64,000 nucleotides of DNA from Gonapodya prolifera JEL478 (lineage: Eukaryota > Monoblepharomycota > Monoblepharidomycetes > Monoblepharidales > Gonapodyaceae). Location of the stretch: contig KQ965763.1 of the NCBI GenBank assembly GCA_001574975.1, positions 2,536-66,535 on the forward strand. Reading direction: 5' to 3'. The notes under the pieces are model-generated. The model saw only the letters and a list, made by a program, of their open reading frames with translations, was not told the origin of the DNA and did no database searches. Of this stretch, positions 1 through 64,000 are shown one piece after another (the first letter of the stretch is position 1; the number at the start of each line of letters is the position of its first letter). The position numbers and the translations under genes were made by a program.

Positions 1-1224
1 TTCCCCCAATCTCGGGATCTAATTGCTCACGAGAAAACACACAAAGAACATATTTGCAAGTTTCCAGAGTGCAACTTGAAATTTGCTGATGCCAATATAC
101 TTAAAGCACATTTCATGACACATTCATACAAATGCACTTTTGAAGGATGTAGTAGTGCATTCAAAGATCAAAATGGACTGAACGTACATTTGCGAATTCA
201 TACTAACGAGAGGCCATTCAAATGTGATTTTGAAGGTTGTGGTATGATGTTCAGACGGTTGGGTGGTCTAATAACTCACAAACGATTGCATACTGGACAA
301 AAACCATTTGTGTGCGATTTTCAGGACTGTGATATGGCGTTTGTTCAATCCAATGCCCTTAAATCCCATTTGAAAACACACACTCGTGAAAAACCTTATC
401 ATTGCAATTTTGAAGGTTGTGGTCTGTCTTTTTCGCAGTCTTTCAATCTCGAAAAGCATGTACGAATACATACTGGAACCAAGCCTTACAAATGCACTTT
501 TGACGATTGTGATATGTCATTTACGCAGTCCAACGCACTTAAATCACATATTAGAATGCACGTTGGTGAACGACCTTTCAAATGCGAAATCAAAGACTGC
601 GAGGCATCATACACAACATCGAGTGCACTCACTATACATGTCCAAACTTTGCATACAGAACGTTATCGTGAAATACGCAAGAAGGAAGAACATAGGATTG
701 AAATTTTTCTCAAGTCTCATGATATTCAGTTTAATCGGGAGCATCAAATTAAATACTGTCAAACTGATGATGTTTCAGTTGCAAAAAATGGAATATTGGC
801 ACCTTCCAAGTACTCAAGAGTTGACTTTCTTTTAGAGCTGAAAGATGCCTCTGGGAATAAGTTCATAGTTTTCCTTGAAATTGATGAAGATCAACACGAA
901 AGATATGGTCTTGCTTGCGAAACCGCAAGAATGACAGAGCAACATTCGGAATTGGCAGCAAATGGAAATACTTTGCCTTTGGTTTTCATAAGGTACAATC
1001 CTCATTCATTCCAGATTGATGGCATAAACAAAAGGGTTACGCGAGATGAGCGCGAAAAGATCCTCTTGAAAACATTGGAAGAACTACAGACTCTAAGTTT
1101 TGAGCCACTATCAATGGTAATCAAATACATGTTTTACAGCGTTAGTGACAATCAATTGGAAGTATGGAGTAATGAGGAATATCCTGAGGAATTGAAAAAG
1201 CTTTGTATGAACTATGTTGTTTAG
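1..1224 (+). CDS. C2H2 zinc-finger array fused to a restriction-endonuclease-like domain (5' partial)
   Basis: The frame is open from base 1, so the start lies outside the window. Seen: one partial and seven complete C2H2 fingers of TFIIIA type (C-x4-C spacing such as CDFEGC, with TGEKP-like linkers), then a charged linker (RKKEEHRIE) and a C-terminal domain of about 170 residues. That domain holds SKYSRVDFLLEL, FLEIDEDQHE, LVFIRYNP and a conserved tail ending CMNYVV. The RVDF...ExDExQH pattern resembles a PD-(D/E)xK/Vsr-type nuclease core, with the D and E as likely metal ligands. Inference: fingers give DNA specificity and the C-terminal domain cuts or binds DNA, so this would be a natural zinc-finger nuclease. 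The copy at 10639-12000 has nearly the same C-terminal domain but different fingers. No intron is evident. The finger call is near certain; the nuclease call rests on motif shape. Confidence 0.8.
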   Translation, partial: FPQSRDLIAHEKTHKEHICKFPECNLKFADANILKAHFMTHSYKCTFEGCSSAFKDQNGLNVHLRIHTNERPFKCDFEGCGMMFRRLGGLITHKRLHTGQKPFVCDFQDCDMAFVQSNALKSHLKTHTREKPYHCNFEGCGLSFSQSFNLEKHVRIHTGTKPYKCTFDDCDMSFTQSNALKSHIRMHVGERPFKCEIKDCEASYTTSSALTIHVQTLHTERYREIRKKEEHRIEIFLKSHDIQFNREHQIKYCQTDDVSVAKNGILAPSKYSRVDFLLELKDASGNKFIVFLEIDEDQHERYGLACETARMTEQHSELAANGNTLPLVFIRYNPHSFQIDGINKRVTRDEREKILLKTLEELQTLSFEPLSMVIKYMFYSVSDNQLEVWSNEEYPEELKKLCMNYVV

Positions 1225-1622
1225 ATGCAATCAATGTGTAAAGAAAGTGTTTTAAAATTTCTATTTAATTTACGTAAATTTTTTACTGACTTTGACCAAA
1301 GCAATAGAAAGAGGCATCTCAACCTCAATAGACAACGGGAGGTTTTTACTCTCATCGCAGGCATTTGATGAGTGCTTATGAATTGATGAGGTTTCATATC
1401 TTCCGTGAAACTTTCCGTTATTCCAAACAATTGCCTCATCATTTCCTTGGAATCTATCACGATGCTTACATGCGTTTTTTTGATGACCAAAGTGTACAAT
1501 TGTTTTTAGAATGAAGTCGTGATTTGGAAAACTAAAGACGATAATGGTGAGAAGATCCGCAATTTTCTTTATATTTTCCCGCGATCCAATTCATCTGGTG
1601 CTGTGGCCCCATTTGTGAAATC
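1225..1622 (+). repeat. Duplicated 3' flank of the zinc-finger/nuclease gene (copy A)
   Basis: About 400 bp after the stop matches 12001-12412 after the second zinc-finger/nuclease gene. Shared blocks include 'catttgatgagtgcttatga', 'tgatgaccaaagtgtacaat' and 'ggaaaactaaagacgat'. No coding potential is convincing. The match shows that the duplicated unit included gene plus flank. Similarity fades just after about 1622. Confidence 0.8.
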
Positions 1623-1639
1623 CACTTTTCTAATCGTAC

Positions 1640-2220
1640 CAAAATTTTCCGAGATTTCAATCGAAAAAAGCGTTGATCTCAAACTCCCCCAAATTGCAAT
1701 TTTCGCTTGTAATGTTATTTCGCTAAATCTCAGAGGGTTTTCTTTTTTTGCTTTCGGACATTTTCCGAAAACCAAAATTTGTTTTCCGAAATTCGTAAAT
1801 TCCGGTTTAAGGCTTTTACCGTCGCGAAAATTGCGGCTTTTCAAGTTGGAAGATTTCGGAAAAGTTGTTTTGTAATTGCAGGAAATTTGAATAGACTTTT
1901 CAAAATTCGTAAATCCCGGCTAAACTATTTAACATTTTTCACAAATTGCGGATTTTCAGATTGGAAGATTTTGAAAAAGTTTTTTTTACTTATGGGAAAT
2001 TTTCCGAAATTATAAAACTTCTCGAAATCCGTAAATCACGGCTAAACTGTTTTAACCTAGCGAGGAAACTTTCCGAAATTTAAAAACGTATTTTTGAAAT
2101 CCGTAAATCCCGGCCAATCTTTTCAACCTTCCCGAAAAAATTGATAATTCCGAAATCTTCCAACTTGAAAATCCGCAATTTTGGCAAATGATGAAAAGGA
2201 AAATCTCTTAAAGAAAATCA
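1640..2220. repeat. Diverged satellite-like repeat, about 70-120 bp units
   Basis: The phrase 'cgtaaatcccggctaaa' and variants recur near 1795, 1910, 2030 and 2100. It is embedded in AT-rich text with 'ttccgaaat' and 'aaattgcggattttcaagtt' motifs. The copies are degenerate. The same repeat lies at 4890-5215. In both places it sits directly 3' of a coiled-coil gene on the minus strand. No gene is seen in this stretch. Confidence 0.7.
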
Positions 2221-2223
2221 ATT

Positions 2224-2883
2224 CTATATGCAAAACATTTTTTCTACCAATTCCACATGACCATTTTCTAGTAGAAATTTCATTATGTTCAACAGCGTTT
2301 CGTGTTGTATTTTGAATTTCTCAGTTTCCTTTTCTGATTCAATCCTTTCTTTTTCAATTTCCAAATCACTTTCCAACTTTATTCTTTTCATGTCATTATC
2401 TTCAGAATCATCACAACATTTCCTTTTGCATCTGACATTTCGGAGCACCCGTGAAGTCAAGTCACTTTTCTTGATTATTTCAAGCATTTCTTGTGTAATT
2501 TCCATGAATGCATTACCAATGCGTTTTTCGAGAATAGCATCTCTCAAATAATTGTATTTTTTAATCTCATCGAGTGCCCGTAAAAACACATATCCAATGA
2601 CATTTTGATTGCATTCCACAATATCTGTAACATCAAGGCTTTCTTGAAGATCTTTTAAGCGTAACATATTTGGATTCTCATCTGTAAACTCTCTGAAATA
2701 CTCCTTGAGATTACTTTCAATGAGAGTGGCTTCTACATGTCCTCGGAGTTTGATTGAATAGTCAATAATAATTGGTTCGGAAGACTCCGTTTCCATGTAG
2801 CAACTTAGATTTGATGCCCTCGTCATAACAACTACATGTGTGGAATTTGCTCCAATGATCAAAAAGTCTTTTGAAGGAAGCAT
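2224..2883 (-). CDS. Coiled-coil family protein, short copy lacking the N-terminal half
   Basis: Product of 219 aa, not recognised. Its C-terminal part aligns along its length with the C-terminal half of the protein at 5216-6984: a VEATLIESNLKEYFREF-type helix, a basic patch (CKRKCCDDSED), a Lys/Glu coiled coil (EIEKERIESEKETEKFKI) and the shared end VELVEKMFC. The leader before its ATG matches the leader of the long copy (a 'catcaaaattcttttctgaaa' block), and the first codons agree (MLPS versus MASL). The sequence then jumps to the region corresponding to about residue 340 of the long copy. The simplest reading is an internal deletion joining the start to the C-terminal half. Whether it is expressed is unknown. 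Confidence 0.6.
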   Translation of the reverse strand: MLPSKDFLIIGANSTHVVVMTRASNLSCYMETESSEPIIIDYSIKLRGHVEATLIESNLKEYFREFTDENPNMLRLKDLQESLDVTDIVECNQNVIGYVFLRALDEIKKYNYLRDAILEKRIGNAFMEITQEMLEIIKKSDLTSRVLRNVRCKRKCCDDSEDNDMKRIKLESDLEIEKERIESEKETEKFKIQHETLLNIMKFLLENGHVELVEKMFCI

Positions 2884-3117
2884 TGGTATTCTATTTCAGA
2901 AAAGAATTTTGATGAAAAATACGTTTTGCATTTCACAGGAATGTTGTGAATCTATTTTGGTCCGTGGAAGGGATGATGCTAATTATGTTGATTCAAATAA
3001 TAGAAACAAATGGAATTCAAGTTGAGATGCGCAAAAAAAGGGTGGAAATACATTATCCCATTCATCATTTTCTTGAAATTTCCCTCTAAAACTGGCTATA
3101 TCTCGTTAAAACAACAC

Positions 3118-3990
3118 TCAATAAAGATCATCTATCGATCCTTCAATATAATTCTCCCAATCAACATCGTTGTGATAATCATCCAAGTCATCGGCTGTCC
3201 AAGACAAACGATCCTTGTGTTTGTATAGACCAGAACTCCATATTGGATGCTATTTTCAAATATCAAATTGGCATGGTTTTTGAAATGGAGATTGAGGAGA
3301 CTTACTTCAAATGTCAATTCATTAAACCCATCTGCAAGTCGAGAAACATCATCCTGCTCCGTAATGGCTACAATTGGATTTGGGTCAACAATACTCGAAT
3401 TTCCTTTGGTAATCTCAAGGGTCTCAAACAAGTGCAATCCATGCAAAGAATACCACATACCTTCAAAAATTTCAGGATGATCTGCAAAGGTTATGACAGT
3501 ACCCTCCCTTTTATGAACTTTTCCAAAATAGATGTACTCCGGGAAGTTAAACCATGGCGATTGATATTTAGCAATGATTTTCCTCTCTTCAAATGGCGAA
3601 ATTTCTCGAAATTCCACCGGAACAATTTTGAAGTCTGGTATCTTCGTTGTATATCCCGTTTCAACAGCTCGTTGGTACTGTTTTCTGGCCCACTTCTCAG
3701 CAGCTTCCCAGCTTCCCCAGCAGGAAACCCATGGACTAGATTCTTTGCTTTTCCAGTTGATGTGATGGAGAATGTAATACTTCAAATCACTTCGAGACAA
3801 TGTCCTGCCAACAAAGGCTCTTGGCTTAAAGATGTCGTCCTCAAATCGTGTTTGGGATGTTGGATCGTAAAAGCGATAAAGGGTCCGAGGGACGACCTCT
3901 TCGTCAATGAAGTGTGGACTAACATTCTCGTTGGTGGTGAATCAATGGTTCCAGATCGCATTTCAAACACCCTCACTTGTCAGTTGGCAT
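3118..3990 (-). CDS. DUF7587-like protein with possible ADP-ribosyltransferase-like fold
   Basis: Three exons on the minus strand: 3990-3977, 3918-3306 and 3249-3118, with introns of 58 and 56 nt. The splice signals are GTGAGG...TTAG and GTAAGT...ATAG, and the joined frame gives 252 aa. The first exon codes only MPTD plus two bases. Residues 14-30 (VPRTLYRFYDPTSQTR), then HHINWKS and SPWVSCWGSWEAAEKWA, match the pattern I know for fungal DUF7587 proteins: an LYR or LFR strand, an HLxW segment and an S-W-x-S block followed by an Ala-rich helix. This layout recalls R-S-E ADP-ribosyltransferases, but that fold assignment is inference. The C-terminus is strongly acidic (DDLDDYHNDVDW). It is divergently arranged with the NADAR gene, with 133 bp between start codons. 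Confidence 0.65.
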
Positions 3991-4123
3991 TCCTTGACAA
4001 TGTGCGCGTCTTTCCTTGGTTGATTGGTTGGATTGGTTGGATGGGGTGCGGTCGCGTGACCTTAGTCGACCCTCAACGTTCCACCACATTCCATCCCTTT
4101 TTTTTTCTTGAACATTGACAGAA
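3991..4123. promoter_or_regulatory. Short divergent intergenic region between the DUF7587-like and NADAR genes
   Basis: Only 133 bp separate the two ATGs, so both promoters must lie here or overlap coding sequence. It holds a run of T with a few C just before the NADAR start, a common fungal core-promoter feature, and repeated 'ttggttgga' text near 4020-4040. No specific factor site is claimed. Confidence 0.5.
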
Positions 4124-4795
4124 ATGCCCAAAGCGGAAGGATCAATCATCTCAAATCGTGCCAACCTATATTCCCTACCAATGATTCCAAACATCAAGTC
4201 GCCATCAGAACAACTTGCCATTCTCCGGTCACATGATCCCTCTGCAACCACCCAACACACTTTTCTGCCATTTTTCGGCCATCACACATCTCCTGATGGT
4301 AGAATCACAGCTTCTTGTTTGAGCCAGTTCTACTCGATCCATTTCAAATTGGATGGCATCAACTATCCCTCTGCTGAGCACGCAATGATGGCTGCCAAAG
4401 CCCGCCTTTTCAATGACCATAAGACATTCAATCAAATTGTGAAGACGGCCACCCCAGCAAAGGCAAAAGCTTTGGGAAGGAAAGTCAAAGGATATGTCGA
4501 AAAGGAGTGGGACGCGGCGCGATACAACATTGTTGTGCGGAACAACCTGGCAAAATTTTCACAACATTCCAACCTGGGAGAATTTTTGCTGAGTACTGGA
4601 GAAAGTGTGCTTGTTGAAGCAAGCCCATGGGACACTATTTGGGGAATTGGATTCAGATATGATAGTCCTTTTGTTCGCTCACCTCGAGAGTGGAAAGGAC
4701 AAAATCTTTTGGGATTTGCGTTGATGGAAGTAAGAGAAAGGCTGAGATATGAAAAGAGGGAGAATTTTGAAGAGAATAGTAGGGATAAACTCTGA
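4124..4795 (+). CDS. NADAR-domain protein (predicted ADP-ribose-linked N-glycosidase)
   Basis: Single exon, 223 aa from the first ATG. The NADAR domain is complete from about residue 47: FFGHH, LSQFYSIHF, YPSAEHAMMAAKARLF, KALGRKVKGY, NNLAKFSQH, LVEASPWDTIWGIG and GQNLLGFALMEVRERLR. NADAR proteins act on ADP-ribosyl or N-glycosidic substrates. Some bacterial members remove ADP-ribose from guanine in DNA as antidotes in DarT-NADAR modules; others take part in riboflavin-related chemistry. The neighbouring divergent gene may encode an ADP-ribosyltransferase-like protein, so an addition/removal pair is plausible but unproven. The N-terminal 46 residues are a low-conservation extension with no clear transit peptide. 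Confidence 0.88.
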   Translation: MPKAEGSIISNRANLYSLPMIPNIKSPSEQLAILRSHDPSATTQHTFLPFFGHHTSPDGRITASCLSQFYSIHFKLDGINYPSAEHAMMAAKARLFNDHKTFNQIVKTATPAKAKALGRKVKGYVEKEWDAARYNIVVRNNLAKFSQHSNLGEFLLSTGESVLVEASPWDTIWGIGFRYDSPFVRSPREWKGQNLLGFALMEVRERLRYEKRENFEENSRDKL

Positions 4796-4889
4796 GAATG
4801 TGATATTTTAGCCTTTCGCATAAAAAGATGCCATTTCAGTATATTCTTTGGAAAACATTTTTGAAAAGTCGAAGAGCACATCGAAACAC

Positions 4890-5215
4890 AACGCTTAAGA
4901 ATCTTTTAATTTCAAGTTCGAAGATTCGCAAAAGGTTTTTTATATTGCGGAAAATATTCCGAAAACCGAAAATAAAACTCATACTTTTCCAAATTCGTAA
5001 TTCCCGGCTAAATTATTTAACTTTTACGAAAATTGCTGTTTTTATGTAGGAAGATTTCACAATACTTACAGGAAATTTTCCGAAATTTGAATACACTTGT
5101 ACATCGCGACTAAGCTAGTTTAACCTTTGCGAAATGCGGATTTTCAAGTTGGAATAGTTCGGAATTTTAAAATGATTGGAAATGACAAAAAGGAAAACGT
5201 TGAGAAGAAAAACTT
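4890..5215. repeat. Second copy of the satellite-like repeat 3' of a coiled-coil gene
   Basis: Text near 4995 ('ttcccggctaaattatttaa') and near 5110 ('cgcgactaagctagtttaac') matches the units at 1640-2220. The last about 60 bp before the gene end ('ggaaatgacaaaaaggaaaa') matches the 3' end of the short coiled-coil gene. No gene is seen in 4796-5215. Confidence 0.65.
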
Positions 5216-6984
5216 CTATTTGCAAAACATTTTTTCTGCCAGTTCTACATGCACCTTTTCCAGCAAAAGTTTCATCATTTCCAACCTTGATTGTTGTTCT
5301 ACTTTGAATTGCTCTGTTTCCTTCTCCGACTTAATCCTCTCCCTTTCTATTTCCACATCTTTTTCTGATTTTATCTTGTCTTTCTCAATTTCTGAATCTT
5401 TCTCCATCTTGATTTTCTTTAGCTGAAATTCTTCACTATCGTCAAATTTCCTCTTCCGGTCAAATAAACCCTCCACTTTCAAAGGCTCAGCAACATATGG
5501 AATGTGAAATTTCTTTCTCAAGCCCAAAAGCATGTCTTCCTGCATTTCCACAAAATAATTGTTTTCCCGAAAGTAAAGCGTGCTGTTTGCCATATATCCC
5601 TCTTTATTCCCTTCAACAATAGCCCTGTCAAATATGAAGAGCAAAACCTTTAAAGTAGCAGATTCATCCTGGTCAATTGAAAGTCTTTCTTGAAGTCGCT
5701 TCAGAACAATAAAGTCTTTTTTGTTTTCTTCAACAAATTCTTTGAAATACTCTTGGATTCTACTTTCAATGAAGGTTGCTTGAGCATGTGCCGTAAGTTT
5801 CATTGCAAAGGCAATGGAGATTTTATTTGAACGTGCAAGTTGTGTTTCCCTCTCCTCAAGATTTCTTGTTTCACCAATTTGGTATAGTTTTTGTTTGCTC
5901 CCAAGTAAAAATAATGATACGGAAACCTCCCAAGAGTTTGACGTGGTGTTTGTAAAGTACTGGGAATCTTTACTAATGATGTCGAATCCCGAGGAACTAT
6001 TTGATTTTGTTCAATGTTTGAATTTTCCGGTTCAGATTGTTCTGGTTGTTGAACAGGAACTGACGACGATCCGACGGCATTTGAATGTGCTATCTGAGAA
6101 ATCGCCGTGTTCTGAGAAGCTTGATAGTGATACAGGACTTCCGCAGCAAGTGATGTATCTCCGCCTATTTTTCGGATGTAAGTATCAAAAAAAGCTTTGT
6201 TGAATCCAAGAACTCGTGCATCTGAAGAACCCATGACAATTTGAAGAATATCAAGTGGCTGTGCCACCCATACCTTTCGCCCATCAAAATCGTGCAGAAT
6301 TGCTTGGTGGAAATTTGTTCCACCATTCCTATAATATTTCACCTTGTGTTTTGCTTGATCATCCGTCAAATTAGGAGTGAAAAGGCGCTTTAAAACACTA
6401 CCAATAGCGTAGTGCTTTACTCCGTTTATTTCCACCATTGTCGTTGGTGGTTCGAGAGCTTTCTCGAAAAGTTGAACAAGTTTTTGCTCTCCTGTCACAT
6501 TTCTCTCAAAAATTTGCCGATCAATCCACGTCAAGTTCCCGTTTTCTGTTTGTTGGTCCTTCTTTGTTCCATCTTCAAATCTTTCAACATTCTCTTTAAT
6601 TTCCGGAGTAGAATTTGAAGTATCCCCGGAAGTACTTGAATTTTCCTTTTCCGCCCGTTTTATCTCTTCAATTGTCTCCAGTGCAACCTTCTCTAATTTT
6701 TCATAGTCGCTCCAGCCATCTTTCACAACATGCCCTCTCTTAATTCCAAAGTACACCACAACATGTGCGTTTTTGAATGTTGCTGTGTGACTTGCTTGAT
6801 ATCCAACGATGTAAATCTGTTGTGAGAGTTTAGGGATTCCGCAATTTTGCACAATATCTCTGATGATATCTTTTGCTTTCTTTCTGCTTTTCTTCGTGAG
6901 CTTTTCAAAAAGTTGAACCAAAGACCAGTGTGTTTTGTCATTGGTTTGAGGACAACTTTTGATAAGTTCGATGAGGGAAGCCAT
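5216..6984 (-). CDS. Coiled-coil family protein, long copy
   Basis: Two exons, 6984-5974 and 5926-5216, separated by a 47-nt intron (GTAAAG...GGAG) that restores one frame of 573 aa. The join is supported by the short paralog at 2224-2883, whose FLIIGAN...IKLRGH segment aligns with the exon-2 start (VSLFLLGSKQKLYQIGETRN). N-terminal about 110 residues: a helix-rich unknown domain (THWSLVQLFEKLTKKSRKKA). Then comes an acidic linker, then about residues 180-300 with NGVKHYAIGSVLKRLF and GRKVWVAQPLDILQIVM, which I cannot assign. The C-terminus is a Lys/Glu coiled coil ending LLLEKVHVELAEKMFCK. The ATG is preceded by the same leader as the short copy. Function unknown. Confidence 0.65.
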
Positions 6985-7136
6985 TGAGTTGTTGTTTCAG
7001 AAAAAGAATTTTGATGAAATTCATGTTTTGTAATTCAAGAAATACATCAGGGGGTGATGATTTGAGATGTATTTGGGACGTGAAATTTGCATCAATTTTG
7101 CTGTTTGTTTTTGGAGATTTTAACACCAGACACTTT

Positions 7137-7690
7137 CAAACAAGATCTGAACCCATCGAAATTGATCCAACTACTTCTTTCCGAGCTATTTTCCATGACT
7201 AAAGCTTCCTCCTATCCAATAGTAGACGATACGCTTCCTGACATGTGAGAAAAGTCGAAACTCCCAAGTGATGCTTAGCAAAGTCTGCAATGCATTAAAT
7301 CAACTCTACAATCATGCATGCACTGAATACCAATTTCCATTTGTTTTATTATTGCTTGGTTTGCAATACGACGCTTCATATCAAGTCTTTCAATTGAGGG
7401 GAGTTCAGAGAACATACATATTAAGATCTAAACCCGTCGAGATTGATCACAACGCTTCTTTGCAAGCTACTTTTTATGACTAAAGCATCCTTTTATCGTA
7501 GGAAGGCTTGGTTCACGATACGCTTCCTGTCATGTGACGAAAGTCGAAACTCCCAAGTCATGCTTAGGAAAGTCCGCAACACATTAAATCATTTCTACGA
7601 TCATGCAATCATTGAATACCAGTCTCCATTAGCTATATTATTGCTTGGTTTTCAATACGCAGTCTCATACCACTTCTTGTGCCAAATGCA
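7137..7690. repeat. Tandem duplication of a non-coding unit, period about 290 bp
   Basis: Two adjacent diverged copies, about 7137-7400 and 7427-7690. Shared blocks include 'acgcttcctg', 'cgaaactcccaagt', 'atgcttag.aaagtc', 'tgaataccaatttccatt' and 'ttattgcttggttt'. The unit lies just upstream of the kinase-Sel1 gene and may contain its promoter. No gene is recognised in 6985-7727. Confidence 0.75.
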
Positions 7691-7727
7691 TCCCTTGCTT
7701 AGGCCGTCCCCATCCAACCCTCCCAAA

Positions 7728-10346
7728 ATGCTTGCTACTGCCCCAGGACCGCGTCTTCTTGACAAATTGAGCGCGCAAATCGCCCGGAATAACTCTGGAG
7801 AGCGTGCTCATGGCAAGGATGCCGTGACAATGCCGGTCAATCGGTTTGCTTACCCTGACCCTGTCGGCGATCTTTCGAAGAATCGCGGCGGAGATATAAA
7901 GATGGCCAGGATTCCAGAGACGTGGGAGATTGATATTAAAGATGTGGAATGCTCTTGGGATGACAGCTGTCTTATTGGGAAGGGCGGCTTTGCGACGGTT
8001 TATCGTGGAAAATGGAGGAATATTACAGTTGCTTTGAAAGTGATTGATGCCATCCCTGGACTTTATAACTCTTTGGTGAGTTTCTGAAGTATTCTGCTTG
8101 CTTTGTTACTATTTTCAAACTTGTTGTCTCATAGGAATTCGAAAATGAAGCTCGCGTTTGGTACAACGCAGTGTCTCCACATGTCGTCCCTTTTTATGGT
8201 GTTTGTCGCAAAGGAGCCAAATTTTTTTTCATTTCTCCGTACGTGGAGAATGGAAATGTGCGGGAATATTTGGAAAGCTTGAAATCCGATGGGGTTTGGG
8301 ATGTGGAAATGAAAAAGGAAACGTTGTGGCAGGTGAATTTTTATGGTTTTGCTTATTTTCGATGAGCTTGTTTGTAATGTTCCTTGAAGCTTTTGAACAT
8401 CGCCCAAGGACTGAAATATCTCCATGAAAACGATATCCTCCATTTGGACGTGAAACCGGAAAACGCCCTGATTGACAATGTGTATCGGGCAATGGTCACC
8501 GACTTTGGAACTTGTCTTATCCGTGAATTGGAAGGGCGCAATCATGGTGTTGGGACAGCTCAGTACATGGCTCCTGAACGCCTCAGAGGAGAAGTTCCAA
8601 CAAAAAAGGCAGATGTTTATGCTTTCGGAATAAGTCTGTTTGAGGTGAGGAATTGTCCTGCTCATGCATCTACCATGTTTGACATAAAAATTCAAGTTAT
8701 GGTTTCTGTGCAACCCTTACGACAACCTGGATGGGGATGACTTGGTGGAAATTGAATCAAAAAACAAACGACCTTCACTCCCAACATTCTGCAATATGCC
8801 AGAAGAAATCAAAATTTTGATGATTCGGTGCTGGGATGCAGATCCTAGTAAGCGTCCTGATTTAGATGACATTGTGAAAATTCTCTCCAAATATGTCAAG
8901 TGAGTCCTTGGGTATTTCATAATACTGCTTTTTGAAACACATTTTTCTCAACCAAGATATGACTTTCATCGTCTCAAACCGCCAAATATTGAGAATCTCC
9001 TTCCAAACATTCCAAATGATACTCTGGAGCTTGTTTCACTTGCGCAAAAATACTTTATAGGCACTCATGAAATTCCACAGGATTTGACAAGTTCATTCCA
9101 GTTGTACTTGAGAGCTGCAAAGTTTCAGCATTCAGAAGCGCATTTCCAAGTTGGATACTTTTATTATCATGGATTGGGACAGGTTTCACCAAATTTAACA
9201 GAATCAGCAAAATGGTTCACCAAGGCCGCTGAGCAAGGACATGCCAAAGCACAGGGCATTCTTGGAAACTCCTACAACAATGGAGAAGGACTGGAGAAGG
9301 ACTCTAAAATGGCTGTGTTTTGGTGGACAAAGGCCGGGAATTCCTACGCCAATGGAGAAGGAGTAGAGAAGGACTCCATAACGGCTGTGTTTTGGTGGAC
9401 CAAGGCCGCTGAGCAAGGGAATGCCGAAGCACAGTGCAATCTTGGAAACTCCTACACCAATGGAGAAGGAGTGAAGAAGCACTCTAAAATAGCCGTGTTC
9501 TGGTGGACCAAGGCCGCTGAGGAAGGGAATGCCGAAGCACAGTACAATCTTGGAAACTCCTACTACAATGGAAAAGGAGTGGAGAAAGACTCTAAAATGG
9601 CCGTGTTTTGGTGGACCAAGGCCGCTGAGCAAGGGAATGCCAAAGCACAGTGCGATCTTGGAGTTTCCTACGACAATGGAGAAGGGGTGGAAACAGACTC
9701 TAAAATGGCCGTGTATTGGTGGACCAAGGCCGCTGAGCAAGGGCAAGCCCAAGCACAATTCAATCTTGGATTTTTCTACGGCTATGGGAAAGGAGTGGAG
9801 AAAGACTCTAAAATGGCTGTTTTTTGGAACACCAAGGCCGCTGAGCAAGGGAATGTCGAAGCACAACGCAATCTTGGAATTTGCTACGCATATGGAAAAG
9901 GGGTGGAAACGGACTATAAAATGGCAGTGTTTTGGTTCACCAAGGCCGCAAAACAAGGCAATGCCAAAGCTCAGTACAATCTTGGAGTTTGCTACTACAA
10001 AGGTGAAGGGGTGGAAACGGACCATAAAATGGCAGTGTTTTGGTACACCAAGGCCGCTGAGCAAGGGCTTGCCCAAGCACAGTGCAATCTTGGACTTTCC
10101 TACGGAAATGGAAACGGGGTGGAAACAGACTATAAAATGGCAGTGTTTTGGTTCACCAAGGCTGCAGGGCAAGGCCACGCCCAAGCACAGTGGAATCTCG
10201 GAATTTGCTACGACAATGGAGTAGGGGTGGAAAAAGACAAGGAAATGACAGTGTTTTGGTACACCAAGGCTGCAGGGCAAGGACATGCTAGAGCACAAAT
10301 TGAATTACAAAGACTTCATGAAAAAGTTACAGCTCAAAAGAAATAG
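7728..10346 (+). CDS. TKL-type protein kinase fused to Sel1 repeats
   Basis: Five exons (7728-8075, 8135-8332, 8390-8644, 8697-8899, 8957-10346) join in frame to 797 aa with GT-AG introns of 52-59 nt. Kinase domain, residues about 80-330: glycine loop GKGGFATVYRG (84-94), VALK lysine 104, catalytic loop HLDVKPEN (D202, with HLD instead of HRD), DFG (220-222), GTAQYMAPE and a C-lobe WFLCNPYD. All catalytic residues are present, so it is probably active. Residues about 340-785 carry about 11 Sel1-like repeats of about 36 aa (pattern AxYNLGxxYxNGxGVExDxKMAVFWxTKAAEQG); one repeat has lost its first helix. Sel1 arrays bind proteins. The start uses aaaATG at 7728; an in-frame ATG at 7686 is possible. 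Kinase-Sel1 fusions form large families in some fungi and are thought to be signalling proteins. Confidence 0.9.
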
Positions 10347-10638
10347 TTTGGGAAATCATGCTTCACTGAAGAATGTGATTCACATGGTATTTCTTGTGGT
10401 TGTACGGAATATTTTATTCGTCAACTTTTTCAATTTTCTCATCAGAACTTTTGCAAATTCAAAGACGTTGTGGTGACAGATAAAGGAATTTGATGTTTCG
10501 CTTTTGAGATTAGAGACTTTGTTGAAAAATGATACTAAATTGAAAATCCTTCTTCCATCTCCAGAGAGTTGGTGATTTTCTTGAAATATTTTTTCTGTAT
10601 CAGTTCGCTCAAAGAAATCTTCATTCTTATTTAAGAAA

Positions 10639-12000
10639 ATGTCTGACGCTTTGAATGCTTCTGCTGTTGCTGGAACTTTGAAGAGAAAGACGGGTGATGA
10701 TGGAAGCAATGATGCAAAAAGGCAGAAGTTCATTTGTGATGTTTGCGGAAGAGCGAACACCAATGCTACAGACCTCAAAATACATAAGCGTATCCACACT
10801 GGCGAGAAACCGTTTGTTTGCGGAGTCATAGGATGTTCCAAAGCATTTGTTAGCTCAAGCGGTCTTAGAAAACACGAAATCATGCATTCGGATGAGAGAA
10901 AATATGAATGTGATTTCGAGGATTGTGATAAAACATTCCCTCGAAAAAATGCTCTTGAAAACCACATGAGAACTCACACTGGCATAAGACCATTCAAATG
11001 CCATTTTGAAGGTTCTGAGGCCACATACGCTCGGAATGACTACTTGCAAGCACATATCAATGCTCATAATGGTGCAAAGCCATTTGTATGTAATTTCGAA
11101 GGATGTGATATGGCATTTACTTCGTCCTCAAATCTTTACAGTTATAAATTGACGCACATCAAAGAAAATTTATATATTTGTGATTTTGAGGGTTGCGGAA
11201 AAGCTTTATCAAGAAGTGATCACCTTTTGACTCACAAACGTTTCCATCTTGGGGATAAACGGTACAAATGCGATGTTTCAAATTGTGATATGGCTTTTGT
11301 TACATCTTCTGCTCTTGTGATACACAAGAGAACACATACGGGAGAGAGGCCATATGTGTGCGAGATAGGAAGTTGCAAAAGGTCATTTATTGATTCCAGC
11401 AGTCTTCGTTCACACATAAGGACCGTACACACACTAAGATATAATGAGATACGTAAAAAGGAAGAGCATCGCATTGAACTTTTCTTGAAGAGTCACAATA
11501 TCAGTTTTGAGCGGGAACACCGGATAAACTATTGTGAAACTGATGATGTTTCTTTGCCAAAGAGCAATACTCAAGTGCCTTCGAAATACTCCCGCGTTGA
11601 CTTTTTATTAAAGATGCAAGATTCAAATAGGAATGCCTTTATTATATTTCTTGAAGTTGATGAAGATCAGCATGGAAAATATGGGTTATCGTGTGAAACC
11701 GCGAGAATGACGCAGCAGCACTCTGAGTTGGCAGCAAATGGAAACACTTTGCCTTTGATTTTCATAAGATACAACCCTCGTTCATTTCAAGTTGATGGTG
11801 TTACCAAAAGGGTTACGCGAGATGAACGTGAGAAAATCCTCTTAAAAACTTTGGAAGAACTACAGACACTAATCTTTGAGCCATTGTCTATGGCAGTCAA
11901 GTACATGTTTTATAGTGTCAGTGATCATCAATTGGAAGTATGGAGCAATGAAGAATATCCCGAAGAATTGAAAAAACTCTGTATGGACTATGTTGTTTAG
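10639..12000 (+). CDS. C2H2 zinc-finger array fused to a restriction-endonuclease-like domain (complete copy)
   Basis: Single exon, 453 aa, complete paralog of the gene at 1-1224. The first finger has CDVC spacing; the rest use C-x4-C. Eight fingers are visible. Finger 4 has lost its second Cys (CHFEGS) and finger 5 its first His (NLYSYKLTH), so six look able to bind zinc. The N-terminal 30 residues include the basic stretch KRKTGDDG...KRQK, a possible nuclear signal. The C-terminal domain (RKKEEHRIELFLKSHNI, SKYSRVDFLLKM, FLEVDEDQHGKYG, LIFIRYNP, WSNEEYPEELKKLCMDYVV) is nearly identical to the first copy. Finger recognition helices differ strongly (for example NATDLKIH and RSDHLLTH here, DQNGLNVH and QSNALKSH there), so the two copies should read different DNA. 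Nuclease function is inferred from motif pattern. Confidence 0.82.
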   Translation: MSDALNASAVAGTLKRKTGDDGSNDAKRQKFICDVCGRANTNATDLKIHKRIHTGEKPFVCGVIGCSKAFVSSSGLRKHEIMHSDERKYECDFEDCDKTFPRKNALENHMRTHTGIRPFKCHFEGSEATYARNDYLQAHINAHNGAKPFVCNFEGCDMAFTSSSNLYSYKLTHIKENLYICDFEGCGKALSRSDHLLTHKRFHLGDKRYKCDVSNCDMAFVTSSALVIHKRTHTGERPYVCEIGSCKRSFIDSSSLRSHIRTVHTLRYNEIRKKEEHRIELFLKSHNISFEREHRINYCETDDVSLPKSNTQVPSKYSRVDFLLKMQDSNRNAFIIFLEVDEDQHGKYGLSCETARMTQQHSELAANGNTLPLIFIRYNPRSFQVDGVTKRVTRDEREKILLKTLEELQTLIFEPLSMAVKYMFYSVSDHQLEVWSNEEYPEELKKLCMDYVV

Positions 12001-12412
12001 TAATCTATATGTAATATAGTTGATATAAAATTTCGATTGAATTTTTAAATTTTCCGCTGACTTGACCAAAGTACCTGAAAGAGCTATCAACCTCAGGAGG
12101 CATCATGTGGTTGCTTACTTCATCTCATCGAACATCGCAGACATTTGATGAGTGCTTATGAATTGATGGGGTTTCGCATCTACCATGAAATCTTCCGATA
12201 GTCCAAAGAATTGCCGGAATTTGCCTCATCATTTCCTTGGAACTCATCACGATGCTTGCATTCATTTCTTGATGACCAAAGTGTACAATCGTTTTTAGAA
12301 TGAAGTCACATTTTGGAAAACTAAAGACGATGGTGGCGAAAAGATCCGCAATTTTCCTATTATTTTTCCGCGCTCAAATTCATCCGATGCTGTGGTCCAT
12401 TTATGAAATCCA
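12001..12412 (+). repeat. Duplicated 3' flank of the zinc-finger/nuclease gene (copy B)
   Basis: Matches 1225-1622 in order over about 400 bp with moderate divergence. The match stops at about 12412, exactly where base composition changes from AT-rich to GC-rich, so the flank is cut by the island edge. Confidence 0.8.
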
Positions 12413-12498
12413 AATTACTAAATCTAAATACACACCTTTAGCCTGCGTGCTTCGGGCTGGACCGTGGACCGGACCGGACCGTCCGCAACGCTAGAGCT

Positions 12499-12893
12499 AT
12501 GAGCACTCCCATGGTGGGAGCAGTCAAGGATGGGACGGGAACACACGTAGCGAGGGTGGAGGGCGCCATTGGGACGAGCAAAGAGCTCAACGGACCCTGG
12601 GTGGTTGTTGGAGGAGCCGGGCGACCAGGCAGAGGATTGGTGCAAGCGTGGTTCACAGAATCCTTCCCCATGTCCATCAATGCCCTCCGCGAGGAGCGTG
12701 AGTGTTTTTGGCTCATGTAAGGTGGTGGAGTGGGTGTGAGTTGGTTGGAGGGGGCGATAGATGCGAGGGGAGAGCGCACAGGGGACGCGGCAACAGGGAT
12801 TGGCAGAGAGACCATATAGAGGAGGCGTTTTTTGCAGGGGAGTACGGGGAGAACACAGTGTGGAAACATGTTAACCAGGGTGAACACGGGTGA
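12499..12893 (+). CDS. Small hypothetical protein
   Basis: Two exons, 12499-12697 and 12838-12893, joined by a GTGAGT...TTGCAG intron of 140 nt, give 84 aa. Visible text: MSTPMVGAVKDGTGTHV, GPWVVVGGAGRPGRGLVQAW and the end HVNQGEHG. I recognise no family. It lies in the first 500 bp of GC-rich DNA after the island edge and may be the remains of a larger host gene cut by the island. The region before it, 12413-12498, holds a short repeat of 'ggaccg'. Confidence 0.35.
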
Positions 12894-13598
12894 CACGGGG
12901 GAGGACTGTGGTCGTGTTCCCCCTGGCCCTTCAATACAGGTTCTCTTTTATAAGGTGGGTGTACTTGGTTGATTGGGTGATTTTTAAAATGTGACATCTG
13001 ATGGGGGACCCTGGGGTCTGGGGCATTCCGACCTCACAAGCGCACTGCGAGTTTCTATCTCATTTTATCTGCAGTCGTTGGATTATGAAAACTCGTTGTG
13101 CCATCTTTTGACAATTTGCATAGAGGAACACGTCAACCGCCGCCAACGATTCTGGCCACTTTCACTCGACACTATGGGAACTTGAATCTAACGCACTACC
13201 TCAAAATTTTTATCTCTGAATCATTTGTCTGCAGGAGCGATTCTAAAAAGTTATCGCATATGGTAGATGAAGAGGACGTTAGAGCTCGCCTAGAGCGGGC
13301 GACATTCTGGAACATGCCCTCCTCTCATTTCTTGGATTAAATTTTCCCGGAACTTTCAGTTTCGCCCCGTCTGGTTCGTTCAGGTTCCTTAATCTTCTCA
13401 GTTTATATTATACGCGTCCGTCTGAAAACCTAAGGGTCAACAGGGCTCACAGTAATGTAATCGCAATGGAAAACCTCCAGGGAAGGGACTGTTTGCGACG
13501 TTTTGAATGTGATTTCAATTCCAGCCTTGTTGTTTCAATATGTGAGCTCTTTTTGTGTGCAGCAATCCTCATACACATTGCTCCATCGGAAACTCAAG
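12894..13598. other. Intergenic stretch without a recognised gene
   Basis: No frame has convincing codon structure or a family match. It holds mixed-composition sequence leading to the gene starting at 13599. Upstream exons or UTR of that gene may lie here. Confidence 0.4.
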
Positions 13599-16500
13599 AT
13601 GACTTTTCCTGGCATAGACGCATCGCAGTTGGCATCCTTGGTCTCTGCGCTTCCACTGCGACCTCCCGGTTCCTCTTCCATCGGTGCAGTGGGACACAGC
13701 ACATCACACGATACCGCCATTCCGTCATCGCTCCAGCCTCCTGCGACGGCAGCTGAGGCAGCAGAGCTCGCTCGGAAATTTGCTCTCGCGTCTGACGTTC
13801 TCCGGCGGCTCCTGGAGGACCCAGAGATCGTCGCAAAAGTTCGCGGAACGCCCCTCGGGCTTTCTCTCGGTTTAGGAACAGCTGGAAGCACAGGCATGGG
13901 CGGAATGGTAGCTGGGGATGGCACGTCGTCGACGGGTATCGGGGTTGGACTTGGCATTGCTCTGGGTCATGTCGCTGAGGTGAGTGGTTTGAACACCAGG
14001 ACATCGGACTGAAAACAAAGGATTCGTAAGGAATTCGAGTGAAAGGGAGGATTTACTCTTTTACAGTGTGGATTCATCGCTTCGTAGTGTCTGATTGCCG
14101 CGTATATCACTTCGTACGGCATCCCGTCCAGTTACAGCAGTCACCACCTCCCTTCGGGCCCGCACCTCCACCAAACTTCACGTCCAATGAATTTTCTAAC
14201 GCTTTGAGGGACTACGCTCTCTCCCTTTCACTTACCACATCCACGGCACCATCTTCTTCGGGGACAAGGCTCCCTGCATACTCCAGTTTCGTGCCCTCGT
14301 CGTACCCTCCCCCACCTCTGTCACCGGAGGACATTGCGGGCCTCAGCGTTGACGAGACACTTCTCGCAATACCTCCCGCTATGTTGCAAGGAACGTTGTC
14401 TGGGACCCAATCGTCGACACAGGCCGGCGCAAAAGGACTTCAACGCGATGGACGTGGAGCTGGTGGCGGCGCCACCCGGAACTTGAATGGTAGCGCAGCG
14501 GCGCTTCCTGGTGCGGCGGAGAACTTAGCCAGAGGTAAGTTTCAAGATGGGGTGATCATTGGTCCACGGGATTCTGGAAGTTTTCACGGTCACAGTTCAC
14601 GGAACGTCTAATGACGACGTACCACCGACCCATTCCCACTCCGTAGTCCCATTTTCATTCCCACCGAGCCCTGCGACGCTCACACCTTCCTTGTTTCCCC
14701 CAGACACCAGCGTCCGAACATCACGGGATCGTCCCATCCTGCCCAGAGTAACCGCGCACGGTGGCCCACCTGCCCGCAAGCGCCGCGTTTCAGAAAGTCC
14801 CTCTGAAACTACGCGGCCCTCTGTAGCGGAGCAAGGTGGCCCGCCCCCACCGTACACGCCACCGCCGTCATCAAACATTGGAAGGGACGCGAACCTTGGG
14901 TCCCGAGTGGAGCCTTCAATAGAAGGAGCCTTTCGAATGGTCGCAGACGAACTCTACACTGCCTCGTCCTCCTCCCGCGCACATGCAGCCCCACCTTCCG
15001 CAACACCTCCCCAACTTTCCTCGTTCAACTGGCCCAACGGACCAACATGGGGCGCGAGCTCTGTTACGGATCAGAGTGAAATTTCTGACGACTCCGACGA
15101 TCAAGGCGGGATCGCTCGGCGTGGCGCGGATCCATTTTCAGTTGCGTTGTCTCATGCGGTGTCGAATGCAGCGGCTGAGGAGAGATCGCCGAGTGCTTCC
15201 ACCCTTCTCGATAGTCAAGTTCGTGGTGGTGTACTATCTCTTCCCCCGTCCCTCGTGACTTCGACAAGCTTGCTTTGGGGAGGTCTCCCGGACCATTCGA
15301 CGAACAGCCCGACCCGTGAGTCTCTCCGACCCCCGCCAAACCTTGTGGACGAGGACCCATCCATCGTGGGTGTTTCTAATGGACTGCGTAATCCAACGAT
15401 CGCCGACGGTGTGGCGGACTGGGAGGCAGCACTGGAAGCCGCCGGCGCGGTTCGCCTCCCGAAATCGACCGCCCCACTCAGCAACCAACCCAGCACGTCC
15501 AAATCTGGGCGACCTACGGTGATGATTCAGGGACCCGATGGAGTCAAGAGAGCTCTTGCGCAGCCCAGGGCACCAAGCGGGGTGCGGAAATCAGCGCAGG
15601 CACAGTTGGCGGACATCATCAAAGCTGCGCAACCCCAGACGGCGGCGTCCAATCCGATAGTACAAGCGGAAGCGCTTATGGCCGCACCTGCTGCTCCCGC
15701 AGGCACGACGCTTGCAGATCCTCGCAAAACCCAACCAGCTGCTCCTGCGGCGCCTTCGGAAGCCCCTTCAACTGCAGTACCGACGCCCTCTCTGCCACGA
15801 GCGATCACGCAAGGACACGGTCCTAGTGTCTCGACGGCCGCTGGAATCATACCTGCTGGGGGTCCTAAGAAGCCCGCCGTACCCAGCGCAATCGCCAAGT
15901 CCACCAATCCCACCAACGGGGGCTCCACTGCCTCGACGACTCCACCCACCGTGGTACCCCCCACTGGCTCCAAAAAGAAAACCGCCGCGAAACCCCAGCC
16001 GACCACAACGCAGCCCCCGGGCCCGCTGTTTGACCTCCTGTGCAGCCCGTACCCGACCAACTCCCGGCACGACCGCACACTCCTGCACGCGGCGATCCGA
16101 AACAAGCAGATGCGTCTCGCTCGCGAAGGTCGCCCGCCCAACGTGGAGGACGATGACTATATTTGCTTCTTTTGCGAGTACGAGCAGCGGTGGGGCGGAA
16201 GGTGGTGGAGCGCCAAGAGGGCGGGGACGGTGCAAGAGGCGGCGAAAGCGGCGGCGGCGTTACGGCAGGCCCGCGATAACGCACAGGCAGGTGTTGGTAA
16301 AGGAGGCGGGACGCAGTTGGGTTCGCCGGCGTCCGGTTTGGCTACGGGACCAGTTGGTGGTGCCTCGACCGTGCCGCAAATCCCGAAGCGCACTGCCTCC
16401 CTGAATTACTTCTCGACCAGTGGCCCTGCTGGAGGGACGCAGGGTGGGTCTCCTGGTGGAGGTGTTACCACGGCAACAGCGACAGCGATTGCCTCCGCGA

Positions 16501-16649
16501 CAGTCTCGATGCCCGCGCAAGGACCGGGAGGCAGACACGTTCCCGTTGAGGTGCAGATCAAGGTTGAAGTACAGGGTACGGCGACGGTAGGGGGTGATGG
16601 TAATGGTGGAGCGACTGGTGGAGGGAATGGGGGGAGGGGGAGGAAGTGA
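13599..16649 (+). CDS. Large Pro/Ala/Ser-rich protein with a conserved-looking C-terminal core
   Basis: Model of three exons: 13599-13979, 14132-14534 and 14596-16649. The second intron (61 nt, GTAAGT...CACAG) is well supported by phase. The first (152 nt) is less certain, as three nearby acceptors are in frame. The N-terminus MTFPGIDASQLASLVSAL is followed by an amphipathic AEAAELARKFALASDVLRRL helix. Most of the rest is disordered Pro/Ala/Ser/Thr text. A folded-looking segment is near 16020-16280: LFDLLCSPYPTNSRHDRTLLHAAIRNKQ, then DDDYICFFCEYEQRWGGRWWSAKRAG with a CxxC pair. The C-terminus is Gly-rich and basic (GGGNGGRGRK). A nuclear or RNA-linked role would fit the composition, but no family is recognised. 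Confidence 0.6.
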
Positions 16650-17541
16650 GCTTGATTTGCGAGCGGCTGAGGTGATTGTCGAGTGGAGGAGAATGAGGGG
16701 CGAATGAGGTGTGTGACAAGTCGAAATGGGCGACAGGCCAGGAGTTGGGTGAGCGAGGTGTCCATGTGATGTATAATTTGGCAAGTTACAGATCCATATA
16801 AAAGAGAACAAGGTCCGACCAGCGTAGTATTACTGACATCGCTGTAATTGTCCAACGATATATGTGGTACTGACAGCGATATATCGATCGGAGCAAGAAC
16901 TACAGCGCTCACGTCAGAGCCGTACAATATTTACAAAATATTCTCCTAAGATTCGACAGAAGTCCCACTTCTTGCCTACATACACGTCAGCCACGTCTCC
17001 TGTCCCACCGATTTGATGTATGAATGACGATGACAGCCTGCAACGCCAAAAATGTCCACGACAGTCTCCTGCAACAGCAAAGTCGCAAGTCGCAGAGAAA
17101 ACAAAAGCAAAAGAGAAAAAGGCGAAGTAAAAGCGAAAAGTGATCTTTGATTTCTTTTTGGCGATCGATGAAACCGTCGCAAGCGTCAAGTTCACCGACC
17201 ACCCTCAATTTCAAGCCCAAGCCCAAGCCCATGCACCGAACCACACATAAACGTTGAAATTTGCATTATTATAGGTTCGAAAAGAAAAAACAAAGACAAG
17301 CGCAAAACGCGATCGATCACATGAAATCATCATTCTACAGTATATTCCAACCAGGCCACCCTCGCACACGGCACAACAACCCGCACGTGACCAGTCGCCT
17401 GGATATTAGCGCCAAGGTAGGGAGGGGGAGCAAGAAACCGCGGAGGGAGGTGGTATCGGGGGAGTGGGTCGCAGTGGTGGTGGGGGTGGGTGAAAGGTTG
17501 AGGACGGCCGGAGAGGCGGGGGGAGGTCAAGCGAGGGGCAA
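16650..17541. other. Convergent intergenic region
   Basis: Lies between two convergent genes, so it should hold both 3' ends. The motif 'cgatatat' occurs twice near 16858 and 16879 around 'actgacag', a possible small inverted repeat. No gene is recognised. Confidence 0.4.
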
Positions 17542-18806
17542 TCAAGCGCTTGTAGGGGACGGGTGCTTCTTGCGTTGATGTACGAGGGCGTTGTCTTTCC
17601 TGTAGATCGTAGAGAGGAGTTAATACACCGAACTTATGGAGCAAGCCACAAAACGTTTCAACCCCTCACCTCGAGAACCTCAACCCGCAGATATCGCACG
17701 AAAACGGCTTTGCGCCCGTATGCGTCCTGGCATGTCTTTCGACATGTGCCGGTGTTGGGAACCGTCGGCCGCACCCTGGCCAGGCACATGCGAACCGCCA
17801 TGTGGGACGTTCGGTTGGCTGCTGGGTGTGATGGATGACTGGTGCACGAATGCGGGGGAATGCGTCGGCGGAGGAGGAGGTGATTGAGGCGTACGGGTGC
17901 ATGTAGTGGGCATGTCCGTGCGAGGTTGGAGGCATGGAGTTGGAAGAGGAGGAGATGTGGTGCTGGTGGTGGTGCACGGGTTGCAACTCGGCCGGTGGTT
18001 TTTCGGGCGTGCTTGGCGGTGTTTGGAGGCCGACAGCAGGTGATCCCACGGAGAGTGGGGGCGGGGAGACGGAGTCGCGAGTGTACGGCGGGCTTGGGAT
18101 ATTCGCTGAGTCCGTTCTGAGGTGGAGGGAGTGGAAGAAGAGTGAAAAAATGTGTTAGAGGTGTCAAACGGGTGTGGAAAGCCACCCTCGGCAGAATCAC
18201 TCACCTAGCGGAATAAGATGCAGAGGAGTACTGTGTTTCTATCGCAAAGCGTCTTCCTGCGTCTCTAGCCACAGCCGAGAGCGCGTCCATGGGGTTGAGT
18301 GGGAGGGGCTCGGCCCACCGCCCTTGCTCGGTGACATTCCACGCCGACCAGGAGGAAGAGGACGAAGGGGGCAGCGTGGGGTGCGAGAGCGAGAGCGAAG
18401 AGGAAGAGGAAGACGCAGAAAGCGAAGGGGGGGAGAGAGAGAATTGTTGGGGTTTGTAGAGTTGTGCTGCCTCGGACAGAACTGCTCCCTGCAGGTATGG
18501 GTGGCGTTCAGCCCAGTCACCATGGGGATTGAACGAGGGCAGCGCGGGCAGCGAGTCGACACGAGGAGAATGCGACGACTGAGTGTCGAATGCGAGCGGA
18601 TTTGCGAATGCGTTGAGTGCGCTGGTGTCCCTCGGGTCCCTCCCAGGGTCGACGGGTTTGCTGGCAAACGACTCGGAGGAGGAGAAGGCCACGCCCGGTG
18701 CAGACGACGCAGGCAACGGGGGCGACCGTGAAGGCTGCAGATGCGATGATGGCTCGCGGGTGCCCAGGTGCAGAAGGCCGAGCGACTCGAGTGAAGGGAG
18801 ACTCAT
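17542..18806 (-). CDS. Two-finger C2H2 transcription-factor-like protein
   Basis: Three exons: 18806-18205, 18116-17670 and 17599-17542, with introns of 88 and 70 nt (GTGAGT...CTCAG and GTGAGG...CTACAG). The last intron splits finger 2; splicing restores CDICGLRFSRKDNALVHQ followed by RKKH and a short tail ending PTSA. Finger 1 is CAWPGCGRRFPTPAHVERH with HARTHTGAKPF linker. The N-terminal 300 residues are Ser/Pro/His-rich and disordered, typical of fungal transcription regulators. Two adjacent C-terminal fingers resemble the Msn2/Crz1/Mig layout, but no named orthologue is claimed. Likely nuclear. Confidence 0.8.
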
Positions 18807-20202
18807 GGTGACTCGGGTTGTGTTGGCAGGTGGAGGTAAGCGATGCAGGCGGGCGCGGGGTAAGCAAGGGCCAGAAAAGATAAAGAGAGATAGGAGAGCG
18901 CCGGATGTTAAGAGTTAGGTCGCCGCGGTGGTCGGGCTCGCCTCTGAGAGCGCCCTCAAGAACTGATCACTCGGAGGTAAGGGGCCTTAATACTTCAGCG
19001 TCCTGCTGCCTGGCGAAAAACAGGCGGGGCCTCTCCTTCCGACGAGGGAAAACTACTATTTACTACTTATTCAGTTTTGCTTTGAACTTCTATCGAGGCG
19101 TCGTATCCCCAAAAAAACCTGGCAAAGGTTGGTGCTGCGCGAGGGACATGCATTGACTCTCCCCCAACTGGCCCCGGAGCGAGACAGCCCGGGAATAAAC
19201 AATCCCTGCTTTTCCTCAACAGTCAACGGTTTGTTTGGTCTCCTCATCGCGTTCTCCCTGCGTTCCTTCGTCCTGGCGCGAGAACATTCTCACCCGGCTT
19301 ACGCATCGGTGTATAATGACCGTCTCCTATACCGACTCCTGCTCCTGCAAAGTAAAGACAAAATGGCAATGTACCTTCTCAGAAAGCACCTGTACAGCCC
19401 GCGCTTTTATTGCATGCGGCGTGGGAGAGCCTCGAGATAGCGTTTGAACTCCGCGGGCTCTGCCCTGTGCCTGCCCGAACTTACCTTTCGGGTATATTGC
19501 CCTTCTCTGCGCCAAAGTCGATACTATCCAAACATTACCCCATTATCCCTCGTCTAATCTTCCCCTAACTTGCCCCGCATTCTGCACTAGCTCCACCGGA
19601 CTCGGGCTATCACGCTAAACTTCCTCGGTGCTGAGGTTGCAGGGCACCGAACCTGCGACAGGTAACCATCCGCAAGAACACATTCAAGCGGCGTCCGCAG
19701 GTTCCAGACCGATCCTTCGCCCTTCGCCCTTCCTCCCTTTCCCTTCTCCCTCACAGCCCCGGGGCGTTATTCTCCCTGCGCGGGCCGTGCTTGTCATTGT
19801 CGGCAACCGCCGACTCGGCTATTTTTAGGGGTCATTACTCACCCGTAGAGAATGGAGGCAAGCACGTACATAGCTGGCAATAGAGAGCGAGGGCGAGTTC
19901 GATTCTTGATGGGAGATACTTGGATAGTTTCTTGGTCAAGTCATCTCTTCGTGTTCACTACTGTAGACAAGAGTCACTTGATGATGTCCTAGTAATGCCG
20001 AGTATTCGTATTCACTGTATTCTAGAGCCACCTGAACTTATAGCCAAGTCACCATTGCAATGTGTAACACATCCGTTCATGGTCAACTTGTGATGTACAT
20101 TCGCTTTTCCGCAGTCCAGCCGCGATAGATAGTATTGCACATATCCCCGCTCACATACCGACATTGTTCTCACGAAGACCCCACCACCTCCGAGAACCGA
20201 CC
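18807..20202. other. Long intergenic region between two minus-strand genes
   Basis: About 1.4 kb without a convincing frame. It should hold the promoter and 5' UTR of the C2H2 gene (18807 upward) and the 3' end of the LRR gene. Pyrimidine-rich text occurs at 19715-19760. A GTTCGATTC string at 19889 and a T-arm-like hairpin near 19640 were examined as tRNA signs and rejected. Confidence 0.4.
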
Positions 20203-23200
20203 CTACCCCGCCCTGGACACCGTAGATACCGACGACGTCGGCTGCCCCACGACGGGACTCGCGATCGAATCCACGCCACTCTCGCTCCCTTCATATCCGC
20301 TTCCCAAATCAATCAAGTCCGGAAACGCGAACCCCTGCCCCGCTGCACTTGAAGGCGCCGCTGAACCTTGCCCACCAAGCCTGACATTCCCCGACCCCCG
20401 TCTCGTATCAATCGCACTCGGCAGCCCCGCCGACACGACCCTTCTCGGATTGGCCGCCATCGGGCTACCCGGCACGTCACTCCTGGCATCCATCTCCGTC
20501 CATACACTACCCTCCCTCTCGCTGCCCTCATCCTCACTAGGCGGTGTGATCGGCCTGCGCACATTCACATTCACAGAGGGCCTCGCATCGGACGGTACAG
20601 ACGAGGCGTTGGAGCGGGACCGCTTGAGCTTCGTCGCACGCCGGGCGGGGTCGAGGCCGAGCGTGTACTCCTTGATCCCATTCTTGGCGTTTCGTTGGGA
20701 CAGTTTGCGCCCGAACGAGCTCCGTAGTCTACGTGCCTCGTCTGGTTGTGCCGATGCTCCATTCGTCCCCCCATTCGGAGCGCTGAGGATCCAATTCGAG
20801 TCATCCTGCAAGCTCCTGTACCCTCCCGCCCCACTCCCACTCCCGCGGCCGAACCAATCCCGCACATTATCCATACTAGGCCACCACGGGGGGTCGTGCC
20901 CCCTCTTGACTCTGTACCGTCGCCGCGCCCACGCGCCCGCAGCCAGAAGCCCGAGTACGACGAAAATGAGTGGAAGCACGATCGCAGCGACGGTCGCGGT
21001 GGAGTACCCGCCGTTTCCCACCGATTCGAACATCGGAGTGCCGACGGAGGAGGTCGCGCCGGATGGTGGTGGGGGTGGTGAAGAAGGTGTGGGCGGTCCG
21101 ATAACAGGGTTGGTGACGGGCGCGGGCGCGGGTGCGGCTGCGTTGACTGCCAACACACTCGCAGCTGTTACGGAAGATACGGCGAGTTGTGAACCGCCGG
21201 GTTCGATGTGAGTGGTGCACTGTTCTTTCCTGATCTGGTAGAGAAAGTTACGACTCACCATCGCAGGACTCTAATCCTGTTGTGTAACACGCCGCGCTCT
21301 TCGTCGCCGCTGTCGGGGCGAGAGAGCGGCACAGGCCGGCCGATTCGAGATTGCAGTGGGTGACGTAGGGGGGTATGCGGGATTCAACTGTGTTTCGGAG
21401 GGATGAAGCGCGTAAGGGGTTAGAAGGAGAAATGGGGTGATGGAAGGTGAACAGGCGGACACGTACTGGCAGCGTGAGAGAATGAATTGCCATTGAGGTA
21501 TCTTTTTATGGGAGGTGTGTCGTGTCAAGGCGGGAACGTGCAACGCTATCAACTTTTTGTTGCGTATACAACTCACAGTCGACGCAGGTTGATGAGACCG
21601 GTCATGTCCGGAAGGTCACCCGTCAGTGCGTTACTGTCCAGTTGTCTATTTGGAAGTTATTGACGTCAATGACCTTGATTGAACGAAACGCTGACGTGCC
21701 GAGTTACTTACAGCCCGCGCAAGCTGGTGAGGTTCCCGATGTAAGACGGTATCTGCCCGCTGATTTTGTTTCCCGAGAGCCAAAGCTCACGCAGTTCTCG
21801 CATCCCCTGGAACACGGTCGGGAACCTACTCGGTTCACAAACATCATTTAGCGGTCTCAAACATCCACCACGTTAACCATCACCCGACCCGCTCGAGGCA
21901 ACTCACGGTCCAGTAATCGTATTCGACGACAAGTCCACGTACACGAGTCCTCCCAAACCAGCCAGGGCGTCTGTGAACTCCTTGGCGCCGATTTCCTGCA
22001 TCCACAGCGTCGTGATCCGGGGCGGTGCTTGCGACGTATCCGGACCTAATATCCCACGCCAACGTTTATTACCCCACCACACAGCATAGAAATCCCCAGA
22101 AGCGCAATGAAAACTCACTCCCCGTACACTCCACTCTCCTGAAATTCCCTCCATACCACCCACAACACCGTCCCAAAACCCATGGCACCTGCTCCCCGTT
22201 CGCCGTGAGCCAGGATTCGACATACGCGCAGTCCGGAGAGGCCACGAGAGTTGCAGGTGATGGGATCGTGCAGCGCGGGAGGACAGATGTGGGGAAGGAT
22301 GAGTCGAAGGCGCATGCGGGTGGGAGGGCGGAAGGGGTGTCGGTGCACAGGCCGGAGGGGTACAGAGAGCAGGAAGTGGTGAGTGAGGCGCTGAGTATAT
22401 GGTTGATTGCGGTGGGAATACTGGTTAGTGGTGTGGGGAAAGGAAGGGTTGTTTGGTACTCGGAACTTACGGCAGTTTCCCAGTAACGGTTTGGTTAGTC
22501 CACGAATTCCCCGTTGCTTGCAAGGACGTCAGCTTTTTCAAGGCAGAGAGGTCGGGAAAGGGGCCGTCAAAGGTGTTTTGGGCGAGTGACAGTGATTCGA
22601 GGTTCGTGAGGGTTGAGACCCAGGAGGGTACGCTGTCGATTTGGTCGTGGTGAGATCACACAGCGACACTGTTAGTTTGAGGAAGGTAGGCTTACGGTCC
22701 TGTGATGGCGTTGTTGTTGAGATTCCTGTCAAAATGGTCCGTCAGTTAAGAAACTGGAAGATTCCCGTCACCCCCCACATTCACCACCGCTCACAGTGTT
22801 TTCAAGCTGGACAGACTCCCCAGCGCCGTCAGCTGTCTCATGGTGCCACCCATCCAGGAGAACTCTGTCACTCGACCTGCCGAATCGAACCGTATCGAAA
22901 ACATCAGTCAGTCCACCCATCCCTTGCTCGCCCCACCCAATCCCCGCCGATGACTACCTACCAGTCGCATCACACACCACACGCTGTCCGTTCCTGGAGT
23001 CATAGGAGCAGCAGCTCGCTGCGGGGGTCCAAGGCGTCGCGATCCCGTTGCCAGTTAGAAGCGCAGCTAGGGTCTGGCAGTCTGCCGCGGAGGAGCTGCA
23101 AGGGGGAGAGACGACATCAGCATCGACGGAGAAATGGTGGTGGCATCGGCGCTGTGCTGTACGCGCACCCCATTCTCCTGTTGGTGTTTCACAGTCTAAT

Positions 23201-23352
23201 AGTCCGCTGCTATCGTTGGTGGTCTCCCTCTTAGTCGCAGCGTCCGTTGCCGTCTCTACGGAGTGATTGCTGCCAATGCACTGATTATTCAGCCCGAAGG
23301 AAAACGTGATTGTGCTGTTTTTCGAGGTGGAGTTGACTGAGCGGCACGCCAC
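20203..23352 (-). CDS. Leucine-rich-repeat, single-pass membrane receptor-like protein
   Basis: Multi-exon minus-strand gene; outer limits approximate. The 5' part has a Cys-paired LRR cap (CQTLAALLTGNG...SCCSYDSRNGQRVVCDATG), spliced to GRVTEFSWMGGTMRQL. LRR pieces follow in separate short exons: NLNNNAITGP, LTNLESLSLAQNTFDGPFP, VYVDLSSNTITGP, LRELWLSGNKISGQIP and SNALTGDLPDMTGLINLRRL. A Cys-rich capping exon (HCNLESAGLCRSLAP) closes the ectodomain. The last exon has a Pro-rich stalk, a transmembrane helix (VAAIVLPLIFVVLGLLAAGAW), a basic stop-transfer RRRYRVKR and about 230 residues of Ser-rich cytoplasmic tail without a kinase. A signal-peptide-like stretch (IIFTVLCAFLPVGVSC) near 23560 may be the true first exon. 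Role: cell-surface recognition, by analogy. Confidence 0.75.
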
Positions 23353-23849
23353 ACCTGCCGACCACGGTCCAAAGATTGGAAACCGTCATGTCCAAAAAAG
23401 GAAAATGTCCACACTTGGAGGCGACAATCGTCGCGGAATTCCTTTGAGTGGAGACTTGGTCCCCTGTGGGTCTCGCAGGTTGATCGGTGCGGTGGCAAGT
23501 TCGCAGGACGGTGGGCATGATACACCAACTGGAAGAAATGCGCACAACACAGTGAAAATTATTTCCACCCTTTCTAGGCACTGCAATTTACCTTACTCTT
23601 GAACACCGGTGATTTTTGACCGCCTGAACCAACCATTCCCGCATAGAGTCCACCACCCGAGCTTTCGATTCACAATAACCTAAAGAGTTCGTACAAACGT
23701 TCCCTATTTGTGAAAGGGAATGCCTTTCTATGCAAATGAGTGTCGTCGAGTGTCGTTACATCCTTGAAAACTTATACCTTCGAATCACACTATCTGCTCA
23801 TTTCCACCCTCCAATCTTTCAGTCGCCCCCTTTTCTCTCGGTGACCNCC

Positions 23850-24376
23850 CCCAACCTTTCTTCCCGACCTTCCCGTCGAAACTCTGCTGGGAGTCTGCGA
23901 ATTCTCTCCACACCTGCTATCCTGCGGGTCGCGCTTTGCAATGTGAAACTCCGCAAAGCGACTGCATCGAAGAAGGTGTGGACTGGCGTGTCTTTCTTGG
24001 ACATTCCAAACCTCAGTGACTCTGGTTTCGTCGACGCAGTGAACTCGATTGTTTGCCTCGTCGCCAGGTCTCGTCTGTTCTCCCGAATACACACGGTTGC
24101 AGTCACTGGGCCGTCGTGAATCACCAACCGTACGATCCTTGGGGTGTTCAAATGGCCAAGCATCCAGCAAGTCCATTTCAAGCGATGTAGAGGCATCGAA
24201 ATCAACTCCCTCGGTGAAGTGATATTGAGATACTCCACGAGGTCAACCCTCTGCAGCTCCAACCTCATTCCCGCCAAACTGATACCAAATTTCGAACAAA
24301 CAACACACCATCCCGTGGTGATGTATCCCGCCAGAAGCGCTCTCACGATGGTCGACCTGACAGGCTGCAGACTTTC
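23850..24376 (-). CDS. Hypothetical protein, F-box/LRR-like texture
   Basis: An open minus-strand frame of about 170 codons with Leu-spaced text (RLELQRVDLVEYLNITS, LHRLKWTCWMLGHLNTP, RIVRLVIHDGP, LRSFTLQS). This is the texture of degenerate leucine-rich repeats in fungal F-box proteins, but no F-box is seen. The assembly has one ambiguous base (n at 23847) at the 3' side, so the end is unclear. The family is not recognised. Confidence 0.35.
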
Positions 24377-24900
24377 TTAGAGCTCAGTATCCACAACGAT
24401 TATTTGCAACGTTTCAAGTCTGGACCCACGGACCTGTCTCTGTTCGCCCAATGGGCACTCTGCCGCGAGAGATGACAAGTGCACCATGTTTTTGTGGAGC
24501 GTCCCAACTCCCAGTCTACCACACGCGGTGACATTCCCTCCGTGGGCGGAACTGGACTTCCAAGAGTTTGTATCTGCGCTCGTGGGACTTGGTGTCTTGG
24601 AATGGTTTATTCTTCCGTGCGCGCTCTGGCGTGGGAGTGCGTGGCGGTTTTGGGAGGGGTCTTGTTGGGGCCCTGCCAAAAGGTCAGCACGATGTCCTCG
24701 GCAGCAATGGCGCGGCCGTCGCGCGGGAGGTACCCGTGGTTTGCGAGTGTGTTCTGTTTGGGGGTGGTGGACTGCGTTATGGAGGTAAAAGCGATGGTAT
24801 GGCCAGAGTAATGAAACCCACCAGTGCAGGACCCGGGGACCGGAGATCTGTCGTCGTGGGAGCCTGGTAGGGGTGATCGGGGTTGCCATTGCGTATGGGA
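24377..24900 (-). pseudogene. Fragment resembling a heme-thiolate (chloroperoxidase-family) peroxidase
   Basis: One minus-strand frame reads TLANHGYLPRDGRAIAAED, very close to the LANHGxLPRxG signature of fungal chloroperoxidase/peroxygenase proteins. A preceding HDDRSP is where RSPCPALN would normally stand; the proximal heme Cys is not seen in place. A downstream frame has LGVGTLHKNMVHLSSL, weakly like the LHxxxEHDxSL segment. The frames do not connect cleanly and the usual length (about 250 aa) is not reached. It is best read as a decayed or misassembled member of that family. Confidence 0.35.
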
Positions 24901-25153
24901 GTGCTTTGAGCGTGTATGGGAATCGATTCGATGTGGGAGATGGAGCAGGCTATGTATTCGGTTGATCCGGGTGATGCAAAGTTTCGTAACCCCTGGAAAA
25001 CTGCCCTACCTTATTGCCTAATCGCGGCATCTTGGCGAATCCGAAATTAGTCACGCTTGGCTCACGGAGGCTAGCGGTGGTCAGATATCATGTAATTCTT
25101 CATAAATTATTGGTATCAGTTCGGTATTTAAACAGTGTTCAACGGCCACCCTC

Positions 25154-27248
25154 TCACACAACCTCCTGCCGCTTCTTCTTCTTCTTCTTATCCTCCTTCC
25201 TTCCTCCACTCTCGTCAACCGAGTCCAGCTTCCGCTTCTTGTTCCCAGATTTAGACTCTGACACATCCACCGCGTCAACCGATTCTACCTTGGCCTCCTT
25301 GACCTTCTTCTTCCTGGCCTTCGCCTCCTCCCCACCTGTCCCCTCCTCCACCTCCTTGACCTCCTCCACAACCGCGACCGCCATTCCCCCCCCCTTCTTC
25401 TTCTTCTTCTTCTTCGTCCCTTCCGCCACCGCAGGAACTTCCGCGTCCGACACGGCAGGTCGGATTTCAAAGCCAGTCTCTGAAGAGTCCTCCGGGACGG
25501 CGCCCTCCGCGTCGTCCAGTTTGCGTTTCTTCGTCCGTCGCTTGGCGTCGGCATCGGCGTCGGGGGAAGGTTCGCTCGTGGCCTCCGCAGTATCGGTCGT
25601 CGAGTCCACCCCCTTACTTTTCTTCTTCTTCCGATCTTTGTCCGCCCTCGCATTCAACAAAGCCTCCTCGCCCACTGGCTCTTCCACGGCCTTCTGCTTC
25701 TTCTTCTGCTTTCCATCCTCGCCACCCTTGGACACATCCGATCCAGCTTCTTCCACCTCCACTTCCACTCCCGACACAGACTTGCGCTTCTTCTTCTTCT
25801 CCTTCTTCGCCTCCACTTCCTCCAATCCCACTTCCTTTGTTTCCGCCGCGAGCTCTGTATTGACGGTCGCGGACCCACCGTCCTCCTCGGCCTTTCGTTT
25901 CGATCTCTTCTTCTTCTCTTTGACCTTTTCCGTGGTTTCAACCACGACCTCGACTGCCGGCGCAGAAGCAGCAGTAGACTCCGCGCCGAATCCCAACCCC
26001 AATGCCAATCCCAACCCCAGCCCCAGACCCCTGGGCTCCGACACCTCTCCATCCTCTCTAGACGCCGCCGACGCCGCTCCAAGTCCGAGTCCGAACCCCG
26101 CTCTCGGCACCAGCACCACCTTCTCCTCCGCATCACCATCCCTTGCCACCGCCACCCCCACCGCCACTCCCGACGCAGATGCAGAAGCAAGAGGCGTGGC
26201 CCGACCAATATTTGATATCCGGGCAAGGTGGGGCATGGCGGCGAGTTTCTTTGCAAAATAATCCTGTACAGATACGGTCTGTGTTTTTGCGATGAACGGC
26301 GCGTCGATATCCACGGTGGTTGACGTCGGGTCCAGTACGCCGGGGGGTGAGTCAGCGGGTGTATCAAGGGCGAGGGCCGGGGACGGGGAAGGCGACAGGG
26401 AAGGCAAGGAAGACGGAGCGTCGGCGAGTGATGCAGCGCCGAGGATGTTTGCGAGGTCGCGGGAGTCGTAGTTGGAGACGAGTTTGTTGCGGACGAATTT
26501 CTTGCGGTGGCTGCGACGTGGTTGCGGGAGTGGGGAAGGTTGATCGTGGGAGAGGGGGGAGGAACAGGAAGAGGAAATAACAGAAGACAGTGGAAAGTAG
26601 CACGGGACAAGGAAGACGATTGACAGAAGAAGGAGAATCGTGACGTTGGTCGAGTGGTACGAGGCAGAAGAGGGAGATGGACGAGGGGCCAATCGTGACA
26701 TCGGTCCAGGAGGAAGCAAAAGTCAGGAGAAGACATACTAGTTTCGTCCAAAGTTGAGAGTGGCCTTGGCCTCCTTCTCTTTCCTCGCCTCCTCGCTGGC
26801 ATCCTCTTCTGGTACTGCTTCCTGCATTATTCCACCCTCACTCCCAGCGACACCGACAGTTCCCTCAGCCACTCTCTGATTCAAACTCTTCAACAGCTGG
26901 TCAAACGCGTCCGTGTTCTCGAGCCAGTTGTCCTCGCTCTTCTTGTCCGCTCCCAAACCGAGGTTGTCCAGCTTTTGGGCCACCTTGACGTGGGAGGCGG
27001 TGCCGTCGCGGTTTCGGCCGAGTCCGTCGCCCTCAGACCAACCCATCTGGGACAGCAGGCGGTGACCGAACTTTGTCTTGTCTTGAGTTGGGAATGGGAG
27101 GGAGTGGGCGAGGGGACGGGGTCGTGTTCGACATTTAGGCATCGATTGCAACGATAGTCGGCAGAGCGAGAGTCTCACCATCTGCCCACGCTTTGTTCTG
27201 CGGATCCTTAGAAAGTCGCTGTTTCACGCGCGGGCCGGCGAGTCCCAT
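25154..27248 (-). CDS. PXR1: PINX1/Gno1-type G-patch protein with Lys-rich C-terminus
   Basis: Three exons: 27248-27179, 27081-26739 and 26510-25154, introns 97 and 228 nt, total 589 aa in frame. The N-terminus MGLAGPRVKQRLSKDPQNKAWADDKTKFGHRLLSQMGWSEGDGLGRN matches the PINX1/PXR1 G-patch (compare human MLAEPRRKQKW...FGQRMLEKMGW). HVKVAQKLDNLGLGA and FDQLLKSLNQR follow. Splicing to exon 3 creates YHRKKFVRNKLVSNYDSRD, the conserved RKKFxRNK block, then DLANILG and VQDYFAKKLA. The remaining about 370 residues alternate Lys-rich runs (KKKKKK) with acidic Ser/Ala text. In yeast the homologue helps DEAH helicase Prp43 in pre-rRNA processing and affects telomerase. Nucleolar location is expected. 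Confidence 0.88.
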
Positions 27249-27671
27249 CGTGACTTCCTTTGATGTGCTGCCGTGGTCAGGTTTTGGAGAAAACACGGTG
27301 CACGCGCCATGTTCTGACCACCTGGAATGGCAGTCACATGCACAAGCAAGTAGCTGTATATGTCTTATTTTTCTCATTTTTTATTAGTCTCAGTGATAAG
27401 GAGAAGGTCAACGTACATACTTCACCTCACCTGCTGCTTTCCAGCGACGCCACGTTCTATCTCACGTCAAGTCTCAAACGCTTCTTCAAACCTTCCTTCA
27501 ATATCGTTCACAGATTGATAACGTCATCAATACCGTCGGCTTCCACTCGTTTCGAAACCCTTCCCTTACCGTGCCACACCATCTTCGCATCCGCCCTCAG
27601 CAGATTCATTTGCCCATTCCGCCAATTTCCCCGCGCCAACTCACATTCACTCCCCTTCCCGCCCCCTACCC

Positions 27672-28070
27672 ATGCCCGCGACACGTACTCACGTCTTCTC
27701 CTCCACGCCCGCGACCCCGCTCTACGCCCGCCCGCCCTCCTCCGCGGGGGACATGCACCCGGTCTTCGCAGACAGACCTCGGCGCCCGCCCACGCCGCCA
27801 ACTCCCGTGCGGGGAAAGCGGGCAGCGAATATCGACTACTACTTATCCCATCACGCTGCGAAAAGGCCGCAGAAGGCGGGTGGAAAGCCCGCGAAGGACG
27901 TGGAGCTCCCTCCGCAGCACCTCGATGTCGAGGACGAGACGCCCTTCGAACGAGCACTTCGGCTCGGTCAGCTTCCGCGAAGTTGTCGCCTTCTTTTTCC
28001 CGAAGCCGTGGCGGGGGATGCGACCGGGGCGGATAGGAAGGTGATGCCGTTCGAACCACTCGGAATCTAA
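27672..28070 (+). CDS. Small hypothetical protein, Pro/Arg-rich
   Basis: Single-exon frame of 132 aa beginning MPATRTHVFSSTPATPLY and containing RPPTPPTPVRGKRAANIDYYL and an acidic EDETPFERALRLGQLP segment. It is divergent from the PXR1-like gene across about 420 bp (27249-27671), which would hold both promoters. No domain is recognised. The Pro-directed TP motifs and basic runs suggest a disordered regulatory protein; a competing antisense frame exists. Confidence 0.45.
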   Translation: MPATRTHVFSSTPATPLYARPPSSAGDMHPVFADRPRRPPTPPTPVRGKRAANIDYYLSHHAAKRPQKAGGKPAKDVELPPQHLDVEDETPFERALRLGQLPRSCRLLFPEAVAGDATGADRKVMPFEPLGI

Positions 28071-28439
28071 TCGAAGGGACACCTTGTGTTCCACCACCAC
28101 TAGCTGTGGCGACACCTGGAGAGGTCGGAAAATAACGGACACTGCTTCAGAAATTGTCGGACAGTCGTTGCTTATGAGCGCCCTTCGTTGCTGTCGAAGT
28201 CCGGGAGATGTGGCGAACGAAAACTCGGGTAAATGGTCGCTTGTCTCCTCTGCGAGAGGACGTTGTACAATAGCACTGTCAGGAGGCGGGGGGGTTGTTT
28301 TGTGTCGCATCTGTTGCCCTTTCTCCAGTGTCTCAGAGCTTAGAAAGTCGATGATTCGTTGTATTCATTCGTTGTATGCAATTATCGCATTCGCATCGCA
28401 TGATGCACTACGCATCAAGTCCCGGTCGTTTAGAAAGAC

Positions 28440-29430
28440 CTCTTCTGCAGTTAATGATTGCATCCTTGAGAGGGAATGTCGCGATCACAGCACCCCTTGT
28501 GGAATTTCCAGTACGCCCTTTGACACGCCGTGGAGCAGTATCTAGTCCGTTTGCAGCGGGAGCACCACGACATGGCGGGTTCCTGCGCTGCTGGCGTGGT
28601 GCCGACGTCGCACAAGAAGTTGCCGCACGGGTGGACAAAGGTGGCCCGAATTTGCGCCTTTGGAACGCCGATTTGATCGTTGAGGTGGCGCTTTACCACC
28701 GTCCAGTCAGGGCAATCAGGGTCGTCAGACGACGGGCGGTTTGGCGAAATGTCAAGGAGGTGGACGAACCCGCCGTGGCGTCTGACAATGTCCAACATGG
28801 TCTGACGACAGTTCTCATCAGCGACGCGGCAGAAAAGGGACAGGAGTGTGATGACATGTGATGCCAGTCGTCGATAAAGTCCTTGAAGTGGGCCTCGTTC
28901 CGCGTTCGCAGTACCTTGTCCGCCTCAACGAAAGCTAGTTAAAATATTGCGCAGCAGTTTCGGGTGTTTTTGGAAAATGTAAGGGAGTGCTGCGTAGTTG
29001 CACGTGATGCAGCCTCATAAGAGCGTCATGCTCGTGGTGAGCGCGTCCAGAAAGAAGAAAGGTACGTGCTGGTCGAGCGGAGGACGAGGCCACGCGCCTC
29101 TCCCAAAGACCATCGGCACAAGGCTCATGCCCATAATGATGTTGAGCGAAATCTCGTCCAAAATGCGAGACCTTCCACCTGCTCTGGGGTCCCACCAATA
29201 GAGTTTCCGATCATGCCGATGACGCCCAGTCGACATACTTTCTTGCATCGCATCGCGTGGAGGACCTCGGCTGCCAGGCGATGGGGGGTCCAGTTCTTGA
29301 GCTCAGCTCCAACCCTCAATTTGACGATTGGTGCCAATTGACACGGGTATGATGTGTTGTCTTCATGGTGGCAATCGACCCATGTCTCTTCTGGTGCTTT
29401 CACTCCGCGGGGGCATCCGCTCTTCATCCA
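28440..29430 (-). pseudogene. Decayed MYND zinc-finger protein, copy 1
   Basis: Segments in order on the minus strand: an N-terminal helix (NWTPHRLAAEVLHAMRCKKVC, IGGTPEQ), SRILDEISLNIIMG, a GCITCNYAALPYIFQKHPKLL block, LLSLFCRVADENCRQTMLDIVRRHG, then PCGNFLCDVG and a MYND finger (CSRCKRTRYCSTACQRAYWKFHKGCC). The segments match the neighbouring copy at 29648-30888 in the same order. They lie in different frames without introns long enough to explain the shifts, notably after IGGTPEQ and after FIDDWHH. MYND fingers bind proline-rich partners. A working product would need frame changes not provided by visible splicing, so pseudogene is the best call. Confidence 0.6.
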
Positions 29431-29647
29431 AGAAGGGGAGGGGGTGAAGGTTTTTCGTCGCCTTGTCTACAGCGATATATCACTTCATTCTCGACGTAAC
29501 GACTGTCAACAAATACGAATACATGTGTATGTTGGTCCTGAGTAGTTTCGCCGTTCGTCTTTCCCAAATAAATACAAGCATTCCTCTTAAACCTACTGTA
29601 CAGGACGTTCATTGTCCCCAGCTGTTGACATGGTTTCACATGGTGGG

Positions 29648-30888
29648 TCACACCAACTCAGTCAAAATTTCGAGGTGTTTGAGTAACAGATCGCGATTCC
29701 TGATGAACACCCGTTCCACCACTTCAGGACCCAGTCTGTACCAGACAGCGTCGGTATAGACGCGCAGTCCCCTGTGAATTTCCAACGTCCACCCAGCTCC
29801 AAGGACTGTCATTGCTGGATCTGGCATCTTGTCCTCTCCACAATATGCCTTATGATACTTCCAGTCCACCTTGTGACAATCTGTGGAGCAATACTTGATG
29901 CGTTTACAACCGGAGCAGTGTTTCATGGAGGGCATATCAGCTGTGCGTTTGGTGCCGACAGTGCAGGCAAAGTTACCGCAGGGTTGATGGTAGGTTGATC
30001 GAATTTGCGTTTTCGAGGGGGCGAATATTCCGTCTTGTCAGAAAGTGCCGTATATTTGACCAGTCGTCGCAGTCAAGGTCCCCATTGGATGGGCATCTGG
30101 GAGATTTGAGAAGATTGTGGAAGGCTCCGTGCGATGTCGTGACATCCAAAATCGTCCCGACGCTTCTCTTCGTCCGCCAAACGGAGAAATTCAGCCAGTG
30201 TAGCGACGAAAACATCGATGAGGTTCCGAAGTCCTCGTTTATGAAAATCTGCGTCGCGCTCGCTTGGCGCAGTCCTTCCACCAGTTGCGGAAGCAACTTT
30301 GGATGGGTTTTGAAAAGATACGGCAGTGCTGAGTGGTTGAAGGTGACACAGCCCGTCAAAATGGTCATGCAGGAAGGCAGAATCCCCGACGAAGAACGAT
30401 GTCAGGACTGCCCGGTGATCTGAGAGCGTCGAAATAGTGAGCTGGTAGTTTGCTGGAAGCTGCGCACCCATGATGATGTTCATCACCACCTCGTCCAGAA
30501 TTTGCGTCGAAGCCAGAAAGGCGCCAATATGAGACCGGAATCATGGTTCCAGAAGCTGATCCATTGGGCAGCCCCCGATGGCCGATTCGACGACATCCAG
30601 AACATCCGTTCGGCATGATTTTGCGCACCGGATAGCATGGTGGACTTCGGCTGCCAGGCGGTGAGGATTCCAGTCATTCACCTCCATCTTCAACCGTCTC
30701 TCGAGGATCTGTGCGAACCGGCATGGGCACAGACCCTCTTCGATGTGGTAGTGAACCTCGCTTGGCGGAGGTGGACGATTGGTGGGAGGCATTGATCCAG
30801 GGTTTGCGAAGGTGGGCAGTCGTGAAGGTGTGTGAATTTTCACCTCTGTTTGCACCACACCTGTGATGGTAGCGAATGCTGCAGCCAT
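29648..30888 (-). pseudogene. Decayed MYND zinc-finger protein, copy 2
   Basis: Same architecture as copy 1: MAAAFATITGVVQTEVKI start, NDWNPHRLAAEVHHAIRCAKSC, IGGCPMDQLLEP, TQILDEVVMNIIMG, HSALPYLFKTHPKLLPQL, DVFVATLAEFLRLADEEK, then HQPCGNFACTVGT and finger CSGCKRIKYCSTDCHKVDWKYH. An in-frame TGA (30543-30541) follows LLEP, and frame changes are needed before the ALPYLF block, after ADEEK and just before KTQIRSTYHQPCGNF. The two copies lie head to tail about 1.2 kb apart, a tandem duplication. Breaks are at different places in each, so decay followed duplication, or some are assembly errors. Confidence 0.6.
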
Positions 30889-31094
30889 CTATAGTGACAG
30901 TAATCTATTCAACAGACTCCCAACTTCAATTATACCGTACCATACTTTCCCCCCGAAAGGCAATTCCGTAGTCAGTGAATATCCAACACGGAATGCTGAA
31001 ACATTGTCCCTTCTTATCCCTGCAGGAATCGAAAACTTTACCGTACACATCCGCGGCACCCCGCTTCTCTCATCTTTACCGCCTCGCCTCTCCC

Positions 31095-33241
31095 TCACTG
31101 TCCACCATCAACATCCATTCTATCCCCATCATCCTGATCGGTCCCTCCCCGGCCTTCCGGTCTCCGTCCCCACCCAACTTGCCTCCCGCTTTCCTCCCCC
31201 TCCGTAGAGTGTCTCCTCTTCACTCCCGCGTGAGCCGGTGGTTCTCCTTGCGCATCTGTCCCCGACGGACCGGGACTTTCCATCAACCCCTCCATCGTGT
31301 CGGAGCTGAGACTCACGGTACGCGCACGATGATCTCCTCTGGGAACGTCTACGGGACGCATTTGTAAAGGCGGAAGTTGCCCGTCCACCCCCGGCGACCC
31401 GACCCCTGCACCTGCTCTTCCGGGTGATGCAGCTCCGAACACGTTCCTCAACGTACCCATGACACCCCTTGCCTCCTCCGCCATCGCGATAACCCGTTCG
31501 CCCTCTTCCCTCGCTTGGTCGCTCGATCTACCACCCGACGCTCCCGCCGAGCTCGAGGCCCCTCCTGGTGCAACACCTTGAGGGTTTCCAACCCATCTCC
31601 TCGCGGCGGCGACGACGACGCCCCTGACAAATCGACGAGCTTCTTCGGGGAGATACAGTGCGGCGAACCGGCCGACCAAGTCGACCAAGCGGCGAAGAAC
31701 AAGGGCAATGTCGTGCCGTGAGGCGGATATAAGAGCAAGCGGATTACCCTCGAAGTCCTGCGCCACGGTGTTTCGTTTAACGGTGTTTTGGAGAACGAGC
31801 AGAGGACTCTAAGTCACCTAGTTCTCAAGGTACGCTGGAAGTCACCAAACTCACCTGATCGCCCCCTTCAACCTGCCCATGCTCCTTTCCCGCGATAGCT
31901 CTCGAAGGTCCTTCGCCCGTTCCACCCTCAGGTGGGTCGATCCAGTCGACAGCCCTTTCTGCCGCCCTCGCCAACGCTGCCAGTAGCGATCTGAGTCTGC
32001 GGATGTGAATGTGCAAGCGCAGCATCGCCTGCTCGATCCATCCCACTGCGTACGCTACGCCCCGCTCCACCTCCAACCCTCGTCCTTCCTGGCCCTGAAC
32101 ATGCCCCCGGTGTGATGGAAGTAGCCCCACGGCGCGAGCGGCTCGAGTTGCGGCGGTCGAGGGGGACCAGTGGGAGTAAGTGGCGTCTGGCGGTTCGGAG
32201 GAGGCGGTGATGGAGAGGCCAGTGCGGTGGTCGAAGGAAGGGATTGGGGCGGGTGGAGCGGTTGAGCAGAGGGGTGTTGTGGGGAGGGGAACAGACGGGG
32301 GGGTGAGGAGAGGAGAAGAAGAGGAGGAAGGTTGTGGCGTGGAAGGGGGGCGAAAGGAGGGAGGGAGGTTTTGTTCCAGCTGGGTTGCAGATGGTGTGGG
32401 TTAGATAATCAGAACCGGAAAGGAATAAAGAAAACGCATCCAACTGTGTTTCAACGCCTCGATAGATCCGATAGTCACTCTTGCTCGACATTTAAGCCCC
32501 CGATGCTATTCCGCGTCGAAGTTTCCTGCAGCTCAAAGTACCCACCTTGTCAACCGCTTTGACGCCCCAGGTATCGAGCACCTCGCCGACCTCCTTCCCC
32601 CACCCAGCCTCCTCAAACGCCTTGACTCCCTTTTCCACGGCGCCCGCACCTAGTCGTACTATCGAGGACCTCTCCTTGGAGTCGACGTAGAGTTTTCCGA
32701 GCTGGCGGGCAAGAGGACCGAGCGGTGCGACGAAGGGAGAGGTTGAGATACGGGAGACGAAGGCCGAGCCTGGGCGACTGGCGTATGGTTGTGGGGGGAG
32801 GTCCGCATCCGACAGGGAGGGTGAGGGGTGGTTGTGAAAGTCCGCGGACGTCGACGAGTGGTCCAGGGACGAAGACGAGTAAGAGGAGAGTGACGAAGAA
32901 GAGCGGAGGGAGCCTAGGAGAAGGGCCGCATCGTGGTCCTGGAATTGGGATTCGGAGGGGGAGGGAAGAGTAGTGTGAGAGGTCGAGTGTTGCGGGTGGG
33001 TGGAGGAATGGAGAGTGAAGTCCGATAGCGTCGAGTCTGAAAACGTGGATGGTGTGCGCGAGTGGGAAACGTGGGAGTACTGGTGCGAGTGTGGTGTTGC
33101 CATGTGGGATGGGTCAGATTGAGCTGGCGGTGGGTCACTCATGTCGGTGTGCTTGTCGTGACCATCGTTATCGATAAGATTGCGAATAGACAGTGGTCGT
33201 GGGGTAGGGGTACCGCGCTGCTGTTGGTTTTGGTGCGACAT
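31095..33241 (-). CDS. OPI1: Opi1-family repressor of phospholipid synthesis genes
   Basis: Three exons: 33241-32546, 32379-31855 and 31757-31095 (introns 166 and 97 nt), 627 aa in frame; an upstream in-frame ATG at 33331 would add 30 residues. Residues about 100-230 hold ALLLGSLR, PGSAFVSRISTSPFV, LARQLGKLYVDSKERSSIVRLGAGAVEKGV, the N-terminal Opi1 core. Exon 2 has GVAYAVGWIEQAMLRLHIHIRRLRSLL, and exon 3 HDIALVLRRLVDLVGRFAALYLPEEARRFVR, the two C-terminal Opi1 helices. In yeast Opi1 is held at the ER by phosphatidic acid and the VAP protein Scs2, and represses INO1 in the nucleus when phosphatidic acid falls. No leucine zipper is obvious. The disordered Ser-rich N-terminus and linker are usual for the family. 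Confidence 0.88.
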
Positions 33242-33331
33242 CTCTGTGTGGGAGGGTGCGGGGTCATGTTGAAACAGTCCATGGTGCATCGGGGGTTTCG
33301 AAGCGCGCCATTTCCGCCCACACTCCCACAT

Positions 33332-34200
33332 CCACCTCCTTTGCTGCCTTTCGTGCTTGGTCTCCCTGCCGTGCTTCTATCGTCCTCTCACTTCTCCTTG
33401 CGGGTCACCACCCCGGCTCATTTAGTAAAGTGCACCAACAGCCTCGCCGCTCTCTCTCTTTCCTGCGCCTTCCAAGTCCCAGTAAATTCTTCCGAGACTC
33501 TGTCGTACTGCTTTCTTGAGCATTCCCGTTATCTTCTGTCCCCCGGCATCCAGCTCATTTTCACGTGGACTTCCTCGCCCCACACCTCCATCTTTCCGCT
33601 TCCACTCGCTACCGTCCCGTCTACGCGATCACAACGCATCCTGGAACCGCTCCGCTCCTTTTCGTGTCGCCCCCCCACCGACTCTCCGACCCATCCAGCC
33701 GGCGACTCCGTCTCAAACACCACACCCCCTTCTCCTCCCCCACCGTCGTTTCCCCACCAACCCGCCAAACTCACCTCAGCTTCCCTCTCTTCACCCTACC
33801 TACTCTCTCTTCTGTGTGTGCGACCGATTCTCCTCGCCGTGCACACGAAACAACGTTCGTCCCTCGAAATCACGTGTGTTCCGCAGCAACGCCCTCAACT
33901 GTCCTAATCCTCCGATGTTCCAGAAAGTCTCTGTCCACCAGATGACAACAATAATTATGTTTACTCGTTCCCAATATTACGGAAAAACATTTGTGGGGGC
34001 CCGATAAATTCTCCCTTCCTTGGTTTGAGAGCATTACCCCATGTCGGCAACTCCCGCTGAGAGACGGTGCAATGAGATATCCATCAAACGCGTTCGGATC
34101 ACACATTTGGAACCTGAAGACGCTGAAATCGACCAACTTTTACTACCAGCTGGGACGAAGCTGCCCAATTACGGTCGCTCCCTTTACCCGGCGGTCGTTC
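33332..34200. other. Intergenic region upstream of OPI1-like gene
   Basis: Pyrimidine-rich on the plus strand with many C/T runs. Open frames here are low-complexity and not convincing. Probably the promoter and 5' UTR of the OPI1-like gene plus the 3' end of the GH28 gene. Confidence 0.4.
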
Positions 34201-34259
34201 GCAATTGCACAACGTCGTCAGATAGTATTCGCCGACCCAATAACTAACACTATTTTCAG

Positions 34260-35890
34260 CCGACTGAGTTGAGCCCATTCTATCGGCAAATGAAGAAAGG
34301 CGTGGAATCATGACTCCAGTAATCGCCGGTGAGTTTTGCACCATCATTCCCACAGATGGGTTTGGGAGCGAGCAGTTGAGAAACACGGGAGCGCGCTGGC
34401 TAGCGTCGTTGGAGAGACCGACCCAGTTGGTAAAAGTGAGGTGGGAGAGCTGCACGCCGGAGGTGTCGCTGCAGGGGCCCGCGGCGGAGCTGGGCCAGTA
34501 TTGGGAGAGTTGGAGACCGTAGGCAGTGGTTGTGTCCTTGAAGTTCTCGAAGCGACACTCGTTCCGTAATTGAGGGTAAAAATTCGTCAGGGTGAGCTCG
34601 AACAGTAAACTAAAACAACTCACGTTTCGCACAAATCCATTGCCATTGGGGTGCGTTTTGATCATGAGAAATTGTGCACTGAAATGCGAGTATATGTTTC
34701 GCATATGTACGTTCTCGACTGCTGTTCCCTCCTTGAACGATCCCTGAAATTACCAAGTGGAAAAGGGGTGTGGTGACGGATCATTTCGTGGCAGTGTGAC
34801 ACGCAAGATATTGTCCAGCTCACCATTGACTTCCCTCCAGACTGGTTGCAGAATACATCTTCGATGAGGAGATTAGGCAACGGGCTCTAAACGGCCGTTC
34901 GGGTTCGGTTTGTAATCACGAGTGACGTTAAGGAGGTCTCTAAACTTGGAGGCGCTCAGCCTCACCTTGACGCAGACGCATTCATCACGGTTGGTTACTT
35001 TGATGATGGATGTGGCAATTGTTGCTGTCAGTTAGCAGGGTGCATCCTTTAAAACAAGTATCAGTGCAAATCGAGAAAGCTTCAGCTCACCAGGGCAAGC
35101 CCATCCAGACCGCCCTCGTCGTGATCTCGAATGAGTACGTTGTAGATATCCCCGTTGGAGACGTTATCTGTGACGAGAAGGGAAATACGCAGTAGATCAA
35201 ACATGTCGATCAGTATTACCTAGTTTGGAAACCCTTCACGTCGAGATGTGACTCACCGAGAACAACATGAAACACCGCTGAGTCGAAGAATCCCAGATCA
35301 TGTAAGGTGAAATTTGAGACACGAACGAGCCTTAATATCCGCGGACCGTAGATGTGGAGACGTTGCTTGTGGAAATCAACTCCCGGCGCCCCGGAAAGCT
35401 CTGGCTCTGGTCTTTGAGAACATTTCGAAGTCACTTCCGCCCTGGATGATGATCATGTGGCCGCCTGCCGTTCCAGTCCTTATAATAATCTTTTCGAACG
35501 GGGACCCTGCTGCAATCAGCAATGCCTTCACTCAAATCGTGGCAGTACATTTGGACTCACCCCGTCTATCTGAAAAGCCCATTTGTTCCCGTTTGCAACC
35601 GTCACCCAGGTGGCCATGGCATAGTTTCCAGGAGGAACGTAGAGAGTGGCGCCCCCGCCCGCTTTCAAGACACAATTCGTGAAAGCAGAGAGAATGGCAG
35701 GCCCAATGTCCTGAAAGCATGGCAGGTCGTGATAGGTGTCCAGCCATTGGTGAAACGCGGAGCGGTCGAACTCCCCACCAAGACTCACTGTGACACCATC
35801 CGCCTTCGCTCCAAAGTTCAACACATTGCAGACAGTAGTCTTTTTACAAATGGAAGTTGTGGGGCCGACCTGACGAGGGAAGGATGGCGC
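34260..35890 (-). CDS. Secreted GH28 rhamnogalacturonase (right-handed beta-helix)
   Basis: Multi-exon; both ends approximate. In order: VGPTTS, CNVLNFGAKADG, NCVLKAGGGATLYVPPGNYAMATWV, WAFQIDGV, RTGTAGGHMIIIQGGSDFEMFS, GPRILRLVRVSNFTLHDL, IRDHDEGGLDG, TNRDECVCVK, NLLIEDVFCNQSGGKSM and MRNIYSHFSAQFLMIKT. This follows fungal rhamnogalacturonan hydrolase RhgA nearly block by block (VGPTTS, GAVADN, YIPSGDYALSTWV, RTGTASGNMI). The catalytic aspartates of GGLDG and RDEC are present. There is an insertion of about 18 residues after GAKADG compared with RhgA. The signal peptide should lie just upstream of VGPTTS but its exon is not resolved. Role: cleaves rhamnogalacturonan in plant or algal pectin. 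Confidence 0.8.
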
Positions 35891-36180
35891 TTTGAAGATT
35901 CAAATCGAGCCCTTCATAATAAAAGGCAAGGTTTGTACGGGGCGGTTCCGCCAATTCCCTTGGAGGTCCAATATTTGAGTGATCCCATCTGAGGGGAAGG
36001 CGATGATTGATTGGTTTTCTGTGAAGGATTTGGGGTACTGTGAATCACGTTGGCATCCGAAGCGAGCACTCCGGTCGGACCTACCAATAACGTTCGCTTT
36101 GAAGAAGAGTGGAATTCCTTGTCTCGTACCCTCCAAGATTTGAGCAACACGATAATTGGCTGACGTCTCCCCGACCATAG

Positions 36181-37560
36181 CAAGTAAAAAGGGGTTGAGA
36201 AAAGCCAAGCCTCTCCTTGCTCCCTCGACGGCAGACAATCACCCGGACGAGAAGCCAGTCGCGCAGGAAACTTCCAAGGATAAGCAGCCGCACTCGCTGC
36301 CTCGAAATGCCTTCCTCCTTGCAGCTCCTGTAGTACTGCTGGCCCTGCTGTTTGCGAATCTTCAATACTCCGGCCCCTCTCCTCTCCGGACCATAACGGC
36401 GCTCAACACCGCCCCATCGTTTATCGCAGCTGCGGAAGCGTCCATCAGAAGTCCCGTAACAGCTGCGAAGTTCTACGCGAACAAGGCGAGGCTGGCGTGG
36501 ACTTGGTGGAAGGTTACCGGAGTTAAACCTGGAGCTGGACAGTGTCTTTCGAAACGGTGAGAGTCACCATTGAACTGCGAGTAACTAGCAGGTAAATCTA
36601 ATGTCTATTGCTGCCCAGCTTTGTTGAAACAGACTTCATCAGCCTCGAAGAGTGCGACGTTCTGCAGGTTGGTCACCGCCAGTGGAGAACTGTTCGCACC
36701 ACGGACGGTTGACTCAACTGTCACCGTTCCGTTTTTCTCCCTTCCTTTGAACGTTTTCATATATCAAGAAACTCGCCGAATTTTCTCGAACCCATCAAAA
36801 TGTCGGTGACGAGCTCACTGGAACCAACATTTGGGAGTTGTTGTCCTTGAACGCGTCCAGAGAGGATCTCGCAATCTTGAAACGGACGCGTGATCGAATG
36901 AGGGATGCCGTGGAGCTTGCCATTCCAAATGAAACGCCTCTTTACCTAGTGAGCAGTCGGTGTGGGTTTTTTGTTACGTACGGTATATGATTCTCAGCGG
37001 TGCCACATCCTCACAGGACTACACCCACTTGACATCAAGAACACCGGGAAACTTTGACTACTCGCACGGAATTCACGCGGACAACTGTCGACTCTCCCAT
37101 GACCGTACCGAGGTGGGTCATTCACTTCTGTAATGCCCACATCCCCTCATCGCGCATCCCCCACCCACACCCTCCCTCCTCACCAGTGCCTTGAACTCCC
37201 CGAAAACTGTTGCTCGTGGCGGTCGCGTTCGGCCCTGCTGTACCTGAACGGCGAGCCCGAGATTTCAGGCGGGGAGTTCCTCTTCTCGGACGAGCCAGAG
37301 TGTGGCGGAGAGCTTATTGTTCGACCAAAGTGTGGACTGATGGCGGCGTTCTCTTCTGGAAGGGGTGAGTGCTCGTTGCACGAGCAGCTGAGGCCGAGCG
37401 AGCAGTCATCCCAACATGCCTGGACACTTGTACCACAGAGAACCCCCACGGCGTCCTCAAAGTCCACAACGGGACCAGGCGAGCGCTCGCTCTTTGGTTC
37501 ACCTACGATAAAAACCGGAAGGAGTATACCTCCCTCGACACACCTGGGTGGCCGAATTGA
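36181..37560 (+). CDS. Membrane-anchored 2-oxoglutarate/Fe(II) dioxygenase, prolyl 3-hydroxylase-like
   Basis: Multi-exon. The first visible exon has no ATG, so a short 5' exon is missing and the start is approximate. A type II membrane anchor (AFLLAAPVVLLALLFANLQYS) is followed by RFVETDFISLEECDVL, NIWELLSLN and RTRDRMRDAVELAIPNETPLYL, then DYTHLTSRTPG. The catalytic core has H and D ligands in HGIHADNC, then SALLYLNGEPEISGGEFLF, the distal His in ENPHGVLKV and the 2-oxoglutarate Arg in RRALALWFT. This is the leprecan/P3H order. Introns follow TPLYL, RTE and SSGR with GTGAGC, GTGGGT and GTGAGT donors. Probably acts in the secretory pathway on proline-rich or collagen-like proteins. The terminal exon is duplicated downstream. 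Confidence 0.8.
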
Positions 37561-37715
37561 AGCTAATTTGGTGGAAGAGGGTGTATTATTTTACTCATTA
37601 ATAGGTACTAATTGTCGGCGTCAATATCATTGCCCACATTTACATTACCGCTCCTTGGATATATCCCCCAACACCATTATCCCTGCCCGATCAACGCAAG
37701 GTTGAGCTAGCATTA

Positions 37716-37876
37716 ATCAAAACGCCTCGACACTTGTTCCACAGAGAGCCCCCACGGCGTCCTCAAGGTCAACGACGGGCTTTGGGACTAGGCGGCAAAC
37801 CTTCGCGATTTGGTTTCCCCACGAGAAAAACCGGAAAGAGCACACTTCTCTCGACACACCGGGGTCGAGTTGAAGT
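37716..37876 (+). pseudogene. Duplicated terminal exon of the prolyl hydroxylase-like gene
   Basis: About 150 bp resembles 37416-37560. It keeps 'gtccacagagagcccccac'-type text (from the intron end and SPHGVLKV), then an early TAG and shifted text, then 'ctctcgacacaccgggg'. It includes the 3' end of the intron as well as the exon, so it arose by DNA duplication. It is non-functional because of the stop in frame. The rest of 37561-37976 shows no gene. Confidence 0.7.
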
Positions 37877-37976
37877 GGAACTTGGCGAGCGCTACTAGCT
37901 CTGGCGAACCTGCAGTTGACTCGGACATACTTATAGAAGAGGGAGCAAATTTGTTATCATTATTTAAATAGTAGTT

Positions 37977-38539
37977 TCAAGCATCGGTGTTTTCTTCGGT
38001 GTTATCACTCTCATCACTTTCATACTCATCGTCGTCTTCATTTCCCACATATCCATTCCCCTGGCGTGACTCCTCCAACAGCTAAGAAGCGCATCTCCAT
38101 CACAACACAAGTTGCGTTCCCTGACGTTACGAATAAAGTCACCTTCCATTGAAGGAATCTGGCCGGCAAGAGGGCGCAAGTCCAGTTCAGTGTGCCCCAG
38201 ACCAGCAATGAAATTTTCAAAGTCATCACTGAGTACATCATCGAGGGACAGGAAACAGACCTTTGCGAAACCCTCTATCTCCTCGATGTCGTCTCCACCT
38301 TGGACGACGAAATCCCTAGTCCACTCAATGAGCTCCCACACGGTACACGAGTCAAGAAACCTGCACAGCGCTTGATCACTTTCGGCCGACATCCGATGGC
38401 CCAAATCCCGAACGGTCTTGCACGTCACCTCGAAGCGAAGGAGGGGGACAAGAGGGAGAAATGACATGATGCGCATGATAATTTCGAGCGGGAGTTCGGG
38501 GATGGATCGTACTGCTTGCCCGTCGACAGATGTTGACAC
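37977..38539 (-). CDS. F-box protein
   Basis: Begins MSTSVDGQAVRSIPELPLEIIMRIMSFLPLVPLLRFEVTCKTV, a clear F-box at residues 12-45, followed by GHRMSAESDQALCRFLDSC and an acidic region. A 44-nt intron (38125-38082, GTCAGG...CTTAG, weak donor) would join DFIRN to LLEESRQGNGYVGNE and a strongly acidic end (DDDEYESDESDNTEENTDA), stopping at 37977. Without splicing the frame runs on to 37964 with a basic, unlikely tail. F-box proteins recruit targets to SCF ubiquitin ligases; the substrate is unknown. A related, broken copy lies at 38576-39640. Confidence 0.7.
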
Positions 38540-38575
38540 CGCTGAAACAATTAATCAACGCCTCGGGCTGGATCA

Positions 38576-39640
38576 TTACAGTGACTGACGGCCCCTTGCC
38601 CCGCTTGACGCGCCTCCTCCCATATTGGTCTCTCGAACAGCCATGATGGTACGGTTTTGCACACTTTGCGCGCGTACCAGACCTGCTCGGATTTCCGGGA
38701 TCCACCCTTTTATAATCGCATAACGTGCAGTCATGACCATGTCCGCGTCGTCAGATTCCTGATGGACATCTTCTGGCGAGCCGTCACTTGCATCGTTTTC
38801 AGTTCCTTCGTTGCTTTCTGTGTCCGAGGAAGACTCGGTATGCAAGTCTTCATCTTCATCAGACGAGGGTATTGCTTCTTGATCACCTCCTCCGTCCATG
38901 CACGACGTCATTGTCAGAGGCAACAAGGGTCGCATTGACGGGCAATACTTTCGCAAGAAAGCCTCACTACGTTCGTTTTCAAGGATGATTGTTTCGGTAT
39001 TGTAACCCCTTGTTGCCTTTGTGCTCAGAAAAATGTCTGCTGACCAGCGTGGAAATCGCTCGTCATCCGTTATGTAAAGAAGGCTCATCACTGTGTCTGC
39101 AAACTGAAGCGATCCTTCACGCAGTGGATCAGCTCGAGCACCAAATGTGTACATAACGGCCCAGGTTGCTGGAATGAGCCGGTCCACAAGATCATCTCCA
39201 GTAGCGACCATGTTCCGCGCCCTCACTCTGTGGAAACGTCCTTCTCAATCGTTGGATCTGCGCCAAGCGTACGAAGGTCGAAGTATTTCGGTCCCAGACG
39301 GTATATATACTCTTCCCAGTCGAAGTAGTCCTCGCGGTTGGTGAGGGGTCGAAAGTACTACCTGGCAAGCTCGATGACCGCGGCGACATCGTCTCCCTTT
39401 CCGATGACGACATTCTCAGTCCAATCTTGGAGCTCCCACGACGTACACGATTATAGAAACTTGCAGAGAGCTCTGTCGCTTTCGGCCGACATGCGATGCC
39501 CCAAATCCCGCCGTGTTCTACACGTGGTCTCGAAACGGAGGAGGGGGACAAGAGGAAGAAAGTTCATGATGTGCATTACGGTTTCGAGTGGTAGGTCCAA
39601 GATGGCTGCAGGAGCTTTCCCGTCATATCCACAGTGTCAA
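38576..39640 (-). pseudogene. Second F-box copy with in-frame stop, plus long acidic C-terminal frame
   Basis: The 5' part (39640-39340) repeats the F-box region of its neighbour (MNFLPLVPLLRFETTCRT, GHRMSAESDRALCKFL). A TAA replaces the Asp codon in FLDSC; the frame then continues SCTSWELQDW. Next comes EDYFDWEEYIYRLGPKYFDLRT, then a 216-codon frame (39226-38576) with ATWAVMYTFGARADPLREG, ILENERSEAFLRKYCPS and a Glu/Asp/Ser-rich block. The last frame could be a separate gene, or the remainder of a longer F-box protein that its neighbour has lost. The stop argues for a decaying copy. Confidence 0.5.
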
Positions 39641-39852
39641 AGAAAAGTTAACACGTGCAAAAATGACCCAGCAGCTGGTCGCATCACCACTCACAGATCG
39701 AGCCATCACTCGAGCTCAGTAAAACAGAATCCCGTCTCTTTTTTTCTCCATCGTCCGCATTCCTCTCGTCCTCTTTTCCATCACGCAAAAGTTTCGAATC
39801 ACCAACCACGACCAAAGTCACGCACTTCCCGCTTCCACCACTCCATCACGCA

Positions 39853-40596
39853 ATGGCATCCCGCACCGCCGTCTCCTGCTTCGCCGCTCAGCGCATCTCG
39901 CTCTCTCCCGCCGTCCTCCCCCGCTTCCCTTCTCCTTCTCCCGCTCGTCAGTTTTCCATCGTTTGCAAACCCACTCCCCTCCGTCTTCCCGCACCAGCAC
40001 CCGCTCCATCACGCTCGCTCCACACATCCCGCACTACGTTTGCGGCGGACACGGGTATCAAGCACGTCGGCGAGCTCACGGAGTTCCAGAAAATCGTGGG
40101 TGGGGACAAACTGACCGTGGTGGACTTCTGGGCAGGTACGTTCATGCCCTGTCGCTCTCGGAGTCACTTATACATCGGTGCTCTAACGCCCTTGATTTTC
40201 GCGTGTTCACTCGATTCGTTTCCGCCCTTCGGCTTGACTTTCGCCCCCTTCTTCAACCTTCCACACCTCGCACCACCGCCCAAATCGCCAGCCTGGTGCG
40301 GGCCCTGTAAGGCCATCGCACCTAAATTTGCCCAGTTCGCTGATTCCTACCCCAACGCGCGGTTTGTCAAAGTGGACGTGGACGAGGCAGTGGAGATTGC
40401 TGCCGAGTACGGGATCAGCGTGAGTGTTACCCACGGTTGCACGCGGCTTTTCCCAATCGCCTGTGGTGGCTTATTGATGCTCTGCGGTCTCCAGGCCATG
40501 CCCACGTTCCAGTTGTACAAGAAGGGCGAGAAAGTCTCGGAAATCATCGGCGCGAACGCTGGGGCACTGGAAGCCGCCATCAAAAAGAACCTGTAA
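39853..40596 (+). CDS. Mitochondrial thioredoxin
   Basis: Three exons (39853-40135, 40292-40419, 40495-40596), 170 aa in frame. An N-terminal presequence of about 65 residues rich in Arg/Ser/Ala ([19 protein letters not shown]) predicts mitochondrial import. The thioredoxin fold then follows: LTVVDFWA, active site [29 protein letters not shown], and after the cis-proline exon start [21 protein letters not shown]. The first intron sits directly between FWA and the active-site WCGPC. Function: disulfide reduction of matrix proteins such as peroxiredoxin. Confidence 0.93.
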
Positions 40597-40721
40597 ATAC
40601 TTGACTTAGTTAACGCCGTGACTCGAAAATACAATTTTACGGAGCTGAGGTCGTGACGCACGAGGTTTTTCCCTGTCCCGACAACTCACATTCCCGAGGG
40701 AACTTGCAACCGCGACACGCA

Positions 40722-42152
40722 ATGTTCCGACCTCGCGTGCACGCCTCCCACCTCCATCGCGCTCCATCGTCCCTCTTCTCTCGCCATTTCTCGCACCCGG
40801 CCGCGCCTGCACCCGAATCTGCCCCTCCCGCTACTGTCCTCGCGGATCAGCCGGAGCTGGACCTCACCGAGGACCAACAGCCCGCATTCGGCCTGGGGTC
40901 ACTGCCCATCATCCACCCCACGCGCCAATTCCTCGAATCCGATCCTTCCCTCGCCTCCGAACCCTCTAAATTCGGTGACGAAATCTCCCCCCACACCGAA
41001 CACCTCGCCGTCCCCCCTGCAACATCCAAGACAGGAGCAGGAGGAGCAGGGTCGGTTGCTGTCAGTTCTGGGCCAGTGCCGATCGTGGACACGCATACGC
41101 ACTTGGCGGAGGTGTTCTATCGGAAACGGTTGCCGGTTTCGGAAGTCGCGTGGATGTCGCTGTTGGCGTCGTATAAGCATAACGAGCGTGAGTTCTTTCT
41201 CGTAGACTGTAAAGTACATGTGATGATTTTGAGTGATGGAGTTTGCCTGGCCCGGAACGTATGCTCGTCTTGTTCTTTCCATGATGCTTCCAATATCGGC
41301 ACTCCCCCCACTACCACCCCAACCTCACCCACGAAGTGAAACACGCCGCCGCACCCCGCGTCCAATACTTCATCAACATCGCCTCCGACCCGTCCGCATA
41401 CGACCTCAACACCCACATCGCGCAATTCTCTCCCCGGATATCAACCGTATACGGGTGCCACCCCCTCGCTGCACATAAGTACACCGATACCGTGCACGCA
41501 CGTCTCGAGGAACTCGTGAAAGCCCCCGACTGCGTGGGCGTGGGGGAGGCAGGGCTGAACTACGTGGACGACGTGAAGCTGGAAAAGGCCACTAGGTTCT
41601 TGCAACGGACCGTGTTCGAGAGCCAAGTCGACATGGCCGCGCGGCACGGGAAGACGCTCGTCGTGCATTCACGCGGTGGTGACGCTGATGTGCTGAGCAT
41701 CCTCAAGTCTGCTCGCCAAGCCCGCCCCCCACGAGTTGTCGTGCACAACTACACGGGCTCGGTCGAGTTAGCGCGGGAAATTCTTGACGTGGTGCCCGAG
41801 GCGCACTTTGGGGTGTCGGGGTTCGTGACGTTTGGGGTGACGGAGGCGGACGGTGTGCGTGCGTTGGCGAGGTACTTGCCCTTGGAGACGATTTTGCTGG
41901 AAAGTGTCGCGCCGTGTGAGTATGATCGTCGTGTCGTCGTGTCGTGGAGCAAAGCTTTTATGAGCTCACGTGTCTTTCCCACGACGTCGTCCAGATATCG
42001 CCCCTGAGCCACACCGGCAGCGAGTAAACCACAGCGGACTTCTTCCGTTCATTGCAGAGCGGATTGCAAGGGAGAAGGGTCTCAACGTTGAGGACATCTA
42101 CACTGCCGCGTGGGAGAACTCGCTGAAGGCATTCCCTGGGATCATGCGATGA
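40722..42152 (+). CDS. TatD-family metal-dependent deoxyribonuclease, organelle-targeted
   Basis: Starts MFRPRVHASHLHRAPSSLFSRHFS, an Arg/Ser-rich presequence followed by a Pro-rich spacer. Core blocks: PIVDTHTHLAEVFY (metal-binding HTH), RVQYFINIASD, VYGCHPLAAHKY, GVGEAGLNY (metal Glu), LVVHSRGGDADVL, VVHNYTGS, FGVSGFVTFG, LLESVAP. After an intron come YIAPEPHRQRVNHSGLLPF and a helical tail ending PGIMR. The join between exon 1 (end about 41187, GTGAGT) and the HYHPNLTHEVKHAA exon lacks a clear AG acceptor near 41300, so that exon start is uncertain. TatD proteins are 3'-5' DNases with roles in DNA repair and apoptosis-like DNA degradation. Confidence 0.82.
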
Positions 42153-42264
42153 GTGGACGTGGAGGAGAGTGATTATGGTGGTTCGAGGGATATTACAGTA
42201 TGTAGGCGACTTGGTCGTGCGTGCCATTGTGTTCTAGATTGGGGCATTGTTACTCGAACTCAGG

Positions 42265-42880
42265 CTAAATGGAGAGTTGTAAAGCCAATCCAAAAGATAC
42301 ATTCCAACAGAAGCAGTTCAGACAATAACGTAACACTACGCGCTCAAGTTCAAAGTGTGCTCTTTTTGATTGGTGTTCTCGTTTCGATTCTGGTTTTGGT
42401 TCCGCTGGAAGTTCTGATTCGTGTCGCTGTTTTTGAACTGGTGGCTCACAGAGTTCTTCGAGTGAAAAATGGTAGTACGCGTCAGACCCCACGGCATTTG
42501 CGGACTGATTGGCTGCCACTCACCACGACAAAGTTGTATCCCTAAACCAATACTTCAAATAATATGTCACTGTGAATTTTCCTAGACGCAGCGTCAAGAG
42601 CACCCGGTGCTTCCGTCACTTCGTTGGCCCTGCTTTCTGCGAGGGCAGAAAGCTTTGGGAGAACCTCTTTCCATGCATCCTCTGCAGTTGTGGCAAGTTG
42701 GCCTAGGAACCCGGTAAACGATTCCAGCATAGTGTCACGGGGCCAGAGAAGTGTCAAGGTTCCGGATTCAATTCGAAGAGTCGCCCCAATCTGCGTTATC
42801 TCCTGTTGGTACTTTAAGAAAGAGAGTTCCGGGGTTCGGACCTCACGGTCCACGTTCGACCAGAAAGCTCCTTGTTGACG
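42265..42880 (-). CDS. Hypothetical protein
   Basis: Two minus-strand segments. Upstream: FWSNVDREVRTPELSFLKYQQEITQIGATLRIESGTLTLLW, then LESFTGFLGQLATTAEDAWKEVLPKLSALAESRANEV, a helix-rich region. Downstream: ANQSANAVGSDAYYHFSLEEL and a Glu/Pro/Lys-rich tail. A short intron between them, near 42520-42560, is assumed. The start is not fixed; the frame is open upward to about 42930. I recognise no family. Confidence 0.45.
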
Positions 42881-43467
42881 AGAGTGGTTCGTTGAACCAC
42901 AGTTGCAACAGCTAGCTCAGCGAATCGATCCATTCCTGGGGGGGAAATCGTGACGTGTTACTGGGCAGGAACTGCAGTCAGTCAGCTCAACGACCTGGGA
43001 CGTTAACTCGAGCTCGATGCGAGCTCACGGGATCAAAGCCGAGCGCTAGTGGTGCAGCTTCACGGGGAGGTCGCTGGTGTGGAATTTTTGGGGTCTCAGC
43101 TAAGCGTACAGAGTTCTGCCTGTGTCGGCACATTCCCTCCCACAACACAAACACGATGAGGGGAGCCCAAAGATCGCGGGCTCTTTCACGACGCAATATC
43201 GGCAATGATCGGCGATACCCCTCTCGAAGGTCCGATCACTCGACATCCCCAACCGGCGTGTCGTCGCGGACAAAGACTTAGCGGCCGGTGACGACGCCAC
43301 GCCTACACCCATCGACCGGAAGGGAAACGGGCCAACCTCCGAATGCTGGTGCGGAAGTTTGCGTTCGGAGTGTCTTTGAGTGACCATAGCACCATTTCAC
43401 ACTTCCTCTCCGATCGGATCGCACCGCACCCCGCACCCGCGTCGATCCCCGCTTCGATCCTTTCTCC
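42881..43467. other. Intergenic region upstream of the calaxin-like gene
   Basis: No convincing gene. It separates two divergent genes and should hold both promoters. C/A-rich text precedes the calaxin ATG. Confidence 0.4.
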
Positions 43468-45058
43468 ATGTCGCGTCCCTCTGCTGCGTCGCCCACGCCC
43501 GCGCCCGCTGCGCCCGTCGCCGTGCTCGGCGGATTCGTTGTTCCACCCGCGGGTGCAGGAGCAGCCAAAGGAAACGTGTTCAACTGGGACGAGATGTGTA
43601 GAGTCACTTACTGTGTGTGCCTGCTCGGCAGTAGTGCGGAGGGGGTGGGAGCGCGTAGGGGTTACATGCAGAATTTATCGCACTCGATTGCGCTGGTACG
43701 CGCGTGGGGTGGGAGCAGGCGGCACGTCGTGGAGGCGAACTGAAATTGCAGTCGTAGCAGCCAAGTGGATGGTTCGGCGATGCTCGGGGGAAGTGGTAGA
43801 GCGGGAAGAAGCGAGTAGAAAAGATCGATCTGACATTCCCTCTCCAGTTTCCCGCCAAGACCTCGAATCCCTCGTGCGACAATACCAGCGCCTGGTCTCT
43901 TCTTCCTCCGGCACGTCCGTCTCCTCGGCGCCCTCCGCAGGTGGCGCTTCGGGAGGAAGCTTCTGGTTGGAAAAGGTTGACAGGACGAGGTTCCGTGATA
44001 TGCTCGCAGACGCGTTCGAGATCGACGATTCGTTGTTGATGGACCGAGGTGCGTGCAGGAGATTGGGGGTCGGGGGTTGGTAGCGTTGCCGGAGTGTCGA
44101 CTTCAGAGGTAGGGATTGCGACGCGAGGGAGCCGGAGGCTATGTGCTCCTGCTGGGACGTCGAGCACGATAACCGAATGCTGGGAGTGTCCAATGACGGG
44201 GAAATTTGTGGTACCGTCGTGTTCTTTGGCATCTTCTACATACCACATTCTCAACCAACGCCATCCTCCCCTCCCCCCGGTGTCGCCCGCTAGTATTCCG
44301 TTGCTTCGACGCAGACTCTGACAACTACGTCAACTTTGAGGAGTTCATTCGTGGGATGTCGTTGTTCCTCAAAGGGAAGTTCGAGGAAAAAGCAAAATGT
44401 GAGTTGTCGACCTACCGTTTCGTCAATCCACAACTCGACACGTGCACCCTTCTCAATTCACCTCTCGGCGACGTACCTTGGTAATCCACGTCTCGACATC
44501 CCCCACCTCTCATCAACCGCCGTCCTCCCCCCGACCCCCACCAACGCCAGTCTGCTTCCGGGTCTACGACCTAAACGGCGACCGCTTCATCTCCAAAGAC
44601 GAGATGTACCAAATGCTCAAGAACTCGCTCGTGCGCGCCGTCGACGAGGACGAGGACGGCGTCAAGGAGCTCGTGGAGATTGCGCTCAAGAAGCTCGACG
44701 AGGACCATGATGGACGTGTGTCGGATGCGGATTGGAGTGGAGCCGTGAATAAGGAGACGTTGCTCCTGGAGGCGTTTGGGAAGTGCTTGCCGGCGGAGCG
44801 GGTGCGTGGTCTTTGGTGTTCCTTGCCATGATTGAGGAGGGCTTGACCCATCCTGTCCTTTATTCCCTTGTGAATTGCTCATCCAACCCTCCCCGACCCA
44901 ACATCAAAAATTCCCTCTCCTCGAACTGCGCAAAACTCCAGGCGATCCAGAAATTCCTCGCACCCCCAAGCGGAACACACCTACCCGACGACGTAACGAA
45001 ACGCCCCGTCACGGTCGTGCCGCTGCAGGTGGCGAAGCGGGCCGTGGCGGCGAAATGA
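43468..45058 (+). CDS. Calaxin/EFCAB1-type ciliary EF-hand protein
   Basis: About five exons. The Pro/Ala-rich N-terminus (43468-) is spliced to [16 protein letters not shown], then [47 protein letters not shown] (EF-hand), [26 protein letters not shown] (EF-hand), then [22 protein letters not shown] (EF-hand), [14 protein letters not shown]. This matches human calaxin block by block ([28 protein letters not shown]). Calcium ligands DxDxD/N in each loop are present. A last exon adds [14 protein letters not shown]. Calaxin links calcium to outer-arm dynein, so the organism should build motile flagella. GTGAGT-type donors follow EEKAKF and DRG-like codons; inner intron edges were not all checked. 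Confidence 0.88.
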
Positions 45059-45429
45059 AATGTGTTCGAGCGGATGGGGACGAAATCAAGTGGTGGTTTC
45101 AAGACGACGTATTCATGAATGAAACTTTTGGGTTGAAGATTTTGTTTCGGTCACGCGCGCTCCTACGCTCTCGTTTCTACCGTCCACCTTCCGTTCTCGA
45201 TCGTATACTGTCTTTTCATGGACTTTGTACCGCTTCCATTTCGACTCTTTTGATACCTGATCCGGCTGACACCATTCCTAACAATCACGACGTCGGCCAA
45301 ATCACGGCTATTGAACCAAGAAACAAGTATGTCACGATTTCACATAGGAACTACAAAGCTACAGACGGAGAGTTAAACAGCATTTTCGAATGAACTCGCT
45401 TTGGATGAAGTATGACACGGCTTCAATCT
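45059..45429. other. Convergent intergenic region
   Basis: Lies between the ends of two convergent genes and should hold both 3' UTRs. No gene seen. Confidence 0.4.
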
Positions 45430-46690
45430 TCAAGCGCAGTTCAGGGCCGAATCATTATCCTGGAACCCATACCCCTCAATCGCCTCGTTACACACCGCAA
45501 TAGCGACCTTCTTGGTAGTCCCACTATTGGTCCCATACACCGCTCCTCTCGCGACCCAAAAGTTTCCGTTTTCCTGGTTACACTCAAACGAGGACACTTC
45601 GCCGTAGGACCCGTGGTTATGGAGCGCATTCCAGATGTTCTGGCAGTCCCCGCCGTTCTTGATCTTGTTTCGGCAGAAGCGGAACTGGAACTTGGCGAAC
45701 CATGTGTCGTGGATCGCGGCGAAGGCTTTGTTGAGCACCTTGTAGGCGCAGGTGTGCTGGTACTCGCCGGTTTTGTGAGGCGGCGGCGGAGGTGGTGGGG
45801 GCGGAGGGGGAGGCGGGGGCGGAGGTGGTGGCGGAGGTGGTGGCGGAGGTGGTGGGGTTGGTGCTACAAGTGGGAGAACGGGAAAACGAACGTGATTCAC
45901 AACCAACACTTCAATGATCCCATTGAGTTCAAATGTAAAACATGGCAACTTACGAGGGGAAGGAAACTTGCAGCTGCGAGGCCGGACAGAGATCATCGAC
46001 AGAGACCATAGAAGAGACGCAAAACGGTCACAACAGGTCTCAGCAATCGGTTTCAACTTGCGAGCACTCACCTTGCTAGCGTACTATCCCAAGATGCTCC
46101 TGACACACAAACACAACCATTTGTGGCATCCCAGCGGCTATTGAGCGAGCAGCACTGTCCCTGAGGAGCCGCCGTGTAGAACAATTTGCAGACACATTCG
46201 TGGTTTAGAGAGGGAATCGTGCCCCAGACGTTGCACACGGGAATTCTACCGTAGCATCTGAAACAAGAAACCGATCAATACGTCTCCGACGGAAATCATT
46301 CGACAAATGGCTAATTAGTACAACCGGCAGAGGTATTCTCAGGCAGGTCATTCGATGCAATAATCACCCCCCAAGACATCGCGCGCTGCTTCAACTCACG
46401 TATTCCCATTCCACGACGTACCGGCGTTGCACACGCAACCTCTGGAGCTGTCCCAGTAGCTGTTGGGTGAGCAGCACTGGCCGTTCCCTCCCTTTGTCCA
46501 TCCGGTCTTGCATGTGCATTGACCGGTTGTATCTGACGGCCACACCTGTGTTCCCCACGGGCAATCTCTGCGCGCGAGATGGTGTTTGGTCCCTTGAATC
46601 TCTGCAACAGTCGGGAGGTTGTCGGACTGGGCAGTGGCGATACTGAAGGCAGAGAAAAGCAAGACGAGATCAAACCACGCGAGGATCGGT
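45430..46690 (-). CDS. Secreted Cys-rich protein with polyproline bridge
   Basis: Several exons; start approximate. A hydrophobic N-terminus (FDLVLLFSAFSIATAQS) looks like a signal peptide, with cleavage after ATA. Two Cys-rich modules follow: CPWGTQVWP, CTCKTGWTKGGNGQCC, GCVCNAGTSW, and in the next exons CYGRIPVCNVWG, CVCKLFYTAAPQGQCC, CVCVSGASW. A run of about 25 consecutive prolines comes from a GGTGGCGGAGGT-type tract at about 45776-45855. The C-terminal domain of about 110 residues (CAYKVLNKAFAAIHDTWFAKF, CRNKIKNGGDCQNIW, ARGAVYGTN, VAIAVCNEAIEGYGF) has six Cys and is not recognised. Extracellular or wall-associated, by signal and composition. Confidence 0.65.
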
Positions 46691-47208
46691 ATCTTGAGCT
46701 ACGAGGGAGGATGGATATATTGGAGCGCCAGGGTCAGACGTGAAACTGCTTGAGTCGAAGAGTGTGGTGATGAATTGCGGTTTGATGGCTCCCACCCACC
46801 ATTACTGCCACGTCTCCAATGTGATCGCGGGAAGAAACGTGCGATGCAGCGATTTCAAGAGAGCCGGAGTATCCGTGGCCAAGGCAGTGGAACAGTTCGG
46901 CGCTCAGCCCAGCTTGCCCCATCCTTGCCCCTCCCCGGCATGCAGTTTTTTTCTTGTCTTTTAACCTGGTCCTCGGGTTGACAATCGAAACTTGGTATAT
47001 GCACGCCGCCAGAATGTGAGAAACTGAAGATATCGGAGCTGAACAGCCCAATGAACATTTGGCCGGTGAAAGGGTCTGTCTCAAAACAGCTGAACCAGAA
47101 GATTTGCAATCCGAGAAAGGTCTCAGGACGTATGTTCATATCCTCGATATAAATAATGGTACTGTACTGTACATTCTGGGGTTATCCCAATGCATACGTA
47201 AATACGAT
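46691..47208. other. Intergenic region between two minus-strand genes
   Basis: Upstream of the Cys-rich secreted gene, so it likely holds that gene's promoter and possibly its first exon. No other coding signal. Confidence 0.35.
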
Positions 47209-48400
47209 CTAGCACTTCTCAATCTTGCAGTCAGGCCCCCCCGCCGACACGCATACTTTGGTTCCAGAAAGGTCACAGCTGCCGTCATATGTGCCGTCCG
47301 CGTTGAGCAGTGGCTTATCGAACGCCTTGTACTCGGCAGCGCTGTGTGACAGAGCAATTGTACTATTTCGCAGAATCGATGCGAGACAGCGCTGATTATT
47401 GTATCATTCACATTTTACCAGAGTTTTGAGTTACCTGAAGCAGTGAATGCGGCCAATTTTGGCGACTTGGAAAACGTTGCCAGTGAAATCATTTCCATCA
47501 AGAAGAACCTGACGCAAGTTACTGAGCTTTGTCAGCGACTGAGGGATGGTGCGAGGGGCTTGGGCGCACCTCGCAGGTTGCTGAGTCCGATTCCGCTGAG
47601 GCCACCCTCCACACACCGACACGTCAACGAAATCACACGCAACCACCTCTCATAAGCGGATAAGACATAGCGTAAATTAGAATTTAGGCGATTTATAGAC
47701 GACTTTGTATCTGTTACAAAGGAAGCTCAGCTCTACCCAAAACTAGCTCTGCTTCGGAACCCCCCCGTCGTCACCCCCTGGTCACTCGGTGTGACTGCCC
47801 GTCTCGTACTCGTACCCCGTGTCTCACCCATACTCGTTACCTGCACGCCGCCTGCGTGCCCCCCGGCCTTCCCCGTAGACACTCCGCAGAACCCCCCGCG
47901 ACCGCTCCCCCTGACAATGGGTCCAGTCAGTCAGCCGTTGTCTACCACGGCGACCAACCTCAAATTGGGCATGCTCCCGAAGCAGTCCAGAAGTGACGTT
48001 GGCGCGGTCGGGAAGTTGCCCATCCAGAGTAGCTCGAGCTTCTGGAGCTGGCAGAGTGACGCGGGGACGGGACTGGCGGCCAAGTCTTTTTTACTCAGAT
48101 CGAGAGTGCGGAGGTTTGGAAACGCAGTTGAAAGTGTGTCGATGACAGGTTGTGGTGTGTCCGAGAGACAAAAGTAGGATAAATCCAACCCAATGATGCG
48201 ACCATTGGCGCAGCTCGCGCATCTATTTGGGCCGCATTGATATGGAGTCAGTCAAGGATTTCATTCTTAAGAGGTGATCACTTACCCCGAATTGCAGCAA
48301 TCGTCGCCAAAGTAGGTCTGGTCGCTCAAGATCTGCTGCAGAGCTGTGCAGTCCGAAGGGACGGAGACAGATCAAGGGTGACATGGCTGAGCTTCGGGGT
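47209..48400 (-). CDS. Secreted leucine-rich-repeat protein without membrane anchor
   Basis: Multi-exon; start approximate. Cap: DCTALQQILSDQTYFGDDCCNSG, then RIIGLDLSYFCLSD. LRR text: FPNLRTLDLSKKDLAASPVPASLCQLQKLELLWMG, MPNLRLVAVVDNG and LTKLSNLRQVLLDGNDFTG. The C-terminal cap exon is SAAEYKAFDKPLLNADGTYDG, then CDLSGTKVCVSAGG, ending CKIEKC at 47209. Same fold family as the gene at 20203-23352 but shorter and lacking the transmembrane and cytoplasmic exon. Its 5' end abuts and may overlap the 3' end of the EXORDIUM-like gene. Role: extracellular binding, by analogy. Confidence 0.65.
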
Positions 48401-48428
48401 CCCACATGCGCTTAACCAGGTACTTCCG

Positions 48429-49866
48429 TCAGTTCCATTGCTCGTTGAAAAGAGCCCCTTGACCATCAACAGCGGTGTTCCCGTAGTTGGCTGTGCAATT
48501 TGTGTTTTAGCGTGAGCTCCTAAAAGGGTTGATAAAACTTACAAGCGCAGTTTGTGGCTGATCCGACAAAGTAGAGGTGGTAATTTGATTGAAATACGAA
48601 ATCACAGGGATCAGTCTCGCTTTCTCTTTGCAACTCCAGAAAACATTCATCTGGCGGAAAACCGTCATTCCAGCCATGCGCTTTGTCTGACCAAGCATCG
48701 AGTGACGGGTCGGCCCGCTTATTTACACAAATGAGCAAAACGGAAAGTTGCAATTACACCCGAAACAGCAAAATCTTACAGGGCTGACCGCGAAGTTGAG
48801 AATACCGTTTGCAATCCTCTCGATGATAATGTCCACATCGGGGTTGCCGTTGGGAGAGACGTCGATTTTGTGTGACGTGCATCCCATAGTTCCATCCTTT
48901 GAGGTGGCCTTGGGGGTTCCGGCATAGACCCAGCGAACGTCCGGTGCTCTGCTGCTAATTCGATTGGCGTTGTCCTGCTTTGCGGCGATTTTAGAAGCCG
49001 CGGTGCTCCCAACCTCTGTGATCAAACAAGGGTTGTATCCGAAGATTAACGAATGTCAGCCGCGAGTGAAAGAGTGTTCCTTACTGGAACAATAGCCCCT
49101 CATGAATCCGGCCTCGAGTGTTTGATCGTCCGTAAGAACAAGGTAGATAACGGTCTGGTCCGTTGGCAATCGGTCCACTTGAATGTGTGCTTGAACTTTG
49201 TTTACGGAAAAGATGTTTGATGAATGAGTCCCATTCAAAGTAAGTGACCGTCCGAGACGTGATCAAATGTAAGGAGGTCGTTGTAGTTTTTGGAGGTGCG
49301 GAAGTTGAGGAATTTCCCCATCGAGTATGAGGGTTCATCAGTTTGGCCGTTGTGCTTCAGAGTACTCGACACGAATTTTTTGGGTGAGGTGCCTGTCTTA
49401 TCAATGTTGTAGTACCTAAACGCGACGATATCCTTGTGGCTCAACACCTTTTCCGCATGCACAAAGAAAGACTCGGAGTGTACTCACTTCGTCGCCACCT
49501 TCCAAACATCAGATTTGTCGAAACCGGTTATGAAGTCGGTGATGATGGCTTTGTTGTTTGGAGTCCAATTTGCACCGTACCAAACTACAACCGATGTGAA
49601 CAAGAAGGCATCAGCGAGTTCCTAGCGGAAAGATGACGACGGACTCTTATTAATGTAAACATTGATCGGGTTTTCATCGACTTGCGACCCGGGGTGTATG
49701 CAACTTGAGGTGGAATGGCGGTCAGACCGTTTGAAGCGCGTATCCCATTCGGGAGGAGGAGCAGTACTCCCGCGAACACACTGAAAACCGCGAAGGAAGG
49801 CTGGTGCAAAGAACCAACGGCCCATCGAAGCAGTTCGTTAATCGCGAGGCGCAGGACGAACGACAT
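48429..49866 (-). CDS. EXORDIUM/phosphate-induced-protein-1-like secreted protein
   Basis: Start ATG at 49866: MSFVLRLAINELLRWAV, a hydrophobic stretch (FAVFSVFAGVLLLLPNG) and signal-like cleavage. Exons then read YINKSPSSSF, VWYGANWTPNNKAIITDFITGFDKSDVWKVATK, YYNIDKTGTSPKKFV, LPTDQTVIYLVLTDDQT, RWVYAGTPKATSKDG, then a PNGNPDVDIIIERIANG block and DPSLDAWSDKAHGWNDGFP. This is the order of plant EXO/PHI-1 proteins (YYGxWT, IVTDFLxSL, WWKTTEKYY, AVYLVLT, PNGDxGVDGMI). The last exon reads to NEQWN then TGA (48431-48429), but the same frame continues RKYLVKRMWDPEAQPCHP to a TGA at 48372, the usual EXO tail. In plants the family affects cell expansion and sugar response in the wall. Confidence 0.75.
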
Positions 49867-49961
49867 CTGGGTGGTGAGAAGTCTTATATATTTGGGGAAT
49901 GACCTTGCCAGGTAAATTGAAGGGATTTGGCGAAGAGAGTTTGTTCCTGTTACCTTAACCC

Positions 49962-50004
49962 TCAGTGTCAAGTGTCAGTGTCAGTGTCACGCCCTCAGTG
50001 TCAG
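49962..50004. repeat. Short tandem repeat (TCAGTG-type)
   Basis: The string 'tcagtgtcaagtgtcagtg' and neighbours repeat 'cagtgt' five times. It sits upstream of the EXORDIUM-like gene in 49867-50339, a stretch with no other recognised content. Confidence 0.7.
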
Positions 50005-50339
50005 GTATTCGGTGGGACATAAAACGGAAGTTCGGAACCACAACGAAACAAGGACCAACAATAACTAAAGGTGCGCACAATGAAAATTATCTTAGGCGAC
50101 AATCGGGTCCGCTCATCAACAATTGACTTCCCCAAGGATCCCCGTACAGCTCTGGCGCCATGCTTGAAACCCCGACCAAGGAGTTGGTTGAGGTTTATTA
50201 GCTGATCTCCTTTTTCCTGGGGATTATTGGCCCGGAAAACATCATCCCCTCTCTCGATTTTCATAGAATGCCTCAACTTTGTCCGATTATGTACATTAAT
50301 ATGCCGCAGATGCTTGATTTGAACTTGCAGCTCTAAATA

Positions 50340-51548
50340 CAAACTATGCTCGGCGAAAAAGTCTTTGCAAAGAAAAATGATTTAGGGCCATGCATGACTG
50401 CTCGCATGGTAAGCTGCTTTCTTGAAGTAGCACCAGGGAGGGAACGTCCGGAGAAGGAAGACTTCACGTTTTTCTGGCCCGAATTGCTGGTGAGCTGTGT
50501 GGAATCAATCGGCGCGCGTTCCCAGTCCCAATGCCCCTTTCCAGTCGATCGACTAACGTCGCCAGTCGGATCAATAAACCGGTGCCCAACGAATCGCCAG
50601 CGACGCCACGCAGTGGACAAACTGAACCACGAGGGTGGAGATTCCAACCGCTTCAATCTGCCCCTTTTGGTTCGGCGCATACGAGAGTGGAACAACTTGG
50701 ATTGTCACGCCGGCGTCTCCGGTGTCGACACTCATGTTTCCAAGGGCAAAAGCGAGGCATGCCAAGGTGGTGAGAAGAAGGAGAATGGAGCCAGCTGGGA
50801 CCAGGATGCTGGAGGAATAGTTGCCGTTACATTTTGTTCCGAGTCACAGTGTTCTCCAACAAGGCAAATGGACCCACCTCGTCAGCGCTACGAGTTTCTT
50901 CTTCACGATAACGTATCCCATAACAAGGACATACAATGCAGTGCAGAAGGTCGCCACCCCAGAGAGTCCCATCACTGTTCGGAGAACGGATCTCGGTGCT
51001 TCGGATGCGTTCATGGCCACCACAGCCATGAAGCAGAGGACTGCAAGGTAGCAATACAGAAACGACGCGCTGAAGAGGGCGGTGAGGTATATAATGATCT
51101 GCGATCGCGAATTGACGGTAGAGAGTTGGTGAGGACGTCCCTTCGCGATGCGAAAAGCATCGGGAAATAGAAGCCACCTTCACCGCAAGATACCGTTGCG
51201 GCTTCCTGTATCCCCTCAGCGCCGGTATTCCCTCGTCATCATCCATCAGGCCCTCAATTCGTTCCACGAAGGTTTGGAAGCCATTGTGGACTCCGAGCCG
51301 GCCTTGTCGGTCGCGGGGCTGACTGGTGAGCTCGACACTCTCCCCGCCCTGCAGAGAGGGAAAAGGCATCGCCCGAGTGGGGCTCGTTTGGCGATTGCTT
51401 GTTCGTGAAGTGGTGGCTGCAGAAACCCGAAGAATTTTTCACCATCGTATTTTCTCCCTTTCCCGTGCTCCCAGTCGGCATCATGACTGAGCAGTGTATC
51501 GCTCGAATGGGAGCCTGAAATTATGTTGAAGCTCATGGAGGCTCGCAA
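50340..51548 (-). CDS. Multi-pass membrane protein of unknown family
   Basis: Multi-exon; ends approximate. N-terminal hydrophilic part: MSFNIISGSHSSDTLLS, QPRDRQGRLGVHNGFQTFVERIEGL, ALRGYRKPQRYL. Membrane segments follow: SQIIIYLTALFSASFLYCYL with AVLCFMAVVAM, then TVMGLSGVATFCTALYVLVM, then SILVPAGSILLLLTTLACLAF, then ISTLVVQFVHCVASLAIRW. At least four helices. The frame changes between segments are consistent with short introns (GTGGGT after LTR). No transporter or receptor signature is recognised. The first exon overlaps the start of the plus-strand MYND gene by a few bases. Confidence 0.55.
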
Positions 51549-52498
51549 GGATGGGTACCGGCGAGCGATTGCAAAATTTTCTCAGGTGTGGGTGGACGCA
51601 GACAAGGTGGCAGACGACACCACACGTTATAAGGAGGCGGTGAAACGTGCCATCGGACACCCGTGGGGCAGTCTTCGCCGGGAGACTGACACGGTCAACG
51701 TCGCAACCTCGCGCAAGGTGTTGCGACAGCTGTTTGCCAGCTCGTTTGGGAGAGATCTGGCGCGACACTCGTATAGCACAGTACCGGCACAAAGGCTGTA
51801 CGAGTGGGGTATCCCATTTGCAAAATATGCGGTCCAATTGCGTGCGTGTCGTCGGATCCTGTTCGAGCCCACGCTGAATCTGCTCTCAGGCTTCATCGTA
51901 CCATCGCTGTCATCTTCGTCGTTGGTTTTGATATCGCGCGGCAATCATCTTCCCGCCAGCAGAAAAAACGTACTCTCTCTATTATGGTCGTATCCTCGTG
52001 GCAGCACATTCTAATCCGGTTGGTCGCATCCGATATGACAAGGGAAGACGCAAAGTACTGCGAACGTGTGATGAAAGCGAACCACTTGCTCCAATGAGCG
52101 CTGGTGTCGATCGAGTCCAGAATCAAACAGGATTGGCTTGACAGAGAGAAGTAGGGCATGGTCGGTCATAAAGTACAGCTTGGTTGAAGGAGCTTTGCAA
52201 CATCGGTTTGATTTGCACTTACCATTTTACGAAACATTTGTCCCACCTGGGCTTGATCACGTCCAGGAGGTGTTGGACTCCCTGCGGAACAGCGAGAGGA
52301 CATTGAGAAACTCAAACGTTGAGTCCGTCTGCGCAGCTGTCGAGTGCACCAACTTGGCACCGAAAGACGTGTGCACGGTGCCAGATGGCCATGTACTGTG
52401 ACGCTCTGTGCCAAAAGGCACATTGGAAACGTCACAAGCCGCTGTGCAGAGAGGACTTTTGGAACGTAGAAGGTGGAATATTTGAACAGTCTACATAA
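51523..52498 (+). CDS. MYND zinc-finger protein, third family member (possible pseudogene)
   Basis: N-terminal frame: MLKLMEARKDGYRRAIAKFSQVW, VLRQLFASSFGRDLARHSYS, YEWGIPFAKYAV. Middle pieces: FDIARQ, RLVASDMTREDAKYCERV, GALQHRFDLHLPFYETFVPPG. C-terminal MYND: VCAAVECTNLAPKDVCT, then in the +1 frame RCQMAMYCDALCQKAHWKRHKPLC and an end GGIFEQST. The finger is complete only if one base is gained between VCT and RC, too close for an intron, so this is a frameshift or sequence error. It is on the opposite strand from the tandem pair at 28-31 kb and more diverged. Confidence 0.5.
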
Positions 52499-52593
52499 GT
52501 TAACTACAAGTGTATTTAAATGTTTTTTTAAGCAAATTATGAAATCGTAACTACATTTTTGAGAGAATGTTCACTGAATTTTAAACTCACAAC

Positions 52594-55325
52594 CATGGTG
52601 ACCCATTACCTCCTTGAACTCCCCCCTCTTAGCCCCGCGTACTCTCCGAGCGCGTCGCTCCCCGAGATGGCGCTCTCCACTGCCAAATCTGTGTCGGGCG
52701 TCGCGTCAGCATCCGGCGATGTCGCAGTGGGCAACTCTGGCGAGCAGCAGCGATGGCCTCCGCTGGGGGGTCCGCCACGCGTTCCATCCATGCATCTGAG
52801 CCACAAGGGCTGGCTGCAGAAACTGGGCACGAACGGGAGGTGGCAGAGGCGGTACTTCGTGCTGGATGGGGTGCGGAAGAGATTCGAGTATGGATACGGG
52901 GCGCTGTTTGGACCGGAGGGGATCGGACGTGTGGCGTGGAGCGTCGGAGTGGGCGATATTGCGAGGGTGAGTGATGTGGTTTGGAAGTGACGGGATGTCT
53001 GATCGATGGTATTGATATTGTGTTGGGTAACGGCAGGCGAGCATTACAGATGAACGAGAACGCACGTGGTGGAGGAAAGAGTGAGTGAAGAGCGGACTAG
53101 AGCGTTGAAGTAGCGATGAATATTGATCCGCGACGCGTCTACTCCCAATAAATCGGGAAGAAGATGGCACGGTGGGTCGTGATCCATCCACAAGCCGTGT
53201 CCAGACACCCGAACTCATCCCCTTCTCTCCTCCTCACACGCCCAAATCCCACCCAGCATTCACCGTCCACCTCATCGACGACTCCTCCATCACGCTCGCC
53301 GCCCCAACACCGGTGCTCATGAACAATTGGATCTTCGCCATACGGGACGCGACCTACCCATGGGACTCCACGTCGCTTTCCTCTGGCTCCCGGGACCTTC
53401 TGTCGCCCACTTCGCCGCGGAGCTCCCTCCAATCATCTCACCCCATCAACACTCTCTCGTTCTCGTCGTCCCAAAGGTCCCACTCGAATGAAATCCCGCG
53501 CACGGGGTCACAAACGAAATCCCTCGCGCACTCATCCACGGTGGCCGACCTCGCGTCTCACTTCAAGTTCAATCGACACGACCCGCCCCCCGTTCAACCG
53601 CAACCGGCGCAACCACTCAAAATCGTCACATTCGCCAAATCCCCCGACCTCGAGAACCCGCCCTCCCCCAACCCGAAACACTCCCCTCCCAAACAACACC
53701 AGCCCTCACCCACAAAATCTGCCCTGGCGTCACCCACCAAAACCCACTCCCGCTCAGCAACGACCTCGTCCGTCGACGGCGAAGCCTCCTCCAAGCTCCC
53801 CTCGGGCGCGCGCCCCAGGCCTCAAGGCTCAGGCCCGTCGGACCCATCCTACGTACGCAAACGAAGATCCATGTCGGCCCCGCTCATGGAAGCAGCTGCT
53901 TCGGCTCTGCTCCCACCGCGTGTGGCGCCAGTGGTGGCGATGCAAAAGAAATCGCTCGACGAGACCGGGCGGACAGGCACGGACCAGTCTATTCTTGCGA
54001 CGCCGGCGGCCAAGTTAGGTCCAGCTCCGGGAACGGGAGCAGCCACACCACGCCACCGCCGCACATCGTCCATCACCTCCTTCGACTCGCTCAGTTCCTC
54101 CTCCCCTCCAGTCCAAACGTCCTCTGCCAACCCGCACCTCGACCCGCCTGACCAACTCATCCGGCTGCACTCGTCCACGGGCACGCTCCCCACAGGCGTC
54201 GATGGGTGGTCCACGCGAACGCCCTCGGTGCCGTCGCTCAACCCTCCTTCGCCTCCCTCACCGGGTGGGCCGCGCGCCCTCCCTTCTGCACGTCCAGGGT
54301 CGTACAACGGGGCGCCGGCTGCCGAGCACATCTCGTGGCCCAATTCCTCCCCCGCCGATGCCTACCCCCACACCGGTCACGACGGGCCGGAAGCCGAAGC
54401 CGAATCGACATCCACGACGACCTCGGCACGCACGGGCGACACGACGGCCACGAACTCGTCCCGGTCGGGGTCGTCGCACACGTCGGGGCAAACTTCACAG
54501 ACGGCGTCCACGGCACCCGTGCCGGGGCCGGACCGCATACCCAGGCGAATGGAACCATTCTCATCATCAGCAACACCTGTGGCTCCACCGGTTCTCTCGG
54601 CGGCCCCAGCACCGCCACCACGGACACTTCCAAGGACCAAGACGCCGCCTGTTCAAAGAAGTGGACTTCGGATTAACACGGGTGTGCCTGCTCCAACCCC
54701 TGCTGTTACTCCACCAGCCAAGCCTGCGGCCCATCTTGCTCCCTCCCAGAACCCTCGCCCCCGCTCCCGTTCCCCTTCCATGCTCTCACTCTCCTCCTCC
54801 GCTTTAGACGCTCCCACCCCCCTTTCAGCAATCCTTGCACTCGCACCCTCCCTCACCTCACTCCTTCCTGTGCTCCTCTCATCCTACCCACCCTCGGCCC
54901 CGCTCGTGCACACCCTGTACAACATCTCAACCGAAATCGCGTCCCACGCCGCATCGCTCGGGCGTGACCCAAACAGCACGTGGGGCCTTGCAGAGTCTGC
55001 GGGGGGTGCGCGGTGCAGAGCGCGAAGACGCGCGGCCGGGGAGCTGAGCGAGGCGGTGTGGGACCTTCAGAGGGCTTTGACCGATACGGACGGGGACGGG
55101 GCAGAAGGTGGTAGTGGTGATGAAGATACCGCGGACGTGTGGGGCGATAAGATGGAAGACGCCGTGGAGGTCGTGGAGCTGAAAGTTGGGCAGTTGCGGG
55201 AGGCGTACAAGTGCGCCGTCGCGGCGGTTGGAGCTGGGGCAGGGGCAGGAGTGCAAGGGGGTGTTGGCGGGATGGCCAGAGCGAGAGGGCGGACCGGGTC
55301 GTCTGGGTGGGGTGAGGTTGTGTGA
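52594..55325 (+). CDS. PH-domain protein with long disordered region
   Basis: Start MVTHYLLELPPLSPAYSP. The PH domain begins in exon 1 (SHKGWLQKLGTNGRWQRRYFVLDG) and continues across one or two short introns (53000-53190). It ends FTVHLIDDSSITLAAPTPVLMNNWIFAIRDATY, with the invariant Trp in the last helix. About 500 Ser/Pro/Thr-rich residues follow, with SLSSSSPPVQ-type runs, many SP/TP sites and basic RKRRSMSAP. A C-terminal helical domain (ILALAPSLTSLLPVLLSSY, AGELSEAVWDLQRALTD, DAVEVVELKVGQLREAYKCAV) closes it. Likely binds phosphoinositides at membranes and acts as a scaffold. The exact second exon around 53040-53090 is uncertain. Confidence 0.75.
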
Positions 55326-56255
55326 TAGTCGGAAAGGTTCCGACGTCGGAGGATGAATGTGATTGATGAGACCTGTGTCTTGAGGGATGTTGGACATGGG
55401 GCGTCTTGCCAAATGGCACATCGGAAGTCAAAGTTCGGACATTGATGTGACTTTGTGCGCACGCGTCAGTGATGGCTGACGCACCCGGACGCTTGGTGTT
55501 GATCAGCGGAAAACTGCAAGGATAATTTTGAACTCACGTATGCACGACCCACGATTTCACATCACATTTTTTCACACCATTTTTAGTTACCCACTACAGT
55601 TACATCTTTTTTCATTATCAACCCACACGCAGTGCTTTAGTCTTTTCATTTTCACTTCACCCTCCACGCTAACGATTCATCACTTTTTAATTGGATGTGT
55701 TATTTAGTAATGGATTTTTTGTTCCAGAGTCCTATCTGTGTAAGCAGTTTTGGTAACAAACTAGAGATGCATTTCTCAAAAGCGGCTTCGCGGTCGCGAA
55801 CACCCATCCAGAGATTACAGCCACAACAAATAGCGACTCTAGAGCTAAGAGAGATTTACCAGCGTACAATACCGTGGCGATGATTGGAATGGGTTTTCAT
55901 TCTTATTACCGAAAAGAAAACAACTGTACGTATACATCACAATTTATCACAAATCTAAGGTTTATAATCCAGAATTTGCGTAGCATTTCGAAATTTCTAC
56001 GATGAGAAGTATCTCCTCCAATTCGCTGACACCGCCCACCAGTGTCCCGTCGCCACCCTCACGTAAGCCTCCATCGCCTCTGCCGCTGTGTACGGACGAT
56101 TCCAGTGGGAGGGATCTATCCGCGCTGGTCTGGGGTCCACAGACTCGAGCGCAAGATGAATCTGGAGCAGTCCCAGTCACGAACCTATCCAATCAAGAGA
56201 TAGATCATAATTCTCTGCAAAAAGTCTTCATTGACATTAAGACTAACTTCTAGTA
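55326..56255. other. Intergenic region without a recognised gene
   Basis: AT-richer than its surroundings, with A/T-rich text at 55540-55700. It holds the 3' ends of two convergent genes. A short frame near 56000 (MRSISSNSLTPPTS) is not supported. Confidence 0.4.
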
Positions 56256-57620
56256 CTAATCAACTTCGGGCATAATTCTAACAGGCACATCTCGAGGTTG
56301 ACAATCCCTGTTCAATTCAATGAGGAAATCACGAAGATAACTCTTGACCGTTCCATTCCCAACCCGACTATCCGAGGGAGGCATCTGCAAGGTAGCCCTT
56401 TTGGCACCGCTCGCAGTGATGAGAGAGGCCCAATGATCCGCATAAAGGACGAGATTTGACCACCTCCGTTCCTCCCTTGTGTACCTCGGGTGAACCCCGA
56501 CGAGTTGAAGTTCTTCCAAGTTTTGGAAAACACCGGCGACGTGTTCTCCTATCCCGCGAAGCATCAACAACGCATGTGGAGTACTCTCCCACTCCACATG
56601 CGGAGGGAACGACAAACACAGTGTTGTTATCCCCCTGATAACGTAAGCAGAGTCCAGTTTGTCCAAAAACATCCTAGCGTCCAATTCCACAGTCTTGACT
56701 TCTCGTGAGCCTCTGATGAGCACCTCAAGGCCCCTTTGTGGAACCTTTTGGGAGTGAGAACTACTATAAATGTCGGTCAGCACAACCTTTTTGGCTCCCG
56801 GGCTACCGGGAGCAAATAAAAAAGCCATTTTGGACATGACTTCCACCCATTCGTCATTGATGAGAAGTCCGTCGCCGGACCGAAGCTCCAAAGTACGCAA
56901 TGATTGAAAAGTCCGCTTCGAAGGATCCACATTTAATGCCGCGCCTAATTGTGGTGAATCTGATTTGCTCATAAAAAGTAGTTCCAAAACAGACACTTGC
57001 TCCACCGGAATATTTGCAACGCCAGCCATGGGCGACGGTGCAGCCGGTGCCAGCAATACCGGAACAAGAAAATTGACTGTTGTCGCCCATTTGAAAGGTC
57101 CGACGAAGCCCGTTGTTCTCCTCATGAGAAATGCGGCGACTGCGAGTTGCGCGGTGGCTTCAGGGGTTTTAATCCACTTTGTTCGAAAAGAGCGATATCC
57201 CGCCGGCTCCAATCGAGCTGGTGCTACCAGTGACGCCAGAAAACTGGCGTTGAGCGATGCCAGATCGCTGTCTGTAACGACAAAAGAGACAGTCGCGGCT
57301 ATGTGTCTAACCACACCACCTTCCGCGCTGATAGGAGGCACTCGAACAGTCTCAAATCGGTCCAACCAGACGGTGCTGTTTCGTTCAATCTCGCCACTGC
57401 CGGACGGCATCACCGCGATGTCCGCAAGAAACCAGGGGCGGCCTTGTTCAGCGGTCAAGGTTCTCGATAGGCTGAGAAATCGCCGCGAAGTCCGGGAGAC
57501 CACGTTGAAAACGTGGTGAGGAGGTAGCCGGGCAACGATTTCCGTAATGAGCTCGTCGGGGAGGGTGTCCATGATGTGGATTGGGTCGACCACGTGGTGG
57601 ACCGGATTGTTCTGGCACAA
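56256..57620 (-). CDS. F-box protein, single exon
   Basis: 454 aa, no intron. F-box at residues 17-55: MDTLPDELITEIVARLPPHHVFNVVSRTSRRFLSL; the in-frame Met at residue 17 (57572) may be the true start. The rest is a degenerate LRR-type solenoid (VSVLELLFMSKSD, FQSLRTLELRSGDGLL, KKVVLTDIYSSSHS, ITTLCLSFPPHVEW, FQNLEELQLVGVHPRYTREERRW). Typical of expanded fungal F-box families that deliver targets to SCF ubiquitin ligases. Different from the F-box pair at 38-39.6 kb. Confidence 0.8.
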   Translation of the reverse strand: MCQNNPVHHVVDPIHIMDTLPDELITEIVARLPPHHVFNVVSRTSRRFLSLSRTLTAEQGRPWFLADIAVMPSGSGEIERNSTVWLDRFETVRVPPISAEGGVVRHIAATVSFVVTDSDLASLNASFLASLVAPARLEPAGYRSFRTKWIKTPEATAQLAVAAFLMRRTTGFVGPFKWATTVNFLVPVLLAPAAPSPMAGVANIPVEQVSVLELLFMSKSDSPQLGAALNVDPSKRTFQSLRTLELRSGDGLLINDEWVEVMSKMAFLFAPGSPGAKKVVLTDIYSSSHSQKVPQRGLEVLIRGSREVKTVELDARMFLDKLDSAYVIRGITTLCLSFPPHVEWESTPHALLMLRGIGEHVAGVFQNLEELQLVGVHPRYTREERRWSNLVLYADHWASLITASGAKRATLQMPPSDSRVGNGTVKSYLRDFLIELNRDCQPRDVPVRIMPEVD

Positions 57621-57829
57621 CGATTGATGCGGGGATGGAAACGTTGCAGTGACTACATGGACTTTAAGGGAGCTTCGAAGAGACTTCGCGAACCTGATTC
57701 ACTCCTGCAGAGGGTCGATTATGCTGGGCGAGAGTTGGTTTCGCAAGTAATGACCGGTCCCCAGTCGGGATCAACCGACTCAAGTAGCAGCTTTTTTCGT
57801 ATCTGAATACCATCCCATATCTTCTAAAT

Positions 57830-59291
57830 TTAAAACAACTTTACTTCGCTCTCCATTTCCTCCCCGACCAACGCTTGCACCACATTCTTTACGGCCACTG
57901 TCTGGGCATCGGCGAGTGCATCCGAAGAGTCGCCTCCGATGTGGGGTAGTAAAGTTATCTGTGGGAATTGGAACAGTTCGCTGTCGGTGGGTAAAGGCTC
58001 GGGGGTCTGTGTGTCATTTGAGGGCGAATGCAGACACGTTTTCATAAACAAGATGTCACAGGAACATTGAAGAACAGCAATGGGCTTACCATGACGTCTA
58101 GTCCTGCGGCTGTATTCCGAAAGAAAGGTTTTGAGTTAAATGTGAACGTAGGCTGTCTCTCTCCTGCTCGTGTTGAAGAGAAAATATACCTGCCGGTTTA
58201 CCCTCCTTCAAACTCCTCACCAAATCATCCTGCACAATGACCGCCCCTCTGGAAACATTAACAAGCACCGCAGTGGGCTTGAGCAGTTGAAGCCGTCTGT
58301 AATCAATGAGGTGTTGCGTGGACGTGTTGAGGTCGACCGCGATGACGACGACGTCAGACTGGGGCAGCATGTCGTCCAAGGTTGGGCAGAATATGCAGAA
58401 TCCGGCGCCGTGGAGGCCGTTCAGCTTTGTTTCGGATTCGAGCTTCTGTGAGCGACTACAGCCAAACATGTCATGTCCCATCATTCAAAAGTGAGCACAA
58501 ATACAATCACAAAACAGGAATAACCGGCTCACCTGTGATACAGAATCCGGCCCAAACCGAACCCAGACAGCCTCTTCGCGACACCGAACCCTACGTTTCC
58601 AAACCCGACAACGCCAATCGTCTTGTTCAGCAACGTCGCCGAGCCGAAGAATGTCAGGTCTCCGTTCCAATCTTTCCAGTTTCCGCTGTTAAGAGCCCGT
58701 TGAGCGAGCGATACTCGCCGAGTAGCCGCCAGCGTCAAGAAGACGCCGATTTCGGCAGTGGCGTCGGCGATATTGGACGTTCCCGCGTTGCCGAGGCGGA
58801 TGCTGTGTTCTTTGAGATATGGTAGGTCCAGGTAGTTGTAGCCTGGTGCCGATGCGTCGTTCAAATATCTGGCCGAGCGATGGCGAGGTTCGATAGCCCT
58901 GAAAACGAACCGATACTATCGACTCCAACGACCCGCAACGAACTCCCGGCGGATTTTATGACATCCTGCACAAAGTGTGCTTGCGGCCATAGCGAAATGA
59001 CAGCGTCAACACCCTTGGCTTTCTGTTTTCGTCGCCGAAAACGAGTTTCAACACCTTGGGCCATCGATTGGGATCCAGGGCGCAAAGCTCACCTCTATCA
59101 AGACATCTCTACTCCACGGCTCCGGTCCAGGCGCGCGAATGACCTCGATCCTGCCACGAATCGAGTCGCTGTGAGTGAATGCGGGCCGCAGCGAGAAGAC
59201 GTCAATGCGCAGCTCACGAGGGATGTTTGGCGAAGATGGCCGCGGCGGTGTCGAAGAGGATTCCCGTGACAAGGATTCTGGCGCGGGACAT
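57830..59291 (-). CDS. D-2-hydroxyacid dehydrogenase (glyoxylate/hydroxypyruvate reductase-like)
   Basis: Multi-exon. Starts MSRARILVTGILFDTAAAIFAKHP. The substrate domain has GVDAVISLWPQAHF, LRVVGVDSIGSF. Then YLKEHSIRLGNAGTSNIADATAEIGVFLTLAATRR, NAD-binding TIGVVGFGNVGFGVAKRL (GxGxxG), DDMLPQSDVVVIAVDL, LLKPTAVLVNVSRGAVIVQDDLV (catalytic Arg in NVSRG) and, after an intron, ITLLPHIGGDSSDA (catalytic His in PHIG), ending ESEVKLF. All family motifs are present in order. It reduces glyoxylate or hydroxypyruvate with NAD(P)H. No targeting signal is seen, so probably cytosolic. Confidence 0.88.
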
Positions 59292-59445
59292 TGGGGAGAT
59301 GGGTTGGGTGATTGGAATCAGTGGTACGGTCGTTTTCAGGGTTGAGGGTCGGTGCTCTGGTTAGCCCTCGTAAGGACGGCAGGTGAGGACGGTCCGCCTG
59401 ATGCATGCATACGATGGCATCTACACGACTACAAGTGCTAATATT

Positions 59446-61140
59446 CTATCCATACAGTTTGATATAGCATATCGGGCAATACGCCTTCCCGCCCTTCTCC
59501 CGCATGGTCGTCAACTGGGTCGCCAAACTCTTTTGGCAGAACCTGTTGCCAAGAAAAAGAACCACGTCAGTCTTCACCCTTCAAACGCCCTAAAGTCGCG
59601 CGTCCTCTCCAAGCCTCGACTCACCCGCAAGCCAAATGTTCCGCGTGCCACCGTTTCCCGAGCGTCTGGATGCACCGCCCGACGATGGGTTTAGAGCACC
59701 CCGGGCATATCGCGTCGCGTTTCTCGTTGTAGTGTTGCTCTCAGTAAGGGAAGTCGTCGAATTCGAAGAATTGGCCCGCGGCGAAGGGATGACGACATTC
59801 CTGAAGATTGTTGTCGGAACCCGTGCAGTATTGTGTCATGGGAAGATCGGCGTCCAGTTGAATTCAACTCATCTCGTCAATACACAGAAGAGAAAGCACT
59901 CTCACCGTGCACACAAAGCACTCCGCGTGCCACGAAGCGTCGATTGCCCCCACATACTCCCCAATGATCTCCTTTGCGCAACTCCTGCATTTCTGTGCGA
60001 ACAACCCGCCGTAACACGAAATACAATAAGCTTTCCCGTCCTTTTCCATAAACGTGACCGGTTTGTCGCCCGAAGACGCTGTGGGTGCCGAGGTGGAGGG
60101 GGGTTTCAGGGATGTTGGGGCGCCGTCGTTGGGAGTTTGTAGGGCAAAGGCAAGACCGCATTGACAGCAGAAGAAGTGCTCGCGGTGCCAGATTTTGTCG
60201 AGGGCGCGGATGCATTCCTGTCGTCGGTCGTTGGCGTGTTAGCCCAGGCCAACCACAGCTCGTTTCTCGTCACCTCTCACATTCCAGGCGAAGGTCTACT
60301 GCTTCGTGGGGCAGTGGCCACTCACCTCCGGAGGACACACTCGCTGCGCTCCTGTCCTCGGTCAGCGCCTAGCGGCGCTTAGGCCTCCGTCGCTCGACCC
60401 TCCCCCACCAGCACCAACTCACATCCACAACCGCCTCCCCACAAAACCCACACCTGGGGCTAAACAGCACGTGAAAGCATGCCTCGCAGTACGGATGCCC
60501 TTCCTTTTCCATGAACAACCTCCCCGTGAGGTTTTTGCCGCACTCTGACCGTCCACAGATGAAATGCTTTGGGTGGTAGAATTCGGTACCGGCCTTGGTG
60601 TACGAGGTGTTGCACTGTTGGCTGCACGTAGCGCAGATTTTTTGGCCGAGGGCGGCGAGTTGCTGTGCGCCGTTTGTGGACCCGGCGGCGAACGGACCGG
60701 CAGGTGCGCCGCCGGGTCGCGATAAGCTGTTTGGTACCGATCCTGACGCTCTCATTGTCCCCATCGCAGAACCCGCAAAGCTCCCACTCCCTTGATATCC
60801 ACTTCCACCTCCCCCATTCGCCAGCGGTCTCGGCTGCGCCTGCGCATGTGCGGGTACGCCAGTCGGGTTCTCGGGAAGCGCCGGCAAGTTCATATGCATC
60901 TCCGAGGGGCCTTTGGACGGGGGCGGGGGGGAAAAGGACGCGGGGACGTTCCCCGAGACGCTCTGAATAGCAGAAGGATTGGGAGGGGAAGATGAGGGTG
61001 ACGATTCATCGCCTGCGGCTTGGACTGCGAGTTGGGCGAGGAGGTTGTCTGGATTGGGAATGGGGATCGCTGGTGGTCAGCGGTGTTGGGAATGGGGGCA
61101 ATCGATGCGCACCGAGATCGTCGAGTGTTCGCTTGGCCAT
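59446..61140 (-). CDS. Paxillin-like LIM-domain protein
   Basis: Exon 1 (MAKRTLDDL) joins across a 43-nt intron to AIPIPNPDNLLAQLAVQ, which holds an LD-motif-like LLAQL. A disordered Ser/Pro/Gly region follows. LIM1: CATCSQQCNTSYTKAGTEFYHPKHFIC, CGKNLTGRLFMEKEGHPYCEACFH. LIM2: ECIRALDKIWHREHFFCCQCG with an insert of about 25 residues, then MEKDGKAYCISCYGGLFAQKC. LIM3: CRSCAKEIIGEYVGAIDASWHAECFVC, then FAAGQFFEFDDFPY, TGA where Cys is expected (59743-59741), then EQHYNEKRDAICPGC. LIM4: CSKPIVGRCIQTLGKRWHAEHLAC to GGKAYCPICYIKLYG. Paxillins link adhesion sites and actin. The TGA is either a sequence error, a break, or recoding. Confidence 0.8.
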
Positions 61141-61353
61141 GCTGTAGAGTTATAGTGCGTGATCAGCGGAGTTGATTGAGTGATGTGCACTAATCTGCAA
61201 AGGTCTTCGCACGATCAACCCACCACGTCACCAAGCTCACAAAAACAATTCAAATAAAATCATTTATATTCACACTCAAACTACAAAACACATCTCACTC
61301 CCGCTCTCCCCGTGTCCCGTCGCCTTCGGGCACATTAACTTTTTCCCAACTAT

Positions 61354-63287
<1,934 letters not shown>

Positions 63288-64000
63288 TGTGCGGATGCGA
63301 ATGCGAATGTGTTTGGGAGAAGTGTGCCGACGCTTTATGGGGACCGGATGAATGCAAATGTTGCAGAATTCAACCGTGATTTCAAAACTTTTTATTCAAC
63401 AATTTCGAAACTCGGAATTTGATTCAACACAGTCTGCTCCCCTCCACAATTTTACGTGTTCCCTCACCCCAGCACTGCCAGCAACTAACAAAAGGTTCTT
63501 TCCTAAATGGACATGGACTGCGTGTCGCTGTTGCACTCCCAAAATTGAGAGCCGTCGCGAGTTGCGGTCCCGTCAACCGAACAATACAGTTATTTTTTGT
63601 TGTTGTTGTTGTTGGACGAGGATTGTGGTGGCGCGAATACTTCGCAGTCGAGCGTCACGTAACTTCATATTAGACTTTTCACGGTAACTTTACAACTGAT
63701 GGGTACCGTACTACGTGCATGACACGATATCACTGGCACATCGACCAAGGTCCATCCGAGACTCGAGTGTCTCGACACTTCATAGGATATTCACGGTAAC
63801 TATTTACAACTGGTGTGCTGCGTACTGAGTACTGTACATGCATGATAACGCAGACAAAACAAGCAAGGATCGAGTAATTAAACACTGACAAACCACCAAA
63901 ACACCAAATAAACAGCTCTCCCAAGACTCCAAAGGCATATGCAAGGTCCATTAGTTTACACCGTTCCAGTGCAGAGTCCGTTGTTTCATAATCCCTGGTC
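63288..64000. other. Intergenic end of window with a short diverged duplication
   Basis: No gene recognised. Two blocks starting 'ttcacggtaact' at about 63676 and 63790 share 'ttacaact', 'gtgcatgac/catgcatgat' text, a duplication of about 60 bp at spacing about 115 bp. A TGT microsatellite lies at 63597-63617. The first part should hold the thiolase promoter. Confidence 0.5.

Follow-up and report, generated by a model that had tools for sequence, protein, structure and literature searches.

Zinc-finger arrays joined to a predicted Vsr-like nuclease domain at the edge of AT-rich islands in the genome of Gonapodya prolifera JEL478

Genes A and B and their neighbourhood

The window, that is, the whole stretch of 64,000 nucleotides analysed, corresponds to C33:2536-66535 of Gonapodya prolifera JEL478, and comparisons were made against the whole genome (47.6 Mb, 207 contigs). 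Positions 1-12,000 of the window were AT-rich, with a G+C fraction of 0.37-0.44 per 2 kb, and values of 0.50-0.59 were obtained from 14 kb on. Two genes, designated A and B, are located in the AT-rich stretch, non-adjacent and separated by 9.4 kb. Each of them joins a C2H2 zinc-finger array to a common C-terminal domain of about 190 residues, confirming what the preliminary description had stated.

Gene A (1..1224, + strand) is an open frame whose 5' end is cut by the run of N at C33:1-2535 that adjoins it, and because the frame enters this run the start of the gene is unreadable. Its seven readable C2H2 fingers (55..654, +) are followed by the nuclease-like domain (655..1221, +), 79% identical to that of gene B. 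Gene B (10639..12000, +) encodes 453 amino acids from the first ATG at 10639, within a stop-to-stop frame of 10585-12000. It comprises a basic stretch, KRK...KRQK (10681..10728, +; read from the sequence), which we take to resemble a bipartite nuclear localisation signal, eight finger units of which fingers 4 and 5 are degenerate (10735..11430, +), and the nuclease-like domain (P0001; 11431..11997, +), which starts directly behind the last finger. The RVDF and ExDExQH pattern pointed out earlier was recovered in both genes, as RVDF (11593..11604, + in gene B, with Asp as domain residue 57) and E(V/I)DEDQH (in gene B EVDEDQH, 11653..11673, +, domain residues 75-81).

Gene B is preceded by pieces of a kinase-like gene (7704..8737, +) and, between these and gene B, by an open frame with Sel1 repeats (8904..10343, +). 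The order kinase, Sel1 repeats, zinc-finger/nuclease gene and island edge was found at gene B and at its relatives on contigs C17 and C83. There are 47 kinase-family matches in the genome, the majority at loci where the nuclease domain has no match, and the gene set is therefore not a fixed unit. The kinase family with Sel1 repeats is large; several copies are located inside AT-rich islands and at least three are followed by a zinc-finger/nuclease gene. Other genes of the AT-rich stretch encode a NADAR domain (window 4112-4792, +; 175 bits) and DUF7587 (3132-3941, -; 41 bits). Two further genes, at 5219-6010 (-) and 2227-2895 (-), are related to each other and are members of a family matched 17 times in this genome; the former shows T5orf172/MUG113-like similarity that falls short of the cut-offs.

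Zinc-finger arrays and C-terminal domain

Both arrays belong to the C2H2 zinc-finger family, with PF00096 scores of 103 (A) and 113 bits (B) against a cut-off of 25.2. Gene A has 7 strict C2H2 motifs and gene B has 6, and shuffling of the residues (2000 times each) gave means of 0.046 and 0.024, respectively, and a maximum of 1. Two of the eight finger-length units of gene B have lost a zinc ligand, by change of Cys to Ser in finger 4 and of His to Tyr in finger 5; all eight fingers are intact in the C17 paralogue, including these ligands.

With the finger positions registered on a three-row alignment, genes A and B were identical at 150/189 positions of the domain, 28/30 zinc ligands, 40/111 framework positions of the fingers and 5/29 base-contact positions; divergence has thus been far greater in the arrays than in the nuclease domain. 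The excess of change at contact positions was weak and not significant between A and B (p 0.073) and marginal between A and the C17 copy (p 0.040). Fast change of base contacts was also considered as a sign of retargeting between B and the C17 copy and was rejected, 5/32 contact and 19/119 framework positions being different (p 1.0).

The C-terminal domain retained E75, D77, E78, Q80 and H81 without exception in the six aligned domains of this genome, down to 32% identity. The Asp of RVDF was kept in the four of these rows that cover its position, one of which reads HVDF. ExD stands where PD-(D/E)xK enzymes have ExK, with the Asp of RVDF and E75 present. Variants of this kind are seen in Vsr/DUF559-type enzymes, in which ExD...QH also occurs. 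The predicted fold (helix, three strands, helix, strand, helix, strand) contains the core of the PD-(D/E)xK superfamily, and a nuclease fold is supported by this prediction. The leading VIA-align rows were I-Bth0305I (7.6), Bax1 (7.4) and Vsr (7.2), so that Vsr and EDxHD types occupy two of the first three places, with Bax1 tied within 1 Z. Profile searches of A and B gave no significant match for the domain in Pfam, NCBIfam or PHROGs (best E in PHROGs 0.085), and sequences of the PDB showed no significant similarity to it (best E 0.32 with phmmer and 0.13 with hmmsearch). DUF559 (PF04480) had no match at E <= 1 in A and B or genome-wide, and gave matches in 4 of 14 control genomes. The earlier assignment to a Vsr/PD-(D/E)xK-like nuclease is partly supported, by the predicted core fold, and found no counterpart among sequence profiles.

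The domain gave dN/dS values (NG86) of 0.016/0.10 between B and the C17 copy and of 0.13-0.14/0.76-1.58 in the five remaining pairs, and the finger part of B and the C17 copy gave 0.081/0.45; the nuclease-like domain is under purifying selection. This selection, the invariance of the five residues from E75 to H81 and the occurrence of ExD...QH in DUF559/Vsr-type enzymes all argue against a protein inactive as a nuclease, that is, a zinc-finger DNA-binding regulator in which the domain would only dimerise or hold partners. Such a regulator, which would fit the non-lysine residue at the usual lysine position (ExD for ExK) and a nuclease activity that is a prediction, is considered quite unlikely.

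Zebra finch R2 appeared at rank 3 of the Foldseek search of the PDB (E 0.096). According to the available part of PMC10499050, R2 non-LTR retrotransposon proteins resemble genes A and B in that a single natural polypeptide carries a C2H2 finger in its N-terminal part and a restriction-like endonuclease in its C-terminal part. A remnant of an R2-type retrotransposon after loss of the reverse transcriptase would account for both observations and is nevertheless very improbable. No reverse transcriptase was found in frame, and zinc-finger matches were the only significant ones in A and B, the 5' part of A being unreadable.

The family in the genome and the shared island edge

The domain was detected at no fewer than eight loci, namely C33 (twice), C17, C83, C201 (twice), C77 and C73, these counts being lower bounds. 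The B and C17 copies are open throughout, as is the readable part of A. The C83 copy has one in-frame stop, the C201, C77 and C73 copies shift frame inside the gene (an intron is possible for C73), and the other match on C201 consists of a fragment containing a stop. N-terminal pieces alone were found at four more places (C37 twice, C66 and C83:37693). The copies of this family both decay and multiply. Fingers stand before the domain also in the divergent C201, C77 and C73 copies (domain identity to B of 42% for C201 and 32% for C73), indicating that the fusion is old in this genome. Beside the divergent C201 copy (L014), a hAT transposase dimerisation region (2153-2749) and a long array of tandem repeats spaced about 170 bp apart (7609-10139) were observed.

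Homology between the gene B, C17 and C83 copies continues for about 450 bp 3' of the stop codon and in each of them breaks off at the same point, the 20-mer AAATACACACCTTTAGCCTG. In the window, the flank of gene B (12001..12425, +) is common to the C17 copy and in part to C83, and the 20-mer follows at 12426..12445 (+). The flank of gene A (1225..1633, +) is homologous to those of B and C17 and has most of this sequence in common, but lacks the 20-mer. A genome search allowing up to 2 mismatches returned three matches to the 20-mer, all exact, at the three edges and in the same orientation relative to the zinc-finger/nuclease gene; the reversed-order control pattern had one match. Pairwise agreement was 2-9/10 per decade in the 40 bases before the 20-mer and 20/20 within it.

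In the first 12 bases beyond (12446..12457, +), 8/12 were common to all three junctions. None of 20,000 random flank triples reached 8 (maximum 6), for a site that was picked post hoc. The pattern GTG[CG][AT]TCGG[GT]C occurred in the 198 kb scanned only at the three junctions and at one further place, 47 bp inward of the C83 edge. These bases may be part either of the element end or of a preferred target. Farther outside, the flanks of the three copies are unrelated and the G+C fraction climbs from 0.37-0.38 to 0.53-0.64 per kb. An identical end, as expected of independent insertions of a mobile element, was found at these three edges only, and from the sequence of the junctions the shared edge is read as the probable 3' end of an inserting element.

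The edge might instead mark a breakpoint shared by successive segmental duplications, in a region that is duplicating and may be subtelomeric, considering that long duplicated stretches exist within and between C33, C17 and C83, that two copies lie less than 36 kb from a contig end and that gene A is at a contig end. As the flanks differ among the copies, with an identical end and unrelated DNA outside in all three, this explanation becomes less likely; no TTAGGG-type array was present at the five contig ends examined, and such duplication is judged possible, if somewhat unlikely. Terminal inverted repeats were not found, the 20-mer does not recur in inverted orientation in the genome, and no genomic copy spans the right junction of the gene B island. 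Target duplications and empty sites were not seen at the edges, the left ends of the islands lying beyond the sequence examined. Repeats with relatives on C148 and C26 start at window position 12494 (C33:15029), 48 bp outside the edge, which places another repeat boundary near the junction.

Giant-virus relatives and proposed role

A structure search of BFVD matched giant-virus endonucleases and C2H2 proteins. The top match, with a Foldseek E value of 1.2e-11 and 34% identity across 168 aligned columns, was protein A0A1C9C5F7 from Heterosigma akashiwo virus 01, so that a homologous nuclease domain is present in giant-virus proteins of the C2H2/endonuclease type; C2H2 fingers are indicated for 6 of the 31 BFVD matches by protein names, the only source for them. 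Within the genome, NCLDV capsid genes were located at C176:12521-13663 (-) and C52:154916-156040 (-), their open frames encoding 411 and 407 aa, and VLTF3 was matched at six loci (C41, C195, C117, C6, C15 and C51); among the matches found for the three families searched, none was on a contig with a zinc-finger/nuclease gene. NCLDV genes are recorded in PMC5294986 for Gonapodya, Rhizophagus and Allomyces, and the D5 primase-helicases of fungi are placed there near Heterosigma akashiwo virus. The top structural match belongs to this same virus, which suggests a possible viral source of the zinc-finger/nuclease family or an exchange.

Searches of viral contigs, genome contigs and phages (tblastn) revealed no relatives outside the genome, in collections that are poor in giant viruses, so that the negative result bears little on the latter. 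Scoring of 145 and 19 viral-contig loci with the domain profile likewise gave no relative (best E 0.23 and 0.1). In the part of the main text available for the Heterosigma akashiwo virus genome paper (PMC5127864), the terms zinc finger, C2H2 and endonuclease are absent.

The giant-virus marker genes provide a possible target for host defence, in which the proteins would cleave the DNA of viruses or transposons at sites that they recognise, the islands being defence-like gene clusters enlarged by an arms race. The strong difference between the arrays of A and B with a conserved nuclease domain, as well as the NADAR gene nearby, would fit such a role. It is regarded as unlikely, given that the majority of the copies are broken or fragmentary, that contact residues of B and the C17 copy show no excess of change and that the nearest relatives are themselves viral.

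The preferred reading, to which about an even chance is given, is that these are natural, giant-virus-related zinc-finger nucleases, most likely serving spread as the end gene of AT-rich islands. The proteins are most likely site-specific endonucleases. The C2H2 array would read a DNA site in the major groove and the Vsr/I-Bth0305I-like PD-(D/E)xK domain, nearly linkerless behind the last finger, would cut beside it, with the metal ion for cleavage presumably held by the Asp of RVDF and the acids of ExD. The fusion, the conserved motifs, purifying selection and the common island end are observed and the fold is predicted, in partial support of the sequence-specific nuclease proposed in the preliminary description; its DNA target, metal-dependent cleavage, role in mobility and viral source are inferred.

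The zinc-finger/nuclease gene would be the end gene of multi-gene islands (kinase, Sel1 repeats and others) present at several places with a fixed 3' end, and the islands would behave as expected with a homing or transposition nuclease. The more specific proposal of a mobile element spread by the nuclease, which would mark one fixed end of giant-virus-related islands and redirect them through finger changes, is rather unlikely. A natural protein of this plan would illustrate the evolutionary coupling of modular DNA recognition to cutting, and the compact Vsr-like domain would offer a small nuclease domain for study. Should the edges of the islands be the ends of an element, the gene would identify the nuclease of a large and so far undescribed kind of mobile element in a fungal genome, with ties to giant viruses.

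With respect to known systems, A0A1C9C5F7 and other giant-virus C2H2/endonuclease proteins share the nuclease-like fold, and the name hints at fingers in the same chain; they differ in being viral, and their likeness in the fingers is taken from the name. I-Bth0305I, an EDxHD homing endonuclease, and Vsr, a mismatch repair nickase, are phage or bacterial proteins without a C2H2 array, and their sequence similarity to the domain is not significant. Engineered zinc-finger nucleases have the same plan of a C2H2 array and then a C-terminal PD-(D/E)xK-type nuclease. Those in use are man-made fusions with the FokI domain that work as dimers, whereas the family described here is natural and Vsr-like. 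A literature search of titles and abstract openings retrieved no description of such a C2H2/nuclease fusion.

Vsr-like homing nucleases are known from phages and mirusviruses (PMC3943268 and PMC12768974, both available in part). The latter source describes 16 cases of Vsr-like endonucleases in mirusvirus introns, which likewise link nucleases of this type to the mobility of genes in eukaryotic viruses; they differ in being intron-encoded, and the term zinc finger is absent from the main text. The family is distinct from R2 and from Vsr-like homing nucleases in that a long array of C2H2 fingers is attached directly to a Vsr-like domain, in a fungal genome and at the end of islands.
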